This document shows, piece by piece, positions 1 through 64,000 of a stretch of DNA of 64,000 nt; the stretch's first letter is position 1, and the number at the start of each line of letters is the position of its first letter. The position numbers were made by a program, and so were the translations under genes. Origin of the DNA: Streptomyces sp. NBC_01788 (GTDB lineage: Bacteria > Actinomycetota > Actinomycetes > Streptomycetales > Streptomycetaceae). The notes beneath the pieces are model-generated. The model had not been told where the DNA came from and did no database searches. It worked only from the letters and a program-made list of their open reading frames with translations. The stretch lies in the NCBI RefSeq assembly GCF_035917575.1, contig NZ_CP109090.1, positions 1,178,001 through 1,242,000 on the forward strand. The letters are read 5' to 3'.

Positions 1-6
1 CCTGAT

Positions 7-1737
7 ATGGCCATGAGCTCCGACCTGCTGGAGTCCGCCCAGCGCGCGGTCCGGGCATACCGGCGCCTGCTCAGTCCCGATGTCGCGATCTTCCTGGACC
101 GCTCACCCGTCACCGAGCTGGCGGAACTTGGCGCGGAGCCCGTTCTGCCGCTGACCGTCGCCCCAGGTGGGAGTGCCACCCTCACCTGCGCACCCGTGAC
201 GGAGGACGGGCGGTGGGTGCGATGGCGGCTGACGGCGGAGATCGATTGTGCGGGGCACATCTGGCGGCCCTGGTGGGAACTCACGGTCACCGCCTCTACG
301 GGCTTCTCACTCTTCAGCCCTCACGCCGCACCGGTGCCCCAGCCCGTGCACAAGCTCTACCCCGACCACTATGCCCCAGGGGACCCGGACAGACAGCGGG
401 CCGCCGAATCGACGGCGGTGCGGTTCTTCGACCTGACCGGCCACACCTCGCAGGACGGCGAGGGATTGATGTCGATGCCGTCGCGGCCTGACCCGGACCC
501 GGAGCCGCCCGACGCCGCAAAGGCCATCCGGCGCGCCGCCGGCCTGGCGCGTGCCGGAGACCTTCACGGTGCCGCCGAGGCCTACCGGGCGGCGGCTGAG
601 GCAGGCAGCGGGCAGGCCGCCTATCTGCTGGGAAGGCTGTCACAGGACCGGGGAGACCACGACGGTGCGGTGCTCTGGTACGCGAAGGCTGCAGCCCGCC
701 GTGTCCCCGCCGCGTACAACAACCTCGGCATGCTCGCCCTGCTGCGCGGCGATATCGACACAGCCGAGCACTGGTACCGCCGGGCGATGGACGTCGGTGA
801 CTGGGCGGCGGCTGTGGGTCTTGGCGTCCTGCTGTCGCAGCGAGGGGACGAGGCACAGGCCGAGGAACTGTGGCGGCTCGCCGGCAATCAGGGCACTCCG
901 AACGCACATTACAACCTCGCGGTCCTCTACGAACGGCAGGGCAGGCTGCTCGAGGCCGAGGAACTCTTCACACGGGCCGCCGAGGCGGGTGACATACAGG
1001 CGGCCGTGCACGTCGGCTTCCGCTGCCACGAAACCGGCGATCGAACAGGGGCGAAGCGATGGTGGCGTAAGGCAGCCGACGCGGGCAGTGCGGATGGAAC
1101 CTTCTATCTGGGGTTGCTGCTCGTGGGTGTAGGGCAAGTCAGGCAAGGGGAGCAGTTGCTGGAGCGTGCCGCCGAACGTTTGGGCACGCCGGGACAGGGG
1201 GTCACACGGACGTCGGGGCCCGACGCGGCGAGCACCCACCGAACAGAAGAGACCGCCACGTCAGGTGAGGTCTACGCCGCGTACCACCTCGGGCTGCTCC
1301 ACTGGGGGCGGCACGACGTCGAAGCCGCTGTCGTGTGGTGGACCCGTGCCGCGGGGGCCGGCCACCCTGATGCCGTGTTCCGGCTGTGCGACCTGTACCT
1401 GAACGTACGAGGGGACCTCGCAGAGTGCCTGCGCTGGGCGTCCTTCGCGCTGGAGCTGGAGGGTGTGGAGGACGGTCAGCTGGAGTCTCTCGCAACGTGG
1501 ATGTGCGCGATCGCGGAACAGCTGGTCGAAACGGCAGGTGCGTACGAGCCTGACCCGGCGGCTGCCGCGGGAGCCTGCTTCGTGGCGGCCGGGGCATACC
1601 GGCGCCTTACCACCCACGATGATGCCTACCGTGCGGCATGGGAAGACAGCGTTCAGCGTCTGGCAAACCTGGCCGAGCGGTCCGGCTCGTGGCAAGCGCA
1701 GGTAATGGCTGCGAGTGCCGAGGCTGATTTCCAATAG
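7..1737 (+). CDS. Sel1-like / TPR repeat protein
   Basis: A 576-residue protein. The first ~150 residues show no repeats; from about residue 170 it consists of roughly 35-residue helical pairs with the small-residue pattern of Sel1/TPR repeats (for example AYNNLGMLALLRGD and AHYNLAVLYERQGR). Such solenoids act as protein-binding scaffolds; no catalytic motif is visible, so the role is unknown. In-frame ATGs lie at positions 7 and 13, and only six bases of the window precede them, so the true start could lie outside. No neighbour gives functional context. Confidence 0.75.
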   Translation: MAMSSDLLESAQRAVRAYRRLLSPDVAIFLDRSPVTELAELGAEPVLPLTVAPGGSATLTCAPVTEDGRWVRWRLTAEIDCAGHIWRPWWELTVTASTGFSLFSPHAAPVPQPVHKLYPDHYAPGDPDRQRAAESTAVRFFDLTGHTSQDGEGLMSMPSRPDPDPEPPDAAKAIRRAAGLARAGDLHGAAEAYRAAAEAGSGQAAYLLGRLSQDRGDHDGAVLWYAKAAARRVPAAYNNLGMLALLRGDIDTAEHWYRRAMDVGDWAAAVGLGVLLSQRGDEAQAEELWRLAGNQGTPNAHYNLAVLYERQGRLLEAEELFTRAAEAGDIQAAVHVGFRCHETGDRTGAKRWWRKAADAGSADGTFYLGLLLVGVGQVRQGEQLLERAAERLGTPGQGVTRTSGPDAASTHRTEETATSGEVYAAYHLGLLHWGRHDVEAAVVWWTRAAGAGHPDAVFRLCDLYLNVRGDLAECLRWASFALELEGVEDGQLESLATWMCAIAEQLVETAGAYEPDPAAAAGACFVAAGAYRRLTTHDDAYRAAWEDSVQRLANLAERSGSWQAQVMAASAEADFQ

Positions 1738-1918
1738 CAGGAGGAGGTGAACAGGTCGCCTGCGCCGTCGGCCTCGATCGCCGCCCGCACCTCGTTGAGC
1801 AGTTCCTCGCCGATGCGCTCGATTGCCCGGTACAGCAACCGCAACGCGGGGAGTTGAAGAACTGGGTGACCGCCCGGCGGGGCATTTACCGCATCCGTCA
1901 CCCCGGGAATGATCCCGA

Positions 1919-2341
1919 TCAGCCGAGGAAGCTCAGCCGCACCTGCCGGTTCGGATTGTCCTTGTTCGTGTCCACCAGGCACACCGACTGCCATGTGCCC
2001 AGTTCCAGTCGGCCGCCGAGGACCGGGACCGTCGCGTGCGGCGGCACGATGGCCGGCAGGACGTGGTCGCGGCCGTGGCCGGGGCTGCCGTGGCGGTGCT
2101 GCCAGCGGTCGTCGGCGGGCAGCAAGGTGTGCAGGGCGGCGAGGAGGTCGTCGTCGCTGCCCGAGCCGGTCTCGATGATCGCGATGCCGGCGGTGGCGTG
2201 CGGCACGAACAGGTTCAGCAGGCCGTCCCGGCCGGCCGCGGTCTCCTGGAGGAAGGCCTCGCAGTCACGGGTGAGGTCGACGACCGTCTCCCGGGAACCG
2301 GAGGCCACGTTCAGCACTCGGGTGGTGAAGGCAGGTGACAT
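1919..2341 (-). CDS. YjbQ/UPF0047 family protein
   Basis: A 140-residue protein matching the YjbQ (UPF0047) family along its whole length. Visible hallmarks are FVPHATAGIAI, RHGSPGHGRDHVLPA and LELGTWQSVCLVD; the conserved His, Glu and Asp residues belong to the family's putative metal site. Members have been reported to have weak thiamine-phosphate synthase activity, but their physiological role is unsettled. The ATG at 2341 was chosen because an AGGAGG sits about nine bases upstream; the in-frame ATG at 2350 directly abuts that site. The gene is divergent from the flavoprotein at 2402. Confidence 0.85.
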   Translation of the reverse strand: MSPAFTTRVLNVASGSRETVVDLTRDCEAFLQETAAGRDGLLNLFVPHATAGIAIIETGSGSDDDLLAALHTLLPADDRWQHRHGSPGHGRDHVLPAIVPPHATVPVLGGRLELGTWQSVCLVDTNKDNPNRQVRLSFLG

Positions 2342-2401
2342 GTCCTCCATCCTCCTCGATCCCCGGGGAAGATCGGCGCATCCGGCGCGGTTGGGAGGAA
2401 C

Positions 2402-3481
2402 GTGAACACCCTTCGTGAGGTCGACGTGGTCGTCGTGGGCGCCGGTCAGGCAGGTCTGTCCAGCGCCTATCACCTGCGACGCACCGGCTTCGAGCCGGAC
2501 CGCGACTTCGTCGTCCTCGACCGCCCCGCGGGTCCGGGCGGTGCCTGGCAGTTCCGGTGGCCGTCACTGACGTACGGCAAGGTGCACGGGATGCACGCGC
2601 TGCCGGGGATGGAGCTGACCGGCGCCGATCCCGCGCGACCGTCGTCGGAGGTCGTCGCCGCGTACTTCGCCGACTACGAAGGCGCCTTCGACCTGCGGGT
2701 GCGGCGGCCCGTGGAAGTCACCGCGGTCAGGGAGGGACCCGGCGGGCGGCTGCTCGTCGAGACCTCCGACGGCACCTGGGCGACGCGGGCGCTCATCAAC
2801 GCGACCGGAACCTGGGACCAGCCGTTCTGGCCGCGGTACCCGGGTCAGGAGACCTTCCGCGGGCGGCAGTTGCACACCGCGCAGTACGCCGGTCCCGAGG
2901 ACTTCACCGGACAGCGCGTGGTCGTGGTGGGCGGCGGCGCGTCCGGCACCCAGCACCTGCTGGAGATCGCCCCGTACGCGGCCGCCACGACCTGGGTGAC
3001 CCGACGGCCGCCGGTCTTCCGCGACGGCCCGTTCGACGAGGACGCGGGGCGTACGGCGGTGGCCCTGGTCGAGGAGCGGGTCCGGCAGGGGCTGCCGCCC
3101 AGGAGTGTCGTCTCGGTGACGGGACTTCCGCTGAACGACGCCGTCCGGCAGGGGCTGCAGGACGGCGCCCTGGACCGGCGGCCGATGTTCGACCGGATCA
3201 CCCCCGACGGGGTGTGGTGGGCGGACGGGCAGCGGGTGACGGCCGACGTCATCCTCTGGGCGACCGGGTTCCGGGCCTCGCTGCGCCATCTGACGCCGCT
3301 CGGGCTGCGCGAACCGGGTGGCGGCATCCGGGTGGACGGCACCCGGGCGGTCGCCGATCCCCGGATCCACCTGGTCGGCTACGGTCCTTCGGCCAGCACG
3401 ATCGGCGCCAACCGGGCCGGCCGCGCCGCCGTCCGGGACATCAGGCGCCTGCTGGAGGAGAAGCCGGCCGCCGCGGCGTGA
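2402..3481 (+). CDS. FAD-dependent NAD(P)-binding monooxygenase-like oxidoreductase
   Basis: A 359-residue two-dinucleotide-domain flavoprotein. The FAD-binding GAGQAG motif is near residue 13 and a second Rossmann motif, GGGASG, is near residue 180. Between them lies FRGRQLHTAQY, which fits the FxGxxxHxxxY fingerprint of flavin-containing and Baeyer-Villiger monooxygenases; LWATGF near the C-terminus is the usual ATG motif. It probably uses NADPH and O2 to oxygenate a small molecule; the substrate cannot be told. The GTG start has a GGGAGGAAC ribosome site just upstream. The gene converges on the MltG-like gene. Confidence 0.8.
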   Translation: MNTLREVDVVVVGAGQAGLSSAYHLRRTGFEPDRDFVVLDRPAGPGGAWQFRWPSLTYGKVHGMHALPGMELTGADPARPSSEVVAAYFADYEGAFDLRVRRPVEVTAVREGPGGRLLVETSDGTWATRALINATGTWDQPFWPRYPGQETFRGRQLHTAQYAGPEDFTGQRVVVVGGGASGTQHLLEIAPYAAATTWVTRRPPVFRDGPFDEDAGRTAVALVEERVRQGLPPRSVVSVTGLPLNDAVRQGLQDGALDRRPMFDRITPDGVWWADGQRVTADVILWATGFRASLRHLTPLGLREPGGGIRVDGTRAVADPRIHLVGYGPSASTIGANRAGRAAVRDIRRLLEEKPAAAA

Positions 3482-3532
3482 CCAGTGCGAGCCGCCGCCG
3501 CGTGAGCGGCGTCCGCCGTGGCCGGGAACGGC

Positions 3533-4381
3533 TCACTTCGCGGACTGCTGAGCGCTGCCCCTCAGGCGGGCGTTGAACTCCGCCACATTGCGCTGGTGCT
3601 CGGAGTAGTCGGCGGTGAAGCGCGTGTCGCCCGGCTTGACGGTGACGAAGTACAGCCAGTCGCCCTGGGCGGGGTTGGCCACGGCGCGCATGGCCTCCTC
3701 GCCCGGATTGTCGATGGGCGTCGGTGGCAGCCCCATGCGCTGGTAGGAGTTGTAGGGGCTGTCCAGCCGGGTGTCCTCCGTGGTCATCCGGACCGTGCTG
3801 CGGTTGAGGGCGTAGTTGAGGGTGGAGTCCATCTGCAGCGGCATGCCGCGCTCCAGCCGGTTGAAGACGACGCGGGCCACCTTGTTCATGTCGGCCTTCG
3901 AGGCGGCTTCGGCCTGGACGATGCTCGCGATGGTGATCGCCTGGTACAGGTTCATGGAGTTGCGCTGAGGCCCGGCGGCGACCGGGGCCGCGTTGAACCT
4001 CTTGTTCGCGGTGTCGACCATGTAGGACAGCAGGGACTGCGGGGTGCTCTTCTCGTCAAGGGGATACGTCGCCGGGAAGAGGTAGCCCTCCGGGTTGCCC
4101 TCGGCGGAGTTCGGCAGGTCCAGGTGGGCGCCGGGGATCGACTGCTTCGTGGTGCCGGGGGCCAGGGCGAGGGCCTTGTCGATGGCGGCGTAGACCTGGC
4201 CGGACCGCCAGCCCTCGGGGATCACCAGTGTGCGGGGTCGTGCCGGGGTGTCGTCGTGGTGCAGCGTCAGCAGCGGCACCGCCACGGCGGTGCCGGCCAG
4301 TGCGGCCCCGGTCAGGACCAGGACCAGACGTCCCCGGCGTGTCAGTCGGGTCGTTCTCCGTGACGGAGTGTTCCTCTGCAT
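3533..4381 (-). CDS. MltG-like endolytic transglycosylase
   Basis: A 282-residue membrane-anchored protein of the YceG/MltG family, which cleaves nascent glycan strands during peptidoglycan synthesis. A basic N-terminus and one transmembrane segment (GRLVLVLTGAALAGTAVAV) precede the catalytic domain. Recognisable are ASIVQAEA with the presumed catalytic Glu, VFNRLERGMPLQMDSTLNYAL, MGLPPTPIDNPG and WLYFV. It is shorter than typical MltG, largely lacking the LysM-like N-terminal part, as is common for second copies in Streptomyces. The ATG at 4381 directly precedes the basic stretch; an earlier in-frame start at 4420 would add 13 residues. It follows the ABC exporter gene on the same strand by 43 bp. 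Confidence 0.85.
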   Translation of the reverse strand: MQRNTPSRRTTRLTRRGRLVLVLTGAALAGTAVAVPLLTLHHDDTPARPRTLVIPEGWRSGQVYAAIDKALALAPGTTKQSIPGAHLDLPNSAEGNPEGYLFPATYPLDEKSTPQSLLSYMVDTANKRFNAAPVAAGPQRNSMNLYQAITIASIVQAEAASKADMNKVARVVFNRLERGMPLQMDSTLNYALNRSTVRMTTEDTRLDSPYNSYQRMGLPPTPIDNPGEEAMRAVANPAQGDWLYFVTVKPGDTRFTADYSEHQRNVAEFNARLRGSAQQSAK

Positions 4382-4424
4382 GCGGGCACGGTAACCCCCA
4401 AAGAACCGTAAACCCGGCATATCG

Positions 4425-6245
4425 TCAGCTTGTCGGCTCCAGTTGCGTTGCCGGCTCCAGTTGTGCGTCCCGGCGGACCAGGGCGGCGTAGCGTCCGTCG
4501 CGCTCCAGCAGCTCCTGGTGCGTGCCGCGTTCGGCGGGCCGCCCGGAGTCGAGGACCACGATCTGGTCGGCGCCGCGGACGGTGGACAGACGGTGCGCGA
4601 TGGTCAGGGTCGTCCTGTTGGCGGACAGGGCGTCGATGGCCTCCTGCACGGCGGCCTCCGTACGGGTGTCCAGGGCGCTGGTGGCCTCGTCGAGGATGAG
4701 GACCGGCGGGTCGCGCAGGATGGTCCGGGCGATGGCCAGGCGTTGCTTCTCACCGCCGGAGAAGCGGTGGCCGCGCTCGCCGACGACCGTGTCGTAGCCG
4801 TCGGGCAGGGCCGCGATGTGGTCGTGGATCTGCGCCGCCCTCGCCGCCGCACGCAGCTCCTCGTCGGTGGCGTCCGGCTTGGCGAAGCGCAGGTTCTCGG
4901 CGACCGAGGCGTGGAAGAGGTACGTCTCCTGGGAGACGACTCCGACCGCGCGGGCGAGGGTGTCGAAGTCGAGGTCGCGCACGTCGACGCCGTCGATGGT
5001 GACGCGTCCGCCCGTGACGTCGTACAGCCGGGGCACCAGGTAGCCGAGCGTGGACTTGCCGGCGCCGGTCGGGCCGACAATCGCGAGGCTGCTGCCCGCG
5101 GGCACGGTGACGTCGATGTCCTCCAGGATCGGGCCGCTCTTGTCGTCGTAGCGGAAGTCGACGTCCTCGAAGCGGACCTCGCCCTTCACCTGATCGAGAT
5201 GGACCGGCCGCTCGCGCTCGGTGATGTCGATCGGCAGGTCCAGGTACTCGAATATGCGCTGGAACAGCGCGAGCGAGGTCTGGATCTGCACACCGGTGGA
5301 CAGCAGGCTGACGGTCGGCCGGAACAGGCCCTGCTGGAGCGAGACGAAGGCGACGATCGTACCGATGGACACCTGCGGTCCGCCGAACTGGAGGGCGACA
5401 CCCGCGGTCCAGTAGATGACGGCGGGCAGGGCGGCCATGACGATCGTAATGACGGCCATGCGCCAGCGCCCGGCCATGTTCGACCTCACCTCGAGGTCGA
5501 CCAGGCCTTCCGACTCCGCGGCGAAGGACTCGGTCAGCGAGGCCGAGCGGCCCATCGTGCGGCCGAGCAGGATGCCGCTGACGGAGAGGGATTCGGTGAC
5601 CGTGGCCGCGATCGCGGCCATCTGCTTCTGCCGCTGAGTGGTGATCTTCTTGCGCTCGTTGCCGACGCGGCGGCTGATCCACACGAACACCGGGAGCAGC
5701 AGCAGTGAGACGACCGTGAGCCGCCAGTCGAGGGCGACCATCGCGACGATCGTGGCGACGACGCTGGTGACATTGGAGACCAGCGAGGTGGCGGTGGACG
5801 TGACGGTGGCCTGCATGCCGCCGATGTCGTTGGCGATGCGGGACTGCACCTCGCCGGTGCGGGTCCGGGTGAAGAAGGCCAGGGACATGCGCTGGAGCCG
5901 CCCGTAGACGGCGGTGCGCAGATCGTGCATGACGCGCTGGCCGACGGTCGTGGAGATCAGCGTCTGCAGCACGCCGAAGACGCTCGTGAGGACGGCGCTG
6001 AGGATCATGCCGAGCGCGAGCAGGCTCAGCAGGCCGGTGCGGCCCTGCGGGATCGCGACGTCCAGGATCTCCTTCAGCAGGAAGGGCGTGGCGACGGAGA
6101 CCAGCGAGGCGGCTCCCACCAGCAGGCCCACGATCGCCAGACGGCCCCGATAGGGGCGGAAGAGGCGCAGGATCCTGCGGACCTGCCGCGGCTGCTCCCT
6201 GGCGTCGGCCGGTGGGGTCCAGAGGGGTTGATGGTCGGGATGCAT
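4425..6245 (-). CDS. ABC exporter, fused permease and ATPase
   Basis: A 606-residue half-transporter of the ABCB (MDR/lipid exporter) type. An N-terminal six-helix membrane domain (residues ~30-320) is followed by a complete ATPase domain with Walker A GPTGAGKST, Q-loop SQETYLF, signature FSGGEKQR, Walker B VLILDEATSA and the switch His in IAHRLS. All catalytic residues are present, so it can act as a homodimer exporting a drug or lipid. An AGGAG lies three to four bases before the start. It is transcribed divergently from the MarR gene at 6363, which is the obvious candidate regulator. Confidence 0.92.
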   Translation of the reverse strand: MHPDHQPLWTPPADAREQPRQVRRILRLFRPYRGRLAIVGLLVGAASLVSVATPFLLKEILDVAIPQGRTGLLSLLALGMILSAVLTSVFGVLQTLISTTVGQRVMHDLRTAVYGRLQRMSLAFFTRTRTGEVQSRIANDIGGMQATVTSTATSLVSNVTSVVATIVAMVALDWRLTVVSLLLLPVFVWISRRVGNERKKITTQRQKQMAAIAATVTESLSVSGILLGRTMGRSASLTESFAAESEGLVDLEVRSNMAGRWRMAVITIVMAALPAVIYWTAGVALQFGGPQVSIGTIVAFVSLQQGLFRPTVSLLSTGVQIQTSLALFQRIFEYLDLPIDITERERPVHLDQVKGEVRFEDVDFRYDDKSGPILEDIDVTVPAGSSLAIVGPTGAGKSTLGYLVPRLYDVTGGRVTIDGVDVRDLDFDTLARAVGVVSQETYLFHASVAENLRFAKPDATDEELRAAARAAQIHDHIAALPDGYDTVVGERGHRFSGGEKQRLAIARTILRDPPVLILDEATSALDTRTEAAVQEAIDALSANRTTLTIAHRLSTVRGADQIVVLDSGRPAERGTHQELLERDGRYAALVRRDAQLEPATQLEPTS

Positions 6246-6324
6246 GGGCTCCTACGGGTGTGAGTGGGTGCCGGACCGCTGGTGCGACCTGGCGGTGGAC
6301 ATCCGAGCCTAGCTCACTGTTACC

Positions 6325-6330
6325 TATACT
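6325..6330 (+). promoter_or_regulatory. Candidate -10 element (TATACT) of the marR promoter
   Basis: TATACT lies in the short AT-richer stretch between the divergent ABC exporter and MarR genes, 32 bases before the MarR ATG. Nearby ACAAT (6332-6336) and ATTGT (6352-6356) form a loosely spaced inverted repeat that could be part of an operator. This is inference from position and composition only. Confidence 0.4.
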
Positions 6331-6362
6331 CACAATGAACGAGGTCCTGATATTGTTCCCGC

Positions 6363-6818
6363 ATGACCTCCCCCGACGCCGACGGTCTCCTCGCCGACCA
6401 ACTGCTGCGGCTCACCCGCCGGCTGCACCGCATCCAGAAGCGGCACCTCGAAGAGCGCGCCCTCGGCATCACGCCGGCCCAGTCGCGGCTGCTGCGTACG
6501 CTGGCGCACTTCGGCGAGCCGCCCCGCATGGCGGATCTCGCCAAGTCGCTGGAGGTCGTGCCCCGAGCGGTGACCACACTGGTGGACGGCCTCGAAGCGA
6601 ACGGCAAGGTGCGCCGGGCCCCCGATCCGGCCAATCGCCGGGTCATCCGCATCGAGCTCACCGACGACGGGCGCACGGCCCTGCGAGAGCTGCACCGCGC
6701 CCGCCGGGCCGCGGCGGAGGAGATCCTGGCGCCCCTGACGGGCGAGCAGCGCGAGACGCTCGGTGGACTGCTGGATACGCTGGTGGGCACGGTGCCTGCC
6801 CAGGGGCGCGGCTGCTGA
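6363..6818 (+). CDS. MarR family transcriptional regulator
   Basis: A 151-residue winged-helix regulator. The recognition region (PRMADLAKSLEVVPRAVT) and the wing (RRAPDPANRRVIRIELTDDG) are typical of MarR, including the DxxDxR-like turn. It sits divergently next to a drug/lipid ABC exporter, the classical arrangement in which MarR represses the exporter and itself until a ligand binds. No strong Shine-Dalgarno precedes the ATG (GAGG is 18 bases away), so the transcript may have a very short leader. Confidence 0.9.
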   Translation: MTSPDADGLLADQLLRLTRRLHRIQKRHLEERALGITPAQSRLLRTLAHFGEPPRMADLAKSLEVVPRAVTTLVDGLEANGKVRRAPDPANRRVIRIELTDDGRTALRELHRARRAAAEEILAPLTGEQRETLGGLLDTLVGTVPAQGRGC

Positions 6819-7001
6819 ACCGTACCTTCGGCACGTCAGCGCCGGTCCGTAAGCGCTGCGCCAACGCCGGGGCTAGCACGGCGCGTTGACACCGGTCCGA
6901 GCACCACGGGTTGACGCGGGAGAGAGTGCGGGGCGGATTGCGCGCACGGCGCGGGCTGGAGCACACGCGCCCCTTCGCCGGCCACCCGGCCGATGCGGCG
7001 G

Positions 7002-7754
7002 CTACAACCGCAGATTGGCCTTGTCCCCCATGACGATGACGGGCTTGTCCTTCGGATCGAGCCTGCGGAGCAGGTACTCCATCGCGGACTCCGGAACACT
7101 CACGCATCCCAGCGTGCCGTCACCGTGGTCCAGGTGCAGCCATATGCCGCCACCCTTGCTCTGGCCCAGCGGACGGGTCGGGTCGTCCGGGCGGGTGCCA
7201 CGCAGACGGTTGTAGTCGATGGCGATGACGTAGTCGAAGTCATGCCAGTGCGCTTCCTCCCAGTAGAAGGGGGAGATGAAGGCATCCTCGTCCTGCGTGT
7301 ACGGAAGCCGGGTGCCCGGGTCGTCGAGGACACCGCCGGCGTCGGAGAGGGTGAACACTCCGACCGGGCTGCGCTCGTCGTTCTCCCGGTGCTCGATCGC
7401 CCAGCCGCGCTTGCCGTTGTGGGCCGGCCAACTCATCTGCGGCTCCCACTTGGCGCCATGCTTCTCGTAGAGCACGAGCGTGGAGTCGGGGGAGGTCTTG
7501 TCGTCGCCGAAGACCGCCACTATCTGCCGTGCGCCAACGGGTATCCGCTGCCACATGCGGTCCCCGATCCCCGGAACCCGGGACTGCACCACGGGCGGGC
7601 TGGGCCGGGCGGTCCCTGTCGGGCCGCCCGGTCTGGGTATGTCGCCGTAATGGTGGACCTGATCCGGCGTTCCGCCGCACGCGGCCACCGCCGCCAGAAA
7701 GAAACCACAGGTCGCCGCAGCGACCATCGCACGCCTTGCACCGCGAGTCTGCAT
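7002..7754 (-). CDS. L,D-transpeptidase (YkuD) lipoprotein
   Basis: A 250-residue secreted protein. The N-terminus carries a signal peptide ending in a lipobox (AAVAAC). The C-terminal half is a YkuD-type domain with IWLHLD followed by GTLGCVSVPE, providing the catalytic His and Cys. Such enzymes form 3-3 peptidoglycan cross-links or attach proteins to the wall. The variant spacing resembles the L,D-transpeptidase-like group that handles substrates other than canonical peptides, so cross-linking activity is not certain. The ATG at 7754 is preferred over a start at 7805 because it opens directly on the basic region of the signal. Confidence 0.8.
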   Translation of the reverse strand: MQTRGARRAMVAAATCGFFLAAVAACGGTPDQVHHYGDIPRPGGPTGTARPSPPVVQSRVPGIGDRMWQRIPVGARQIVAVFGDDKTSPDSTLVLYEKHGAKWEPQMSWPAHNGKRGWAIEHRENDERSPVGVFTLSDAGGVLDDPGTRLPYTQDEDAFISPFYWEEAHWHDFDYVIAIDYNRLRGTRPDDPTRPLGQSKGGGIWLHLDHGDGTLGCVSVPESAMEYLLRRLDPKDKPVIVMGDKANLRL

Positions 7755-8044
7755 GTCCTCATCTTGACCAGGAGGCACGACGTGATCTAGTCGAGATTGG
7801 TCCAAATAGCCTTATCTCCTTTCTATTAGGGCATTGCACTCTTCGACTCCTGGTCAGAGACCCTTGGCGCGAAGGCCGAAGCACGGCAGTTCCGGACATC
7901 CGAGATCTCGGCAGCGAAACGACCAATCCCGAACCCTCGTACGGAAAACCGCTTGCCCTCGACCGCTTCGCGACGCCAGGCTGTCACGGCTCGCCCGCCG
8001 CCCGGGGGCAGCGCTCCGCCACTGACACGAGCCACTGGGACGTC

Positions 8045-9940
8045 ATGCAGATCCAAGACCTTCCGTATCCCGATCCAGGGGTTCCTGACGCACGCTCGGG
8101 TCCCCGACTCCTGTGGTGGCTGGGGCGGAACCAGCTGGGCGGTCAGCTGAAGGCACTGGCGTGGGGGCTGCTGCACTTCGCCTCCGTCTCCTCCCTGCCG
8201 TTCTGCGTCGGACTCGCCGTCCAGGCGGTCGTCGACCGTTCGGGTGCCGGGCTGGCCCTCGCCGGCGGACTGCTGGCGGTGGCGTGTGCCGGCAACGCGC
8301 TCGGCGACACCTACCTGCACCGCGCGGCGGTCACCAACTGGATCACCGCCGCCGCCCGCGTCCAGCAACTGCTCGCCCGCAAGGCCGCCGGGCTGGGCTC
8401 CGGACTGACCCGGCGGGTGGCCGCCGGCGAGGTGGTCGCCGTCTCCACGGCCGACGTCGAGAAGATCGGCTGGTTCGTGGAGGCCGTGTCCCGGTTCACG
8501 GCGGCGGCCCTCACCATCGTGCTGGTCTGTATCGCCCTGCTCGTCTACCAGCCCGCGCTGGGCGTGGTCGTCGCCGTGGGGCTGCCCGCGCTGGCTCTCG
8601 CGGTGCTGCCGCTGCTGCCCCGCGCGACCCGGCGCGCCGATGTCCAGCGGGAGAAGGCGGGCCGCGCCACCGAGCTGGCCTCGGACACCGTCGCCGGACT
8701 GCGGGTGCTGCGCGGCATCGGCGGGGAGGAGCTGTTCCTCGACCGCTACCGGCGCGCCTCACAGGAGGTGCGGCACGCCGCCGTCCGCAGTGCCCGCATG
8801 TGGTCCCTGATCGCCGCGATCCAGGTCCTGCTGCCGGGCCTGCTGCTGATCGGGGTCGTCTGCTACGGCGTCCATCTGGCCCGCGCGGGCCGGATCAGCG
8901 TGGGCGAACTCGTCACCGTCTACAGCTCCGTCATGGTCCTCACCTATCCGCTCCGGCACTTCGTCGAGATCGCCATGGCGTACTCCTTCTCCCGCCCCTC
9001 GGCCACCCGGGCCGCCCGAGTGCTGTCCCTGGAACGGGCCACCGACGGGACCGGGACACGGGCACCCTTCGTGCCGTCAGGTGATCTGCACGACCCGGCG
9101 ACCGGCCTTCGGGCACCGGCCGGACGGCTCACCGCTGTGGTCTGCGGCGACCCGGACGCGGCAGGCCGGCTGGCGGAACGGCTCGGCGGCCACCCCACCG
9201 AGCCGGGCACCTCGGCGCGGCTCGGTGGCATACCGCTGGACGAGTTGCCGCTCGGCTCCGCGCGCACCGCCGTCCTGGTCCAGGACAAGGACCCCGTACT
9301 GCTGTCCGGATCTCTGCGCGCGCTGCTCGACGTGCCCGCCTCGGGGAAGGTCACCGCCCGGGAAGCACTCACCGCCGCCCAGTGCGACGACGTGCTGGAC
9401 GCGCTCGCGCAGTCGTCGCCGGCCGCCGAGGACCCGATGGACGTCCGGATCACCGAGCGCGGCCGGTCCCTCTCCGGCGGCCAGCGCCAGCGCCTGGCTC
9501 TGGCCCGGTCACTGATCACCGACCCGGAGGTGCTCGTCCTGGACGAACCGACCTCCGCCGTCGACTCCCACACCGAGGCGCGGATCGCCCAAGGCCTGCG
9601 TGACCTGCGGGCCGGACGCACCACGGTGGTGTTCACCTCCTCGCCCCTCCTCCTGGACCACGCCGACCGGGTGGTGCTCGTCCACGAGGGCACGGTCGCC
9701 GCGGTCGGTTTGCACCGGGAGCTGCTGCACACCGAGCCCCGGTACCGCGCGGTGGTGACCCGGGAGACCGACGAGGAACGCGCCGCGCACGGCCTGCTCG
9801 ACGACGGCGGCAGACCGCGGGCCGCACCGGAACGCCGGTCGGACGACGCGCCGCGCGACGACGAGGCCGCCCCGCGGGACGCCGCTGAAGAGGCCCTGGA
9901 AGAGATGGAGGAGATGGAAGAGATGGAGGAGACGGCGTGA
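8045..9940 (+). CDS. ABC exporter half with degenerate Walker A
   Basis: A 631-residue fused permease-ATPase. Six predicted helices occupy residues ~25-310. In the ATPase domain the P-loop position reads GDPDAAGR (residues ~368-375), lacking the Gly-Lys-Ser/Thr needed to hold ATP phosphates, whereas the signature LSGGQ (476-480) and Walker B VLVLDEPTSA (496-505) are intact. The last ~60 residues are a charged tail ending in repeated EEM. It pairs with the next gene, which overlaps it (GTGA). The frame is open from 7529, but the ATG at 8045 is the first start placed just before the membrane domain; the exact start is uncertain. Confidence 0.85.
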   Translation: MQIQDLPYPDPGVPDARSGPRLLWWLGRNQLGGQLKALAWGLLHFASVSSLPFCVGLAVQAVVDRSGAGLALAGGLLAVACAGNALGDTYLHRAAVTNWITAAARVQQLLARKAAGLGSGLTRRVAAGEVVAVSTADVEKIGWFVEAVSRFTAAALTIVLVCIALLVYQPALGVVVAVGLPALALAVLPLLPRATRRADVQREKAGRATELASDTVAGLRVLRGIGGEELFLDRYRRASQEVRHAAVRSARMWSLIAAIQVLLPGLLLIGVVCYGVHLARAGRISVGELVTVYSSVMVLTYPLRHFVEIAMAYSFSRPSATRAARVLSLERATDGTGTRAPFVPSGDLHDPATGLRAPAGRLTAVVCGDPDAAGRLAERLGGHPTEPGTSARLGGIPLDELPLGSARTAVLVQDKDPVLLSGSLRALLDVPASGKVTAREALTAAQCDDVLDALAQSSPAAEDPMDVRITERGRSLSGGQRQRLALARSLITDPEVLVLDEPTSAVDSHTEARIAQGLRDLRAGRTTVVFTSSPLLLDHADRVVLVHEGTVAAVGLHRELLHTEPRYRAVVTRETDEERAAHGLLDDGGRPRAAPERRSDDAPRDDEAAPRDAAEEALEEMEEMEEMEETA

Positions 9941-11718
9941 TCGGCGTGGCGCCCCCTGCCTACGACCCGGCGGCCCCGACGACGGCCGACACCCTGCCCG
10001 TCGGCTCCGCCTCGACCGTACGGTCCTATGTGACCGAACTGCTGCGCCGGCACCGGCGCGACTTCGTCCTGCTCATCACCGTCAACACCTTTGCCGTGCT
10101 GGCCTCCATGGCCGGTCCCTGGCTGCTGGGCGGTCTGGTGGAAGGGGTGTCGGACCGCACCCGCGAGCTGCATCTTCCCCTGACCGCGGGGCTGTTCGTC
10201 CTCGCGTTGCTCGTCCAGGCGGCGTTCGTACGGGAAGTGCGGCTGCGCGGGGCGATGCTCGGCGAGCGGATGCTCGCCGACCTGCGCGAGGACTTCCTCG
10301 TCCGGTCGGTGGGCCTGCCGCCGGGCGTGCTGGAACGGGCGGGCACCGGCGACCTGCTCTCCCGCATCACCACCGACATCGACCGGCTCGCCAACGCGAT
10401 GCGGGAGGCCGTGCCGCAACTGGCGATCGGGGTCGTATGGGTCGCGCTGCTGCTGGGCGGTCTGATCGTGACCGCGCCACCGCTCGGCGCGGCCGTGCTG
10501 CTGGCCGTGCCGCTCCTGGTGGTCGGCTGCCGCTGGTACTTCCGGCGGGCGCCGTCCGCCTACCGCTCGGAGGCCGCGGGCTACGCCGCCGTGGCCGCCG
10601 CGCTCACCGAGACCGTCGACGCCGGGCGCACCGTGGAGGCACACCGCCTCGGCGAACGCCGCGTCGCCCTGTCGGAACTCCGGATCACCCAGTGGACCGC
10701 GTGGGAACGCTACACGCTCTGGCTGCGGTCGGTGCTCTTCCCTGTCATCAACGTCACCCACGTCACCGTGCTCGCCTCGGTGCTCATGATCGGTGGCGTG
10801 TTCGTCCTGCGGGGCTGGATCGGGGTCGGCCAGCTGACGACGGGCGCCCTCATCGCGCAGATGCTCGTCGACCCGGTGGGGCTGATCCTGCGCTGGTACG
10901 ACGAGTTGCAGGTGGCGCAGGTGTCGCTGGCCCGGCTCGTCGGGGTGCGCGACATCGAGCCGGACGCCGGGGACGACTCCCTGGCCCCCGCCGGCCGTGA
11001 CGTCGACGCGGACCGGGTGCACTTCGGCTACCGGGAGGGCGTCGACGTACTGCGCGAGGTCTCCCTGAAGGTCGCCCCGGGCACGCGGCTGGCCCTGGTC
11101 GGCCCGTCCGGCGCCGGGAAGTCCACGCTGGGCCGCCTGCTCGCCGGGATCTACGCGCCCCGGGACGGCCGGGTCGCGCTCGGCGGCGCCGAACTCTCCC
11201 GCATGCCCGCCGAGCGCGTCCGCTCCCATGTCGCCCTCGTCAACCAGGAGCACCACGTCTTCGTGGGCTCCCTGCGCGACAACCTGCTGCTCGCCCGCAC
11301 GGACGCCGTCGACGCCGAGCTGTGGGCGGCGCTGGGCGCGGTCGACGCGGACGGCTGGGCCCGTGCCCTCGACGACGGTCTGGACACCGAGGTCGGCTCC
11401 GGGGGTCTTGCCCTCACCCCGGCCCAGGCCCAGCAGATCGCCCTCGCCCGGCTGGTCCTGGCCGATCCGCACACGCTGGTCCTGGACGAGGCGACCTCGC
11501 TGCTCGACCCACGTGCGGCCCGGCACCTGGAGCGGTCCCTGGCCCGCGTCCTGGACGGCCGCACGGTCGTCGCGATCGCCCACCGGCTCCACACGGCCCA
11601 CGACGCCGACGTCATCGCCGTGGTCGAGAACGGCCGGATCACCGAGCTGGGCAGCCACGACGAACTCGTCTCGGCGAACGGCGCCTACGCGGCGCTGTGG
11701 CGCTCCTGGCACGGGTGA
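9937..11718 (+). CDS. ABC exporter half with degenerate signature motif
   Basis: A 593-residue fused permease-ATPase and partner of the preceding gene. Its GTG start overlaps the upstream stop (GTGA), implying translational coupling and equal stoichiometry. Walker A GPSGAGKST (389-397) and Walker B TLVLDEATSLLD are canonical, but the signature is LTPAQ (493-497) instead of LSGGQ. In the heterodimer, this Walker A would face the intact LSGGQ of the partner, giving one good ATP site and one dead one. The neighbours do not reveal the substrate. A strong hairpin follows the stop. Confidence 0.88.
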   Translation: MIGVAPPAYDPAAPTTADTLPVGSASTVRSYVTELLRRHRRDFVLLITVNTFAVLASMAGPWLLGGLVEGVSDRTRELHLPLTAGLFVLALLVQAAFVREVRLRGAMLGERMLADLREDFLVRSVGLPPGVLERAGTGDLLSRITTDIDRLANAMREAVPQLAIGVVWVALLLGGLIVTAPPLGAAVLLAVPLLVVGCRWYFRRAPSAYRSEAAGYAAVAAALTETVDAGRTVEAHRLGERRVALSELRITQWTAWERYTLWLRSVLFPVINVTHVTVLASVLMIGGVFVLRGWIGVGQLTTGALIAQMLVDPVGLILRWYDELQVAQVSLARLVGVRDIEPDAGDDSLAPAGRDVDADRVHFGYREGVDVLREVSLKVAPGTRLALVGPSGAGKSTLGRLLAGIYAPRDGRVALGGAELSRMPAERVRSHVALVNQEHHVFVGSLRDNLLLARTDAVDAELWAALGAVDADGWARALDDGLDTEVGSGGLALTPAQAQQIALARLVLADPHTLVLDEATSLLDPRAARHLERSLARVLDGRTVVAIAHRLHTAHDADVIAVVENGRITELGSHDELVSANGAYAALWRSWHG

Positions 11719-11761
11719 CCGCACGAAGGCTCCACCCCCTGGGGCCCGGCGTTCCGCCCAT

Positions 11762-11814
11762 GACACGGACCGCGAGTCGCACCACCGCACGGCGTGCGGC
11801 ACACGGTCCGTGTC
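11762..11814 (+). terminator. Long hairpin after the ABC operon
   Basis: An 11-bp perfect inverted repeat, GACACGGACCG (11762-11772) and CGGTCCGTGTC (11804-11814), encloses an inner 6-bp stem CCGCAC/GTGCGG. It begins 43 bases after the ABC operon stop and is a plausible transcription terminator. Confidence 0.7.
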
Positions 11815-12342
11815 GTTCGCGGTGGCGGATGCGGTGAACGGAGTGGGGACGGGCGCGGTGAGGGGCGTGAACACGGGCGCGGCCGACGGGACCGATTCCA
11901 CCGCGGTGACCGGTGTGGCCGACGGGTCCGGCGCAGACGGAGCGGCCGGCTCCAGCCCGGTGGCCTGAGCGGCGGCCGGCACGGTGACGGGCGGGGTCGG
12001 GGGATTCGGCTCCGTCGCGATGACCGACGCGCTGACGAACGCAGTCGCCAGGATCGGCGAGGTCGCCGGGGTCGGCCGCGCCCCCATGACCGGTGCGGTG
12101 CCAGGCCCCGCGGCCGGGGCGGGCCCGGGACGGGACCGGCGGTGGACAGGGCGTTGGCCGGGCGGCGCGGCCGGTGCCGTTGCGCGGTGCCGAACAGCGG
12201 TGGAAGGCTGGAAAGCGGAAACGGCTCGGGGAGCACCCGGGATCCGTGCGGTTCGTTCCGGGTGCCTGCTGCGCCCCGTGCACCGGCGGCCGCACATCGG
12301 CCGCGGAGAGAACGGGCCCGTCCCCACCACCTGGAGGTACCC
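11815..12342 (+). other. Gene-poor stretch before the DUF5709 gene
   Basis: No convincing gene is seen here. Frames on both strands stay open only because of base composition; the plus strand shows loosely repeated GGNGCGG-type words. The DUF5709 promoter probably lies near the right edge. Confidence 0.5.
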
Positions 12343-12813
12343 GTGGACAGCGCCGACGGATGGGGAGACGACGTCTACCAGCCCGACGACTCCGAGGTCA
12401 GGGAGGACACGGGAGTGCTCGACCCGGAGGACACGCTGATGAACGACGGTGTCGACGACCCCCTGGACCGTGGCTGGTCGCCGCCGGAGCGGCCGTGGGC
12501 CGTGGAGCACACCGGCGTGACCGCCGAGGAGCGCCACCAGGGCGAAACCCTGGACCAGCGCCTCTCCGAGGAAGTGCCCGAACCGGCCGCCTGGGACGGC
12601 GACGACATGGGCGATTGCGAGGACACCGACGGGGAACTCCTGGACAACGAAGTGGGTACCGCCCGCTCCGGCCGTCTCGTCGCCCCCGACGAGGGAGCGC
12701 ACGAGGACGACGAGAGCGCCCTGGTCGCCACCGACGTGGGCATCGATGGCGCGGCCGCCTCCGCCGAGGAGGCCGCGATGCACGTCGTCGACGAGGAAAC
12801 CCCTCAGGACTGA
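12343..12813 (+). CDS. DUF5709 family protein
   Basis: A 156-residue, very acidic soluble protein recognisable as the Streptomyces DUF5709 family by GDDVYQPDDSEV, the ED-T-rich segment, DRGWSPPERPWAVEHTG and DEGAHEDDESALVATDVGID. The function is unknown. The GTG start was chosen because GGAGG sits five bases upstream and the family begins just before the GDDVYQ motif. The L31 gene follows 51 bp downstream on the same strand, so the two may be cotranscribed. Confidence 0.85.
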   Translation: MDSADGWGDDVYQPDDSEVREDTGVLDPEDTLMNDGVDDPLDRGWSPPERPWAVEHTGVTAEERHQGETLDQRLSEEVPEPAAWDGDDMGDCEDTDGELLDNEVGTARSGRLVAPDEGAHEDDESALVATDVGIDGAAASAEEAAMHVVDEETPQD

Positions 12814-12864
12814 CCCGGCCGCCCGCGTGCCGTCACCCTCTCCCCCGCCGCACGAGGAGCATTC

Positions 12865-13137
12865 ATGCAGCAGGACAAGCACCCCGACTACCACCCCGTC
12901 GTCTTCCGGGACCGCGCCGCCGGGTACGCCTTCCTCACCCGGTCCACCGCGAGCAGTGAGCAGACCATCGAGTGGGACGACGGCGCGACCTACCCGGTCG
13001 TGGACGTGGAGATCTCCTCGGAGAGCCACCCCTTCTACACCGGCAAGGCCCGCACGGTGGACTCGGAGGGCCGGATCGCCCGGTTCGAGCGGCGCTACGG
13101 CGGCGGTCAGGCTCCCGGAGGTGACGGAGCCGCCTGA
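12865..13137 (+). CDS. rpmE2: 50S ribosomal protein L31 type B
   Basis: A 90-residue L31 of the type B (YkgM/RpmE2) class: [11 protein letters not shown], the TIEWDDG core and ESHPFYTGK are characteristic. It lacks the CxxC zinc-binding cysteines of ordinary L31. In actinobacteria the zinc-free form is usually made under zinc limitation, under Zur control, and replaces the zinc form in the ribosome. No clear Zur box was found immediately upstream. A GAGGAG ribosome site precedes the ATG, and a hairpin follows the gene. Confidence 0.93.
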
Positions 13138-13145
13138 CCGGCCAC

Positions 13146-13165
13146 GGGAGGCAGGACGGCCTCCC
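13146..13165 (+). terminator. Hairpin after rpmE2
   Basis: GGGAGGC and GCCTCCC form a 7-bp perfect stem around a six-base loop, nine bases after the rpmE2 stop and between convergent genes. Confidence 0.6.
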
Positions 13166-13262
13166 CAGCCGGGGGCCGGACCGGTCGAGCGGTACGGGCG
13201 CGGCCGGGGCCCTGGCGGGACCACCGCGCGCCGTGCGCCTCGAGCCCGGCTGAGCGTGTGCC

Positions 13263-14075
13263 TCAGTTGACGTTCAGCGCGACCACGCAGCCCAGTCCAC
13301 CGATCACCATGAACGCCGGCATCAGCACCTTGAGCTCGACCCAGTCGCCGGCCCGGAACCGCATCGCCTTCGGCGGCCCGATGGGGTACCAGCGCCTGCG
13401 GCCTATGGGTATCGGCCACAGGATGGGGCACCCGGAGACGGTCAGCGCGTCCCCGAGGTCGTGCATCAGCGCTCCCAGCACGATCGGCAGGCCCAGCCAC
13501 AGGTACTCCTGGCCGGGAGCGGTGAACAGCCAGTCCGAGCCGTTGCCGGGCTGGTCGAGGATGTCCACCAGGATCCAGGCACTGGTCGCGGCCAGCAGCC
13601 AGACCAGGACCGCGCTGCTCGAGCCGCGGGCCGCCCGCCAGAGCAGACCCTCGATGGCCAGCACCATGTGCACGAAGAGAATGCCCAGCACCGCCCAGCG
13701 GCCCCCGGTGATCGCCAGCACGGAGGTGCCCGCCCCGATCAGCACCGCCCACAGCCAGGTGTGCGTCAGCGTCCGGTGCCCGCCGGATCGGCGCGGGTCT
13801 CCCTTCATCCGCGTCGCCTTGTAGACGGCGTAGGACAGCTTGTCGACGATCTCGCACAACGCGTGCGAGACAGGTCCGAAAGCCCGCGAGATGGTGGCGG
13901 CCTTGTGGTCCAGGTCCGGGGCGAGCGCGGCCCCCGCGCAGATCAGCGCACCGACCAGCAGGACCGGCCAGGGCATCGGGTGCCCCGCCGCCGAGACCGC
14001 CGCTCCGACGCCGAGCCAGGCCGCCGCTCCCGACAGTGAGTGTGCTGGTCCCATCATGGCCGTTGCCCGCCCCAT
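13263..14075 (-). CDS. DUF457 family membrane-bound metal-dependent hydrolase
   Basis: About 270 residues with several hydrophobic helices. The N-terminal GPAHSLSG, the PDLDHK motif and GHRTLTH, plus LMHDLGD further on, are the His/Asp clusters typical of the YdjM/DUF457 family. These are integral membrane proteins thought to be metal-dependent hydrolases; E. coli YdjM is LexA-controlled. The substrate is unknown. Starts at 14075, 14057 and 14054 are all possible; 14075 has a GAGGA directly before it. The gene is divergent from the helicase at 14203. Confidence 0.75.
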   Translation of the reverse strand: MGRATAMMGPAHSLSGAAAWLGVGAAVSAAGHPMPWPVLLVGALICAGAALAPDLDHKAATISRAFGPVSHALCEIVDKLSYAVYKATRMKGDPRRSGGHRTLTHTWLWAVLIGAGTSVLAITGGRWAVLGILFVHMVLAIEGLLWRAARGSSSAVLVWLLAATSAWILVDILDQPGNGSDWLFTAPGQEYLWLGLPIVLGALMHDLGDALTVSGCPILWPIPIGRRRWYPIGPPKAMRFRAGDWVELKVLMPAFMVIGGLGCVVALNVN

Positions 14076-14202
14076 TCCTCTTGCGCCGCTGTCCAGTTGA
14101 CCTGGTGTGCCGATGTACTGCCGGCGACACAGCGTAGCGTTCGTGATCTTCGGTCGGGCATCCGATTCCCGTCTCGGCCGGGGTGCCAGGCAAGATGGGG
14201 GC

Positions 14203-16716
14203 GTGACCCTCATCGATCAGCTCCCGCCGACCGCCGACCCCGACGCCCTGTACGAGGCCTTCGAATCCTGGGCGCAGGAGCGCGGTCTTACGCTCTACCC
14301 CCACCAGGAGGAGGCGCTGATCGAGGCGGTCTCCGGAGCCAACGTGATCGTGTCGACGCCCACCGGGTCCGGCAAGAGCATGATCGCCGCCGGCGCTCAC
14401 TTCGCCGCGCTGGCCCGGGACGAGGTCACCTTCTACACGGCACCGATCAAAGCGCTGGTGTCGGAGAAGTTCTTCGAACTGTGCAAAATGTTCGGCACCG
14501 AGAACGTCGGCATGCTCACCGGCGACGCCTCCGTGAACGCCGACGCGCCCGTCATCTGCTGCACGGCGGAGGTCCTCGCGTCGATCGCCCTGCGCGACGG
14601 CAAGGACGCCGACGTCGGCCAGGTCGTCATGGACGAGTTCCACTTCTACGCGGAGCCCGACCGGGGCTGGGCCTGGCAGATTCCGCTGCTGGAACTGCCG
14701 CAGGCGCAGTTCGTCCTGATGTCGGCCACGCTCGGCGACGTCTCCTTCTTCGAGAAGGACCTCACCCGCCGCACCGGGCGCCCCACCGCGGTGGTCCGCT
14801 CGGCGACCCGCCCGGTCCCCCTGTCCTACGAGTACCGGCGCACACCGCTGACCGAGACGCTCACCGACCTGCTGCAGACGCGCCAGGCACCGGTGTACAT
14901 CGTCCACTTCACCCAGGCGCAGGCCGTGGAGCGGGCACAGGCGCTGATGAGCATCAACATGTGCTCGCGCGAGGAGAAGGAGCAGATCGCCGAGCTGATC
15001 GGCAACTTCCGCTTCACCACCAAGTTCGGCCGCAACCTCTCCCGCTACGTCCGGCACGGCATCGGCGTCCACCACGCCGGCATGCTGCCCAAGTACCGGC
15101 GTCTGGTGGAGAAGCTGGCGCAGGCCGGTCTGCTGAAGGTGATCTGCGGCACGGACACGCTCGGCGTGGGCGTCAATGTGCCGATCCGTACGGTGCTGTT
15201 CACCGCGCTGACCAAGTACGACGGCAGCCGGGTACGCACGCTGCGCGCCCGTGAGTTCCACCAGATCGCCGGCCGGGCCGGCCGCGCGGGCTACGACACC
15301 GCGGGCTTCGTCTGCGCGCAGGCCCCCGAGCACGTCATCGAGAACGAGAAGGCCCTCGCCAAGGCGGGCGACGACCCGAAGAAGCGCCGCAAGGTCGTCC
15401 GTAAGAAGGCACCGGAGGGCTTCGTCGGCTGGGCGGACAGCACCTTCGACAAACTCATCGCCTCGGAGCCCGAGCCGTTGACCTCCCGCTTCCGCGTGAC
15501 ACACACGATGCTGCTGTCGGTGATCGCACGGCCCGGCAATGCATTCGAGGCGATGCGGCGACTGCTGGAGGACAACCACGAGCCGCGCAAGCAGCAACTG
15601 AGGCACATCCGACGGGCGATCGCCATCTACCGCTCGCTGCTGGACGGCGGCATCGTGGAGAAGCTCGACCGGCCGGACGCCGAGGGCCGCATCGTCCGGC
15701 TGACCGTCGACCTCCAGCAGGACTTCGCGCTCAACCAGCCGCTGTCCACCTTCGCGCTGGCCGCGTTCGAGCTGCTGGACCCCGAATCGCCGTCCTACGC
15801 GCTGGACATGGTGTCCGTCGTGGAGTCCACGCTGGACGATCCACGGCAGATCCTCGCCGCCCAGCAGAACAAGGCGCGTGGCGAGGCCGTGGCCGCGATG
15901 AAGGCGGACGGTGTCGAGTACGAGGAGCGCATGGAGCGCCTCCAGGAGATCACGTACCCCAAGCCGCTGGAGGAACTGCTCTTCCACGCGTACAACACCT
16001 ACCGCAAGAGCCATCCGTGGGTGGGCGACCACCCGCTGTCGCCGAAGTCCGTGATCCGCGACATGTACGAACGGGCCATGTCCTTCACGGAGTTGGTCTC
16101 CTTCTACGAGCTGGCGCGCACCGAGGGCATTGTGCTGCGCTACCTGGCCAGCGCGTTCAAGGCCCTGGAACACACCGTCCCGGACGACCTGAAGTCCGAG
16201 GACCTCCAGGATCTGATCGCCTGGCTCGGCGAGATGGTGCGCCAGGTCGACTCCAGTCTCCTGGACGAGTGGGAGCAGCTGGCCAACCCGGAGGTGATGA
16301 CCGCGGAGGAGGCCCAGGAGAAGGCCGACCAGGTCAAGCCGGTCACCTCCAACGCGCGCGCGTTCCGCGTCCTGGTCCGCAACGCCATGTTCCGCCGCGC
16401 CGAACTCGCCGCCCTCGACCAGGTCGGGGAGCTGGGCGAAATGGACGGCGAGTCCGGGTGGGACGCCGAGACGTGGGGCGAGGCGATGGACAAGTACTGG
16501 GACGAGTACGACGACCTCGGTACCGGTCCCGACGCCCGCGGGCCCAAGCTGCTGGTGATCAAGGAGGAGCCGCAGAACGGGCTGTGGCGGGTGCGGCAGA
16601 TCTTCGACGACCCCGCCGGCGACCACGACTGGGGCATCAGCGCCGAAGTCGATCTCGCCGCGTCCGACGCCGAGGGCCGCGCGGTCGTCCGTGTCACCGA
16701 CGTCGGTCAGCTGTGA
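14203..16716 (+). CDS. DEAD/DEAH-box helicase, Ski2/HelY-like with DUF3516
   Basis: An 837-residue superfamily 2 helicase. Motif I is STPTGSGKS, motif II VMDEFHFY (a DEFH variant of DExH), motif III MSATLGD and motif VI HQIAGRAGRAGYDT. Insertions and the C-terminal ~400 residues match the DUF3516-containing group of actinobacterial RNA helicases. It probably unwinds structured RNA using ATP. The GTG at 14203 is chosen because it opens directly on the conserved N-terminus. It is followed 40 bp later by the thioesterase gene. Confidence 0.88.
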   Translation: MTLIDQLPPTADPDALYEAFESWAQERGLTLYPHQEEALIEAVSGANVIVSTPTGSGKSMIAAGAHFAALARDEVTFYTAPIKALVSEKFFELCKMFGTENVGMLTGDASVNADAPVICCTAEVLASIALRDGKDADVGQVVMDEFHFYAEPDRGWAWQIPLLELPQAQFVLMSATLGDVSFFEKDLTRRTGRPTAVVRSATRPVPLSYEYRRTPLTETLTDLLQTRQAPVYIVHFTQAQAVERAQALMSINMCSREEKEQIAELIGNFRFTTKFGRNLSRYVRHGIGVHHAGMLPKYRRLVEKLAQAGLLKVICGTDTLGVGVNVPIRTVLFTALTKYDGSRVRTLRAREFHQIAGRAGRAGYDTAGFVCAQAPEHVIENEKALAKAGDDPKKRRKVVRKKAPEGFVGWADSTFDKLIASEPEPLTSRFRVTHTMLLSVIARPGNAFEAMRRLLEDNHEPRKQQLRHIRRAIAIYRSLLDGGIVEKLDRPDAEGRIVRLTVDLQQDFALNQPLSTFALAAFELLDPESPSYALDMVSVVESTLDDPRQILAAQQNKARGEAVAAMKADGVEYEERMERLQEITYPKPLEELLFHAYNTYRKSHPWVGDHPLSPKSVIRDMYERAMSFTELVSFYELARTEGIVLRYLASAFKALEHTVPDDLKSEDLQDLIAWLGEMVRQVDSSLLDEWEQLANPEVMTAEEAQEKADQVKPVTSNARAFRVLVRNAMFRRAELAALDQVGELGEMDGESGWDAETWGEAMDKYWDEYDDLGTGPDARGPKLLVIKEEPQNGLWRVRQIFDDPAGDHDWGISAEVDLAASDAEGRAVVRVTDVGQL

Positions 16717-16756
16717 GCCGACGTCGACCCGTTCTGAACTCAGGAGTCTCCCACCC

Positions 16757-17623
16757 ATGACGAACCCGGCCGAAAGGCTCGTCGACCTGCTCGACCTGGA
16801 GCAGATAGAAGTCAACATCTTCCGCGGTCGCAGTCCGCAGGAGTCCCTCCAGAGGGTCTTCGGCGGCCAGGTGGCCGGCCAGGCACTGGTCGCCGCCGGA
16901 CGCACGACGGACGGGGAACGGCCGGTCCACTCGCTGCACGCGTACTTCCTGCGCCCGGGCCGGCCGGGTGTGCCGATCGTGTACCAGGTGGAGCGGGTAC
17001 GGGACGGGCGGTCCTTCACCACCCGCCGGGTCACCGCCGTACAGCAGGGCCGGACGATCTTCAATCTGACCGCTTCCTTCCACAAGCCTGAACAAGGGAG
17101 CTTCGAGCACCAGATGCCGGCGGGGCCCGAGATCCCGGAGCCGGAGTCCCTGCCGACGGTCGCGGACGAGATCCGGGAGCATCTGGGCACACTGCCGGAG
17201 CAGTTGGAGCGCATGGCACGGCGGCAGCCGTTCGACATCCGGTACGTGGACCGGCTGCGCTGGAGCACCGAGGACGTCAAGGAGGCCGAACCGCGCAGCG
17301 CCGTGTGGATGCGCGCGGTGGGACCGCTCGGTGACGACCCACTCGTGCACACCTGCGCGCTGACCTACGCCAGCGACATGACCTTGCTGGATGCGGTGCG
17401 CATCCCGGTCGAGCCGCTCTGGGGGCCGCGCGGCTTCGACATGGCGTCGCTGGACCACGCCATGTGGTTCCACCGGCCGTTCCGTGCGGACGAGTGGTTC
17501 CTGTACGACCAGGAGTCGCCGATCGCGACAGGCGGGCGCGGTCTGGCCCGCGGGCGCATCTTCGACCTTCAGGGGCGCCTGCTCGTGTCGGTCGTCCAGG
17601 AAGGCCTGTTTCGCGCGGTGTAG
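16757..17623 (+). CDS. tesB: Acyl-CoA thioesterase II (TesB-like)
   Basis: A 288-residue double-hotdog enzyme. The N-terminal hotdog shows FGGQVAGQALVAA and HSLHAYFLRPG; the C-terminal one shows SLDHAMWFHRPFRADEWFLY with the Asp of the Asp-Thr/Ser-Gln catalytic set, and a later RGLARGRIFD. It hydrolyses acyl-CoA to free acid and CoA in the cytoplasm. AGGAG lies ten bases before the ATG. It is codirectional with the helicase, 40 bp apart, and ends at a convergent hairpin. Confidence 0.92.
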   Translation: MTNPAERLVDLLDLEQIEVNIFRGRSPQESLQRVFGGQVAGQALVAAGRTTDGERPVHSLHAYFLRPGRPGVPIVYQVERVRDGRSFTTRRVTAVQQGRTIFNLTASFHKPEQGSFEHQMPAGPEIPEPESLPTVADEIREHLGTLPEQLERMARRQPFDIRYVDRLRWSTEDVKEAEPRSAVWMRAVGPLGDDPLVHTCALTYASDMTLLDAVRIPVEPLWGPRGFDMASLDHAMWFHRPFRADEWFLYDQESPIATGGRGLARGRIFDLQGRLLVSVVQEGLFRAV

Positions 17624-17632
17624 GCGGACAGG

Positions 17633-17655
17633 CGGACCCTCCCCGCAGTGGTCCG
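17633..17655 (+). terminator. Hairpin between convergent genes
   Basis: CGGACC (17633-17638) and GGTCCG (17650-17655) form a short stem with an 11-base loop just after the thioesterase stop and before the convergent DUF6397 gene end. Confidence 0.45.
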
Positions 17656-17683
17656 TCGGGCGGTCAGGGCCGGCGGGTGCGGC

Positions 17684-18715
17684 TCAGGTAGCTCTGTGGA
17701 AGAGCCTGCCCAGCAGGCCGCGCGCCGGTCGGGAGAACTCGCCTGGACGGTGTCGTTCGCAGTGCTCGGGCGCGGGCGGACACCGGTGCCGTGCCGAGCG
17801 CGGGTGTGCGTCCGCGTGCCGGTGTGCGTCCCGATGTCGGTGCGTGTCCGGATGCCGGTGTGAGTCGTTTTGGTGCGGATGCGGGTCGAGGTGTCGTGAG
17901 ACCGGGCGGGGCGCGGGCCGCTGGATGCGCGCCTCCCGCACTGTCCGCTCCAGGTCCGCTCGGAGCAGGCCGATCTCGTCGGGGTCCTGCGCCGTCGTGA
18001 TCCGCTCGGTGAGGTGGGCGGCCGGCGAGCCGGGTGTGCCATGGGCGGGTGGTGGTGGCCGGAAGCGGCTCAGATGGGAGCGCTCGTAGGGGTCCGTGAC
18101 GATCTCGGAGATCTGGACCGGGTCTAGCAGCGAGGCCAGGGCGCCCGCCCGCTCCCACGGTTCTCCTGCCTGACCCAGCAGGAAGCCCAAGTACCGTCCG
18201 CGCCAATTGCGGGGGCGCAGGTCCAGGCCGGTGTCCAACTGGCCCCGCAGCGCCTCCGGCAGGGGCCGACTCAGCAGCGGGGCGTTCTTCGCGTCGGCGG
18301 CGAACTCGCACAGTTCGTCCGCCAGGTACCGCCAGACCACGGCCCGGTAGCGGTTGAGGTGGAAGGCCACCGGAATCAGGAGGCCCAGCCTGGCCAGACG
18401 GGTGAACCGGGCGGCGGTCACCTCCATGATCGCCGAGCCCTCCCTGGTCCCCACGGTCGCCACCCTCTTCCGCAGCGCCTCCGGAAAGCCCTCCTCCCCC
18501 CGCAGCCGTTCGACCTCAGAGCGGTCGACCTGCCGGCCGATTCCTTCCTCAGCGGCCCGGGTGCGGATGTGGCCGAGGTGCACGGCTAGGTCGAACTCGC
18601 TGCGTTTGAGGCTCAGTTCGCGAGCCGCCCGGCTCTGCGAGAAGGGCGCTCGGCCCGTGGTGGCAGCCGGCCGAGCGGTTGACGTGACCTCACGCGTGAC
18701 AGTGTTGCCGGACAT
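17684..18715 (-). CDS. DUF6397 family protein with histidine-rich tail
   Basis: A 343-residue protein. The first ~225 residues match the Streptomyces DUF6397 family: SRAARELSLKRSEFDLAVHLG looks like a MerR-like helix-turn-helix, followed by RFTRLARLGLL, VWRYLADEL and RNWRGRYLGFLL. From about residue 270 the sequence becomes low-complexity and rich in His, Asp and Arg (HRHPDTHRHRDAHRHADAH). The tail may bind metal or nucleic acid, or may simply be expanded repeats. No function is established. There is no operon partner. Confidence 0.75.
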   Translation of the reverse strand: MSGNTVTREVTSTARPAATTGRAPFSQSRAARELSLKRSEFDLAVHLGHIRTRAAEEGIGRQVDRSEVERLRGEEGFPEALRKRVATVGTREGSAIMEVTAARFTRLARLGLLIPVAFHLNRYRAVVWRYLADELCEFAADAKNAPLLSRPLPEALRGQLDTGLDLRPRNWRGRYLGFLLGQAGEPWERAGALASLLDPVQISEIVTDPYERSHLSRFRPPPPAHGTPGSPAAHLTERITTAQDPDEIGLLRADLERTVREARIQRPAPRPVSRHLDPHPHQNDSHRHPDTHRHRDAHRHADAHPRSARHRCPPAPEHCERHRPGEFSRPARGLLGRLFHRAT

Positions 18716-18840
18716 ACTGGTCTCCCCCGTGGAGTGTCGGGATCGCGCCGTTTGCGATCACCTGCGAAAACGGTAGCCGGTGACGGGATCGACCGCGCGA
18801 GCCTGTGGATAACTTCGCGAGGGAACAGCGAAAGGGCAGG

Positions 18841-19257
18841 TCAGAGGTCTGTCGACGACGGCCGTTCAGGCCGTCGGGCGTCCACGACGTCGAGGTGCTC
18901 GCCGACCCGGTTGACGAGCAGGGTCATCTCGTAGGCGATCTGACCGATGTCGACCTCCGCTCCGCTGAGGACGCACAGGCAACTGCCCGCGCCGGCGGCG
19001 GTGACGAACAGCACCGCGTCGTCGAATTCGACCATCGTCTGGCGCACCCCGCCCGCGCCGAAGTGGCGTCCCGAGCCCTTGGCCAGGCTGTGCAGGCCGG
19101 ACGAGACGGCCGCGAGATGCTCCGCGTCCTCGCGTCGGAGCCCCGTGCTCGTTCCCGTCACCAGTCCGTCGGTGGACAGTACTAAGGCGTGGTGTACGTG
19201 CTCCACGCGTTGGGTCAGATCGTCGAGCAGCCAGCTCAGTGTCTGGTTCTGCGCCAT
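18841..19257 (-). CDS. Roadblock/LC7 domain protein
   Basis: A 138-residue protein matching the bacterial roadblock/LC7 family along its length: NQTLSWLLDDLTQRV, ALVLSTDGL, LAAVSSGLHSLAKG, and the C-terminal QIAYEMTLLVNRVGEHL. In Streptomyces such proteins normally lie in conservons with a sensor kinase, a DUF742 protein and a small GTPase of the Ras/Rab-like CvnD type, and act as adaptor or GTPase regulator. Here none of these partners is adjacent, so it is an orphan. It is divergent from the PPOX gene. Confidence 0.88.
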   Translation of the reverse strand: MAQNQTLSWLLDDLTQRVEHVHHALVLSTDGLVTGTSTGLRREDAEHLAAVSSGLHSLAKGSGRHFGAGGVRQTMVEFDDAVLFVTAAGAGSCLCVLSGAEVDIGQIAYEMTLLVNRVGEHLDVVDARRPERPSSTDL

Positions 19258-19352
19258 GATGCGGTCTCCCCGTGTGATCTCTTCCCCCCAGACCGGAGGA
19301 TCTGCCGCCAGCCTTCCCCACCGCCACTGTCCCGGCAAGGAGGATGGGCACC

Positions 19353-19781
19353 ATGGCACAAAAGATGACCGACGAGGAATGGCGGGCTTTCGTCTCTTAC
19401 GGCACCCGCACCGGCAAGCTGTCGACCGTTCGGGCCGATGGGAGCCCTCATGTCGCGCCGATCTGGTTCCTGCTCGACGGCGACGACGTGGTGTTCAACA
19501 CCGGGAAGGAGACCGTGAAGGGGCGAAATCTGGCCCGTGACGACCGGGTCGCCCTGTGCGTGGACGACGAACGGCCGCCGTTCACGTTCGTGGTGCTGCA
19601 GGGCCGCGCCCGGCTCTCGGAGGACCTCGACGAACTCCGGCAGTGGGCCACCCGCATCGGCAGCCGATACATGGGCGAGGATCGCGGCGAGGAGTTCGGA
19701 GCCCGCAACGGCGTGCCGGGCGAACTCCTGGTCCGGGTCAGGGTCGACAAGGTGGTGGCGGTGAAGGATCTCGCGGACTGA
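19353..19781 (+). CDS. PPOX-class F420-dependent oxidoreductase
   Basis: A 142-residue split-barrel flavin/F420-binding protein. Diagnostic stretches are GKLSTVRADGSPHVAPIWF, VFNTGKETVKGRNLARDDRV and a C-terminal VRVRVDKVVAVKDLAD. Members use coenzyme F420 or FMN to reduce small molecules such as biliverdin or quinones. AGGAGG lies nine bases before the ATG at 19353; the in-frame ATG at 19344 directly abuts it and is less likely. No neighbour indicates the substrate. Confidence 0.88.
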   Translation: MAQKMTDEEWRAFVSYGTRTGKLSTVRADGSPHVAPIWFLLDGDDVVFNTGKETVKGRNLARDDRVALCVDDERPPFTFVVLQGRARLSEDLDELRQWATRIGSRYMGEDRGEEFGARNGVPGELLVRVRVDKVVAVKDLAD

Positions 19782-19946
19782 CCCCCACCACCGGCGGGCT
19801 CCCGCCCGTCGGTCCGTACGCGGCCGGTCGCCTTCGGCACGTGAAGTCGAGGAGCCGGGTGGTGCGTCCCTGCGATCCGCCCGGCGCACGCGACCAGCCG
19901 AACGAGGAACCGCCTACCCGGCATCCGTCCGCCCCGGTGGGGGATC

Positions 19947-20555
19947 ATGCGGAACATGAGCGACGACCACACACACATCCAGGAGTTCTTCACGGCCCGC
20001 GCCGCCGACTGGGACAACCGGTTCCCGGACGATGGTCCCGCCTATGCGGCCGCGGTCGCCGAGCTCGGGCTGCGCGAGGGCGACCGCGTCCTCGACGCGG
20101 GCTGCGGCACCGGGCGCGCCATGCCCCCGCTGCGCGCGGCCGTGGGCGCTTCGGGCATCGTCGTCGGCGCCGATCTGACGTGGGCCATGCTGGAGGCCGC
20201 CGTAAGGGCCGGGCGGGACCGGGAAGGACTGCTGCTGCTCGCCGATGTGGGCGCGCTGCCACTCGTGTCGGGGTCGTTCGACGCCGTGTTCGCCGCGGGC
20301 CTCATCGCTCACCTTCCTCGCCCAGCGGAGAACCTCCGCGAGTTGCGGCGCGTCGTACGCCCCGGCGGCACGCTGGCGCTCTTCCATCCGATCGGCCGTG
20401 CGGCGCTCGCCGCGCGTCAGGGCCGGCGGATCACGCCGGACGATCTGCGTGCGGAACCCAACCTCCGCCCGCTGCTCTCCGGTTCGGGATGGCGCTTGAC
20501 GTCCTACGTCGACGAGGACACCCGCTTCCTGGCCCTGGCCGCACGCGAGGACTGA
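19947..20555 (+). CDS. Class I SAM-dependent methyltransferase
   Basis: A 202-residue Rossmann methyltransferase. Motif I VLDAGCGTGRAMPPL, the acidic end of strand 2 (VVGADLT), LLLLADVGALPL and RRVVRPGGTLALFHP are the usual SAM-binding landmarks. The substrate cannot be inferred. A GGGGGAT stretch precedes both possible starts at 19947 and 19956. Confidence 0.85.
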   Translation: MRNMSDDHTHIQEFFTARAADWDNRFPDDGPAYAAAVAELGLREGDRVLDAGCGTGRAMPPLRAAVGASGIVVGADLTWAMLEAAVRAGRDREGLLLLADVGALPLVSGSFDAVFAAGLIAHLPRPAENLRELRRVVRPGGTLALFHPIGRAALAARQGRRITPDDLRAEPNLRPLLSGSGWRLTSYVDEDTRFLALAARED

Positions 20556-20689
20556 CCGCCGTCCGACCTCGCCGGCCCCACGGTCTCCGGGTGAGGGACC
20601 GCAGGTCCGAGTGTGCACGGGAGTCGTGACAAGGGCCTTCCCCTCGCACTAGGGTGCGCGCCGTTGGGCGAACCGATGGGGAGGCTGGG

Positions 20690-21568
20690 ATGGCCGGGAC
20701 TGAAGAGGAGGTCGCCACCGCGGACGACGCTCTGTATGTGCTCACGGCGGTACTGCTGACGCCCGCGCAGTTTCCGAGCGTTCTGGGGGACGACTACCCG
20801 GAGGCCTGTGCGGCCCTCGGCCTCGCACCGCTCGCCGACGGGTACGGCCTGGTGCTCGGTCAGGACGGCGACGGGGCGCGGTGGACGGTCGCCGTCGACG
20901 ACGTGCCGCTGGTCGCCGTGGCCGTCGCGTCCTGGGACTGCGGAATGGAGTACGACCTGTCTCCCGACGAGCGCAGCGTCGTCGCCGCCCTGCCGGGCTG
21001 GCCCCTGACCCTCGCCGTGGCGGCTCCCGGCGTGCCCGCGCCGCACGATCCGGACCCGGAGTCCTCCGGCGGGACCGCGCTGTCCCCGCCCGACAGCGGT
21101 GCCTGGGGACCGGCCCAGCGTCGTCTGGGCGCCGACGAGATCGCGCTGCAGTGGGCGGTGTGGCGCGAGCAGCTCGACGACGCGGAGTTCCTCGCTCCCG
21201 CGGACAGCGCCCGCACCGGGGAAGACGACGATCCGTCGAGCGCGTCGGCCCACGGAAACAGCGAACCGGCGGACGGAACGGGTGGCAAGCCTTCTCCGAG
21301 CCACAGCGGCATCCGGCGCGCGCTGGCGGAGGCACGCGCGTACGTGGACAAGCCTCCGCCGCTGGGCCGGGTCCGGTCGTCCTTCGCGCCCGGCGACGCG
21401 CGTACCCTGCGGGCCGACGGTCCGGGCTGGTCGATGGTGGCCCGCACCGACGACATCGCCTTCGTGCTCCTCGACGACGAGCCCGGCGAGGTCCTGCCGA
21501 TCGGTCGTGGGCCGGAGCTGCCGGGTCTGCTGGAAGCCCTCGACAAGCTGGCCGTACGCCCCCTCTGA
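20690..21568 (+). CDS. Hypothetical protein
   Basis: A 292-residue soluble acidic protein that I do not recognise. It has an N-terminal folded part (to ~residue 105), a low-complexity Ser/Asp/Gly linker (~165-215) and a C-terminal folded part with VARTDDIAFVLLDDEPGEVLPI. Start 20690 is supported by a GGGGAGG about six bases upstream. The stop codon lies inside the strong hairpin at 21557-21590. Confidence 0.7.
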   Translation: MAGTEEEVATADDALYVLTAVLLTPAQFPSVLGDDYPEACAALGLAPLADGYGLVLGQDGDGARWTVAVDDVPLVAVAVASWDCGMEYDLSPDERSVVAALPGWPLTLAVAAPGVPAPHDPDPESSGGTALSPPDSGAWGPAQRRLGADEIALQWAVWREQLDDAEFLAPADSARTGEDDDPSSASAHGNSEPADGTGGKPSPSHSGIRRALAEARAYVDKPPPLGRVRSSFAPGDARTLRADGPGWSMVARTDDIAFVLLDDEPGEVLPIGRGPELPGLLEALDKLAVRPL

Positions 21569-21590
21569 GCTCCTGTGCTCAGAGGGGGCG
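21557..21590 (+). terminator. Strong 14-bp hairpin, bidirectional
   Basis: CGCCCCCTCTGAGC (21557-21570) is perfectly complementary to GCTCAGAGGGGGCG (21577-21590) with a six-base loop. The stop codon of the upstream gene is inside the left arm. It separates convergent genes and could terminate both. Confidence 0.8.
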
Positions 21591-21730
21591 ACCGCCGGAG
21601 TCCGACGCGCTGATGGCGTGGGTTGAGTTCGATGGCCGGACGCCCGCGGACCGGATCGTCGGCAGGCCCGCGAACGGCGATGTGGCCGGCTCATGCGCCC
21701 CTGGCAGGAGCGCGCGGGGACGGGAGCACT

Positions 21731-21913
21731 TCAGCGGCCGAGCTCCTTGCGGGTGACGCGGCGCAGCCGGCGCCGCTGCGAGGGGTCCAGGGCGAGGTAT
21801 GCGGCGGCCGGGACTCCGAGCACTATCAGGACGGCGACCCACCAGGGCAGCCAGATCAGCAGAATGAGCCCGACCGCCACTCCTCCTGCGGCGATCTTCG
21901 CGTTCTTCGACAT
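21731..21913 (-). CDS. Small conserved membrane protein
   Basis: A 60-residue protein with a long hydrophobic region (residues ~8-43, likely two helices around LPWW) followed by a very basic tail (SQRRRLRRVTRKELGR). A perfect GGAGG six bases before the ATG supports it as a real gene. Similar short proteins are common in Streptomyces; the function is unknown. Confidence 0.8.
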   Translation of the reverse strand: MSKNAKIAAGGVAVGLILLIWLPWWVAVLIVLGVPAAAYLALDPSQRRRLRRVTRKELGR

Positions 21914-22086
21914 CTGTCGCCTCCTTCGCGGCCACTGCCGCTCTCTGCTGTGAGAACGGGTCCGCGCTCCCGGCGGTTCCGGACCTCGACCCTGAGACGC
22001 CCCTGAGGCGCACCCCTACTGGTCGCGCTGGGAACGCTCTCCTCGGCCGCGCGCGGGACCTGGGTCGCTGCGCTCCCAGGACCACC

Positions 22087-22118
22087 CTGGGCACACACAC
22101 GCGCGTGTGTGTGCCCAG
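22087..22118 (-). terminator. 32-bp perfect palindrome after xylA
   Basis: The two halves CTGGGCACACACACGC and GCGTGTGTGTGCCCAG are exact reverse complements with no loop. The element lies 18 bases past the xylA stop and is probably its terminator. The centre is alternating purine-pyrimidine (CA/CG/TG). Confidence 0.75.
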
Positions 22119-22136
22119 ATGCCGGAAGTCTCCGTG

Positions 22137-23358
<1,222 letters not shown>

Positions 23359-23482
23359 ATGCCGACGCGTCCCTGGGAAGGGAACAAGGGCCACGACCGG
23401 GTCGGCACCCCGCGTCGCCGGGCCGTGTACACCAAAAGAACTGCAGGTCAGATCCCGCGAGCCGCGGAAAGAGGGAGAGCCG

Positions 23483-24928
23483 ATGTCAGCAGCCGAGGGT
23501 CCGCTCGTCGTCGGTGTGGACTCGTCCACGCAGTCCACCAAGGTGCTCGTCGTCGACGCGGCCACCGGACAGGTCGTGGCGAGCGGGCAGGCGCCGCACA
23601 CCGTCTCGTCCGGCGACGGCCGCGAGAGCGACCCGCGCCAGTGGTGGGACGCCCTGTGCGCGGCGCTCCAGCAGTGCGGGGAGGCGGCCCACGAGGCGGC
23701 CGCCGTGTCGATCGCCGGCCAGCAGCACGGACTCGTGACCCTGGACGCGCAGGGCGTCCCGGTGCGGCCCGCCCTGCTGTGGAACGACGTGCGCTCGGCG
23801 CCGCAGGCCCGCCGTCTCGTCGAGGAACTGGGCGGCCCCAAAGCCTGGGCGGAGCGCACGGGCAGCGTGCCGGGGGCCTCCTTCACGGTCACGAAATGGG
23901 CCTGGCTCGCCGAGCACGAGCCGGAGGCGGCGCGGTCGACGGCGGCGGTGCGCCTGCCGCACGACTACCTCACGCAGCACCTGACGGGCGAGGGCACGAC
24001 GGATCGGGGGGACGCCTCGGGTACGGGCTGGTGGGCGTCCACGACCGAGGCGTACGACGAGGAGACCCTGGCCCATGTGGGGCTCGATCCGGCGCTGCTG
24101 CCCCGGGTGGTGCGTCCGGGCGAGGTGGCGGGGACCGTGCGCGACAGCCATGACCTGCCGTTCTCCAAGGGCACACTGGTGGCGGCCGGCACCGGTGACA
24201 ACGCTGCCGCCGCGCTGGGCCTCGGGCTGCGGCCGGGCACACCGGTACTGAGTCTCGGCACCTCCGGCACGGTGTACGCGGTGTCCCGCCACCGGTCGGC
24301 CGACCCGACGGGCACGGTGGCCGGTTTCGCCGACGCGCGCGGTGACTGGCTCCCGCTCGCCTGCACCCTCAACTGCACGCTCGCCGTCGACCGGGTCGCC
24401 GCTCTGCTCGGCCGGGACCGCGAGGCCGTGGAACCCGGTACGTCCGTCACGCTGCTCCCCTACCTGGACGGCGAACGCACCCCGAACCTGCCGAACGCGT
24501 CCGGGCTGCTGCACGGGCTGCGCCACGACACCACGCCCGGACAGTTGCTGCAGGCCGCCTACGACGGCGCCGTGCACGCCCTGCTCGGCGCGCTGGACCT
24601 GGTGCTGGACCAGGACGCCGACCGCACCACCCCGCTGCTGCTGATCGGCGGCGGCGCCCGGGGCACGGCCTGGCAGCAGACCGTGCGGCGCCTGTCCGGG
24701 CGGCCCGTGCAAATCCCGGAGGCCCGAGAGCTGGTCGCGCTGGGCGCCGCCGCCCAGGCCGCGGGGCTGCTCACCGGCGAGGATCCGGCCGCGGTCGCCC
24801 GCCGCTGGCGCACGGCCGACGGCCCGGTGCTCGAGGCAGTGGAGCGCGACGAGGCGACCTTGAACAGGATCTCCGGGGTACTCTCCGATGCGGCACCGCT
24901 GCTGGAGCGCGGGACGCGGACCCCCTGA
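23483..24928 (+). CDS. xylB: Xylulokinase
   Basis: A 481-residue FGGY-family sugar kinase phosphorylating D-xylulose to xylulose 5-phosphate, which enters the pentose phosphate pathway. The N-terminal phosphate motif GVDSSTQSTKV, IAGQQHGLV, and the C-terminal LIGGGARGTAWQQ adenosine motif are clear. A GAGGGAGA ribosome site precedes the ATG. The open frame extends upstream to 23315 but has no support there. It lies divergent from xylA and 110 bp before the ROK regulator. Confidence 0.96.
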   Translation: MSAAEGPLVVGVDSSTQSTKVLVVDAATGQVVASGQAPHTVSSGDGRESDPRQWWDALCAALQQCGEAAHEAAAVSIAGQQHGLVTLDAQGVPVRPALLWNDVRSAPQARRLVEELGGPKAWAERTGSVPGASFTVTKWAWLAEHEPEAARSTAAVRLPHDYLTQHLTGEGTTDRGDASGTGWWASTTEAYDEETLAHVGLDPALLPRVVRPGEVAGTVRDSHDLPFSKGTLVAAGTGDNAAAALGLGLRPGTPVLSLGTSGTVYAVSRHRSADPTGTVAGFADARGDWLPLACTLNCTLAVDRVAALLGRDREAVEPGTSVTLLPYLDGERTPNLPNASGLLHGLRHDTTPGQLLQAAYDGAVHALLGALDLVLDQDADRTTPLLLIGGGARGTAWQQTVRRLSGRPVQIPEARELVALGAAAQAAGLLTGEDPAAVARRWRTADGPVLEAVERDEATLNRISGVLSDAAPLLERGTRTP

Positions 24929-25038
24929 CGGACACCGGCGGGCGGACGGCCGTCCCGCGGCCGTCCGCCCGCACCGCATCGTTCGACGCAGAGCGCCGGC
25001 GGACACCGACCAAGGAAGACACCGAGGACGACGGAGGC

Positions 25039-26247
25039 ATGACCGCACCGCTGCACGAGACCCACTCCGCCGGTCCGGGGCGCACGCTGCCCGACACCCA
25101 GCAGGGCATGCGCCGTCGCAACCTCGCCCGGGTCATGCACACCGTCCGCGCCGAGGGGCCGCTGTCGCGGGCGGCGGTCGCCTCACGCATCGGACTGACC
25201 CGTGCCGCGGTGTCGACCCTCGTCGACGAACTCGTCCGGACCGGACTTCTGGAAGAGCTGGGGCCCGAGCGGCCCGGCCGGGTGGGCCGTCCCGGTTCGG
25301 CCCTGGCCGTCAGCGGGCACGGCCCCGCCGGGGTCGGCGCGGAGGTCGGGGTCGACCACCTCGCGGCCTGCGTGGTCGACCTGCGCGGCCAGGTGCGGGC
25401 GCGGGCGGTACGCCGTGGAACGAACCGGGGCCGCTCCCCCGAACCGGTGGCGAGCGAACTCACCGCGCTGATACGCCAGGTCGTCGCCGAGGCGGAGCGG
25501 CAGGACCTGTGGGCCGCGGGACTCTCGGTCGCGGTGCCGGGACTGATCGCACGGGACGGTCGTACGGTCGTGCGTGCCCCCAATCTCGACTGGAACGACA
25601 CCGACCTCGGCGCCCTGCTGCCGCCCGGGCTGCCCCTGACGGTGGACAACGAGGCGAACTTCGGCGGACTCGCGGAACTCTGGCTCGGCGAGGACACGCC
25701 GCGTGACTTCCTGCATGTGTCGGCGGAGATCGGCATTGGTGCCGCCGTGGTGGTCGACGGGCAGCTGCTGCGCGGGACGCGCGGTTTCGCGGGCGAGCTG
25801 GGGCATGTGCCGGTCGAACCGGACGGGCCCGCGTGCCCGTGCGGCGGGCGCGGCTGCCTGGAGCAGTACGCGGGAGAGGAAGCCGTGCTGCGGGCGGCCG
25901 GCCTGGAGCCGGGCGAAGGGCGGGTCGGACTGCTGGCGACCCGCGCCGCCGCGGGCGACGAGGAAGTACGGCGGGCCCTGCGGGATGCCGGCAGGGCACT
26001 GGGCGTCGCGCTGACCGGGGCCGTCAACCTGCTCGACCCCCGGAGCGTCGTGCTGGGCGGTGCCCTGTCCGCACTCGCGCCCTGGCTCCTGCCTTCCCTG
26101 GAGGCGGAGTTGGCGAGCCGGACCGCGGGGGCCGCCTGTCCGGTGTCGGTGTCCCGACTGGGCCCCGAGGGGCCGCTGCTGGGCGCCGCGCACGCGGTGG
26201 TGCGGTCCGTCCTCGACGACCCGGCGGCAGTGGCCGAACGCGCCTGA
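25039..26247 (+). CDS. ROK family transcriptional regulator (XylR-like)
   Basis: A 402-residue protein with an N-terminal winged helix (LSRAAVASRIGLTRAAVSTLV) and a ROK sugar-binding domain including the zinc motif CPCGGRGCLEQYAG and the sugar-contacting ELGHVPVEPDG. Its place directly after xylB on the same strand strongly suggests it is the xylose repressor of xylA and xylB, released by xylose. The ATG at 25039 follows a run of GGAGG-like sequence (ACGGAGGC). Confidence 0.9.
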   Translation: MTAPLHETHSAGPGRTLPDTQQGMRRRNLARVMHTVRAEGPLSRAAVASRIGLTRAAVSTLVDELVRTGLLEELGPERPGRVGRPGSALAVSGHGPAGVGAEVGVDHLAACVVDLRGQVRARAVRRGTNRGRSPEPVASELTALIRQVVAEAERQDLWAAGLSVAVPGLIARDGRTVVRAPNLDWNDTDLGALLPPGLPLTVDNEANFGGLAELWLGEDTPRDFLHVSAEIGIGAAVVVDGQLLRGTRGFAGELGHVPVEPDGPACPCGGRGCLEQYAGEEAVLRAAGLEPGEGRVGLLATRAAAGDEEVRRALRDAGRALGVALTGAVNLLDPRSVVLGGALSALAPWLLPSLEAELASRTAGAACPVSVSRLGPEGPLLGAAHAVVRSVLDDPAAVAERA

Positions 26248-26793
26248 TCTCAGACCCACTTCACCCGATCGAGTGGCGGAGTTTTCCACAATTCCGCGGG
26301 AGTCCACCGAGCCCCACCGGGCTCTTCTGCCCAACCCGCGAGCCCCGTAACGTGATTCACGCGAGGTGCCGTCGTCGAGTCGGATCGCCGGCGGATCTCG
26401 GGTGTCGAAGGGGTTCTCATGACGGGGAAACACCAGCTGTCCCGGACAGTCACGCCAGGCCCACCGGCTCGACACGTCGAGCGGTTGACGCGTTCCGAAT
26501 ACCCCGGCTCGACCCGGTGAAGTGACTCGCGCCTGACCGCCGTTCGGTCGGCCGCCGGCCGGCCGGCCACCCAGGCCGCCGAGTCCCCGTTGACCGATCC
26601 GTGTGACACCGACGCCGCGTGCGTGGCCACGCTCCACGAGGAGCGGCCGTCGGTGAGCGAGACTCGCCGCGGACCGCACGGACTCCTCACCCACCGACCG
26701 AACCACGTACCCCCTCATGGACGGTTTAGCGGCCTCCCGCCCCTCCCCGAGACACCCGCACCACTACTCCCCCACACAGAAAGGCCACCACCC
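26248..26793 (+). other. 546-bp intergenic stretch, no gene seen
   Basis: No convincing coding sequence or RNA gene is seen. The region is less G-rich near 26340-26450 and contains a GGCC-repeat run near 26550. It should hold the promoter of the amidase gene. Confidence 0.4.
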
Positions 26794-27396
26794 ATGGACC
26801 GGGCACGACCACTCCTCCCCAGCCGACGCCACCTGCTCAAGGGTGCCGCCCTGGCAGTCGTCCCCTACGCCTTACTTCCCGCCACGCGGGTCGACGCGCG
26901 GCCCCAGGCAGTCGACTACCCGGAGGCCGAGTGGCAGCCGGCGAGCAGCTCCAACTACACGGCGTCCAGCCGGCCCACGAGCTACTCGGTGGACCGGGTG
27001 GTCATCCACGTCACCCAGGAGACGTACGCCAGCACCCTGGCGATCTTCCAGAATCCGAAGAAGGAGGTGTCCGCGCACTATGTCGTCCGGTCCGCCGACG
27101 GACACGTCGCGCAGTGCGTCCGCGAGTCGGACGTCGCCTGGCACGCCGGGAACTGGGACTACAACACCCGCAGCATCGGCATCGAGCACGAAGGCTGGGT
27201 GGACAAGCCTGCCTACTTCACCAACGCCCTCTACGAGGAGTCGGCCAGGCTCACCGCGGCGATCTGCGACCGATACCGCATCCCCAAGGACCGCGCGCAC
27301 ATCATCGGGCACCATGAGGTACCGGGCACGGACCATACCGATCCCGGGCCCGACTGGGACTGGGTGCGCTACATCAGACTCGTGAACTTCGCCTGA
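26794..27396 (+). CDS. N-acetylmuramoyl-L-alanine amidase, Tat-exported
   Basis: A 200-residue secreted amidase_2 (PGRP-like) zinc enzyme. The N-terminus is a twin-arginine signal (SRRHLLKGAALAVV). The catalytic domain shows VVIHVTQE with the first zinc His, SIGIEHEG and IIGHHEVPGTDHTDPG with the second His cluster. It cleaves the lactyl-amide bond between glycan and stem peptide outside the cell. The frame is open from 26590, but the ATG at 26794 directly precedes the signal peptide. Confidence 0.9.
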   Translation: MDRARPLLPSRRHLLKGAALAVVPYALLPATRVDARPQAVDYPEAEWQPASSSNYTASSRPTSYSVDRVVIHVTQETYASTLAIFQNPKKEVSAHYVVRSADGHVAQCVRESDVAWHAGNWDYNTRSIGIEHEGWVDKPAYFTNALYEESARLTAAICDRYRIPKDRAHIIGHHEVPGTDHTDPGPDWDWVRYIRLVNFA

Positions 27397-27444
27397 CGGA
27401 GAGCCCGGACGAAAAGGTTGTCCGGGCGCGCACCGGGAGTGACG

Positions 27445-28755
27445 ATGTCCACAGCCGCATCGCCGTCCGGGGAGGCCGCATTGACCGATCCGTGGGTGGC
27501 CCTGGAACCGGGAGCCGACCCTTCCGAGCGTGTTCGCGCCCTGCGCCGGGCGCACGAGACGTTCACCGCGGTGGGCACCGTGCCGCGCCCGGTGCGTCCG
27601 GTGGTGGCCGACTCGTGGCGGCGTTCCGCCCGGGCGGGTGTCGGGCCGGACGGCACGGCGAGCGTGGAACTCGGCGACAGTGACCTCGGCACCTACCGGG
27701 CGGAGCATCCACTGGCGCTGGTGATGCCGCTGTTCCGGGAGCTGCTAGGCACGTACGCCGCCGACGGCGAGCATCTGCTCGCGGTGTGCGACGCGCACGG
27801 CAGGCTGCTGTGGGTGGAGGGACATCCGGGGACCCGGCGCAAGGCGGACCGAATGAACTTCGTGCCGGGCGCGCGCTGGTCGGAGACCGCGGTCGGGACG
27901 AACGCGCCGGGCACGGCGGTCGCGCTGGACCGCCCGGTGCAGTTCGCGGCCGAGCACTTCATCCGGCGCGTCCAGCCCTGGACGTGCGCGGCGGCCCCCG
28001 TGCACGATCCGCGCACGGGACAGGTGCTCGGCGCCGTGGACATCACCGGTGGGCACGGGCTCGCGCACCCGCACAGCCTCGGTTTCGTGCGGGCGGTTGC
28101 ACGGGCCGCCGAGTCCGAGCTGGCGCTGCTCGCCCCGCGCCGGCCCGCCGCCGGCGCGGCCGAGTTGACCGCCCTCGGCCGGGACGAGGCCCGGCTGGTG
28201 GTCGGCGGCCGCGGTGTTCGGCTGAGCCGCCGGCACAGCGAGATCATGGTGCTGCTGGCCCGTCATCCGGAGGGTCTGACCGGGGACCAGTTGCTGTGCG
28301 CGCTGTACGAGGACGAGTCGGTGACGCCGGTGACGCTGCGGGCCGAACTGGCCCGGCTGCGTAAGGTGCTCGGTGCGGGGGTGCTCGCCTCGCGACCGTA
28401 CCGGCTGACCGTTCCGGTTGGCTCGGACGCGGCCGCCGTCCAGCACCGGTTGGAGACAGGGGCGGTCGTGGCGGCCGCCGCGGCCTACTCCGGTCCACTG
28501 CTGCCCGGCTCACAGGCTCCGGCGGTGGTGCGGCTGCGACAGCGTCTCGCCGACGGAATGCGGAGCTCGCTGATCGCCTGTCGCGACCCCGACCTGCTGG
28601 CCGACTGGGTGCACGCGCCGTGGGGCGAGGACGACCTGGACGTGTGGCGGGCCCTCGTCGCCGTGCTGCCGACCGCGACGGCCCGGGCCCGGCTCGCCGC
28701 GCTCGAGGCGGAGTTGGCGGCGCCGCCCGGCTGGCACGGTCCGGTACCCCGCTGA
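27445..28755 (+). CDS. GAF-domain transcriptional regulator of the aldehyde dehydrogenase
   Basis: A 436-residue regulator. Residues ~60-230 form a GAF-type sensor with an AcoR-like layout (VVADSWRRSARAGV, NFVPGARWSETAVGTNAPGTA, HFIRRVQPWTCAAAPVHDP). A winged-helix segment follows (LSRRHSEIMVLLARHPEGLT). There is no sigma-54 ATPase domain. In actinobacteria this architecture is commonly found just upstream of an ExaC-like aldehyde dehydrogenase, as here, so it probably activates that gene in response to an alcohol or aldehyde. ATG at 27445 has GGGAG five bases upstream. Confidence 0.85.
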   Translation: MSTAASPSGEAALTDPWVALEPGADPSERVRALRRAHETFTAVGTVPRPVRPVVADSWRRSARAGVGPDGTASVELGDSDLGTYRAEHPLALVMPLFRELLGTYAADGEHLLAVCDAHGRLLWVEGHPGTRRKADRMNFVPGARWSETAVGTNAPGTAVALDRPVQFAAEHFIRRVQPWTCAAAPVHDPRTGQVLGAVDITGGHGLAHPHSLGFVRAVARAAESELALLAPRRPAAGAAELTALGRDEARLVVGGRGVRLSRRHSEIMVLLARHPEGLTGDQLLCALYEDESVTPVTLRAELARLRKVLGAGVLASRPYRLTVPVGSDAAAVQHRLETGAVVAAAAAYSGPLLPGSQAPAVVRLRQRLADGMRSSLIACRDPDLLADWVHAPWGEDDLDVWRALVAVLPTATARARLAALEAELAAPPGWHGPVPR

Positions 28756-28768
28756 CCGTTTCGGGCCC

Positions 28769-28787
28769 GCCACCGCGCGTCGGTGGC
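28769..28787 (+). terminator. Hairpin after the GAF regulator
   Basis: GCCACCG and CGGTGGC pair perfectly around a five-base loop, with flanking GGGC/GCCC able to extend the stem with a bulge. It lies 14 bases after the regulator stop. Confidence 0.55.
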
Positions 28788-28794
28788 CCGTTCC

Positions 28795-28813
28795 GCAACG
28801 TCCTTGCAACGTC
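28795..28813 (+). promoter_or_regulatory. Direct repeat GCAACGTC x2 upstream of aldehyde dehydrogenase
   Basis: GCAACGTC occurs at 28795-28802 and 28806-28813, an 11-bp period that places both copies on one helix face. It lies 68-86 bases before the dehydrogenase ATG, a good place for an activator site. The GAF regulator encoded just upstream is the natural candidate. This is inference. Confidence 0.45.
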
Positions 28814-28880
28814 GGCGTGTCTAGCCTCGCGCCGAGAGCTGCCCAACGGCGGGCAGCGCTGCTGAGGGAGGCAGACCAGA

Positions 28881-30404
28881 ATGACCCGTTACGCGGCGCC
28901 CGGCACCGAGGGCGCGATCGTCTCCTACCAGGCGCGCTACGACCACTTCATCGGCGGCGAGTACGTGCCGCCGGCCCGCGGACAGTACTTCGAGAACCCC
29001 TCGCCGGTGAACGGGCAGCCTTTCACGGAGGTCGCGCGCGGAACGGCGGAGGACGTCGAGCGGGCGCTGGACGCGGCGCACGCGGCCGCCCCGGGCTGGG
29101 GGCGCGCCTCCGTGACCGAACGCTCCGACATCCTGCTGAAGATCGCCGACCGCATGGAGGCCAACCTCGAATCCCTGGCAATCGCCGAGAGCTGGGAGAA
29201 CGGCAAGCCGGTCCGCGAGACGCTGGCGGCCGACATCCCGCTGGCCATCGACCACTTCCGCTACTTCGCGGGCGCGATCAGGGCGCAGGAGGGGTCGCTC
29301 GGGGAGATCGACAACGACACGGTGGCGTACCACTTCCACGAGCCGCTCGGGGTGGTCGCGCAGATCATCCCGTGGAACTTCCCGATCCTGATGGCGACCT
29401 GGAAGCTGGCGCCCGCGCTCGCCGCGGGCAACGCGGTGGTGCTCAAGCCCGCCGAACAGACCCCTGCCTCGATCCACTACTGGCTGAGCCTCGTCTCCGA
29501 CCTGCTGCCGCCCGGGGTGCTGAACATCGTCAACGGCTTCGGCGTGGAGGCGGGCAAGCCGCTCGCCTCCAGCCCGCGAGTGGCGAAGGTGGCGTTCACG
29601 GGCGAGACGACGACGGGGCGGCTGATCATGCAGTACGCCGCCGAGAACATCAAGCCGGTCACGCTGGAGCTCGGCGGCAAGTCGCCGAACATCTTCTTCG
29701 ACGACGTCTCGGCGGCGGACGACGACTTCCGCGACAAGGCGCTCGAGGGCTTCACGATGTTCGCGCTCAACCAGGGCGAGGTGTGCACCTGCCCGTCCCG
29801 GGCGCTGATCCAGCGCGGTCACTACGCGGAGTTCGTCGAGGCGGCAGTCGCCCGCACGAAGCTCATCACGACGGGCCACCCCCTCGACACGGAGACCATG
29901 ATCGGGGCTCAGGCCTCGAACGACCAGCTGGAGAAGATCCTCTCCTACCTGGACATCGGGCGGCAGGAGGGCGCGCGCGTCCTGACCGGCGGGGAACGCA
30001 TCGAGCACGAGGGTGAGTTGAAGGGCGGCTACTACGTACAGCCGACCATCTTCGAGGGCGACAACCGGATGCGGATCTTCCAGGAGGAGATCTTCGGGCC
30101 GGTGGTCTCGGTGACGTCCTTCGACGACTTCGACGACGCGATCAAGATCGCGAACGACACGCTGTACGGCCTCGGCGCGGGTGTGTGGACCCGGGACACC
30201 GGCACCGCCTACCGCGCGGGCCGCGCCATCCAGGCGGGCCGCGTCTGGACCAACTGCTACCACGCCTACCCGGCACACTCCGCCTTCGGCGGCTACAAGC
30301 AGTCCGGAATCGGCCGCGAGACACACAAGATGATGCTGGACCACTACCAGCAGACGAAGAACCTTTTGGTGTCGTACTCGCCGAAGAAGCTCGGCTTCTT
30401 CTAG
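28881..30404 (+). CDS. Aldehyde dehydrogenase (ExaC/AldA-type)
   Basis: A 507-residue NAD-dependent aldehyde dehydrogenase. The cofactor and active-site landmarks are [36 protein letters not shown] with the general-base Glu, and [13 protein letters not shown] with the catalytic Cys. The [11 protein letters not shown] form is typical of the acetaldehyde/ExaC group. It oxidises aldehydes, often from alcohol catabolism, to acids. GGGAGG lies before the ATG. It follows the GAF regulator and ends at a strong terminator. Confidence 0.95.
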
Positions 30405-30413
30405 ACACAGAAA

Positions 30414-30453
30414 AAGGGCGCCTGACCAGGGAAGATGCCCGTCAGGCGCCCTT
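30414..30453 (+). terminator. Strong terminator of the aldehyde dehydrogenase gene
   Basis: AAGGGCGCCTGAC (30414-30426) and GTCAGGCGCCCTT (30441-30453) form a 13-bp perfect stem with a 14-base loop, nine bases after the stop codon. Confidence 0.85.
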
Positions 30454-30719
30454 CTCGGCGCACACCTGAGCAGCAGGGCTTCGACGTAGTCGGCGGGCGT
30501 CCGTTTCGTGACCACTTGCGGTGAAGGGAGCGCGAGCGGACGGTTCCTGTCTCATGTCCATTGCGCCTCGGTGACCTGCGTCTCCGCGCACCGTCGGGCG
30601 GAGCCAGCCGACGGTGCCGGGGGATGATCCCTGCGTGGCTGAAGAGACAGGCGCAGATGCGGACGACGCTCGTGCATGGGATGAGCGGCTGGGCTGGGCG
30701 TTCGGGCTGATAGCAGATG

Positions 30720-30933
30720 ATCCGGCTACGAGGAGTGCGGCACGCGCTGGCCGTCGTCCTCGACCTGACCGCGTGCGCGGTGGCGGACCGACAGCCCACC
30801 CCGCGCTATGGCGACCTGGCACAACCTCGCGGTCGGCGCCCTGCGACTGAACGGCGCGAAGAACATCGCCTCCGGCCATCACCGCAATGCGCGTGATGCC
30901 CGCCGACCCCTCACACTCCTCGGCCTCGCCTGA
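30720..30933 (+). pseudogene. ISAs1-like transposase relic with internal deletion
   Basis: Two pieces of one transposase type are joined out of frame. The 30720-30782 piece reads [20 protein letters not shown], like the N-terminal RGVRH..L..LL.L..CAVLAG of ISAs1-family transposases. The 30808-30933 piece reads [19 protein letters not shown] and ends in LTLLGLA-stop, like the C-terminus of the same family. The middle, including the catalytic acidic residues, is gone. No terminal repeats were found. Confidence 0.65.
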
Positions 30934-31159
30934 GCACGAAGTGGACGTCACTCGACTACGCCGAAGCCCCGAGGGCTGTCGCAGAGGCTTCAGGCTTTGG
31001 TCTTGGTCAGGCGGGCTGTCTCGCGAGGCCATCGAGTCGAACGGCGTTCGGCTCCGTGAGTTATTTTCCGACGGCCCCCTGGGCCGCTAAGGGGTCGACC
31101 GGGTCCGGCGCATGCGTTCTCGGCGTTCTCTCAGGCTGAGACCGAGAGGTAACGCCGCC

Positions 31160-31768
31160 TCAGATGGTCGGGGTGTTGTCAACAATCGGCCTGTGAACCT
31201 CAACAACCGGCTTCCACCCCGCGGAGAACTCGATGAAGTCCGCACGGGTGGGGTAGGTGTCGATCGCGCGACGGTCACGCTTGGGGCTGTCGCCCCCCTT
31301 GCGCCCCCGGGGAATCTGCTCCTCGAAGATGTCGACCTTCACGTCGGGAACCTCCTTGAGGCCCTGGCGCCAGATCTGCACGATGTCGGCGCCGAACGCC
31401 TGCCGAGCCGCAGCGTAAAGGGCCGTGAGGGCCCCCTTGTCCCCACCAGGGACGAAAAGTGCCAGGTCCAGCACGACACCGGCGGACTGGAGGACCTCGA
31501 TGGTCACCGAGCCGTTCTCGTCGGCCAAGTAGATTCCGGCTTCATTCTCGTCGTCGGGAAGGCAGGAGACCTCTTCCTGGAATACGGTTCTCGCCGTAAT
31601 CGAGCCGCCCTCGAAATCCTCACCGGACTTGGTCAGAAAAGCAGGGACATAGCAGTCGGGAAGCTTGAGTTCTGCCGTGTCGGCGGAAACGAAGAGCCTG
31701 TCCTTCACGCCGAGCTTCGTCACCTCTTCCAGCGAGAGGCGGCGAGCGGCGATCTTCTCCGTGTTCAC
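31160..31768 (-). CDS. Hypothetical protein, lower GC than neighbours
   Basis: A 202-residue protein that I do not recognise. No signal peptide or membrane segment is visible; the composition is acidic, with EEV, DDENEAG and DENGSV segments and a C-terminal basic patch (RGRKGGDSPKRDRR). The GTG start at 31768 has GAAAGGGAA upstream at good spacing, and the leader is AT-rich. Codon third positions are visibly less GC-biased than in neighbouring genes, suggesting acquisition. It sits alone between transposase relics. Confidence 0.65.
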   Translation of the reverse strand: MNTEKIAARRLSLEEVTKLGVKDRLFVSADTAELKLPDCYVPAFLTKSGEDFEGGSITARTVFQEEVSCLPDDENEAGIYLADENGSVTIEVLQSAGVVLDLALFVPGGDKGALTALYAAARQAFGADIVQIWRQGLKEVPDVKVDIFEEQIPRGRKGGDSPKRDRRAIDTYPTRADFIEFSAGWKPVVEVHRPIVDNTPTI

Positions 31769-32017
31769 GATTTCCCTTTCAGGTTGCACTGTCCCTCGTA
31801 ACAAGGACGCTACCACGAAACCCTGAGGTCAACTGCCCAGTAATCTTTGGGTAAATGGCCCCTGATGACCTGCACGGGAGGATACCGAAGCGAGTGCCAC
31901 TCGATCGGGAACACGCATCCGCCAGGTAGTGTCCCTCGTCATGGCGTTGGGGATCAACTGGCGGTTGCATTTCGGTGCGTTGGGTAGCACGGAGGAACCA
32001 AAAGAGAGCTTACGGCA

Positions 32018-32116
32018 GATATCACCCATATCGCCTTCGGGGAGGTGGCGGCGAGGTAAGGCGATCCATTCGTCGTGCATCTCGAAGAGCGCAGCGGAAA
32101 TCAACCGGATGGTCCG
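32018..32116 (-). pseudogene. IS256-like transposase C-terminal relic
   Basis: The minus strand reads RLISAALFEMHDEWIALPRR followed by HLPEGDM, resembling the C-terminal L..A.L...HDEW....RYL.EGSM of IS256/mutator-type transposases. Only this tail is present; the rest has been lost. It abuts the epimerase fragment. Confidence 0.5.
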
Positions 32117-32137
32117 ACAGCGCAACAACGGAGACCC

Positions 32138-32437
32138 CACGTCCGGGACGTGGCAGCGGCCAACGCGGTGGCGCTGGAGGCGGAGGCCGCCGGGGGTGCG
32201 CTCACGGCGTACAACACCGGCAGCGGCGAACCGCACACCGTCGGCGCGACGGCACGGGCGCCGGCCGCCGCGTACGGCGGCCCCGAGCCGGTCGTCACCG
32301 GCGAGTACCGGCTCGGGGACGTACGGCACATCACCGCGGACTCGTCGCGGCTGCGGGCCGGGCCGGGCTGGAAGCCGGAGGGCGGTTTCGAGGAAGGCAT
32401 GACGGAGTTCGCGCGGGCCGGGATGCGCGGGACATAG
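32138..32437 (+). pseudogene. NAD-dependent sugar epimerase/dehydratase, C-terminal fragment
   Basis: Residues beginning HVRDVAAANAVALEAEAAGG and continuing through ALTAYNTGSGEPHTVG, VVTGEYRLGDVRHITADSSR and LGW-like GPGWKPEGGFEEGM match the last ~100 residues of extended SDR sugar-nucleotide epimerases. The Rossmann domain and the Tyr-Lys active site are missing, and there is no proper start, so it is a remnant. Its left junction coincides with the IS256-like relic. Confidence 0.75.
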
Positions 32438-32454
32438 GCGCGAGCGTCGGTCTG

Positions 32455-32600
32455 CCAGCGGTCGTAGGCGATGAGCGACCGTGGGACCGGTGTGCCGGTC
32501 CAATGGGTTGTGCCGGATCGCTGCGACCACCGCGAAGATGCGCTGAGCGACCCGGATCGCGACACCGTCGAAGATCCGCCCACCCTGCTGTTTTGTCATG
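32455..32600 (-). pseudogene. IS982-like transposase C-terminal relic, frameshifted
   Basis: One minus-strand frame gives QQGGRIFDGVAIRVAQRIFA with VVAAIRHN; the next frame continues HWTGTPVPRSLIAYDR. Joined, they match the C-terminal VAQR.LA..A.IWHNW....P.RSLIAYDH of IS982-type transposases. A single-base shift lies near 32507. No start, catalytic core or inverted repeats remain. Confidence 0.6.
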
Positions 32601-32846
32601 TTCCCCGGGACGTTTACTCCGCAGCCGTTGGCGAGGGCGGCGTGGGTCAGCGGGCGGTGGCGGGGACAGGTCAAGTTCAGGTGGAGGGGGACGAGTTCCG
32701 CTCCCCGTGAAGCTCGCCGGGTTCGTCATGAGCGCACATGTTTCCCGTGACAGTGCACCCGACGCCCCGTCAGCCGTCCGCCAGAGTCGACGGAGGCCGC
32801 GACTCCCTCAACGTACGGGAACCGGCAGCAGGTCCGGCTGTCACAC

Positions 32847-33530
32847 TCAGCCGGTCTCGGAGACGGGCAGCGTCTCGATGAGCCCTGCGGCCATCGCGCG
32901 CAGCAGCAGTGTGAGATGGGCCGGGAAATCGAGCGCGAGATGCCCCCATGCGGGAACCTGCTCATACAGCTCGGCAAGGACCGGCGTGGGATGGGCGGCC
33001 TGCCAGAGCCCGCCGGCCAGCGGGAGCGTCCCGCCGACCAGCGCCTGCAACTGGCTGTGCGACATCACGCTCGCGCGGTCCAGCGTCTCGACGATCCGGT
33101 CGTGCGCCGCGAACGCCTGAGTCTTGTAGCGGCGGGCGCGCTCGATGTCCACGTCACCCTCCAGGCTCATCGTGGCGTGGGTGAGGAGGTCGCAGAACAC
33201 GGGCAGTGATGCGATCGTCTCGGCCAGCAGGCTCGACACATCGGATGGACCGAGGCCGGTCTGTGCCGAGAGTCGCGAGCTGATCGTGTCACGCCAGCGG
33301 GTCCAGCCGCGCTCCGCGAGTTCCAGCAGCAGCTCTTCCTTGCTCGCGTAGTAGCGCCGCACGCCGGTGCGGTGAAGGCCGGCGCGCTCGGTCACCCCCG
33401 CGACGGTCACGAACCGCACTCCACCGAGTTCGAGCGCGAGCTCCTCCGCGGCGTCGAGCAGGTCCTTGGAACGCTGCGCCTTGTCCTCCGTCGATCTCGC
33501 CCTCTCCCGCACCCCACAACGGTAACGCAT
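32847..33530 (-). CDS. TetR family transcriptional regulator
   Basis: A 227-residue regulator. The N-terminal helix-turn-helix is VTVAGVTERAGLHRTGVRRY followed by YASKEELL, and the remainder is the helical ligand domain. It is divergent from an MDR oxidoreductase gene, and two matching 8-N8-8 inverted repeats occupy the space between them. The first covers the ATG at 33530; a GTG at 33512 would leave that operator upstream of the start and is a credible alternative. It probably represses itself and the oxidoreductase until an electrophile or quinone-like ligand binds. Confidence 0.88.
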   Translation of the reverse strand: MRYRCGVRERARSTEDKAQRSKDLLDAAEELALELGGVRFVTVAGVTERAGLHRTGVRRYYASKEELLLELAERGWTRWRDTISSRLSAQTGLGPSDVSSLLAETIASLPVFCDLLTHATMSLEGDVDIERARRYKTQAFAAHDRIVETLDRASVMSHSQLQALVGGTLPLAGGLWQAAHPTPVLAELYEQVPAWGHLALDFPAHLTLLLRAMAAGLIETLPVSETG

Positions 33531-33545
33531 GGCGTGTTGCGTTAC
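33522..33545. promoter_or_regulatory. TetR operator 1: perfect 8-N8-8 inverted repeat
   Basis: GTAACGCA (33522-33529) and TGCGTTAC (33538-33545) are exact reverse complements separated by eight bases. The geometry suits a TetR dimer. It overlaps the start region of the TetR gene, as expected for autoregulation. Confidence 0.75.
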
Positions 33546-33563
33546 GCGTGCTACCGTCGAAAC

Positions 33564-33587
33564 ATAACGCATCACGAGGTGCGCTAA
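33564..33587. promoter_or_regulatory. TetR operator 2: second 8-N8-8 inverted repeat
   Basis: ATAACGCA (33564-33571) and TGCGCTAA (33580-33587) repeat the arrangement of operator 1 with two mismatches in the right arm. It lies 18 bases before the MDR gene, whose ribosome site (GGGAGGAA) follows directly. Confidence 0.65.
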
Positions 33588-33605
33588 GTCTGTGGGAGGA
33601 ACGCC

Positions 33606-34595
33606 ATGAAGGCTGTGCAAGCCATCCGGTACGGAGATCCGAGCGTTCTCGAAGTGGTGGAGCTGCCCGATCCCACGCCGGGCCCGGGCGAGATCGCCAT
33701 CGACGTCACCCACGCCGCCGTCGGCCTGATCGATCTGTTCTTCCGCGAGGGCCGCTTCAAGGACCAGCCGGGGATGCCGCAGCCGCCCTTCGTCCCCGGT
33801 CTCGAAGTCACCGGAACGGTGCGCGCTCTCGGCGAGGGGGTCACCGGATTCACGGTCGGTGAGAGAGTCGTTTCGATGTCCAACGGCGGCACCGGCGGTT
33901 ACGCCTCCGTCTTCATCGGACGTGCGGCTCTCGCCGTGTCCCTTGAGGGCTACGACATCGATCCCGCTCTCGCGGTATCGGTCGTGCCGAATGCCGCGAT
34001 GGCCCACGTCGCGCTGACGCGCGTGGCCCAACTGGCCGAGGGCGAGAGCGTCCTGATCCATGGGGCGCTCGGCGGCTTCTCCGCGGCGTTTCCCGGCATG
34101 GCCAAGCAGTTGGGGGCCGGTCGGGTGGTCGGCACGGTCCGCGCAAGCAAGCTCCAGGCCGCCGCGGCCACGAAGCTCCCGTATGACGAGATCATCGACT
34201 CGGCCGAGCTGGCAGCGGTCGGCGAGGAACTTTTCGACGTCGTCATCGACCCCGTCGGCGGAGAGCTGCGCGACAGAAGCCTGGATGTGATGCGCTCCGG
34301 CGGCCGGCTCATCGCCTCCGGTAACGCGAGTGGGGACTGGGGCCACTCGGTCGAGACCAGCCGGCTCTGGTTCAAAAGCGTCGCGGTCATGGGCTTCAAC
34401 GCCGGCGCCTACCTGCCCACGCACCCGGACACCGTGAAGCCCGCGCTCGAAGCAGCCGTCCAAGTCGTCGCCGCCGGACTCGGCCGGACCGAGGTCGACG
34501 TGCTCCCGTTCAGTCAGGCGGTCACCGCCCACGAGCGGATGACAAGCCGTTCCCTCAACGGACGCATCGCCTTGACACCAGCCGAGCCGACCTGA
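33606..34595 (+). CDS. Zinc-independent MDR oxidoreductase (quinone oxidoreductase-like)
   Basis: A 329-residue medium-chain dehydrogenase/reductase. The N-terminal GroES-like domain (MKAVQAIRYGDPSVLEVVEL, PGLEVTGTVRALGEGVTGF) lacks the Cys/His zinc ligands of alcohol dehydrogenases. The cofactor domain reads VLIHGALGGFSAAFPGMAKQ, then FDVVIDPVGG. It likely reduces quinones or enones with NADPH. GGGAGGAACGCC precedes the ATG. It is divergent from the TetR gene with two shared operators. Confidence 0.88.
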   Translation: MKAVQAIRYGDPSVLEVVELPDPTPGPGEIAIDVTHAAVGLIDLFFREGRFKDQPGMPQPPFVPGLEVTGTVRALGEGVTGFTVGERVVSMSNGGTGGYASVFIGRAALAVSLEGYDIDPALAVSVVPNAAMAHVALTRVAQLAEGESVLIHGALGGFSAAFPGMAKQLGAGRVVGTVRASKLQAAAATKLPYDEIIDSAELAAVGEELFDVVIDPVGGELRDRSLDVMRSGGRLIASGNASGDWGHSVETSRLWFKSVAVMGFNAGAYLPTHPDTVKPALEAAVQVVAAGLGRTEVDVLPFSQAVTAHERMTSRSLNGRIALTPAEPT

Positions 34596-34599
34596 TTGG

Positions 34600-34829
34600 T
34601 AGGCATTGAGCGCCATCGCAGCCGGTCGTCCGCGGCCACGGCTGGCGGTAGGCGGTAGGCGCTCCGCTCGTACTCGGTGCGCCAGCAGATGAGCCGCAGG
34701 GCCGGACCGCGGTCGTCCTCCAGTGTCAGCAGGCTCCGGGTGTCAGGCGCAGCGCGGCAGGCAGCCACGTGGCGGGTGTCAGTGCGAAGCCGGGCAGACC
34801 CAGGCCTTGGTCGGCGTCTGCGGCGGCGG
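34600..34829 (-). pseudogene. Frameshifted tail of the broken large gene
   Basis: Past the stop at 34830 the minus strand continues protein-like in other frames: GLGLPGFALTPATWLPAALR in one, then after another shift LLTLEDDRGPALRLICWRTE with YERSAYRLP. This looks like the original C-terminus of the gene at 34830-37252, now reached only through two further frameshifts. Confidence 0.5.
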
Positions 34830-35654
34830 TCATGGCGCGGTCGAGGCCGAGAGCGGGATCCCCGGCGGGACGTCAGCAGCGGGGTGCTGCCCTGGCGGTC
34901 GGGTCCACTCTTCGATGTCTCCGTCCGAGAAGGGGGTGGCGCCGCTGTCCTGGTTCCCGTAATCCGTCACTTCCGGGCCTGAGAAGTTCACGACGGTCAG
35001 GCCGGTCGTCCGGGTGTGCGGTGACAGGAACTCGCGTTCCTCCACGGGAGCGAGGGTGCGCCAGCCCGGGAGGGTCTGTCCGGTGAGGGCGGCGGCTTGC
35101 GTCAGTGGCCGTGTGGAGATGGCCTCGGCGGTTGTTCCGATCAGCGGAGTGTCCTGGCTGGCCGGGTCGTCCGGGCCGGGTGGCAGAGGAAGGTCGGGGC
35201 GTGGCCAGCGTGCCTCTTCGAAGGCCAGCGGAATGCGGGGGTCGTCTGTCAGTACGGTGGCCAGCTGGTCCTCCCAAGCTGCCGGATCGCTCAGGCCCAG
35301 GCCCTGCGAGAGCCTGTGCGCGCGGCTACCCGCTGCCACCGTTTGAATCGCCTCTTCGATGGTCTCCTCGATGGCGAGGTAGGCGTCCGGCAGCTCGCCC
35401 TCGTCGGCGCTGAGGTTAGCGCGGGACTGGGCCTTGTTCCTCTCGATGGTGCGCTCCGTGTCAACCTCGCGGCGAACCCTGGCGAGGACCGCTCGGATCA
35501 GCCCAGGCTGCAGTTGCTCGGCTTCATTCAGCCGCGCGCCAGCCACCTCTGCCACCATCCCCGTCACGACGCGGTCTCTCGGGCTGTCTCCCCGTGCGGC
35601 GGAGGTCCACAGGCGGCTCGGCGGGTTCAGCCCGGCCGGGTCCGACGCTCCCAT
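34830..35654 (-). CDS. Downstream frame of the broken large gene
   Basis: About 274 residues from an ATG at 35654, overlapping the end of the upstream frame by 28 bases. The sequence is convincingly coding (RVVTGMVAEVAGARLNEAEQ, ARVRREVDTERTIERNKAQS), but I recognise no domain. No ribosome site precedes the ATG. Either it is a separate overlapping gene or, more likely given the continued frameshifts downstream, the continuation of the 35627-37252 protein after a frameshift. Confidence 0.5.
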   Translation of the reverse strand: MGASDPAGLNPPSRLWTSAARGDSPRDRVVTGMVAEVAGARLNEAEQLQPGLIRAVLARVRREVDTERTIERNKAQSRANLSADEGELPDAYLAIEETIEEAIQTVAAGSRAHRLSQGLGLSDPAAWEDQLATVLTDDPRIPLAFEEARWPRPDLPLPPGPDDPASQDTPLIGTTAEAISTRPLTQAAALTGQTLPGWRTLAPVEEREFLSPHTRTTGLTVVNFSGPEVTDYGNQDSGATPFSDGDIEEWTRPPGQHPAADVPPGIPLSASTAP

Positions 35655-37252
35655 GGACACGCTGGCCGCATCGTCGCCGGATCGGAGAGTTGCTCCAGTG
35701 CGAGGGCCATGGCAGGTGCCGTGGCTTCGGGGCGCAGTGTGACCAGAGATCGCGTCGCAACCATCGCTCGGCATTTGCCTTCCCGGTCCGCGTGTGCGAC
35801 TGCGGCCAGTGCCGCGGTCGCGAAGGCGTGGTCGAGATCGCCGGGTACGGGGGTTCCGTTGTCGTTGTCGGGGGCGCGGTAGGGGTGCTGGGGGTCGTCG
35901 CTGTCGTGGACGCGTGGTGCTCTGCTCTCGATGACCGTTGCGGCTTCGTCCCAGAGGGCGAAGGCCAGGTCGAGGGAGTCGTTCGGGGGCAGGCCGAAGG
36001 CTTGCTGGGCGAAGGCTTGCTGGGCGAAGGCTTGCTGGGCGAAGGCTTGCTGGGCGAAGGCGAAGATCAGTGCCTGGGTGATGCCGTGGGTCCCGTACCG
36101 GCCGGCGCTCACCACTGCTTCGGCCTCTTCGGTGATGACGCGGTGGGTGAGGGTGCGATCGAGTTGCGCAGCCGTACGAAGGGCGTCGAGGGCTGTCTCG
36201 CCTCCGAAGTTCAGCCATCCGCCTTGTCCACGGGTGCGCACCCATGTCAGTGCGTAGGCTTCGGCGGCGAGCGCGTCATGGCCGTTCTGGCGAAGCTTGT
36301 CCGCAAGTCGGCGCAGCAGGAGGGGACCGTCCCGGAAGTCGAAGGGGCCGGCGATGGCACGCAGGACTTGTGCGGCCTCGTCGGTCTGTCCTCGGGCAGC
36401 GAGGTTGAGCAGGCCGTCGCCGACGAGGTCTCTCATCTGTTCGAGGGTGTGTTGTGGTGCGCCAGCCTCGTACGGGCTCAGGTGCCATGCGCGCAGTACC
36501 CGGATCAGGCCGACCGGTTCGGAGGGCGCGAGCGACGGGGCGGCAGGTGAGGTCGGGGCCGTGGCCGACTGCGCGGGGATGGGTGCGCTGCGGCGGGGCT
36601 GGGACTCGTCGGTGACCGATGGTTCGGGCAGGCGCGTGAGCTGCGGGGCGCCGACGCGTTCGGCGACGGCCTTGAGTTCCGCGACCAGTTGCGCGTCGGC
36701 CAGCCTCGTCCCGTCGCTGGAGGAGTCGCGGTTCGCTTGCCGCTCGTCGGCCCTGCTCAGTGCGATGCGCAGCAGTTGTGGAACGCCGTCGGGCGTGGAG
36801 GGGCCGACTGTCCGGGCGAGCCGGTCCAGAAGTGCGGCGTCGGCTTGGAGGAGCGGGGTGTCCAAGGTGATGCGGAGCGCGGTTGCCACAACCGGATCGG
36901 CGGTGCCGTTCCACGCGCGCCAGAGGTCTTCTCGGGCGCCGTGGAGGATGGTGTTCGGGCCGTTGCAGTCGCTGAGCAAGCCGGTGGCTGCGAGATCGGC
37001 AAGGGCCACGGGGTCTGCCCCGGCCAGGACGTTCCACCACCGCGGGCGGGCAGCGTTGGTCTCCTTGCCGTCGGTGTGAAGGACAAGACGTTCGCACAGT
37101 GGCTGGATTCGCGCCACCCGCGCCCGCCCCCGGGCCGGGTCCGCGGTGACCAGGGCGGGCAGCGGATCCAGGAGCTCATGGACGGTGATGTCCTTGCGCC
37201 AGCCGTAGGCCACCAGCTGTGACCGCGTGGCCGGCCCCGCCGGCCGCCGCAC
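35627..37252 (-). CDS. Large hypothetical protein with AQQAF tandem repeat, probably broken
   Basis: A 541-residue frame that I do not recognise, with long helical segments and a Pro/Ala-rich linker (~residues 220-245). Near residue 400 the pentapeptide FAQQA is repeated four times from a 15-bp DNA tandem repeat. The frame ends abruptly at 35627 while the coding signal continues in another frame (34830-35654) and then in two more. No ribosome site supports the first start, so the 5' end may also be damaged. Probably a decaying gene of about 2.6 kb. Confidence 0.5.
   Translation of the reverse strand: MRRPAGPATRSQLVAYGWRKDITVHELLDPLPALVTADPARGRARVARIQPLCERLVLHTDGKETNAARPRWWNVLAGADPVALADLAATGLLSDCNGPNTILHGAREDLWRAWNGTADPVVATALRITLDTPLLQADAALLDRLARTVGPSTPDGVPQLLRIALSRADERQANRDSSSDGTRLADAQLVAELKAVAERVGAPQLTRLPEPSVTDESQPRRSAPIPAQSATAPTSPAAPSLAPSEPVGLIRVLRAWHLSPYEAGAPQHTLEQMRDLVGDGLLNLAARGQTDEAAQVLRAIAGPFDFRDGPLLLRRLADKLRQNGHDALAAEAYALTWVRTRGQGGWLNFGGETALDALRTAAQLDRTLTHRVITEEAEAVVSAGRYGTHGITQALIFAFAQQAFAQQAFAQQAFAQQAFGLPPNDSLDLAFALWDEAATVIESRAPRVHDSDDPQHPYRAPDNDNGTPVPGDLDHAFATAALAAVAHADREGKCRAMVATRSLVTLRPEATAPAMALALEQLSDPATMRPACPWERRTRPG
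35995..36060. repeat. 15-bp tandem repeat, 4.4 copies
   Basis: The unit CGAAGGCTTGCTGGG is repeated exactly from 35995, 36010, 36025 and 36040, followed by a partial CGAAGG. Because 15 is a multiple of three it keeps the minus-strand frame and encodes repeated FAQQA. Copy number is likely variable between strains. Confidence 0.95.
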
Positions 37253-37293
37253 ATGCCCCCGGGCAGCGGCTCGGCCAAGGCGCCCCGGCTCAC

Positions 37294-37926
37294 TCAGGAG
37301 GTGTACAGCGACTGCAATCTGGTCACCTGGCCCTTCCCGTCGAAGCTGAGGTCGTACCCCAGCCCCGAGCGGGAGGAGCTCGGCTCGGCCATCAGCCGGT
37401 TGACGAGCTCGGTCTGGGAGTAGGGGTGGGGGGCGGAGTTGTCGCCCAGCGGGACCGATAGCAGCACCCGGGCGTCTGTGGCCATGAGCACCGTGGTGTA
37501 GGGCCCTTCACCGGGGATGATCAGCCACGCCTCGTGCGGGTCTGTGACGGCCACCTTCCGGGCCGTCCGCACTGACAGGTAGGTCCGTCCGCCACTGATC
37601 CAGCCCTCGCGTATCTGCATGAACTGCTTGGTACCGGCCCAGCGTGTCGTGCCGGCCGGGGCGGTGTCGTCGCCGGGCGCGGTTGTCGCGGTGGGTGGGG
37701 TCGTCGCGGTGGGTGGGGTCGTCGCAGTAGCCGGAACCTTCGTGGTGAGCGGGGTCGGCACGGCGGCGTGTCCGGACGCCGACACTGAAGCCGTCACCGA
37801 TGTTGCCGGGGCAGGAACCTCCGCCTGCCCTTCGCCTGCCTTGCCGGTGCATGCGGTCAGGGCAAGAGCGGTCAAGGCCAGAGCGGTCAGGGGAAGGGCG
37901 CCGGTTCGGCGGCGAGAATTGAGCAT
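37294..37926 (-). CDS. Putative lipoprotein of the sigma-factor operon
   Basis: A 210-residue secreted protein. The N-terminal signal has a repeated LTALALTAL core and a lipobox LTAC, then a Thr/Pro/Ala linker containing ATTPPT repeats (an 18-bp DNA repeat), then a folded domain (TKQFMQIREGWISGGRTYLS, KVAVTDPHEAWLIIPGEG). No family recognised. It follows the membrane protein and sigma factor genes on the same strand (100 bp apart), so it may be a target or part of the same regulon. ATG at 37926 opens on the signal peptide. Confidence 0.7.
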   Translation of the reverse strand: MLNSRRRTGALPLTALALTALALTACTGKAGEGQAEVPAPATSVTASVSASGHAAVPTPLTTKVPATATTPPTATTPPTATTAPGDDTAPAGTTRWAGTKQFMQIREGWISGGRTYLSVRTARKVAVTDPHEAWLIIPGEGPYTTVLMATDARVLLSVPLGDNSAPHPYSQTELVNRLMAEPSSSRSGLGYDLSFDGKGQVTRLQSLYTS

Positions 37927-38025
37927 GGCAAGGTCCCATCGGATCAGATGCAGTCGGGATACATGAGCTCTACGCCCTGGCCCGCCTCTGGGTTGCACCT
38001 CGATGCCGTGAATGCGGCGGCGGCC

Positions 38026-38622
38026 TCACTCGGCGGGCCAGTCGGCCTCCCGCAAGGACTCCACCCGGCCCTCGCTGTTGTAGTCGATCGCGAACATCCA
38101 CCGCGGCCCGGCAGCCAGTCGGCTCACCAACTGGTCCAACTGCATATCCGCAGGGGACCCGCCGGAGAGCCGCCGTGCTTCCACCAGCGTCCATTGCGGC
38201 AGGGTCAGCGTGTGCACCACACCCGTGGGCACCGCGGTCCCCCTGACGGTACGGAGCTGCTCGACGGTGACCCGCACCATGTCGCCCTGCGCCACCGCGC
38301 CGTACACGTAGCCCAGTTCACTGGCGTACTCCTCGCCGTGTGCGGGCGACGGCGGCACGAAGCCTGAAACGGTCGGCGCCGGCGCGATCGCGGCCGGCTC
38401 CGGCACCCGGGCGGCTCGGAACAGCGACAGACCGCCCACCACCACAGCGGCGGCCAGCAGCGCGCCGCCGAACGCCACAGCCGCCCGTCGGCGGCGCATA
38501 CGCTGCTCACCACGGGCCCGCACCCGGTGCGCGGCAAGCGGCATCACCTGCTGCCGGCCCGACTCGGCGAGCCCGGCCAGGTTTCGCTCCAGACACCGCT
38601 CCAGTTCCGTCCTGTCAGCCAT
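38026..38622 (-). CDS. Membrane protein, likely anti-sigma factor
   Basis: A 198-residue protein with a cytoplasmic N-terminal region (~45 residues; no HxxxCxxC zinc motif), one transmembrane helix (AAVAFGGALLAAAVVVGGLS) and an extracytoplasmic C-terminal domain. Its start overlaps the end of the sigma factor gene by eight bases, so the two are translationally coupled. By position and topology it is probably the cognate anti-sigma factor, although no known anti-sigma domain is visible. Confidence 0.7.
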   Translation of the reverse strand: MADRTELERCLERNLAGLAESGRQQVMPLAAHRVRARGEQRMRRRRAAVAFGGALLAAAVVVGGLSLFRAARVPEPAAIAPAPTVSGFVPPSPAHGEEYASELGYVYGAVAQGDMVRVTVEQLRTVRGTAVPTGVVHTLTLPQWTLVEARRLSGGSPADMQLDQLVSRLAAGPRWMFAIDYNSEGRVESLREADWPAE

Positions 38623-39169
38623 GCCTCACCTCCGGCAGCCGGGTCGTCCGCAGCTCTAGGTCCGTATCGGCCAGCAGACGTGCCAGCGCCGCCCGTCCGC
38701 GGCTCAGGTGCGCCTTGACCGTGCCGACGGGGCAACCGGTCTCGGCAGCCACCTGCTCCACCGGCAGATCACACAGATGATGCAGCACCACGGCCCGCCG
38801 CTGCGCCTCGGGGATCCGCCGCAGTGCCTGGACCAGCAGCACGTGGTGTGGTTCCGGCGGCGGTACGGCGGCGGGCGGACCCTGCCGCCGGGCGAAGGCC
38901 AGCGCGGTGCGCGCCCGCCGCCACCGACTGACCGCCAGCCGCCAGGCCACCGTGCGCACCCACGCTTCGGGGGCACCGTTCAGGTCCAACTCGGCCCAGC
39001 GTTCCCAGGCCCGGGCGAAGGCCTCCTGCACCACGTCCTGAGACTCAGCCAGGTCACCTGTCATCGCGTACAACTGGCCGACGAGCCGGCCGACGCTCGC
39101 GGTGTAGAAGGCGTCAAAATCACGCTCGTCCACACCGCGCCCCGGCACATTCTGTGGTGGTGGTCGCAT
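38615..39169 (-). CDS. SigE-type ECF RNA polymerase sigma factor
   Basis: A 184-residue ECF sigma factor. Region 2 reads FDAFYTASVGRLVGQLYAMT with VVQEAFARAWERW; region 4 reads LRRIPEAQRRAVVLHHLCDL and VAAETGCPVGTVKAHLSRGR. This is the actinobacterial SigE-family type. It redirects RNA polymerase to a small regulon, usually including its own operon. The ATG at 39169 has GAAGGGG very close upstream; a GTG at 39181 is possible. It is followed by a coupled membrane protein and then a lipoprotein gene. Confidence 0.9.
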   Translation of the reverse strand: MRPPPQNVPGRGVDERDFDAFYTASVGRLVGQLYAMTGDLAESQDVVQEAFARAWERWAELDLNGAPEAWVRTVAWRLAVSRWRRARTALAFARRQGPPAAVPPPEPHHVLLVQALRRIPEAQRRAVVLHHLCDLPVEQVAAETGCPVGTVKAHLSRGRAALARLLADTDLELRTTRLPEVRHG

Positions 39170-39471
39170 ACCCCTTCTCACGCTGAACGGTGGCTGCGCG
39201 GCTCCAATGGAGTTTCCCCGTGATCCTGGACGACGGCCAGACAGACAACTCGACGCACGACCCTGCCTGATCCACCCCAGCCGGTACAGCCATCCAGCAT
39301 CGCCAGTTCCCTCAATCGCGCGACTGGGGTGGACCCCTCGCCAGCAGCCGGACCCTGGTTACGGACCCGGGATCTGACTCGGGCGCCGTCCGGCGGGGTG
39401 AGTGTGGGCATGGCACAGACACTGGCAGGGTGAGGCCGAGTCCCTTGTCCCCCTCTCTCGGTCACGGTGTT
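39170..39471 (-). other. Non-coding stretch between sigma operon and recombinase relic
   Basis: The minus frame stays open through the lost end of the recombinase relic but shows no protein-like pattern. The sigma-operon promoter should lie close to 39200-39260; I cannot identify it with confidence. Confidence 0.4.
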
Positions 39472-39830
39472 GTGGTCACCGGGGGCGTATCGGCTCCATG
39501 TCCCGCCAGTCTCCTTGAGAAGCCGGGTGGTGGTCTTGTCGTGATAGCCAAGAGCGTCCGCGACGACGGGCGCAGGCAACTTGAGGAGTTGCTGCCGGAT
39601 GGCGCTGCGGGCGGGTGCGGCCGGGACCCGATCTCGCTCAGGAGCGCGGACAGGTGGTCCGGGCGGAACGGCTACCCCGTCCGACGGCTGCGGACGAGCC
39701 GACCGGATGCCGGGTTGGTGGCATTGTTCATGTTGTCGCGGTTCGCGATGTGTTCCAGCAGCAGGGCGGAGACAGACTCGGGAACAGGCGAGGCCGGTTC
39801 CCCGAGCCGTAGCAGCGCGGTGTCGCCGCC
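39472..39830 (-). pseudogene. Tyrosine-recombinase-like gene, frameshifted C-terminal remnant
   Basis: Three minus-strand frames together give TALLRLGEPASPVPESVSAL, HLSALLSEIG, then RSAIRQQLLKLPAPVVADAL with LGYHDKTTTRLL and GGTWSRYAPGDH. This resembles the C-terminal half of a Streptomyces integrase/recombinase-like family in which LP.PV....LG.H..TA is conserved. At least two frameshifts and loss of the natural stop make it a pseudogene. It is adjacent to IS630- and IS481-like relics. Confidence 0.6.
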
Positions 39831-39981
39831 GCGGATCACATCGTCCAGGCCCAGGGCCATGCGGTAGGCGAGGAAACGGAAGTTGTACTGCTGGCAGCCG
39901 ATCCGCATGCCCCGTTCGGAGGGCTTGGCCGCCGAGTTGTTGTCGGTGCCGAACAACGGGCGGACCTCAGGTGAACCACTC

Positions 39982-40183
39982 GTCCGTGTGCGGAGGTTGA
40001 CCGACCAGGAGGGGCCAACGGCTGCAGCACATCGTGCGCCCGGGGCAGACCAGTTGGGTTCGGTTCCAGCGCGCGATGATGCTGCTGGCCTCGGGCGGCG
40101 GGAACCGGGTGCCGGTGGTCGCCCAGCTGGTGCAGGCCGACGAGGACACCGTCCGGGACTAGATCCACCGGTTCAACGAGATC
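39982..40183 (+). pseudogene. IS630-like transposase N-terminal relic
   Basis: VRVRRLTDQEG is followed, after a one-base shift, by QRLQHIVRPGQTSWVRFQRA, MMLLASGGGNRVPVVAQLVQ and ADEDTVRD, then an in-frame TAG at 40160-40162, then IHRFNEI. This matches the helix-turn-helix N-terminus of IS630-type transposases, where a sense codon replaces the TAG. The catalytic domain is absent. Confidence 0.7.
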
Positions 40184-40188
40184 GTACT

Positions 40189-40320
40189 CGTCCGATCGCG
40201 CATGTAGCCGAAGAGATGGGGATTTCCCGGGCAACGGCGTCGAAGTGGGTGAAGCGGCACCAGCCGTACACCGACTCGTCGACACCGATCTCGCACCATG
40301 GCAGGCTCGCCACGAACGCC
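40189..40320 (+). pseudogene. IS481-like transposase N-terminal relic
   Basis: RPIAHVAEEMGISRATASKW followed by VKRH and, after a short loss, DSSTPISH, matches the N-terminal helix-turn-helix of IS481-family transposases. It is fused almost directly to the IS630-like relic, indicating insertion of one element into another followed by decay. Confidence 0.65.
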
Positions 40321-40324
40321 GGGC

Positions 40325-40615
40325 TCAGGAAGCGTTATCGACCTCGGCGACGTTGTCGCCCCTGGCCGCTTCGTCCCGTCCCATGCCAAGGAAGCGCCGG
40401 ATGGCTTCGACCGGCATGTCGAGTCCCTCGGACGCGGACTCTTCGTCGCCGAAGACCTGCACTGCCTCAGTAACCGCCACGGCCAGTTCGACCTCTGCTT
40501 TGCGGACCTTGGCCTCGGCCTTGTCCACGGTGTCGACCACCGCCAGCTGACGGCGCTGCCTCTCCTGAAGTCTCTGCTTACGGGAAGGGTTTTTGTCAAG
40601 GTTCTGCACAGTCAT
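40325..40615 (-). CDS. Small coiled-coil hypothetical protein
   Basis: A 96-residue protein with a basic N-terminal third (NPSRKQRLQERQRRQ) leading into a long heptad-like helix (AVVDTVDKAEAKVRKAEVEL). No family is recognised; small proteins of this appearance occur on Streptomyces integrating elements, which would fit the adjacent recombinase-like relic. The ATG at 40615 is preceded by TATGAT about eight bases upstream, which could be a -10 element of a nearly leaderless transcript. Confidence 0.6.
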   Translation of the reverse strand: MTVQNLDKNPSRKQRLQERQRRQLAVVDTVDKAEAKVRKAEVELAVAVTEAVQVFGDEESASEGLDMPVEAIRRFLGMGRDEAARGDNVAEVDNAS

Positions 40616-40779
40616 GACCAAGATCATAAACAGTCGGGGGCACGTCCATGAAATCGGCAACTCACCTGCGTCAGCGGGGCGTTCACGGCGCGCTGACTCA
40701 GCACAGGCGCTCCGTGAAGCCGTCCCTCAGCAGAGGTGCGGTGTCGGGGCATTGTCACGCTGACGGCGGATGCCTGTCG

Positions 40780-42020
40780 ATGAGGCTTCAAAGCGTGCTG
40801 GTGGGGTGGTTTGGGTCCCTGTTCAGGCCGGTGTGGGCAGGGCGCGATCAGGCGTTTCGCCAGTACGCCGCTCGCGTGGGTCAGTGGCATCGCCTGGCCG
40901 TCGAACACGGCGTGATCGACGACAACGATGAGTTCCTGATCAACGTCGCCGAGCACGGCTGCCGGTCCCACTGGTGCGGTCACTGGACGCGAGTACGCCT
41001 TGCCGAGCAGTGGGACCTGGCCAGGGTGCTCGGCCGGCGCCGGGGGCGGCCTGAGTTCGTCGCCATGTCGCTGAACGGCGAGAGCGTGCTGGGCGCGACC
41101 AGTGAGGAGTACGAGGTCTGGCTGATCGCCGTCGACCGCTTCCACGCGTGGGTCGAGTCCTGGGCCCAGGACCGCGCCCAGGAGACCCCGCAGGAGCGCG
41201 AGTCCGGGTGGCATGCCGTACTGCGTTGGAAGACCGCGCCACAGCGCCTCCGGTCGGCGTGGCGAGACGGGCTGGCCGGCAACCCGGCCGCACCCGCCTC
41301 GGTACTGCTGCGACTGCTCGACGTCGCAGAGGGCGAACGGCTACGCGGCGCCGGCTGGCTGATCACCCGTGAACTGCCTGACGAAGTCGTCGAGGCGTGG
41401 ATCTCCCATCCCGAGCCACGCGTCCGCAAGCAGCCGGCAGAGCGCTGGACACTCACGGCCGAGCAGCGCGAACGGCTCTTCGTTGAACCTGAACCCGGGT
41501 TGCGATGGATCTTCGCCACCTGTGCGGTGGACGGAAGGTCGCCCCTGACCGAGGCCACGTTCGCGCAACTCGTCGCCGATTCCAGCGCGAAGGTGAGAGC
41601 CGAGGTCGCACTCCATCGCGACCTGCCCGCCCGGCACCTGGTGACGCTCGCGGCTGATCCGGAACCCGCCATGCGCCGCGCCGCCTGCCGGCGAGCCTGG
41701 CCGTGCCTCGAACCGGACACCCACACGTCGCTGATGGCTGAGCGGACCTGGTCGACAGGTTCAGCCGTGACCCCGACCGCGGTGTGCGCCGGCGGGCCCG
41801 TCGCGATCCGCGCCTCACGCCGGCCTCGGTGATCCGTCTCCTCGACGACCCCGACTGGGCCATCAGAGAAGCGGCAGCGCGCGACCCGCGCCTGACCACG
41901 CGCGTGCTGACCAACCTGCTCCACGACGCCACCACCGCCATGTCCGCAGCCGCCAACCCGGCCGTCCCGGAGCACGTTATGCACCACCTCCTGGACCGGC
42001 AGCCATCAGTCACGACCTGA
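40780..42020 (+). pseudogene. LRV/HEAT-like repeat protein gene, frameshifted
   Basis: The first frame (40780 to 41832) runs from MRLQSVLVGWFGSLFRPVWA through repeats such as RDGLAGNPAAPASVLLRLLD and EAWISHPEPRVRK. Near 41743 the reading must shift to continue DLVDRFSRDPDRGVRR, DPRLTPASVIRLLDDPDWAI and AANPAVPEHVMHHLLD, ending at 42020. The repeats are leucine-rich variant type (DP..VR..AA.NP..P). A single missing base explains the break, so inactivation is probably recent or a sequencing error. Confidence 0.7.
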
Positions 42021-42186
42021 TCAGCCGGGGGTCGCCCAGCAGGCGCGAAGGCGACGTGCGTGCCTCGACGCGGTCCCTCCGCAGCTTCCACCGTCCCCGA
42101 CGCGACGGGCGTGCCCGCCAGTGCGGTTCCGCCACGCGATAGAAACCAGTGGCCGGCATGGACTGGGATTGGCAGGATGCCCGGCA

Positions 42187-43116
42187 ATGGCCTCCCACTC
42201 GTACTCCTTCAACAGTCCTCCGACCGATCCCATCGCCACTGCCCGCGACGCCTTGAACGGCCTGGCCGTCGGCGACGCCTTCGGAGCCCAGTTCTTCGTC
42301 CCCGACCACCTCCCCGCTCTGCGTGACCAGCAACTGCCTGAAGCGCCCTGGCCGTGGACCGACGACACGGAGATGGCCTGCTCCATCCACCGACTCGTCA
42401 TGCGACGAGGCGAGGTGAACCAAGATGAACTCGCCCGTTCCTTCGCCGAACGGCACGACTTCGACCGCGGCTACGGTCCCGCGATGAACCGCCTGTTGCG
42501 CCTGGTCCGCCAGGGCGGCAACTGGCGCGAACTCGCGGCCGGACTGTTCGACGGGCAGGGCTCCTGGGGCAACGGGGCAGCGATGCGCGTCGCCCCTCTC
42601 GGCGCCCGCTACCCAGGCGACCCGGAACGCGCGGCCCGGCAGGCCGCCATGTCCGCCGAGGTGACCCACACCCACCCCGAGGCCGTCGCCGGGGCCGTCG
42701 CGGTCGCCGTCGCCGCCAGCCGCGCCGCGTACCGCCGCGCCGAACCCGTGACCGGCACGGACCTGCTCGCCACCGTTTTGGACGTCGTCCCTCCCAGCCG
42801 GGTACGCGACGGCATCGTCGAGGCCCGTACGCTCCTGGACCAGCCTCACGTCGAACTCGCTGCCCATCTTCTCGGCAACGGACGCCAGGTCAGCGCCGTC
42901 GACACGGTCCCCTTCACCCTCTGGTGCGCCGCCCGGAACCTGACCGATTACGCGACTGCCCTGTGGGCCACTGCCTCGGCCGGTGGAGACGTCGACACCA
43001 CCTGCGCGATCGTCGGCGGCATCGTCGCCTCCCGCGTCGGCACCGAAGGCATCCCCGCCCCCTGGCGCCACCGCACAGAGACCCTGCCCGATTGGCTACA
43101 GGGACGCCAGTCCTGA
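42187..43116 (+). CDS. ADP-ribosylglycohydrolase family protein
   Basis: A 309-residue DraG/ARH-like enzyme. The metal-binding motifs are complete: GLAVGDAFG near the start, WTDDTEMAC, GSWGNGAAMRVAPLG and the C-terminal GGDVDTTCAIVGGIV. It removes ADP-ribose from proteins or nucleic acid, or hydrolyses related compounds. ATG at 42187 is preceded by AGGA eight bases upstream. The broken LRV-repeat gene lies just upstream on the same strand. Confidence 0.88.
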   Translation: MASHSYSFNSPPTDPIATARDALNGLAVGDAFGAQFFVPDHLPALRDQQLPEAPWPWTDDTEMACSIHRLVMRRGEVNQDELARSFAERHDFDRGYGPAMNRLLRLVRQGGNWRELAAGLFDGQGSWGNGAAMRVAPLGARYPGDPERAARQAAMSAEVTHTHPEAVAGAVAVAVAASRAAYRRAEPVTGTDLLATVLDVVPPSRVRDGIVEARTLLDQPHVELAAHLLGNGRQVSAVDTVPFTLWCAARNLTDYATALWATASAGGDVDTTCAIVGGIVASRVGTEGIPAPWRHRTETLPDWLQGRQS

Positions 43117-43133
43117 AACACCGCACCGCCACG

Positions 43134-43220
43134 GTGGCCGACAGCCACCCCTGCCCCTCCTGCGGCCACCTCGTCCCCGACGAACCCCAGGCACCTCGGG
43201 CTCGAAGTCACGTTCCATGA
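43134..43220 (+). pseudogene. Possible CPCC-type zinc-ribbon fragment
   Basis: A 28-residue frame reading HPCPSCGHLVPDEP resembles the first zinc knuckle of CPCC-family small proteins (CPCCGH..). The second knuckle is absent and the sequence ends at 43220. It could equally be chance; confidence is low. Confidence 0.3.
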
Positions 43221-43521
43221 ACACTCAGCAGCCACCCGTCGCGACGGCGACCCCCGTGCCCCACCGGCCGGAGACGGGGGGATGGCGCGCCGTGTCCAGT
43301 GCCGTCGCCCCGTTGGGTGGCCGCTCGCCCCAGCCCTCGTACCAGGACCCGTCGTGCTCAACGTCGAGCAGGGCCTCGGCGGCGCGCTCGACGACGCGTG
43401 GCCTTCGCCACAATTTGCCCATTTCGGGACGGATGAATGCGCATATGTAGTTGTAAAGCTAGTTGCACTCCTCGGACAACCAGCTCCAGGGATTCAAAGA
43501 ACAGTGACATGGGAGAAGCGC
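43221..43521 (+). promoter_or_regulatory. Leader region of the L,D-transpeptidase gene
   Basis: No gene is seen. The right part (43425-43500) is AT-rich for this genome and holds TAGTTG twice in direct orientation (43450-43455 and 43462-43467), candidates for a regulator site near the promoter. Confidence 0.4.
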
Positions 43522-44763
43522 TTGATCACCGCACGTAAACGACGCACCGGACAGGTCGCCACGGCCGGCGTACTCGGCGGCGTGCTCGCACTAACGGCCC
43601 TCGGCGGTACCAGTAACGCTGCCACCAGCGGCAACGCCGCCGGGGATCACCCGAAATCGCAGACGCGGGAGGGTCAGGCGGTCGCCCAGGATACTTCCGA
43701 AGCCCGAGTGAAGATCACGCCCGCACAAGGTGCCCACCGTGTCGGGATCAGCGACCCCGTCAAGGTCACCGTCAGCGATGGCAAGCTCACCAAGGTCACC
43801 ATGACCTCCGTCGCGACCGGCGCCGAGATTCCGGGCACCCTGTCCGCGGACGGCACGTCCTGGACGCCGAACGGCAGGCTGGAGCGGGCCACCAAGTATC
43901 AGGTCGCCGCAGATGCCGAGGACGCCAAGGGGCGCTCCACCACCGGAAACGCCACCATCACCACGGTCTCCCCGGCCAACGGCTTCATCGGGCATCTCTC
44001 CCCCGAGGACGGCTCGACCGTCGGCGTGGGCATGCCGGTGACAGTCAACTTCGACAAGGCGATCAGCAACAAGGCCGCCGTACAGTCGAAGATCCAGGTC
44101 AGCTCCAGCAGCGGCCAGCAAGTCGTCGGTCACTGGTTCAACAACGACCGTCTGGACTTCCGCCCCAGGAACTACTGGAAGCCCGGCTCCACCGTCACCG
44201 TCAAGCTCAACCACCACGGCGTCCAGAAGACGATCACATTCAAGATCGGCCGGAGCCAGATCAGCACCGTGGACGCCAGGACGAAGCAGATGACCGTCGT
44301 ACGGGACGGCAAGACGATCAGGACCATCCCGATCTCGTCCGGCAGCCCCGATCACCCGACGTACAACGGTCAGATGGTCATCTCAGAGAAGTTCAAGCAG
44401 ATCCGCATGAACGGTGCGACCGTCGGCCTCACGAAGAAGGACGGCAAGCCGGCGTACGACATCGCGGACGTACCGCACGCCATGCGCCTGTCGGCCTCGG
44501 GCACGTTCATCCACGGCAACTACTGGGGTGCCGACTCGATCTTCGGCAAGGTCAACACCAGTCACGGCTGCGTGGGCCTGAAGGACGTCAAGGGCGGCAA
44601 CGACGGCGAGCAGCCCGCCGCGTGGTTCTTCGACAACTCGATGATCGGTGACGTCGTGATCGTCAAGCACTCCGATGACACGAGCGTGCTGGCCCCGGAC
44701 AACGGTCTCAGCGACTGGAACATGCCGTGGAGCCAGTGGGTCGCGGGCAGCACGACCAACTGA
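43522..44763 (+). CDS. Secreted Ig-like L,D-transpeptidase
   Basis: A 413-residue exported enzyme. A signal peptide (ITARKRRTGQVATAGVLGGV, cleavage near SNAAT) is followed by two Ig-like domains (~60-255) and a C-terminal YkuD domain with FIHGNYWG and NTSHGCVGL carrying the catalytic His and Cys. It forms 3-3 cross-links in peptidoglycan. There is no lipobox, unlike many Streptomyces homologues. The TTG start is preferred because GGGAGAA is six bases upstream; a GTG at 43504 would precede the ribosome site. Confidence 0.9.
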   Translation: MITARKRRTGQVATAGVLGGVLALTALGGTSNAATSGNAAGDHPKSQTREGQAVAQDTSEARVKITPAQGAHRVGISDPVKVTVSDGKLTKVTMTSVATGAEIPGTLSADGTSWTPNGRLERATKYQVAADAEDAKGRSTTGNATITTVSPANGFIGHLSPEDGSTVGVGMPVTVNFDKAISNKAAVQSKIQVSSSSGQQVVGHWFNNDRLDFRPRNYWKPGSTVTVKLNHHGVQKTITFKIGRSQISTVDARTKQMTVVRDGKTIRTIPISSGSPDHPTYNGQMVISEKFKQIRMNGATVGLTKKDGKPAYDIADVPHAMRLSASGTFIHGNYWGADSIFGKVNTSHGCVGLKDVKGGNDGEQPAAWFFDNSMIGDVVIVKHSDDTSVLAPDNGLSDWNMPWSQWVAGSTTN

Positions 44764-44795
44764 CGCCACCTCGACCACACCTCGACCTCTCGGTC

Positions 44796-46217
44796 TCAGC
44801 CGCCGCGCCGCACCCGGGCCGCCTTCCGGGCCTCCGCGAGCTTGCGGGCCTCGCTGCTCTTGCGGGACGGCCTGCCGCCGGAACCGCCCTTCGCGTCCTT
44901 GGTGCTGCCCAGGCCGCGGAACGGGGCGTTCTGGTTCTTGGTGCCCGGTACGGCCGGCCCGCCGTCGAGAGGCTTTCCGGAGGGGGCCTTGGCGCCGGTG
45001 ATCCGGCTCAGCTCCGCCTCGCCGGACCGCACTTTGGTGACCTTGGGCGCGACGTCGGCGTCCACCATGACCTGGTTCGTCTCGCGGCGCTGTCCTGACA
45101 GGACGAGTGTCACGACGGTGCCGGAGCGGCCGGCCCGGGCCGTGCGGCCCGCGCGGTGCAGATAGTCCTTCGGGTCGGTGGCCGGGTCGACGTTGACCAC
45201 GAGGTCGAGTTCGTCGACGTGCAGGCCGCGTGCGGCGACGTTCGTCGCCACCAGCGCGGTGACCTGCCCGTTCTTGAACTGGGCCAGGGTCCGGGTGCGC
45301 TGCGGCTGGGACTTCCCGCTGTGCAGGGCGGCGGCGGCCACGCCGTTGGCCCGCAGATGCCTCGTGATCTGGTCGACGCCGTGCTTGGTGTCCAGGAACA
45401 GCAGGACGCGGCCGTCCCGGGCGGCGATCTCCGTGGTCACGGCGTACCGGTCCGGGCCGTGCACGATGAAGACGTGGTGCTCGATCGCGGAGACCGCGCT
45501 GGACGAAGGGTCCACGGAGTGGACGGCGGGGTCCCGCAGGTAGCGCTGCACCAACTGGTCGACGTCGCGGTCGAGGGTGGCGGAGAACAACATCCGCTGC
45601 CCGTCGGGACGCACCTGGTCCAGGATCTCGGTGACCTGCGGCAGGAACCCCATGTCACACATCTGGTCGGCCTCGTCCAGGACCGCGATACGCACCCGTC
45701 CCAGTCGGCAGCCCTTGCGCTCGATGAGGTCGTGCAGCCGACCGGGCGTGGCGACGACGACCTCGGCGCCGTCCCGCAGCTCGGCCGCCTGCCGTCCGAT
45801 GGACACTCCGCCCACCACGGTCGCGAGCCGCAGCCGCAGCGCCTCGGCGTACGGGGTGAGCTCCTCACCGACCTGCTGCGCCAGCTCCCTGGTGGGCACC
45901 AGTACGAGCGCCAGCGGCTCTTTCGGCTGCGCGCGCTGCCCGGCCGTCCGGGCGAGCATGCCCAGGCCGAAGGCGAGCGTCTTGCCGGACCCTGTGCGGC
46001 CCCGGCCCAGGACGTCCCGTCCCGCGAGCGCGTTCGGCAGCGCCGCCGCCTGGATGGGGAAGGGCACAGTCACACCGTGCTCATCGAGCGCCCGCAGAAT
46101 CTCGGCCGGCAACCCCAGCTGCGCGAAGGACGCCGCCGTGGGCACTCCCGAAGTGGCGCCCTCCGCCTCGGACACATCGTCCTGCTGCCGGACATCGGCA
46201 CGTGCTGATTCGCTCAC
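44796..46217 (-). CDS. DEAD-box RNA helicase
   Basis: A 473-residue ATP-dependent RNA helicase. Motifs in order: Q motif with FPIQAAALP, GRTGSGKT (I), PTRELAQQ (Ia), ATPGRLHD (Ib), VLDEADQM (II), FSATL (III), ALVATNVAARGLHVD (V) and HRAGRTARAG (VI). The C-terminal ~90 residues are a basic, disordered RNA-binding tail rich in Lys/Arg/Gly. GGAGGAAGG lies upstream of the GTG at 46217, deciding the start. Confidence 0.95.
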   Translation of the reverse strand: MSESARADVRQQDDVSEAEGATSGVPTAASFAQLGLPAEILRALDEHGVTVPFPIQAAALPNALAGRDVLGRGRTGSGKTLAFGLGMLARTAGQRAQPKEPLALVLVPTRELAQQVGEELTPYAEALRLRLATVVGGVSIGRQAAELRDGAEVVVATPGRLHDLIERKGCRLGRVRIAVLDEADQMCDMGFLPQVTEILDQVRPDGQRMLFSATLDRDVDQLVQRYLRDPAVHSVDPSSSAVSAIEHHVFIVHGPDRYAVTTEIAARDGRVLLFLDTKHGVDQITRHLRANGVAAAALHSGKSQPQRTRTLAQFKNGQVTALVATNVAARGLHVDELDLVVNVDPATDPKDYLHRAGRTARAGRSGTVVTLVLSGQRRETNQVMVDADVAPKVTKVRSGEAELSRITGAKAPSGKPLDGGPAVPGTKNQNAPFRGLGSTKDAKGGSGGRPSRKSSEARKLAEARKAARVRRGG

Positions 46218-46435
46218 AGAGAGCCTTCCTCCGAAGGGACCGTACCGAGGAAGGCGCGGCAGGGACGCGGCCACCAGCCGGAGACACCGAACGGAGCACC
46301 GGCACAGCGACACTGCAAACGCGCAACGTTAGCACGTCGAACGCCGCCCGCGTCTCCCGTGGTCGCGCCGCCCAGCCGAGGAACGACAGCCGGACCTGCC
46401 TGTGCGGACGGAGTGACGGCCGTCTGCGAGACGCT

Positions 46436-47194
46436 TCAGCGCTCCTTCACAGCGCGCAGCAGCGTGACGGCGAGCCAGGGTCCTCCGTACCAGTAGCCCG
46501 GCCCCAGTGGGCGCAGAGTGCTGCCCCGGCCGAGGTGTGCGGCGTACTTCCGGGCCGCGAACCAGAAGTCGGCAATGAGTAGTTGCCCGCCCGGGCGCAG
46601 CACCCGCATGGCCTCGTCCAGCGCGCGGCGCTGGCCTTCGGACGACGAAATGTTGTGGATCGCCAGCGCGCTGGTCACCACGTCGAAGGAGTCGTCCGCG
46701 AAGGGAAGCGCGGTCATGTCGGCCGTGTGCACGTCCACCCGGTCCGCCACTCCGGCCGCGGCGGCGTTCGCGAGGGTGGTCTCGGGACGGTTGCCGCTCT
46801 GGTCCGTTCCGGACCAAAGATCCACGCCGACGGCGCGTCCGTCAGGCAGCCGCCCGGCCGCCGCGATCAGCACCGTGCCACGACCGCAGCCGAGGTCCAG
46901 CAGGAGCTCGTTGCCCTTCAGGCCGGCGCCGTCCAATTCGCGCTCCCAGATGCCCACCTTGCCGCGCAGCGTGGTGTGCAGATAGACGCCGGTGCCGACG
47001 AGCAGCACCGCACCCGCGGTCGCCGTGCCGGACCGTCCTCGCCGCCACCGCCCGGAGGCCAGGCAGCAGGCCGTCCCCGCAGCGCCGAGCAACGCGGGGA
47101 AGGACGGGGCGTCCACGCCGTACCGGGGCCGCGGAGGCCGGACCAGTCTGTCGTCGTTCGCGTTCCTGAACATGCTGCTCGCCGTGGTTTTCAT
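46436..47194 (-). CDS. Class I SAM-dependent methyltransferase, membrane-anchored
   Basis: A 252-residue protein. Two short hydrophobic segments (residues ~32-48 and ~58-73) precede the methyltransferase fold: LLLDLGCGRGTVLIAAAGRL (motif I), AVGVDLW, DMTALPFADDSFDVVTSALA and MRVLRPGGQLLIADFW. The anchor suggests action at the membrane on a lipid or quinone-like substrate, but that is inference. No operon partner. Confidence 0.85.
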   Translation of the reverse strand: MKTTASSMFRNANDDRLVRPPRPRYGVDAPSFPALLGAAGTACCLASGRWRRGRSGTATAGAVLLVGTGVYLHTTLRGKVGIWERELDGAGLKGNELLLDLGCGRGTVLIAAAGRLPDGRAVGVDLWSGTDQSGNRPETTLANAAAAGVADRVDVHTADMTALPFADDSFDVVTSALAIHNISSSEGQRRALDEAMRVLRPGGQLLIADFWFAARKYAAHLGRGSTLRPLGPGYWYGGPWLAVTLLRAVKER

Positions 47195-47299
47195 GGCCGC
47201 AATGTCACTGGCACGGGCGTCCCATGTCTTGAAGAAATGTTCCCCTTCGCGGTCGTCGACGGCGTCCGGTGCCGCAACTCCCTGGATACTGGTGCCGCG

Positions 47300-48148
47300 T
47301 CACGCCTTGGTGAGGTGCGCGGGGGCGGCCCACGCCGTTCCGTCGACGGCGAGCCAGGGCGCAGCGGCGACGGCCGTGGGCGTCACCCCGGCGAAGGCCC
47401 TGACATCCCGATGGAGGTGCGACTGGTCTGCGTAGCCGGCCTCCGCGGCCACCTGCGCGGCGCTGCACCCCGTGGCGAGACGGTGGGCGGCATCGTCGAA
47501 ACGGACGAGTTGCGCGGCGCGCTTCGGGTTGAGGCCGATCTGGGACCGGAATCGGGACCACAACCGCTTACGGCTCCATCCGGCCTCGGCTGCCAGCCGC
47601 TCGACCCGAACCGCTCCTCGGTACGCGACGAGCTGCCCCCAGGCGAACGCGACCTCCGGGTCGACCCGTGGCCCCGCCTCGACCCGTCGGGCCAGCGTGG
47701 CCTCGGCGATCGCGAACCGCTCCGGCCACGACCCCGCGAGACGCAACCGCTCCTGGGTGCGCTCGGCCTCACGACCCCACAGGTCGCGCAGCGGGACGAC
47801 CGTGCCGTCCAACTCCGCGGAACCGCCCAGTGCGGCATGGGCCACCAGCGGCGACAGCCGCAGTTGCATGCACTCGATCCCGCGGCCGCGGCCGTGCACG
47901 CCGCTGGGAGCGAGCCCGACGACGACGCTCCCCTCGTGCCGCCCGCCGCCGTCTTCGACGGCGAGCGGACCGCCGCCCAGGTCGACCGCCACCGTGACGG
48001 CCGGGTAGGGCACCACGCTCAGATCGACGGGGTCTGCGGTACGGGCGCGGAAGCCGGCCATGCTGACTCCTGGCAGCAGAACGGGCCGCGACGGGGTGGC
48101 GATGTCCCACACCGCCGCAGCGCCGGGAGCCGACTCAGCGGACCGCAT
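47300..48148 (-). CDS. AraC family transcriptional regulator
   Basis: A 282-residue regulator. The C-terminal double helix-turn-helix reads VERLAAEAGWSRKRLWSRFR and ATGCSAAQVAAEAGYADQSH; the N-terminal domain is a cupin-like sensor (PYPAVTVAVDLGGGPLAVED). It lies divergently next to an amidase gene (109 bp), which is a likely target. ATG at 48148 is the start consistent with the RPVLLPGVSMAGFR N-terminus of related proteins. Confidence 0.85.
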   Translation of the reverse strand: MRSAESAPGAAAVWDIATPSRPVLLPGVSMAGFRARTADPVDLSVVPYPAVTVAVDLGGGPLAVEDGGGRHEGSVVVGLAPSGVHGRGRGIECMQLRLSPLVAHAALGGSAELDGTVVPLRDLWGREAERTQERLRLAGSWPERFAIAEATLARRVEAGPRVDPEVAFAWGQLVAYRGAVRVERLAAEAGWSRKRLWSRFRSQIGLNPKRAAQLVRFDDAAHRLATGCSAAQVAAEAGYADQSHLHRDVRAFAGVTPTAVAAAPWLAVDGTAWAAPAHLTKA

Positions 48149-48257
48149 AGGGCCAGAGTACGCACGGGCTTCGCGACATTCGTCCAAGACCCTGCCCGTG
48201 GCCGCGACGACACTGCCGATCCAGGCCAGTGCCCCGGACCCGAAAGGACCGCTGGAG

Positions 48258-49694
48258 ATGACCTCTCCGATCGACCCCTTCACCACGGCCGTCGAACTCG
48301 CCGCGGCCATCCGCCGCAAGGAGGTGAGTCCGGTCGAGGTGGCCGACTGCTACCTGCGCCGGATGGACGAGCTCGACCCCCGGCTGAACGCCTTCTGCCA
48401 CCGGGCCGACGACGATGTCCGCAAAGCCGCGGCCGATGCGGCGGACGTGGTGGCACGGGCCGCCTCGCCCGACGATCTCCCGCCGTTCCACGGCGTCCCA
48501 CTGCCGGTCAAGGACCTCCTCGATGTGGCAGGTTGGCCCACCACGTACGGCTCCGCCGGTGCCGACCGGACCCCGGCCGCGGCGTCGGACCCGGTCGTGC
48601 GGCGGTTCGTGGACGCGGGGTTCGTGCTGCTCGGCAAGACCACCACCTCCGAGTTCGGGGCGCTGCCCTTCACCGAGAGTGAGGCCCTGGGCATCTCGCG
48701 CAACCCGTGGGACCCGGACCGCACGCCGGGCGGCTCGTCCAGCGGTGCGGGCGCCGCCGTCGCTGCCGGGATGGCGCCCATCGCGCACGCCGAGGACGGC
48801 GGCGGTTCGATACGCATCCCGGCCTCGTGCAACGGCCTCGTCGGCCTGAAACCCACCCGCGGTCTGGTCGCCCGTGCGACCGTCGCCGGGGAGGGCCTTG
48901 CCACCAGCGGCGTGATCACCCGCTCGGTCGCGGACACCGCGGCCGCCCTCGACGTGCTCGTGCGCCACGATCCGGCCGCATGGTGGTCGCCCCCCACCCC
49001 GCGCGAGTCCTTCGCCGCCGCGACGACGGCGGACGCGCGGGCCGGACTGCGCATCGGGGTGCTCACCGACTCCCCCGTCGCGGGCATCGACGTGGACCCG
49101 GCCTGCACGGCGGCCGTGGACCTCACGCTGCGCACACTCGAATCGGCCGGCCACCACATCGTCGACGCCCGCCTTCCGCTGCCCTCGACGGACGAGTTCG
49201 TCGGGGCGTTCACGACGCTGTGGAACGTCGGCGGCGCGGGGATCCCGCTCCCGGATCCGCACCGTATCGAGCCCCACAACCGCGCCCTGCGTGACGCGGC
49301 ACGATCGACCGACTCCTGGGCCTACGCGGAAGCGGTGACGAAGACTCAGCAGTTGTCGCGGCGCGTCGTCGAAGGCTTCATCGCCGGCTTCGACCTCCTG
49401 ATCACGCCCACGATGGCGTGCCTCCCGCCACCGATCGGCGCCTGGCGGGCGGGCACGGAAGACGATCCGCCGGCGGCCCTGCGGAACAGCTACCCGATGG
49501 GAGTGTTCACCTCGCTGTTCAACGTGACCGGCCAACCGGCGATCTCCCTGCCCGTCCACCACGACCTCGCCACCGGACTCCCCGTCGGCGTCCAGATCGT
49601 CGCCGCACCATGGCGCGAGGACCTCCTGCTCCAGGTGGGCCATCTGCTCGAACAGGCACTCCTGTGGAACGATCGCCACCCGCCCCTCAGCTGA
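48258..49694 (+). CDS. Amidase (amidase signature family)
   Basis: A 478-residue amidase. The Ser-cisSer-Lys triad is present: Lys in PLPVKDLLDVAG, the Ser-rich TPGGSSSGAGAAVAAG and GGGSIRIPASCNGLVGLKPT. The family includes GatA and aryl/aliphatic amidases; the isolated context favours a catabolic amidase over the tRNA amidotransferase subunit. AAGGA is nine bases before the ATG. It is divergent from an AraC regulator and ends at a hairpin. Confidence 0.93.
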   Translation: MTSPIDPFTTAVELAAAIRRKEVSPVEVADCYLRRMDELDPRLNAFCHRADDDVRKAAADAADVVARAASPDDLPPFHGVPLPVKDLLDVAGWPTTYGSAGADRTPAAASDPVVRRFVDAGFVLLGKTTTSEFGALPFTESEALGISRNPWDPDRTPGGSSSGAGAAVAAGMAPIAHAEDGGGSIRIPASCNGLVGLKPTRGLVARATVAGEGLATSGVITRSVADTAAALDVLVRHDPAAWWSPPTPRESFAAATTADARAGLRIGVLTDSPVAGIDVDPACTAAVDLTLRTLESAGHHIVDARLPLPSTDEFVGAFTTLWNVGGAGIPLPDPHRIEPHNRALRDAARSTDSWAYAEAVTKTQQLSRRVVEGFIAGFDLLITPTMACLPPPIGAWRAGTEDDPPAALRNSYPMGVFTSLFNVTGQPAISLPVHHDLATGLPVGVQIVAAPWREDLLLQVGHLLEQALLWNDRHPPLS

Positions 49695-49710
49695 CCGGAT
49701 GAGACCGCAG

Positions 49711-49736
49711 CCGCCCCTTGCCGTGCGGCAGGGCGG
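49711..49736 (+). terminator. Hairpin after the amidase gene
   Basis: CCGCCC-CT-TGCCG and CGGCA-GGGCGG form a stem of 11 pairs with a two-base bulge and a two-base loop, 17 bases after the amidase stop and between convergent genes. Confidence 0.5.
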
Positions 49737-49828
49737 GCGGCAGGTCTTGAGGTGGTCCTGCGCGAGCAGCTCTGTCCCATCGCCGGCACGAGCCGGGCCT
49801 GCGGCTGTACTGTGTCCGCGGTCGCAGG

Positions 49829-51292
49829 TCAGGCACCTGATACGCCGTCACCGACCATGGAGAGTGGATCGACAACGGCGTCGAACGTTTTTTCGTCGAC
49901 GTGGCCGCTTGCCAGGGCGGCCTCTTTCAGGGCCTGGTTGTTGGCGAGCGCGGACTCGGCGATGTGCGCAGCGTTCTGGTAGCCGATGACGGGGCTCAGC
50001 GCAGTGACCAGCATGAGGCTCTCGTTCACGTATTGCGCGATTTTCGCTCGGTTCAGCTCGGTGCCATCGACGGAGAACATCCGGAACTTCTCCATCCCGT
50101 CGGCAAGGATGCGCGCGGAGTGCAGGAAGTTGTTGATGATCAACGGGCGCATCGCGTTCAGTTCGAAATTGCCCTGGCTTCCGGCGAACGCCACCGCGGA
50201 GTCGTTGCCGAGCACCTGGATCGCGATCATGACGACGGCTTCGCACTGGGTCGGGTTGACTTTGCCGGGCATGATCGAGGAGCCCGGTTCGTTCTGGGGA
50301 AGCAGTAGCTCGGCGAAGCCTGTGCGGGGGCCCGATGCCAGCCATCGCATGTCGTTGGCGATCTTCATCACGGCAACGGCCAGCCCACGCAGTGCTCCGT
50401 GTGCCCGCACCATGGGGTCCAGTGACCCCTGTGCCATGAACTTGTTCTCGGCGGTGACGAACGGCTTGCCGGTCAGTTCGGCGATCCGCGCCGCGACGTC
50501 ACGACTGAAGTTCTTCGGCGCGTTCAGGCCTGTTCCGACGGCGGTACCACCCAGGGCCAGCTCGAGCAGCCCCTTGCGGCTGTGCTCGACCTCATCGATG
50601 CAGGCGCGCACTTGGGCGCCGTAGCCCGACCACTCCTGTCCCACGGTCAGCGGCACGGCGTCTTCGAGGTGCGTGCGGCCGATCTTCACGACCGTGTTCC
50701 ACTCCCTGGCCTTCGCCTCGAGGACCGCGGCAAGGTCTCGAGCCTGAGGGAGGAGATGGTCATCGATTTCCTGCACCGCGGCGATGTGCATCGCGGACGG
50801 GAAGCTGTCGTTGCTGGACTGCCCCATGTTGACGTCGTCGTTCGGGCCCACCGGCTTCTGGCTCCCGAGCGTGCCACCGAGCAACTGCGACGCACGGTTG
50901 GAGATGACTTCGTTGACGTTCATGTTGCTCTGGGTGCCCGAGCCCGTCTGCCAGACGAAGAGGGGAAAGTGCTCGTCGAGCTCCCCCTCGATGACTTCCT
51001 CCGCGGCCCGCACGATGGCCTGTTTCTTCCAGTCGGGCAACCGGTCGGCGGCGGCGTTCACAAGCGCTGCCGCCTTCTTCACATAGCCGTAGGCGTGGTA
51101 GACCTCCTTGGGCATCCGGTCGCCACCGATGGAGAAGTGGATCAGCGACCGTTGTGTCTGCGCTCCCCAGTAGCGGTCTGCCGGCACCTCGACCGTGCCC
51201 ATGCTGTCGAACTCTTCGCGCTGTCCGTCGGCCTGGATCCCGATCGGCACTTCCCGCATCTCGGGGACCGGCTGGTCGCCGCCCCGGCTCAC
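49829..51292 (-). CDS. fumC: Class II fumarate hydratase
   Basis: A 487-residue enzyme of the fumarase/aspartase superfamily, interconverting fumarate and malate. Signatures are TGSGTQSNMNVNEV, the GRTHLEDAVPLTVGQE helix and GSSIMPGKVNPTQCE; the last and the TGSGTQSNMN form fit fumarase rather than aspartase. The GTG at 51292 overlaps the malic enzyme stop (GTGA) and has GGAG eight bases upstream, so it is translationally coupled to that gene. Third gene of the SDR-malic enzyme-fumC operon, now downstream of an IS insertion. Confidence 0.93.
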   Translation of the reverse strand: MSRGGDQPVPEMREVPIGIQADGQREEFDSMGTVEVPADRYWGAQTQRSLIHFSIGGDRMPKEVYHAYGYVKKAAALVNAAADRLPDWKKQAIVRAAEEVIEGELDEHFPLFVWQTGSGTQSNMNVNEVISNRASQLLGGTLGSQKPVGPNDDVNMGQSSNDSFPSAMHIAAVQEIDDHLLPQARDLAAVLEAKAREWNTVVKIGRTHLEDAVPLTVGQEWSGYGAQVRACIDEVEHSRKGLLELALGGTAVGTGLNAPKNFSRDVAARIAELTGKPFVTAENKFMAQGSLDPMVRAHGALRGLAVAVMKIANDMRWLASGPRTGFAELLLPQNEPGSSIMPGKVNPTQCEAVVMIAIQVLGNDSAVAFAGSQGNFELNAMRPLIINNFLHSARILADGMEKFRMFSVDGTELNRAKIAQYVNESLMLVTALSPVIGYQNAAHIAESALANNQALKEAALASGHVDEKTFDAVVDPLSMVGDGVSGA

Positions 51293-52791
51293 TTCGCGTG
51301 CTCCGCATCGCTCATGGGATAGACCGGCTGCCACATCGCGTCCTGCACCGCTTGAACGAGGTTTTCGTGCGTCTTCGTCGCGACACCGTCCCGTGCCGCG
51401 GCGCGGGCGACGGAGACGGCGACTGTGGCCGAGGACGCCCTCAGATTCGCGACCGGCGGCAGGAGCGAGGCCCCCGGCCGGGACACATCGACCTGGCCGG
51501 CCACGGCTTCGGCAGCGGCGAGCAGCATGCCGTCGGTCACGTGCCGGGCACCCGAAACGATCGTGCCGAGGCCGAGTCCGGGGTAGAGGAGCGCGTTGTT
51601 GGCCTGCCCGATCTCGTATGAGACGCCGTTGTACTCCACCGGTCCGACCGGAATGCCGACCGCCATCAGCGCTCTGCCCTCCGACCAGATCATCGCGTCG
51701 GAAGGCATGACCTCGATGCGACTCGTCGGATTGGACAGCGGCAGGAGGATCGGGCGGTCCACTCCCCCGGCCAGCGCGCGCACGACGTCCTCGGTGAAGG
51801 CGTTGTGGACGGTCGACGTGCCGATGAGGATGGTGGGCTTGACATGCTTGATGGTGGTCAACAGGTCGATCTCACCGTCCGCCCACGCGCTCACCTCGGA
51901 CTTCGGCCTTGCGTACGCCTGCTGATAGTCAGGCAGATCGGCCATGTCGTCGGTCACGAGGCCGTGGACGTCGATGAGCCAGATGTTGCTCTTGGCCTGT
52001 GCGGGTGTGGCACCGTCACGCACCATCGCCGCGTGGATCTGGTCGGCCATGCCGGTACCGGCGGTTCCCGCGCCGAAGACCACCAGTCGCTGCTCGGTCC
52101 AGCGCTTCCCGGTGACCTTCAGGGCAGAGAACACCGACGCCATGACGATCGCCCCGGTGCCCTGCATGTCGTCATTGAAGATCCGGTATTTGTCCGCGTT
52201 CTCCACCAGGATCCGCCGGGCGTTCGACGGCCCGAAGTCCTCGAAGTGCAGCAGCGCGTTCGGGAACAACTCGGACACGGTCCGGAGATAGAGGGCGATG
52301 AAGTCGTCGTACCGCTCACCCGTCACCCGCGCATGCCGATTGCCCAGGTAGGGCGGGCTGTTGAGCAACTGCTCGTTGTCTGTCCCGACATCGAGGTTCA
52401 CCGCGATGACCCGGTTCGGATCGATTCCGGCTGCGGCCGTGTAAACAGCGAGCTTTCCGATGGAAATGTCCGTCCCGTTGACGCCCCAGTCCCCGATTCC
52501 CAAAATCTCCTGAGCATCCGAGACAACGATCAGATCGACGTCGTCCGCACCAAGGGCGAGCGACTCGAATGAGGCTTTCACGTCCTCGGGACGGTCGATC
52601 GACAGGTACACCGCGCGTGAGTCGCGGTAGTCCACGGACCATTGCTGGATCGCGTCGCCCACGGTCGGGTCGTACACAACAGGCAGCAGCTCGTCGAGGT
52701 GGTCGGCCAGCAGTTTGAAGTACAGAATCTGGTTCCGGTCGTGAATCTCATTGAGGTAGATGTACTTTTGCAGATCGGACGATTTCTGCAT
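51289..52791 (-). CDS. NAD-dependent malic enzyme, 5'-truncated by an IS
   Basis: A 500-residue remaining frame of a malolactic-type malic enzyme, decarboxylating malate to pyruvate. Seen are LNEIHDRNQILYFKLLADHL, FEDFGPSNARRIL, NDDMQGTGAIVMAS and the NAD motif VVFGAGTAGTGMAD. The coding signal continues upstream to 52928 (LGITGRLPAAVETLDDQADR, NRGTAYTLEERARLG) but without a start, because an IS5-type element separates it from its original ATG at 53932. If translated from Met 52791 the protein lacks about 50 N-terminal residues. Activity is doubtful. Confidence 0.9.
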   Translation of the reverse strand: MQKSSDLQKYIYLNEIHDRNQILYFKLLADHLDELLPVVYDPTVGDAIQQWSVDYRDSRAVYLSIDRPEDVKASFESLALGADDVDLIVVSDAQEILGIGDWGVNGTDISIGKLAVYTAAAGIDPNRVIAVNLDVGTDNEQLLNSPPYLGNRHARVTGERYDDFIALYLRTVSELFPNALLHFEDFGPSNARRILVENADKYRIFNDDMQGTGAIVMASVFSALKVTGKRWTEQRLVVFGAGTAGTGMADQIHAAMVRDGATPAQAKSNIWLIDVHGLVTDDMADLPDYQQAYARPKSEVSAWADGEIDLLTTIKHVKPTILIGTSTVHNAFTEDVVRALAGGVDRPILLPLSNPTSRIEVMPSDAMIWSEGRALMAVGIPVGPVEYNGVSYEIGQANNALLYPGLGLGTIVSGARHVTDGMLLAAAEAVAGQVDVSRPGASLLPPVANLRASSATVAVSVARAAARDGVATKTHENLVQAVQDAMWQPVYPMSDAEHAK

Positions 52792-52928
52792 GAGCTGTCC
52801 GTAGGCCCGGTCGGCCTGGTCATCGAGGGTCTCGACGGCCGCCGGCAGCCGCCCGGTGATCCCGAGCCTGGCCCGCTCCTCCAGTGTGTAAGCGGTGCCG
52901 CGGTTTCGGTAACGATCCTGCAGGACAG

Positions 52929-52944
52929 TGACGTTTTCTCAGCG
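52929..52944 (+). repeat. Left terminal inverted repeat of the IS
   Basis: TGACGTTTTCTCAGCG, matched in reverse complement at 53900-53915. It lies next to the transposase stop codon at 52949. Confidence 0.9.
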
Positions 52945-52948
52945 GTGA

Positions 52949-53785
52949 TCACTTCCAGATTCTGTTGAGGGTGAGGGCGGCGCGAGCGATGTCGCCAATC
53001 CGGCTGGGGCTGATGGTGATGTGTTGCAGGGTGCGCCAGCGCTGCTTGAGTTCGGCTGCGGCGCGTTCGCCGAGAGCTCGCATGCCTCTGATCAGGCTGT
53101 TGGTGGTTCGCGTGTCGGTGTGCAGAGCCCGTTCTGACTGGCCTTTCGGGCGGCGGACCGGGACGCGGATGCCGATGCCGGCGCCGATGTAGCCCTTGTC
53201 GGCCAGGGTGGGCAGCCCGTCGGCCGCCGCCTTGTAGAGGGCGGGCAGGGCGTGGATGCGGGCGGCGGTGACGTCGGGGGTGGAGCCGGGCTCGACGTCG
53301 GAGACCCACAGTGGGGTGCCGTCCGGAGCGGCCAGGAACTGCACGTTGCCGCCGAACGCCTTGTGCTTCTGGCTGAACCACAGGTCGTTGCCGTTGTCCC
53401 GGACGCCGGCGAGGCGGTCTGATGCGATCAGCGTGCCGTCGAGGATCACGTGGGTCATGCCCTCGCGTTGGCAGCGGTCCAGGACCTCGTGCAGGTCGGG
53501 GGCCTGGGCGGCGAGGACGTCGATGCCTTCGTGCAGGTAACGGTAGCCGGTGGCCTGGGAGATGCCGGCGTCGCGGGCCAGGCAGTGGACGCATCCGCGT
53601 TCGCGGAACCAGCGCAGCACCAGCACGGCTTGGCGGAACGGGCCGAGCGCGCGGCTGCCGCGCGGGGTGCCGATTCGGCGGCGGTGGGCAGCGAGCAGAC
53701 GCGAGAGGTGGTCCACGACGTGGCGCGGGACATCGAGCGTGGCAACATAGGTGACCAACGTGAAGCCTCTGGTGGTTACGGACAT
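52949..53785 (-). CDS. IS5-family transposase (DDE_Tnp_4 type)
   Basis: A 278-residue transposase. An N-terminal helix-turn-helix (GCVHCLARDAGISQATGYRY) is followed by a DDE domain: HVILDGTLIASDRL (first Asp), WFSQKHKAFGGNVQF, LWVSDVEPGSTPD (second Asp region) and LADKGYIGAGI, then an Arg-rich C-terminus. The gene is full-length, without stops or shifts, so the element may still be mobile. The ATG at 53785 lacks a good ribosome site; a TTG nine codons later is possible. Confidence 0.9.
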   Translation of the reverse strand: MSVTTRGFTLVTYVATLDVPRHVVDHLSRLLAAHRRRIGTPRGSRALGPFRQAVLVLRWFRERGCVHCLARDAGISQATGYRYLHEGIDVLAAQAPDLHEVLDRCQREGMTHVILDGTLIASDRLAGVRDNGNDLWFSQKHKAFGGNVQFLAAPDGTPLWVSDVEPGSTPDVTAARIHALPALYKAAADGLPTLADKGYIGAGIGIRVPVRRPKGQSERALHTDTRTTNSLIRGMRALGERAAAELKQRWRTLQHITISPSRIGDIARAALTLNRIWK

Positions 53786-53899
53786 GATCTTGTGGTGAGA
53801 CCTGTCCTACCAGGGGCTTTACGTCTGTCCGCGGCCGGGCCCAACTCGTCCGGCCTGCTCACGCATCGAGTGGTTCATGCCGCTTCGCGTAGATCATTT

Positions 53900-53915
53900 C
53901 GCTGAGAAAACGTCA
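53900..53915 (-). repeat. Right terminal inverted repeat of the IS
   Basis: CGCTGAGAAAACGTCA on the plus strand, the exact reverse complement of the left repeat. The transposase promoter lies between this end and 53785. Confidence 0.9.
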
Positions 53916-53932
53916 GTAGGTTTGACAGGCAT
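53914..53932 (-). pseudogene. Original start of the malic enzyme gene
   Basis: The minus strand reads ATG CCT GTC AAA CCT AC (MPVKPT with the duplicated CTG), preceded by a good ribosome site, GAGGGAG, six bases upstream. Joined across the IS it continues V-L-Q-D-R-Y-R-N-R-G-T-A-Y-T, the expected N-terminus of this malic enzyme family. Confidence 0.85.
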
Positions 53933-53951
53933 GGATGCTCCCTCAAGGGGA

Positions 53952-54815
53952 TCAGGTCGAGACGAGAGTCTCGGGCTGCATCTCGTAGGAGTGCTGAATG
54001 GCCTGATGCCGCGTCCCGAGACCATCCGTGACCTTGCGCTCCCAGGGGACCTGCTGGAGGTGCTTGGTCTCTTCGATCATCGACGCGGGCTCCAGATTAC
54101 GAAAACGGTCGACCTCGCCGGCAGCGACAGCGGTCAACGTCGCATAGACCGCTTCAGGATCGAACTGCGCTCGGGGGAAGGCGAGCCTGGAGTAGTCGAA
54201 GAGCCGCTGCGAGGGGTCGTCCTCCCAGCTCTCCCAGGTCTGGAACATGCGGTCGTTGAAGCCGGTCAGGAACGGTCCCGGGTTGACCGTGGCGACTTCG
54301 ACGTTGTGCTCCTGCAACTCGTAGGCCATGGTTTCGGCGATCGCCTCGACCGCGTGCTTGGAAGCGGAGTAGATGCCGGTGAACGGGTTGACGTTCAGGC
54401 CCTCTCGAGACGAGACCCAGACGATTCTTCCGGCGCCGCGCTCGACCATCTGCTTGGCGATCCCCTGAGTGAGGAGCAGCGGGCCGGTGACGTTGACCTC
54501 GAACTGGTGCCGGATGTTCGATGCGGGAATGTCGACCGTGGAGCCGCCTTCTCCGACTCCTGCGTTGTTCACCAGGATCTCCACACCCCAGTTGAGAGCC
54601 TTGCGACGATCGCCGTCGTTGGTGACATCAAGCTTCTCGACCTGCAGGCTCAACCCTCGCTCAGCCGCTTGCCGCTTCATCGTCTGTACCTGGGCATAGA
54701 TCTCAACCGCGGCAATCACGTCGAAGCCCTTTTCGGCCAAGCGCATGGCGGCTTCATGACCGAAGCCGGTACCTGCTCCGGTGATGAGCACCTTCTTCAG
54801 CTCACGATTCGCCAT
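53952..54815 (-). CDS. Short-chain dehydrogenase/reductase
   Basis: A 287-residue classical SDR: cofactor motif TGAGTGFG at the N-terminus, NNAG near residue 90, catalytic Ser in VWVSSREG and the YSASK Tyr-Lys pair. It oxidises or reduces a hydroxyl/keto group with NAD(P). GAAGGGAAG lies before the ATG at 54815, deciding the start. The malic enzyme start codon lies only 19 bases after its stop, so it headed a three-gene operon with malic enzyme and fumarase; the substrate is unknown. Confidence 0.9.
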   Translation of the reverse strand: MANRELKKVLITGAGTGFGHEAAMRLAEKGFDVIAAVEIYAQVQTMKRQAAERGLSLQVEKLDVTNDGDRRKALNWGVEILVNNAGVGEGGSTVDIPASNIRHQFEVNVTGPLLLTQGIAKQMVERGAGRIVWVSSREGLNVNPFTGIYSASKHAVEAIAETMAYELQEHNVEVATVNPGPFLTGFNDRMFQTWESWEDDPSQRLFDYSRLAFPRAQFDPEAVYATLTAVAAGEVDRFRNLEPASMIEETKHLQQVPWERKVTDGLGTRHQAIQHSYEMQPETLVST

Positions 54816-55342
54816 GTGGATCTTCCCTTCGATCCCTTCTTTCCAACCATCAAATCGAACCCGGAGCGCCAGATTCATTTCACGGGTAGTCGGCCGAGGC
54901 ACGCCACAGAAAGCCGCCTTTGTGGAAATAAGTTCCCTTCGCGGCAGCAGACTGGCCGCTGAAGTCGAGCCACCTGGAGACTGCGCTCCGCTCTCGATGC
55001 CACGGTGCCACACACTCCGCCGACCCGCGATCCGACCACGACCTGGCCGGACTCGCATTCCAGCCCGGAAAATCGATACACGAGGCGGGCGCCGCTTGCC
55101 GATTCCGAATCACGCAGCACGGCGTCGGATGCGCGACAAGCAGAGACACGCGAAGATGTTGATCCGCGGCATACGGCGGAACGGTGACCATCGCGACTTC
55201 CGTGTCGGAGGCCCCCTCCCGGTTCGCGTCGCCGACCTCACACGGCAATCGCGGCGATGGCCGACGCCTTCCGCACGATCCTCACCGTTCTCAGTCTCCG
55301 AACAGGCCACACGCACCTTGCACGCCGAGGAAGTGGAAGCAC
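54816..55342. other. 527-bp divergent intergenic region
   Basis: No gene is seen. It separates the SDR operon from the secreted hydrolase and must carry both promoters. It is somewhat AT-richer near 54850-54950. Confidence 0.4.
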
Positions 55343-56185
55343 ATGACCGTCTCCGGAATCCTGACATCGGGCAAGGGCAGACTGGCCCTTGGCGTCGCGG
55401 TCCTCTCCGCCCTGACCGTGATGCCGACCGGCTCCGCACACGATCTCGGCGGGGCCCCGACGGGCCAGAAGCCAACCGTGGTGCTGGTACACGGAGCATT
55501 CGCCGACGGGTCCAGCTGGAACGCAGTGGCGCAGCGCCTGCAGCAGAACGGCTACCAGGTCATCGCCCCACCCAACACGCTGCGCGGCATACCCCAGGAC
55601 TCGACCTACCTGAACAGCCTCCTGAAGACCGTCAAGGGGCCAATCGTCCTCGTCGGACACTCCTACGCCGGCGAAGTGATCTCACAGGCGGCCGCCGGCA
55701 TCGACAACGTCAAGGCACTCGTGTACGTCAACGCGATCATGCCGGACAAGGGAGAGTCCTTCGCCGGCCTCTCCGGCAAGTTCCCGGCAGCCCCGATCAG
55801 CAAGGCCTTCAAGCAGGTCCCGTTCCGCAACGGCGACGGCACCACGGGCACAGACGTGTACATCCAGCCCGCCCAACTCCACGCCACCTTCGCCCAGGGC
55901 CTCTCCCAGCAGCAGGCGTCCGTCATGGCCTCGACACAGCGCCCGATCGCACTGTCGGCCTTCACGGACAAGCTCACCGAAGCGGCCTGGCGTGACAAGC
56001 CCGTCTACGTGCTCATCGGGAAACAGGACCGGGCCATCAACCCCAGCCTCGAGCGGTACGAGGCCAAGCGCGCACACGCACGCAAGACGGTGGAGATCGA
56101 TTCCTCACACGTGTCCCTGATCTCCCACCCCCAAGCTGTCACCGATCTCATCCTCAGCGCGGCCCGCGGCGCCGGCCACCAGTAG
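55343..56185 (+). CDS. Secreted alpha/beta hydrolase, copy 1
   Basis: A 280-residue exported alpha/beta hydrolase. A signal peptide (GRLALGVAVLSALTVMPTGSA) precedes VVLVHGAFADGSSW (oxyanion hole), the nucleophile elbow GHSYAG, the acid in YVLIGKQDRAI and the base His in SSHVSLISHP. The layout is that of the EstC/salicylate-esterase-like group; the substrate is unknown. GGAAG-rich sequence precedes the ATG. A closely related paralogue follows 177 bp downstream on the same strand. Confidence 0.88.
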   Translation: MTVSGILTSGKGRLALGVAVLSALTVMPTGSAHDLGGAPTGQKPTVVLVHGAFADGSSWNAVAQRLQQNGYQVIAPPNTLRGIPQDSTYLNSLLKTVKGPIVLVGHSYAGEVISQAAAGIDNVKALVYVNAIMPDKGESFAGLSGKFPAAPISKAFKQVPFRNGDGTTGTDVYIQPAQLHATFAQGLSQQQASVMASTQRPIALSAFTDKLTEAAWRDKPVYVLIGKQDRAINPSLERYEAKRAHARKTVEIDSSHVSLISHPQAVTDLILSAARGAGHQ

Positions 56186-56362
56186 ACGCACAGGCACGAC
56201 CTCGCACAGCCGCGGGTTGCGGTTGCAGCCACGGCTCCGAAACAACGGGACGTCACTCCAATACCGCGCCGAAGTCCCCCGTTTGGATGCCATGGCCTGG
56301 CCCGTTCGGTCTACCGCGTGAACGCTGAGGTGCCGTAGGCCCCTATCGAGAGCGAGGTCAAC

Positions 56363-57208
56363 ATGAGAGTGCCCGCGATACGCGGCTCACTGCTCCGGAG
56401 CAGAGCGCTGCACGTGGCGACGGCAGGGTGCGCGGTCACCGCCCTGTCCGCGCTGACCACAGTCCCGATGGCAGCGAACGGCGGTGCGAACGCCGACAAG
56501 CCGACCGTCGTCCTGATCCACGGCGCCTTCGCGGACAGCTCCAGCTGGAACGGGGTGATCGAGCGGCTGCAGCGCCGCGGTTACACCGTGATGGCTCCGG
56601 CCAACCCGCTGCGCGGCCTGTACAGCGATTCCGCGTACATCGCCTCCTTCCTGAAGACGATCAAAGGCCCGATCGTCCTGGCCGGTCACTCCTACGGCGG
56701 TGCCGTCATCAGTACGGCCGCAGCGGGAAACCCCCAGGTGAAATCCCTGATCTACATCAACGCGCTGATGCCCGACGTCGGTGAGAGCGGCATGTCGCTG
56801 TCCGCCCGCTTCCCCAGCGCCCTGGGCACCGCCACGATCTCCGTGCCGTATCGAAAGGCCGGCGCCAGCGGCACCGACCTGTACCTCAAGCGGGACAAGG
56901 TCCACTCGGTCTTCGCCAACTGCCTGCCGGAGAGCCAGGCGAACCTGCTGGGTGTCACCCAGCGCCCTGCGGCCACGACCGCGTTCTCCGAGACCGCCAA
57001 GGTGGCGGCCTGGAAGGAGATTCCGTCCTGGGCCCTGGTGGGACGGCAGGACATGACCGTCAGCCCCCAGCAGGAGCGCTTCGAGGCCAAACGGGCCCAC
57101 TCCCACACGCAGGAGATCGACTCCTGCCACGTGTCCCTCATCGCCCGCCCTGACGCCGTAGCAGACCTGATCCTCCAGGGCGCCACCGCGGCTGCGGGCG
57201 GCTCCTGA
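56363..57208 (+). CDS. Secreted alpha/beta hydrolase, copy 2
   Basis: A 281-residue paralogue of the preceding gene with the same order of motifs: signal peptide, VVLIHGAFADSSSWNGVIER, GHSYGGAVIS, WALVGRQDMTV and CHVSLIARPD. The two proteins align almost end to end, so they arose by tandem duplication. The signal peptide sequence has diverged much more than the catalytic core. Confidence 0.88.
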   Translation: MRVPAIRGSLLRSRALHVATAGCAVTALSALTTVPMAANGGANADKPTVVLIHGAFADSSSWNGVIERLQRRGYTVMAPANPLRGLYSDSAYIASFLKTIKGPIVLAGHSYGGAVISTAAAGNPQVKSLIYINALMPDVGESGMSLSARFPSALGTATISVPYRKAGASGTDLYLKRDKVHSVFANCLPESQANLLGVTQRPAATTAFSETAKVAAWKEIPSWALVGRQDMTVSPQQERFEAKRAHSHTQEIDSCHVSLIARPDAVADLILQGATAAAGGS

Positions 57209-57498
57209 CATCGACGCAGCCGCCGAGCAGCCCGCCGCCGACGGCTTCCCCATCACCGACGAGCTGCTCGCCCGGTTCTCCCCGTGCTCCACGATGACGG
57301 CCTCCTGGCGCTCGTATCGCCGGTCCGGCTCGTCCGCGGCTTTCGGCCCGGCGGGCGAACTCGCGCTGCAGCCGCGGCCGGGTACTCCGGTCCTGAGCCC
57401 GGTGTCGGGGTCGACGTAAGTCTTGCGTCCGTCGCGTCGGCCGTCGTCTCTGCGCGGCCGGTAGATCAGCCTTGAGCAGTGGCCGGGTTCGTAGCAGG

Positions 57499-58428
57499 TC
57501 AGTGCGGTGATGGAGCTTCGTCTGCGGAAACGACCGCGGACCCGCGCCACCGGGGTCCGGCCTCAAGTTGCAGCAGCTCCTCCGCGCTCAGCGTAAGCTC
57601 CACGGCCCTGGCGGAGTCTGTGATGGAGGCCGGGCGGCTGGCTCCCGGTACCGGGATCACTGCCGGGGAGCGGGCAAGCAGCCAGGCCAGGGCGATCTGC
57701 TGTGGGCTCACGCCGCGCTCGGCGGCGATGCGGTGGAAGGCGGTGCCGATGGAGGTGGGGCCGGAGGGACCGTCGAGGGAGCTGCGCGAGACGCCGCCGA
57801 GTGGGCTCCAGGGCAGGAAGGCCAGCCCCATCCGGGTGCTCAGCTGCAGCTCGGGCTCGCTGTCGCGGACGGCGGGCGAGTACTGGTTTTGTACGGAGGC
57901 GAGTCCGTCGCCGAGGATCTGATGTGCCTGGCGGATCTGGGCGGTGGTGACGTTGGAGATTCCCGCGGCGCGGATCGTGCCGGCGTCGAGCAGCTCGCGC
58001 AGCGCGCCGACGGATTCCGCCCAGGGCACGGCCGGGTCCGGCTTGTGCAGTTGGTACAGGCCGATGGCGTCGACGCCAAGGCGCTTGGCGGAGGCTTCGG
58101 CGGCTTGCTTGAGGTGGTCGGGGGTGGCGGTGACGGTCCAGCTGCCGTCGCCGGGGCGGCCGCGGCCGCCCTTGGTGGCCACCAGGATGCCGGAGGTGTC
58201 GCCGCCGTAGCGGGCCAGGGCGCGGGCGATCAGCAGTTCGTTGTGGCCCTCCTCGCCTGCGTGCCAGTGGTAGCTGTCGGCGGTGTCGATGAGCGTGACG
58301 CCGGCGTCGAGGGCGGCGTGGATGGTGGCGATGGCCCGCGTCTCGTCCGGGCGGTGCTCGATGGACAGCGGCATGGCGCCGAGGCCGACGGCGCTGACGG
58401 CGGTGTGGGCGATGGTGCGGTACTGCAT
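57499..58428 (-). CDS. Aldo/keto reductase
   Basis: A 309-residue TIM-barrel NADPH-dependent reductase. The catalytic tetrad is visible: Asp and Tyr in LIDTADSYHWHAGEEGHNE, Lys in VATKGGRGRP and His in GLYQLHKPDP. The C-terminal VIPVPGASRP contacts NADPH. It lies 15 bp downstream of the epimerase gene on the same strand, forming a two-gene operon that faces a LysR regulator. Confidence 0.92.
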   Translation of the reverse strand: MQYRTIAHTAVSAVGLGAMPLSIEHRPDETRAIATIHAALDAGVTLIDTADSYHWHAGEEGHNELLIARALARYGGDTSGILVATKGGRGRPGDGSWTVTATPDHLKQAAEASAKRLGVDAIGLYQLHKPDPAVPWAESVGALRELLDAGTIRAAGISNVTTAQIRQAHQILGDGLASVQNQYSPAVRDSEPELQLSTRMGLAFLPWSPLGGVSRSSLDGPSGPTSIGTAFHRIAAERGVSPQQIALAWLLARSPAVIPVPGASRPASITDSARAVELTLSAEELLQLEAGPRWRGSAVVSADEAPSPH

Positions 58429-58443
58429 GGTGGCTTGAGGTCC

Positions 58444-59382
58444 TTAGGCAGTGGGTGACGGCTCGGTGGCGAGGGCTTCGGCGACGGCACCGGGCAGCCA
58501 GTCGGTGGTGTGGGAGAAGGAGAAGCCCAGCTCCTTCGCGCGGGCGTTGCTCATGGCGTAGTGGCGGTCCAAGGAGAACGGCGAAGCGTCCTCGCCCGCC
58601 GGGACGGTCCGGTAGACGGCCTCCCGTCCTACCTGCGTGGCGATGATCGCGGCGAGGTCGTGTACATCGAGCGGGCCGTCGGAGCAGGCGTTGACCGGGC
58701 CGGTGAAGTCGGCGGTGGTCGCCCACAGCAGCAGGTCCGCCAGCTCCTCGTAGTGGATGAAGACCGTGGGCAGCGTCTTCGCGTGCACAGTGATCTCTTC
58801 GCCCTTGGTGATGCGCCCGATGTAGTACGCCAGCCTGCCGGTGAACTCCTGCGCGCCGCCGCCGAGCACATGGGCGCTGCGCACACTGGCGAACTCAAAG
58901 CTTCCGGCGCGAGCGAAGATGGCCTCCGCCTGGCGCTTGCCCTCGGCGTAGTGCGCCTCCAGGTACGCGTCGTCGTGCCAGGGAAGGTCCATGGCCACCA
59001 GCCAGGCGGCCGGGTCCACGATCTCCTCCGGCACCGGCGTGCCGGGAGGCACGGTCGGCAGCGCGGCGTTCGCGGGGTCGTAGACCTCGATCGTGGAGGT
59101 CATGACGTAGCGCCGGGTACGGCCGGCGAAGGCGCGGGCGGCGATGGCGGCCTGCACCGGGGTGTAGCAGACCTGGTCCACCACGACGTCGAAGGTGCGG
59201 GAGTCGAGCGCGGCCGTCAGGGCGGCCTCATCGTTTCGGTCGACAACGAGGTGCTCCACGCCGCCGGGCGGCGAGGTGGAGCCGCGATTGATCACAGTGA
59301 CCTGGTGGCCGGCGGCCTGCAGGCGCTTCACCACGAGCTTTCCGAAGTACCGGCTTCCGCCGATGACGCCGATCTTCTGCAT
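58444..59382 (-). CDS. NAD-dependent epimerase/dehydratase (extended SDR-like)
   Basis: A 312-residue Rossmann protein. The cofactor motif IGVIGGSRYFGKLVVKRL is at the N-terminus. A YxxxK-like site appears as HYAEGKRQAE, giving Tyr and Lys. The C-terminal domain has SFSHTTDWLPGAVAE. It is probably a sugar-nucleotide or isoflavone-reductase-like enzyme; the substrate is not evident. ATG at 59382 follows a GGGGGC run. First gene of the operon with the aldo/keto reductase, divergent from LysR. Confidence 0.82.
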   Translation of the reverse strand: MQKIGVIGGSRYFGKLVVKRLQAAGHQVTVINRGSTSPPGGVEHLVVDRNDEAALTAALDSRTFDVVVDQVCYTPVQAAIAARAFAGRTRRYVMTSTIEVYDPANAALPTVPPGTPVPEEIVDPAAWLVAMDLPWHDDAYLEAHYAEGKRQAEAIFARAGSFEFASVRSAHVLGGGAQEFTGRLAYYIGRITKGEEITVHAKTLPTVFIHYEELADLLLWATTADFTGPVNACSDGPLDVHDLAAIIATQVGREAVYRTVPAGEDASPFSLDRHYAMSNARAKELGFSFSHTTDWLPGAVAEALATEPSPTA

Positions 59383-59452
59383 GCCCCCATCCTGGAGACC
59401 TATCGTCATCAGCAGAAGTACCGACCTACTGGATATGCATTAAGGAAAACTG

Positions 59453-60361
59453 TTGATTGATGTGCAGCGACTCCGCGTCCTGCGGGTGGTGGCGGAACAC
59501 GGCAGCTTCAACCAGGCGGCCGCGGCTCTCCGCCTCACCCCCTCGGCCGTCTCGCAGCACGTGGCTGCCCTGGAGCGCAGCCTCGGCACCCAGGTCGTCG
59601 CCCGCAGCACCCGCGGCGTCACCCTCACACAGGCCGGCCACATCATGGTCGGCGCCGCCGAAGCCGTCGCCGCAGAGCTCGAACACGCACAGCAACAGGT
59701 CGCTCGGCTCAGCACCGGCCGCACCCAACTCTCCGTCGCCACCTTCACCAGCGGCGGCAGACTGCTGCTGCCCGCCGCTCTCACCCGGCTCACGGCAGTC
59801 CATCCCCGCACCGTGCTCCACATCAGGGAGGGCGAACCCGAGGACACCTTGCCGCTCGTCCGCCAGGGCGCCGTAGACCTCGCCCTGGCCTACCACTTCG
59901 ACGGCCCACTACCCGTTGGACCGGGCCCCAGCTCCAGACTGGAGTGGACGCCGCTCCTGGAAGACCCCCTGCACGTCGTCCTGCCGCGAGTGCACCGACT
60001 CGCCGACCGCGACGCCCTCGACCTCGCCGAGCTGGCAGCCGAACCCTGGGTGCTCGGCTGCCTGAAGACCGAGGCCTACCTGCGCCGCTACGCCGAGCGC
60101 GCGGGCTTCGATCCGGAAGTACGCGGGACCACGACCGACTACTTCTTCGCCCGCTCACTGGTCGCTGCAGGTATGGGAATCTCCCTGATCCCCTCTATTG
60201 CGCTCGCCCCGGAAATCCCTGGCCTATGCACCGTCCCAATCAAGTCGCCGGGGCCGATCCGGCACATCGGCGTCGCCACAATCAGCCGCGGCGACCGGCC
60301 CCACGTCACGACGTTCATCCACGCCCTTCGCGAGCAGGCGCTGCAGCACATCGGGCATTGA
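59453..60361 (+). CDS. LysR family transcriptional regulator
   Basis: A 302-residue LysR regulator. The N-terminal winged helix is RVVAEHGSFNQAAAALRLTP and SAVSQHVAALERSLG; the effector domain follows (LSVATFTSGGRLLLPAAL, VAAGMGISLIPSIAL). It begins with TTG, supported by AAGGA six bases upstream. It is divergent from the epimerase/aldo-keto reductase operon, 70 bp away, the standard arrangement for a LysR activator and its target. Confidence 0.92.
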   Translation: MIDVQRLRVLRVVAEHGSFNQAAAALRLTPSAVSQHVAALERSLGTQVVARSTRGVTLTQAGHIMVGAAEAVAAELEHAQQQVARLSTGRTQLSVATFTSGGRLLLPAALTRLTAVHPRTVLHIREGEPEDTLPLVRQGAVDLALAYHFDGPLPVGPGPSSRLEWTPLLEDPLHVVLPRVHRLADRDALDLAELAAEPWVLGCLKTEAYLRRYAERAGFDPEVRGTTTDYFFARSLVAAGMGISLIPSIALAPEIPGLCTVPIKSPGPIRHIGVATISRGDRPHVTTFIHALREQALQHIGH

Positions 60362-60419
60362 TCCGCCACGGGGTCCCCGCCCAAACGCCGACGGGGCGCC
60401 GCTTCATAGGTGTTCGCCT

Positions 60420-60665
60420 GTGAAACGCCCCACCTCGCACCGCGCGACCTGCGGCGATCACCTGCTGGAGCCGCTGATGACCCGCTGGGGCGGACCGGAG
60501 TGGTTTGTGGTTGCCGACTCCAGCCTCTGCATCCAGAACCCCGACAAACTGGAAGATGTCGGCCTGCACCAGATGCTGAGTCTGCCGTCCGGCGAGCACA
60601 TCCCGTTGCTGTTCCCGATCGCCGTGGTCGATGACCTGGACGGCCTTAAGCGCCGAAGTGGGTGA
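60420..60665 (+). pseudogene. PIN-like domain protein, N-terminal fragment
   Basis: The frame reads GGPEWFVVADSSLCIQNPDK, LEDVGLHQML and LLFPIAVVDDLDGLKRRSG-stop. This matches the first half of a PIN-type ribonuclease, where WVVPDTS..I..P..L starts the fold and VVVDELD.LK carries the second acidic site. The rest of the domain is missing; the end overlaps the convergent CHAT gene. It therefore looks truncated by a rearrangement at the CHAT locus edge. Confidence 0.6.
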
Positions 60666-62454
60666 AGGGGCCCCACATCGTGGGACGTGTGCCCTCGGCG
60701 GCGGCTCGACTCACGGCTTGGCCAAGCGCGGCCGACGGGGAGGTCCCTCGCACAAGCTTGTGGAACGTTGCCATCAACCTGACGACCTCCTCGGCATCAG
60801 GAACGGACCACAGCGCGGCGACCACGGAACTCGCCCCCATGGCGAGCATCGCCGCGGGAAAGCCGAGTTGCTCGCCGGGCAATCGGGTGCCGATGCCGGC
60901 CAGGTGGCAGGCCGAGAGTACGACCGTCGTCCCGCGTCGCAGGTCGTGATCGAGGAGCGCGGACAGGGGCAGAGGCCGACCCAGGAGTACGGAGGAGTCC
61001 AGCGGATGGTGCGGATCGAGGAAGCCGTGGCCGGCGAGGTGTATGAGATTGGCGGATGCCATCAACTCCGACAGGCCCCGCGATGAGGCTCCGGCTTCCG
61101 GAAGGGCTGCCGAACCGCGAGGCCCGGTGAGGCCGCGCAATCGCTCACCGTCGTCGCCGGTGGCGACAGCTTTCGCCTCCTCCCGGAAAATCACGGGCTT
61201 CACCCCGTGCACGGCCGCCACCTCCCGGGCTTCCGGCACGGTGAAGGGAATCGGACCGGCGCCCGCGCCGTCGTCGAACCAGGGATCAGCCACGACCAGG
61301 GGATCGATGCGGGACGGCCGGGGCCATGCGCCCGCGAACATCAGGGCATTTCCCGAGGGCGCCACAGTGAGATCCATGAGGCCGCAGACAGGGGTGCCGG
61401 TTTCGTCGACCGGCGCGGTGTAGAGGGGGAGCCGTGCACTCTCGCCGAGGGGGACCAAGGCGATGCGGGCTCCCAGCAGGTCCGGCCAGGCAGCGAGCAG
61501 CGGCTTCCAGATGGCGTCGCCCACGGCGGCGTGCGCATCGCGGACCGCCCGGTCGCGGACTCTTTTCCGCGGCTCGTCCGACGACAGAACCGCGTGCATT
61601 TTCTGCAGATGGTTCCGGACTGCCTCGACCCGCAGGCCGGGCAGCGACACACTCGTGCACAAGTCGCGGCCGCTTTCCGGCGCGTCCATCCGGATCGCCG
61701 CGCCGGAGGTCGTTCCCGGCGCCACATAGACGACCGTGCGGGACGTCTTGCTCGCCGCGAGGATGGCGGACACGGTGTTGGAGCCGGAGAGGATGTGCCC
61801 CTTCGAGAATCTGTCGAGGGTTGCATCCAGGTCACGGACGAGCATCTCGTCGGCCATCACCCGCAGCGCCGCGACGGTGTCGACGCCCGCGGCATTCGAG
61901 GGGGCGCTTCGGGCTTGTCGGAGGGCCTCCCGCACGCTGCGCCGGAGCGCGCGCAGGGGCTGCACGGCGTCGTCACCGCCGAGAAGATCGGACGTCTCGC
62001 GGGCGATGGTGCGATCTCCCATCTGCAGGCCCGTCAGAGCTTCCGCGACGAGATAGCCCACGAGAGGGACTCCCGCCCGGTGAGCCACATCCACCGACAT
62101 CTCAGCCATCATCTGCATGTCGGCGAAGAACTCTTCAGGGAACGGCGCTCCTTGTTTACTGCACTGCGCCTCCATCATGGCGACCGCCGCGCTGTACGAC
62201 AGACTGCTGCAGGCCGCGAAGAACCACTGGCCCACGTCAGCGTGCATGCCGAAGGAGACCCTGGAGGCGTGGAGAGTCATCGGGGCGTACCACGCCCTGC
62301 CTTGGGCCATCTTGCAGAAGCAGCGGCGCATGAGCTTCCAGGAGCCGTCGACCGCTGCTTCGGTACCCTCCCGCATACCCAGTTGCTGCAGCTCCTTGAT
62401 GGCTTGAGCGACCTTCTCGTACTCCGCCGTGCGGTGGACGGTGAAGAGGCCCAT
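60646..62454 (-). CDS. CHAT domain (caspase-like) protein
   Basis: A 602-residue protein. The N-terminal ~250 residues are helical with no recognised domain; the C-terminal ~300 form a CHAT (caspase HetF-associated with TPRs) domain. The catalytic His is in NLIHLAGHGFLDP (His ~476) and the Cys in TVVLSACHLAG (Cys ~516), so peptidase activity is plausible. FPAAMLAMGASSVVAALWSV is a typical CHAT ending. Its ATG overlaps the stop of the small upstream gene (TGATG), implying coupling. Bacterial CHAT proteins often serve as effectors in conflict systems; that role is inferred here. Confidence 0.85.
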   Translation of the reverse strand: MGLFTVHRTAEYEKVAQAIKELQQLGMREGTEAAVDGSWKLMRRCFCKMAQGRAWYAPMTLHASRVSFGMHADVGQWFFAACSSLSYSAAVAMMEAQCSKQGAPFPEEFFADMQMMAEMSVDVAHRAGVPLVGYLVAEALTGLQMGDRTIARETSDLLGGDDAVQPLRALRRSVREALRQARSAPSNAAGVDTVAALRVMADEMLVRDLDATLDRFSKGHILSGSNTVSAILAASKTSRTVVYVAPGTTSGAAIRMDAPESGRDLCTSVSLPGLRVEAVRNHLQKMHAVLSSDEPRKRVRDRAVRDAHAAVGDAIWKPLLAAWPDLLGARIALVPLGESARLPLYTAPVDETGTPVCGLMDLTVAPSGNALMFAGAWPRPSRIDPLVVADPWFDDGAGAGPIPFTVPEAREVAAVHGVKPVIFREEAKAVATGDDGERLRGLTGPRGSAALPEAGASSRGLSELMASANLIHLAGHGFLDPHHPLDSSVLLGRPLPLSALLDHDLRRGTTVVLSACHLAGIGTRLPGEQLGFPAAMLAMGASSVVAALWSVPDAEEVVRLMATFHKLVRGTSPSAALGQAVSRAAAEGTRPTMWGPFTHFGA

Positions 62455-62930
62455 CAGTTCGCCGAGGGAGAGTCGGTGGTCCGGGTCCTGACCGTCTGGG
62501 GCGGCATGTCGATTGCGGATACGAGGGCATGGGTGAGGGCGGCGGTGTCCAGGGCGGGAGTGCCGTCGGAGCCCGGCGTCGACCGGATCTCGATACGGAC
62601 CTCGTCGCCTGGCGGTCCCGTCGTGATCGTGAGCACGAGGGGCGGCGTGCCCGGGCCGACGCTGCCGGACTGTGTCCCGGCCCCAGGGATGCGAAAGCCG
62701 AACCAGGCAGCGGCGCGCCGAGCGAACTCGGCGATCTGCTCGCGAGCTAGATAGACGCCTACCAGGTTCGCCGAGACCGCCAGTCCCTCGTTTCCGACGG
62801 ACAGCACGGCTTGGGCCACCGACGACCACTGGCCTGCGGAGCGGGTCCCGATCTCAATCTCGTCGAAGTCCGCATCTTCAAGCAACTCCCACAAATCTGA
62901 AGGAACATGAACATACATGTGGTCGTCCAT
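62454..62930 (-). CDS. Small partner of the CHAT protein, EACC1-like
   Basis: A 158-residue protein coupled to the CHAT gene by a TGATG overlap. After an acidic N-terminus (DLWELLEDADFDEIEIGTRS) come two helices (AVLSVGNEGLAVSANLVGVY, EQIAEFARRAAAWFGF) and a beta-rich end (LVLTITTGPPGDEVRIEIRS). The size and helix-then-strand plan resemble the effector-associated constant component (EACC1) proteins found beside CHAT and other effectors in multicellular bacteria. The similarity is by eye; no fold is certain. No ribosome site precedes ATG 62930; ATG 62918 is an alternative. Confidence 0.7.
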   Translation of the reverse strand: MDDHMYVHVPSDLWELLEDADFDEIEIGTRSAGQWSSVAQAVLSVGNEGLAVSANLVGVYLAREQIAEFARRAAAWFGFRIPGAGTQSGSVGPGTPPLVLTITTGPPGDEVRIEIRSTPGSDGTPALDTAALTHALVSAIDMPPQTVRTRTTDSPSAN

Positions 62931-63508
62931 ATGTGAGAGGTTAGCGATCTGGATTCCGCCAAAGGGTCTTTTCTGCAGAAGTGTTCATCCGTCACAGACC
63001 GTGCGCCCTGGGGGTCACGACCTGTCCGTCTCGCTCTGGAGACCCAAGGCGATATGGCCTGTGAGCCTCACGGGTGACAGGTGGCTGGGAGTGCTCCCCG
63101 ACATCGCCAGGATCGAGCTGGTGTCCGCGATCGAATCCGCCGCGAGCCCCCTCAGCCAGTGCGCGCAGACGGTGGGCGAGGACCTGGCGCAGGCCGGCGA
63201 CTATGCACGTAGAGCAAAACCCTCCGGCCGCTCGATTCGGTGTTGAGGCAAGCTGTGATCGCCGATCGGGTCCATGGGGCCAACTGAGAGGCGGCGCCGC
63301 GGGCAGGCCCGTCGCGCCGCTGCTCGGCAGCGCCGGGGCCACGCTCGGCTGGTCTCGACCGGCCTGCTCATCCCACGGCAGCTCTGGCCGTTCCCATGTG
63401 TGCGCTGCCGCGACGATCGGGCCTCCCCGTGCAAAGCGCGGACGGCGTGCCGGGGCGGAAGGGGTTCCGCCCGGCGCGCCGTCCACGCTGGTGGTTTCGT
63501 GCGGGCAG
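62931..63508. other. 578-bp intergenic region
   Basis: No convincing gene is seen. A plus-strand frame to 63246 reads DRWLGVLPDIARIELVSAIE and looks partly protein-like but has no start or family. The promoter of the CHAT module should be near 62935-62990. Confidence 0.35.
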
Positions 63509-64000
63509 TCAGCAGGCGATGGGGGCGGAGCCGACGGCCACGTCGTCGAACCAGAGCGTGTCGTCGCCCGTCCCGTAGCTCTCCCAGCCCAGGCGCAGGG
63601 CTGTGGGCCGGGGCGGGATGGTGCGAGCAAGCCACTGCTGGTCGATGTCCTGGGTGGGAACGCCGTCCGCGTGCAGGCCCGGGATCTGTTCGTCGCCGAG
63701 CCAGGTGTCGAGCTTGGGCGCCGTCGTGTCGATCGCGAAGCGCAGGCACTGCCAGCTCCCGGTCGGCAGCGGCCTGCTCTGTGCCACGCCCGCCGGGCTC
63801 TGCGCGGGCAGGGTGGCGTCGTCGGTCTCCCGGTTCCACTGGAGGGCGCCGTTCTGGCCGCCGACGCGCAGCGCCCGGCCGCCCTGGGAGCTGTCGGGCA
63901 TGGAGACGAAGGTGACATGGGCCGCGGGGAGCGCGGTGCTGTGCCGCACCCACATGCGCACATACATGACCGGCCCCACCGACGACAGGTTCGCGGTGGA
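63509..64000 (-). CDS. Secreted Cip1-like / LamG-like protein, C-terminal part
   Basis: The frame is open to the window edge, so only the last ~164 residues are present. PVMYVRMWVRHSTALPAAHV, GSWQCLRFAID, LHADGVPTQDIDQQWLARTI and the end TLWFDDVAVGSAPIAC match the jelly-roll domain of Streptomyces Cip1-like exported proteins linked to plant polysaccharide breakdown. The signal peptide and any carbohydrate-binding module would lie beyond 64000. Confidence 0.65.
   Translation of the reverse strand, partial: STANLSSVGPVMYVRMWVRHSTALPAAHVTFVSMPDSSQGGRALRVGGQNGALQWNRETDDATLPAQSPAGVAQSRPLPTGSWQCLRFAIDTTAPKLDTWLGDEQIPGLHADGVPTQDIDQQWLARTIPPRPTALRLGWESYGTGDDTLWFDDVAVGSAPIAC

What the first reader, a model, noticed from the sequence alone, without database searches (positions are those of the whole stretch)
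60646..62930. CHAT protease-like protein translationally coupled to a small EACC1-like partner
The two genes share a TGATG junction. The large protein has the CHAT His (GHG) and Cys (SAC) dyad about 40 residues apart and an unassigned helical N-terminal domain that could sense or bind. The small partner has the helix-then-strand plan of effector-associated components. Such pairs occur in NTP-dependent or peptidase-based conflict systems of Streptomyces. No NTPase or death-like adaptor gene is seen next to it, so this may be a minimal or unclassified module.
Basis: partly seen in the sequence, partly recalled or inferred. Interest (0 to 1): 0.7.

Follow-up and report, generated by a model that had tools for sequence, protein, structure and literature searches.

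The report
Mobile two-gene caspase-like protease module
Some Streptomyces carry a compact, mobile pair of genes in which a small protein of unknown fold is made just before a caspase/separase-like protease, a pairing that looks like an unrecognised bacterial protease switch but has not been tested in the laboratory.

The parts
62454..62930 (-). small partner gene, 158 aa; predicted strand-helix, two strands, helix (63-76), two strands, C-terminal helix; no membrane helix by hydropathy
   Evidence: ORF and translation; family of 33 clusters, own included; AF2 model of low confidence, pLDDT 66.9
60646..62454 (-). CHAT protease gene, 602 aa
   Evidence: translation; PF12770 96.5 bits over residues 310-601
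62452..62456 (-). TGATG stop/start overlap of the two genes
   Evidence: sequence; an overlap is kept in 7 of 8 loci
61744..62454 (-). codons 1-237: alpha-solenoid, ten predicted helices
   Evidence: AF2 secondary structure; model aligned with Csx29 and separase chains
60649..61743 (-). codons 238-602: CHAT region (first half probably pseudo-protease, second half the active half; this split is inferred from the Csx29/separase alignment)
61027..61029 (-). predicted catalytic His476 codon (GHG)
   Evidence: His in 28 of 28 family sequences, window's included; aligned with the HG of TPR-CHAT chains; H615 of Csx29 as catalytic from PMC10028731
60907..60909 (-). predicted catalytic Cys516 codon (SAC)
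   Evidence: Cys in 27 of 28 family sequences, Arg in P0038 = L049; aligned with the AC of TPR-CHAT chains
62938..62943 (-). TAACCT, a TANNNT -10-like box 7 nt before the small gene's ATG; suggests a leaderless mRNA
   Evidence: TANNNT at 6-8 nt in 8 of 8 loci; no other 3-nt bin of the upstream ~280 bp holds it in 2 or more loci; no GGAGG/GAGG/AGGA in the last 18 nt
60650..62986 (-). cassette: the stretch shared with S. triticisoli L004 at 86% DNA identity; ends at the CHAT stop and 56 bp before the small gene
   Evidence: blastn
57418..63291 (.). strain-specific insertion (about 5.9 kb) holding the pair, an aldo/keto reductase, an epimerase-type protein, a LysR regulator and a PIN-gene fragment
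   Evidence: absent from same-species genome G650, whose flanks are colinear at 90-98% identity

Best explanation
A self-contained two-gene protease switch that spreads horizontally in Streptomycetaceae. Shown by computation: one constant, co-diverging, translationally coupled gene pair; a CHAT protease with an intact His/Cys dyad and a predicted Csx29/separase-like architecture (alpha-solenoid, then a two-part caspase-like protease); a conserved -10-like box against the small gene's start. Inferred: the mRNA starts at the small gene's first codon, so the small protein is made first and in step with the protease; it docks on the solenoid/CHAT and keeps the protease latent while serving as the sensor or trigger; a cue (phage infection, stress or a developmental signal) changes that complex; the freed protease then cleaves one or a few host or invader proteins, leading to arrest or death of the hyphal compartment. 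It works like an EACC1-caspase two-gene system or a regulator-TPR-CHAT pair, but with the effector reduced to the protease itself.
Against: No functional data exist. The small protein's model is of low confidence (pLDDT 66.9) and has no convincing fold match, so binding to CHAT is inferred from genetics alone. PADLOC gives no match to either protein. Among 9 neighbouring proteins of five other loci, PADLOC hit only a Ser/Thr-kinase-type protein in L005 (many kinase models) and, weakly, a WD40 protein in L049, so a defence role rests mainly on mobility. dN/dS shows constraint, not the fast change often seen in sensors of invaders. The Csx29 relation rests on the family profile and the model: the single sequence finds no TPR-CHAT chain in the PDB at E up to 1. 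With the 8 loci alone the correlation is 0.967 but a permutation reaches 0.966, since some loci are near relatives. Genome searches scored few candidates per genome, so absences are not proof.
Confidence: 0.5

Rival explanations
1. The small protein is the substrate, not the regulator: the CHAT protease, activated by something else, cleaves the partner (like Csx30 cut by Csx29, or gated nucleases cut by partner proteases) and the fragment acts.
For: Csx29-Csx30 and nuclease-protease pairs show that a protease's substrate can be encoded beside it (PMC10028731 passages; PMC12799240 abstract and opening text). The window's small protein has a Gly/Pro-rich linker (residues about 80-97), variable in the family, between two predicted halves; it could be a cleavage site.
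Against: No catalytic domain or membrane segment was recognised in the small protein; the linker is short in many members. The upstream position with apparent leaderless expression fits an inhibitor or chaperone at least as well.
Confidence: 0.25
2. [quoted passage not shown]
For: hhalign prob 63-82 and score 31.6-35.6 over the C-terminal half; best of 50 and 60 column shuffles 22.4 and 19.9, reversed alignment 16.5, best of 14 CHAT-segment decoys 16.0. Same gene order and tight spacing as EACC1-caspase pairs.
Against: Swapping query and template drops the probability to 14-22 and the score to 23.9-25.9, close to the best shuffle; the near branch alone gives prob 23, and 3 when swapped. 0 of 15 members hit Pfam EACC1. 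No membrane helix: best 19-residue hydropathy 1.18-1.50 in 13 of 13, against 1.6 or more in 24 of 30 EACC1 stretches, though 6 of 30 lie lower. The EACC1 N-terminal half (sequences) has no clear counterpart, by eye.
Confidence: 0.2
3. Not a conflict module: a regulatory protease pair, for example controlling a transcription factor or development, or serving the metabolic genes of the same insertion.
For: It shares its 5.9-kb insertion with an aldo/keto reductase, an epimerase-type protein and a LysR regulator; Csx29 acts by a single cut in a regulator. Purifying selection.
Against: No match to those three genes among the predicted ORFs of the other seven loci, whose flanks run from about 0.3 to 10 kb. 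Patchy distribution, 5 of 392, and absence from one same-species strain are unlike a core regulator.
Confidence: 0.2

Closest known systems
EACC1-caspase two-gene system (System 4 of Kaur et al. 2020, PMC7159879)
   Same: Two genes, small non-enzymatic 5' gene overlapping or abutting a 3' caspase-clan protease gene; actinobacterial; weak profile similarity in the C-terminal half of the small protein
   Different: Small protein lacks the Pfam EACC1 match and, by hydropathy, the membrane helix; protease is CHAT at the C-terminus behind an alpha-solenoid, not an N-terminal C14 caspase followed by variable effectors; the word CHAT does not occur in that paper's main text
TPR-CHAT / Csx29 of type III-E CRISPR (Craspase)
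   Same: Alpha-solenoid plus two-part CHAT protease, model aligned over 416 residues; His/Cys dyad aligned by profile
   Different: 12% identity; far below the Csx29 model cut-off (24.5 against 300 bits); has its own small partner gene; no Cas family among the neighbouring proteins that were searched
Separase
   Different: Eukaryotic and much longer; its inhibitor securin was not compared with the small partner directly
SAVED-CHAT (8tl0)
   Different: No SAVED domain recognised here

Membership tests
CHAT peptidase domain (PF12770) | match above the curated cut-off | tested here: met
   96.5 bits, cut-off 24, residues 310-601
CHAT peptidase domain (PF12770) | His/Cys catalytic dyad | tested here: met
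   His476 in 28 of 28, Cys516 in 27 of 28 family sequences, window's included
CHAT peptidase domain (PF12770) | proteolytic activity | not testable with these tools
   needs an assay
Csx29 / type III-E TPR-CHAT | solenoid plus two-part CHAT architecture | tested here: met
Csx29 / type III-E TPR-CHAT | NCBIfam Csx29 model (NF041237) above cut-off | tested here: not met
   24.5 bits against 300
Csx29 / type III-E TPR-CHAT | encoded with Cas7-11 | tested here: inconclusive
   no Cas family among the neighbour proteins searched, but Cas7-11 itself was not searched
EACC1 system (PF19953) | small protein matches Pfam EACC1 | tested here: not met
   0 of 15 members at E up to 10; P0001 has no Pfam family
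EACC1 system (PF19953) | single transmembrane helix in the small protein | tested here: not met
   best KD-19 1.18-1.50 in 13 of 13; EACC1 stretches 1.6 or more in 24 of 30, lower in 6 of 30. A hydropathy scan, not a dedicated predictor
EACC1 system (PF19953) | profile-level similarity of the small proteins | tested here: inconclusive
   hhalign prob 63.4/79.4/82.1 (21 rows / 38 rows / distant branch) and 23.3 (near branch); swapped 13.9/21.8/16.0 and 2.9
EACC1 system (PF19953) | 5' small gene directly followed by a caspase-clan protease gene | tested here: met
   8 of 8 loci; compare EACC1 loci
EACC1 system (PF19953) | caspase at the N-terminus with variable C-terminal effector | tested here: not met
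   CHAT is C-terminal, nothing follows it
EACC1 system (PF19953) | same fold of the small protein | tested here: inconclusive
   low-confidence model, no solved relative found; no EACC1 structure was at hand

The most novel reading that the evidence does not exclude
A previously undescribed minimal immune or cell-death module: a bacterial separase/Csx29-type protease whose only dedicated regulator is a small EACC1-derived soluble adaptor, expressed from a leaderless operon so that the guard is always made before the protease, and spread as a bare two-gene cassette among Streptomyces. It would link the EACC1 systems to the TPR-CHAT/separase branch of caspase-clan proteases.
Probability: 0.25. 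Interest if true: 0.75.

Novelty: new variant of a known kind. Interest (0 to 1): 0.52.

Why it matters
If the inference holds, this is one of the simplest bacterial protease switches of the separase/Csx29 type: two genes, with no CRISPR part or NTPase seen beside them, in a multicellular bacterium. It would give a small testable system for how a TPR-CHAT protease is held off and released, and would extend the EACC1-caspase theme to CHAT. I found no report on it: the listings for CHAT domain with Streptomyces (1 and 2 papers), EACC1 with CHAT and effector-associated (1 paper), EACC1/caspase/Streptomyces (8 of 2,728 listed) and CHAT domain with antiphage terms (20 of 23 listed) show no title or abstract start about this pair. 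The library holds only open-licence papers.

Full report
1. What is there. On the minus strand a 158-aa gene (62930-62454) is followed by a 602-aa gene (62454-60646); the stop and start overlap as TGATG. The second protein carries a Pfam CHAT domain at 96.5 bits against a cut-off of 24. The first has no match in Pfam, NCBIfam or PADLOC.

2. Relatives. The protein search returned 35 proteins: the window's own, 26 of this subfamily (44-84% identity; one, P0040, is a 434-aa fragment) and, after a sharp drop, 8 generic CHAT proteins at E 1e-6 to 7e-4; only the 7,996 best candidates were scored. I aligned 26 sequences, the window's included and P0040 left out. The small protein gave 15 clusters, and 33 with a profile at a limit of E 1, all of them at 1e-34 or better; the window's own cluster is among them. 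Named members are Streptomyces, Kitasatospora, Actinacidiphila and an unclassified Streptomycetaceae.

3. A constant pair. Of 392 genomes drawn from the genus, 5 have the CHAT gene at E 1e-30 and 6 have a small-protein hit; the sixth is an antisense artefact, so the same 5 remain. Family-wide draws added G460 with both (CHAT 3 of 200; small 3 of 394; the other two in each are the window's genome and G206). With two named contigs this gives 8 loci, the window's included; the small gene lies directly upstream in 8 of 8, overlapping in 7 of 8. Distances of the two proteins across 13 pairs correlate at 0.96, 0 of 5000 permutations reach it, best 0.82; 5 of the 13 pairs were matched only by equal contig length in the protein listing. 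The 8 loci alone give 0.967, with the best permutation at 0.966. One pair, L049, is decaying in both genes: the catalytic Cys is Arg and the partner has lost 14 residues and several conserved ones.

4. The cassette. DNA similarity to S. triticisoli (L004) ends at window 60650 and 62986, that is at the CHAT stop and 56 bp before the small gene; to S. geranii (L005) at 60642 and 62924; to L048 at 60650 and 62930. Neighbouring genes differ except between L050 and L051. All 8 loci carry TANNNT 6-8 nt before the small gene's start; no other 3-nt bin of the upstream ~280 bp is shared by two or more loci, and none has GGAGG, GAGG or AGGA in the last 18 nt. L050/L051 and the window/L004 are near relatives there, so the 8 are not all independent. 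This is the usual signature of leaderless transcription in actinobacteria (recalled); no transcript data were available, and a two-box consensus scan found nothing.

5. Strain-level gain. Genome G650, labelled same species, has no small-protein hit at E 1e-6 and no DNA match to the pair. Its contig C23 is colinear with the window at 90-98% to the left and 96-98% to the right, but window 57418-63291 is missing. At the site G650 holds an open frame that looks like an alpha/beta-hydrolase (by eye); in the window only pieces of it flank the insertion (57344-57417 and 63292-63349). The insertion also holds an aldo/keto reductase, an epimerase-type protein and a LysR regulator, and next to the CHAT stop a fragment (60483-60650, +) related to a PIN-domain gene that is whole in G567; the fragment itself scores below the PIN_4 cut-off (15.6 against 21.9 bits). 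I saw no integrase in the insertion. This is one comparison with one strain.

7. The small protein and EACC1. EACC1 in the literature is a 5' gene with a single membrane helix followed by a 3' gene that often starts with a caspase (passages of PMC7159879; passages of PMC8195603). EACC1 is common in the genus, 86 of 150 genomes; the window's genome has one sub-cut-off hit elsewhere. I used the 30 loci returned: in 28 of 30 the longest downstream ORF starts -17 to +10 nt from the EACC1 stop, and of 10 of these 30 that I scanned, 7 carry Peptidase_C14. The window's small protein shares that position. Its profile scores against EACC1: 63.4% (21 rows), 79.4% (38 rows), 82.1% (distant branch only), 23.3% (near branch only, the one with the window's protein); with query and template swapped 13.9, 21.8, 16.0 and 2.9%. 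Raw scores are 31.6, 35.6, 35.0 and 26.0, swapped 23.9, 25.9, 23.9 and 19.4; shuffles reach 22.4, the reversed alignment 16.5 and 14 CHAT-segment decoys 16.0, all in the unswapped direction. By hydropathy it has no membrane helix, though 6 of 30 EACC1 stretches also score low. I read this as a possible distant relation of the C-terminal half, not membership. The small model (pLDDT 66.9) found no significant fold.

8. How it most likely works. Coupled, apparently leaderless expression with the small gene first, constant co-occurrence, co-divergence and joint decay point to a functional unit. By analogy with Csx29 and separase, whose activity is set by bound partners, I infer that the small protein holds or triggers the protease. 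The rival that it is the substrate cannot be excluded. The conflict role is inferred from mobility, patchiness and the EACC1 parallel; one locus (L049) also lies near an AAA_16/nSTAND-like protein (below cut-offs) and a WD40 protein, but PADLOC support from neighbours is poor.

9. Verdict. A real, apparently undescribed module: new variant of a known kind. Interest is moderate, because the biology is plausible and testable but nothing functional is shown.

Noticed in passing
window 60483-60650 (+): Fragment related to a PIN-domain gene (47% identical over 66 aa to a whole 334-aa protein in G567) that ends at about the CHAT stop codon.
   Followed up: partly
window 57344-57417 and 63292-63349: Two remnants of one hydrolase-like gene, open in same-species genome G650, flank the strain-specific insertion.
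   Followed up: yes
window 52930-53913: A further stretch of about 1 kb absent from G650; it holds a 278-aa ORF that looks like a transposase (impression, not searched).
   Followed up: no
window 41258-42426: Another stretch of about 1.2 kb absent from G650 in an otherwise colinear region.
   Followed up: no
L049 9697-10083 and the CHAT gene after it: Decaying pair: catalytic Cys replaced by Arg and partner with a 14-residue deletion; an AAA_16/nSTAND-like gene, a hydrolase-like gene and a WD40 gene lie upstream.
   Followed up: partly
L001 (G000:C1:7256598-7257341): The only other CHAT match in this genome, in an 894-aa open frame; its context was not examined.
   Followed up: no
L003 (G000:C1:4144367-4144618): A sub-cut-off EACC1-like match (22.9 bits, cut-off 23.6) elsewhere in this genome.
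   Followed up: no
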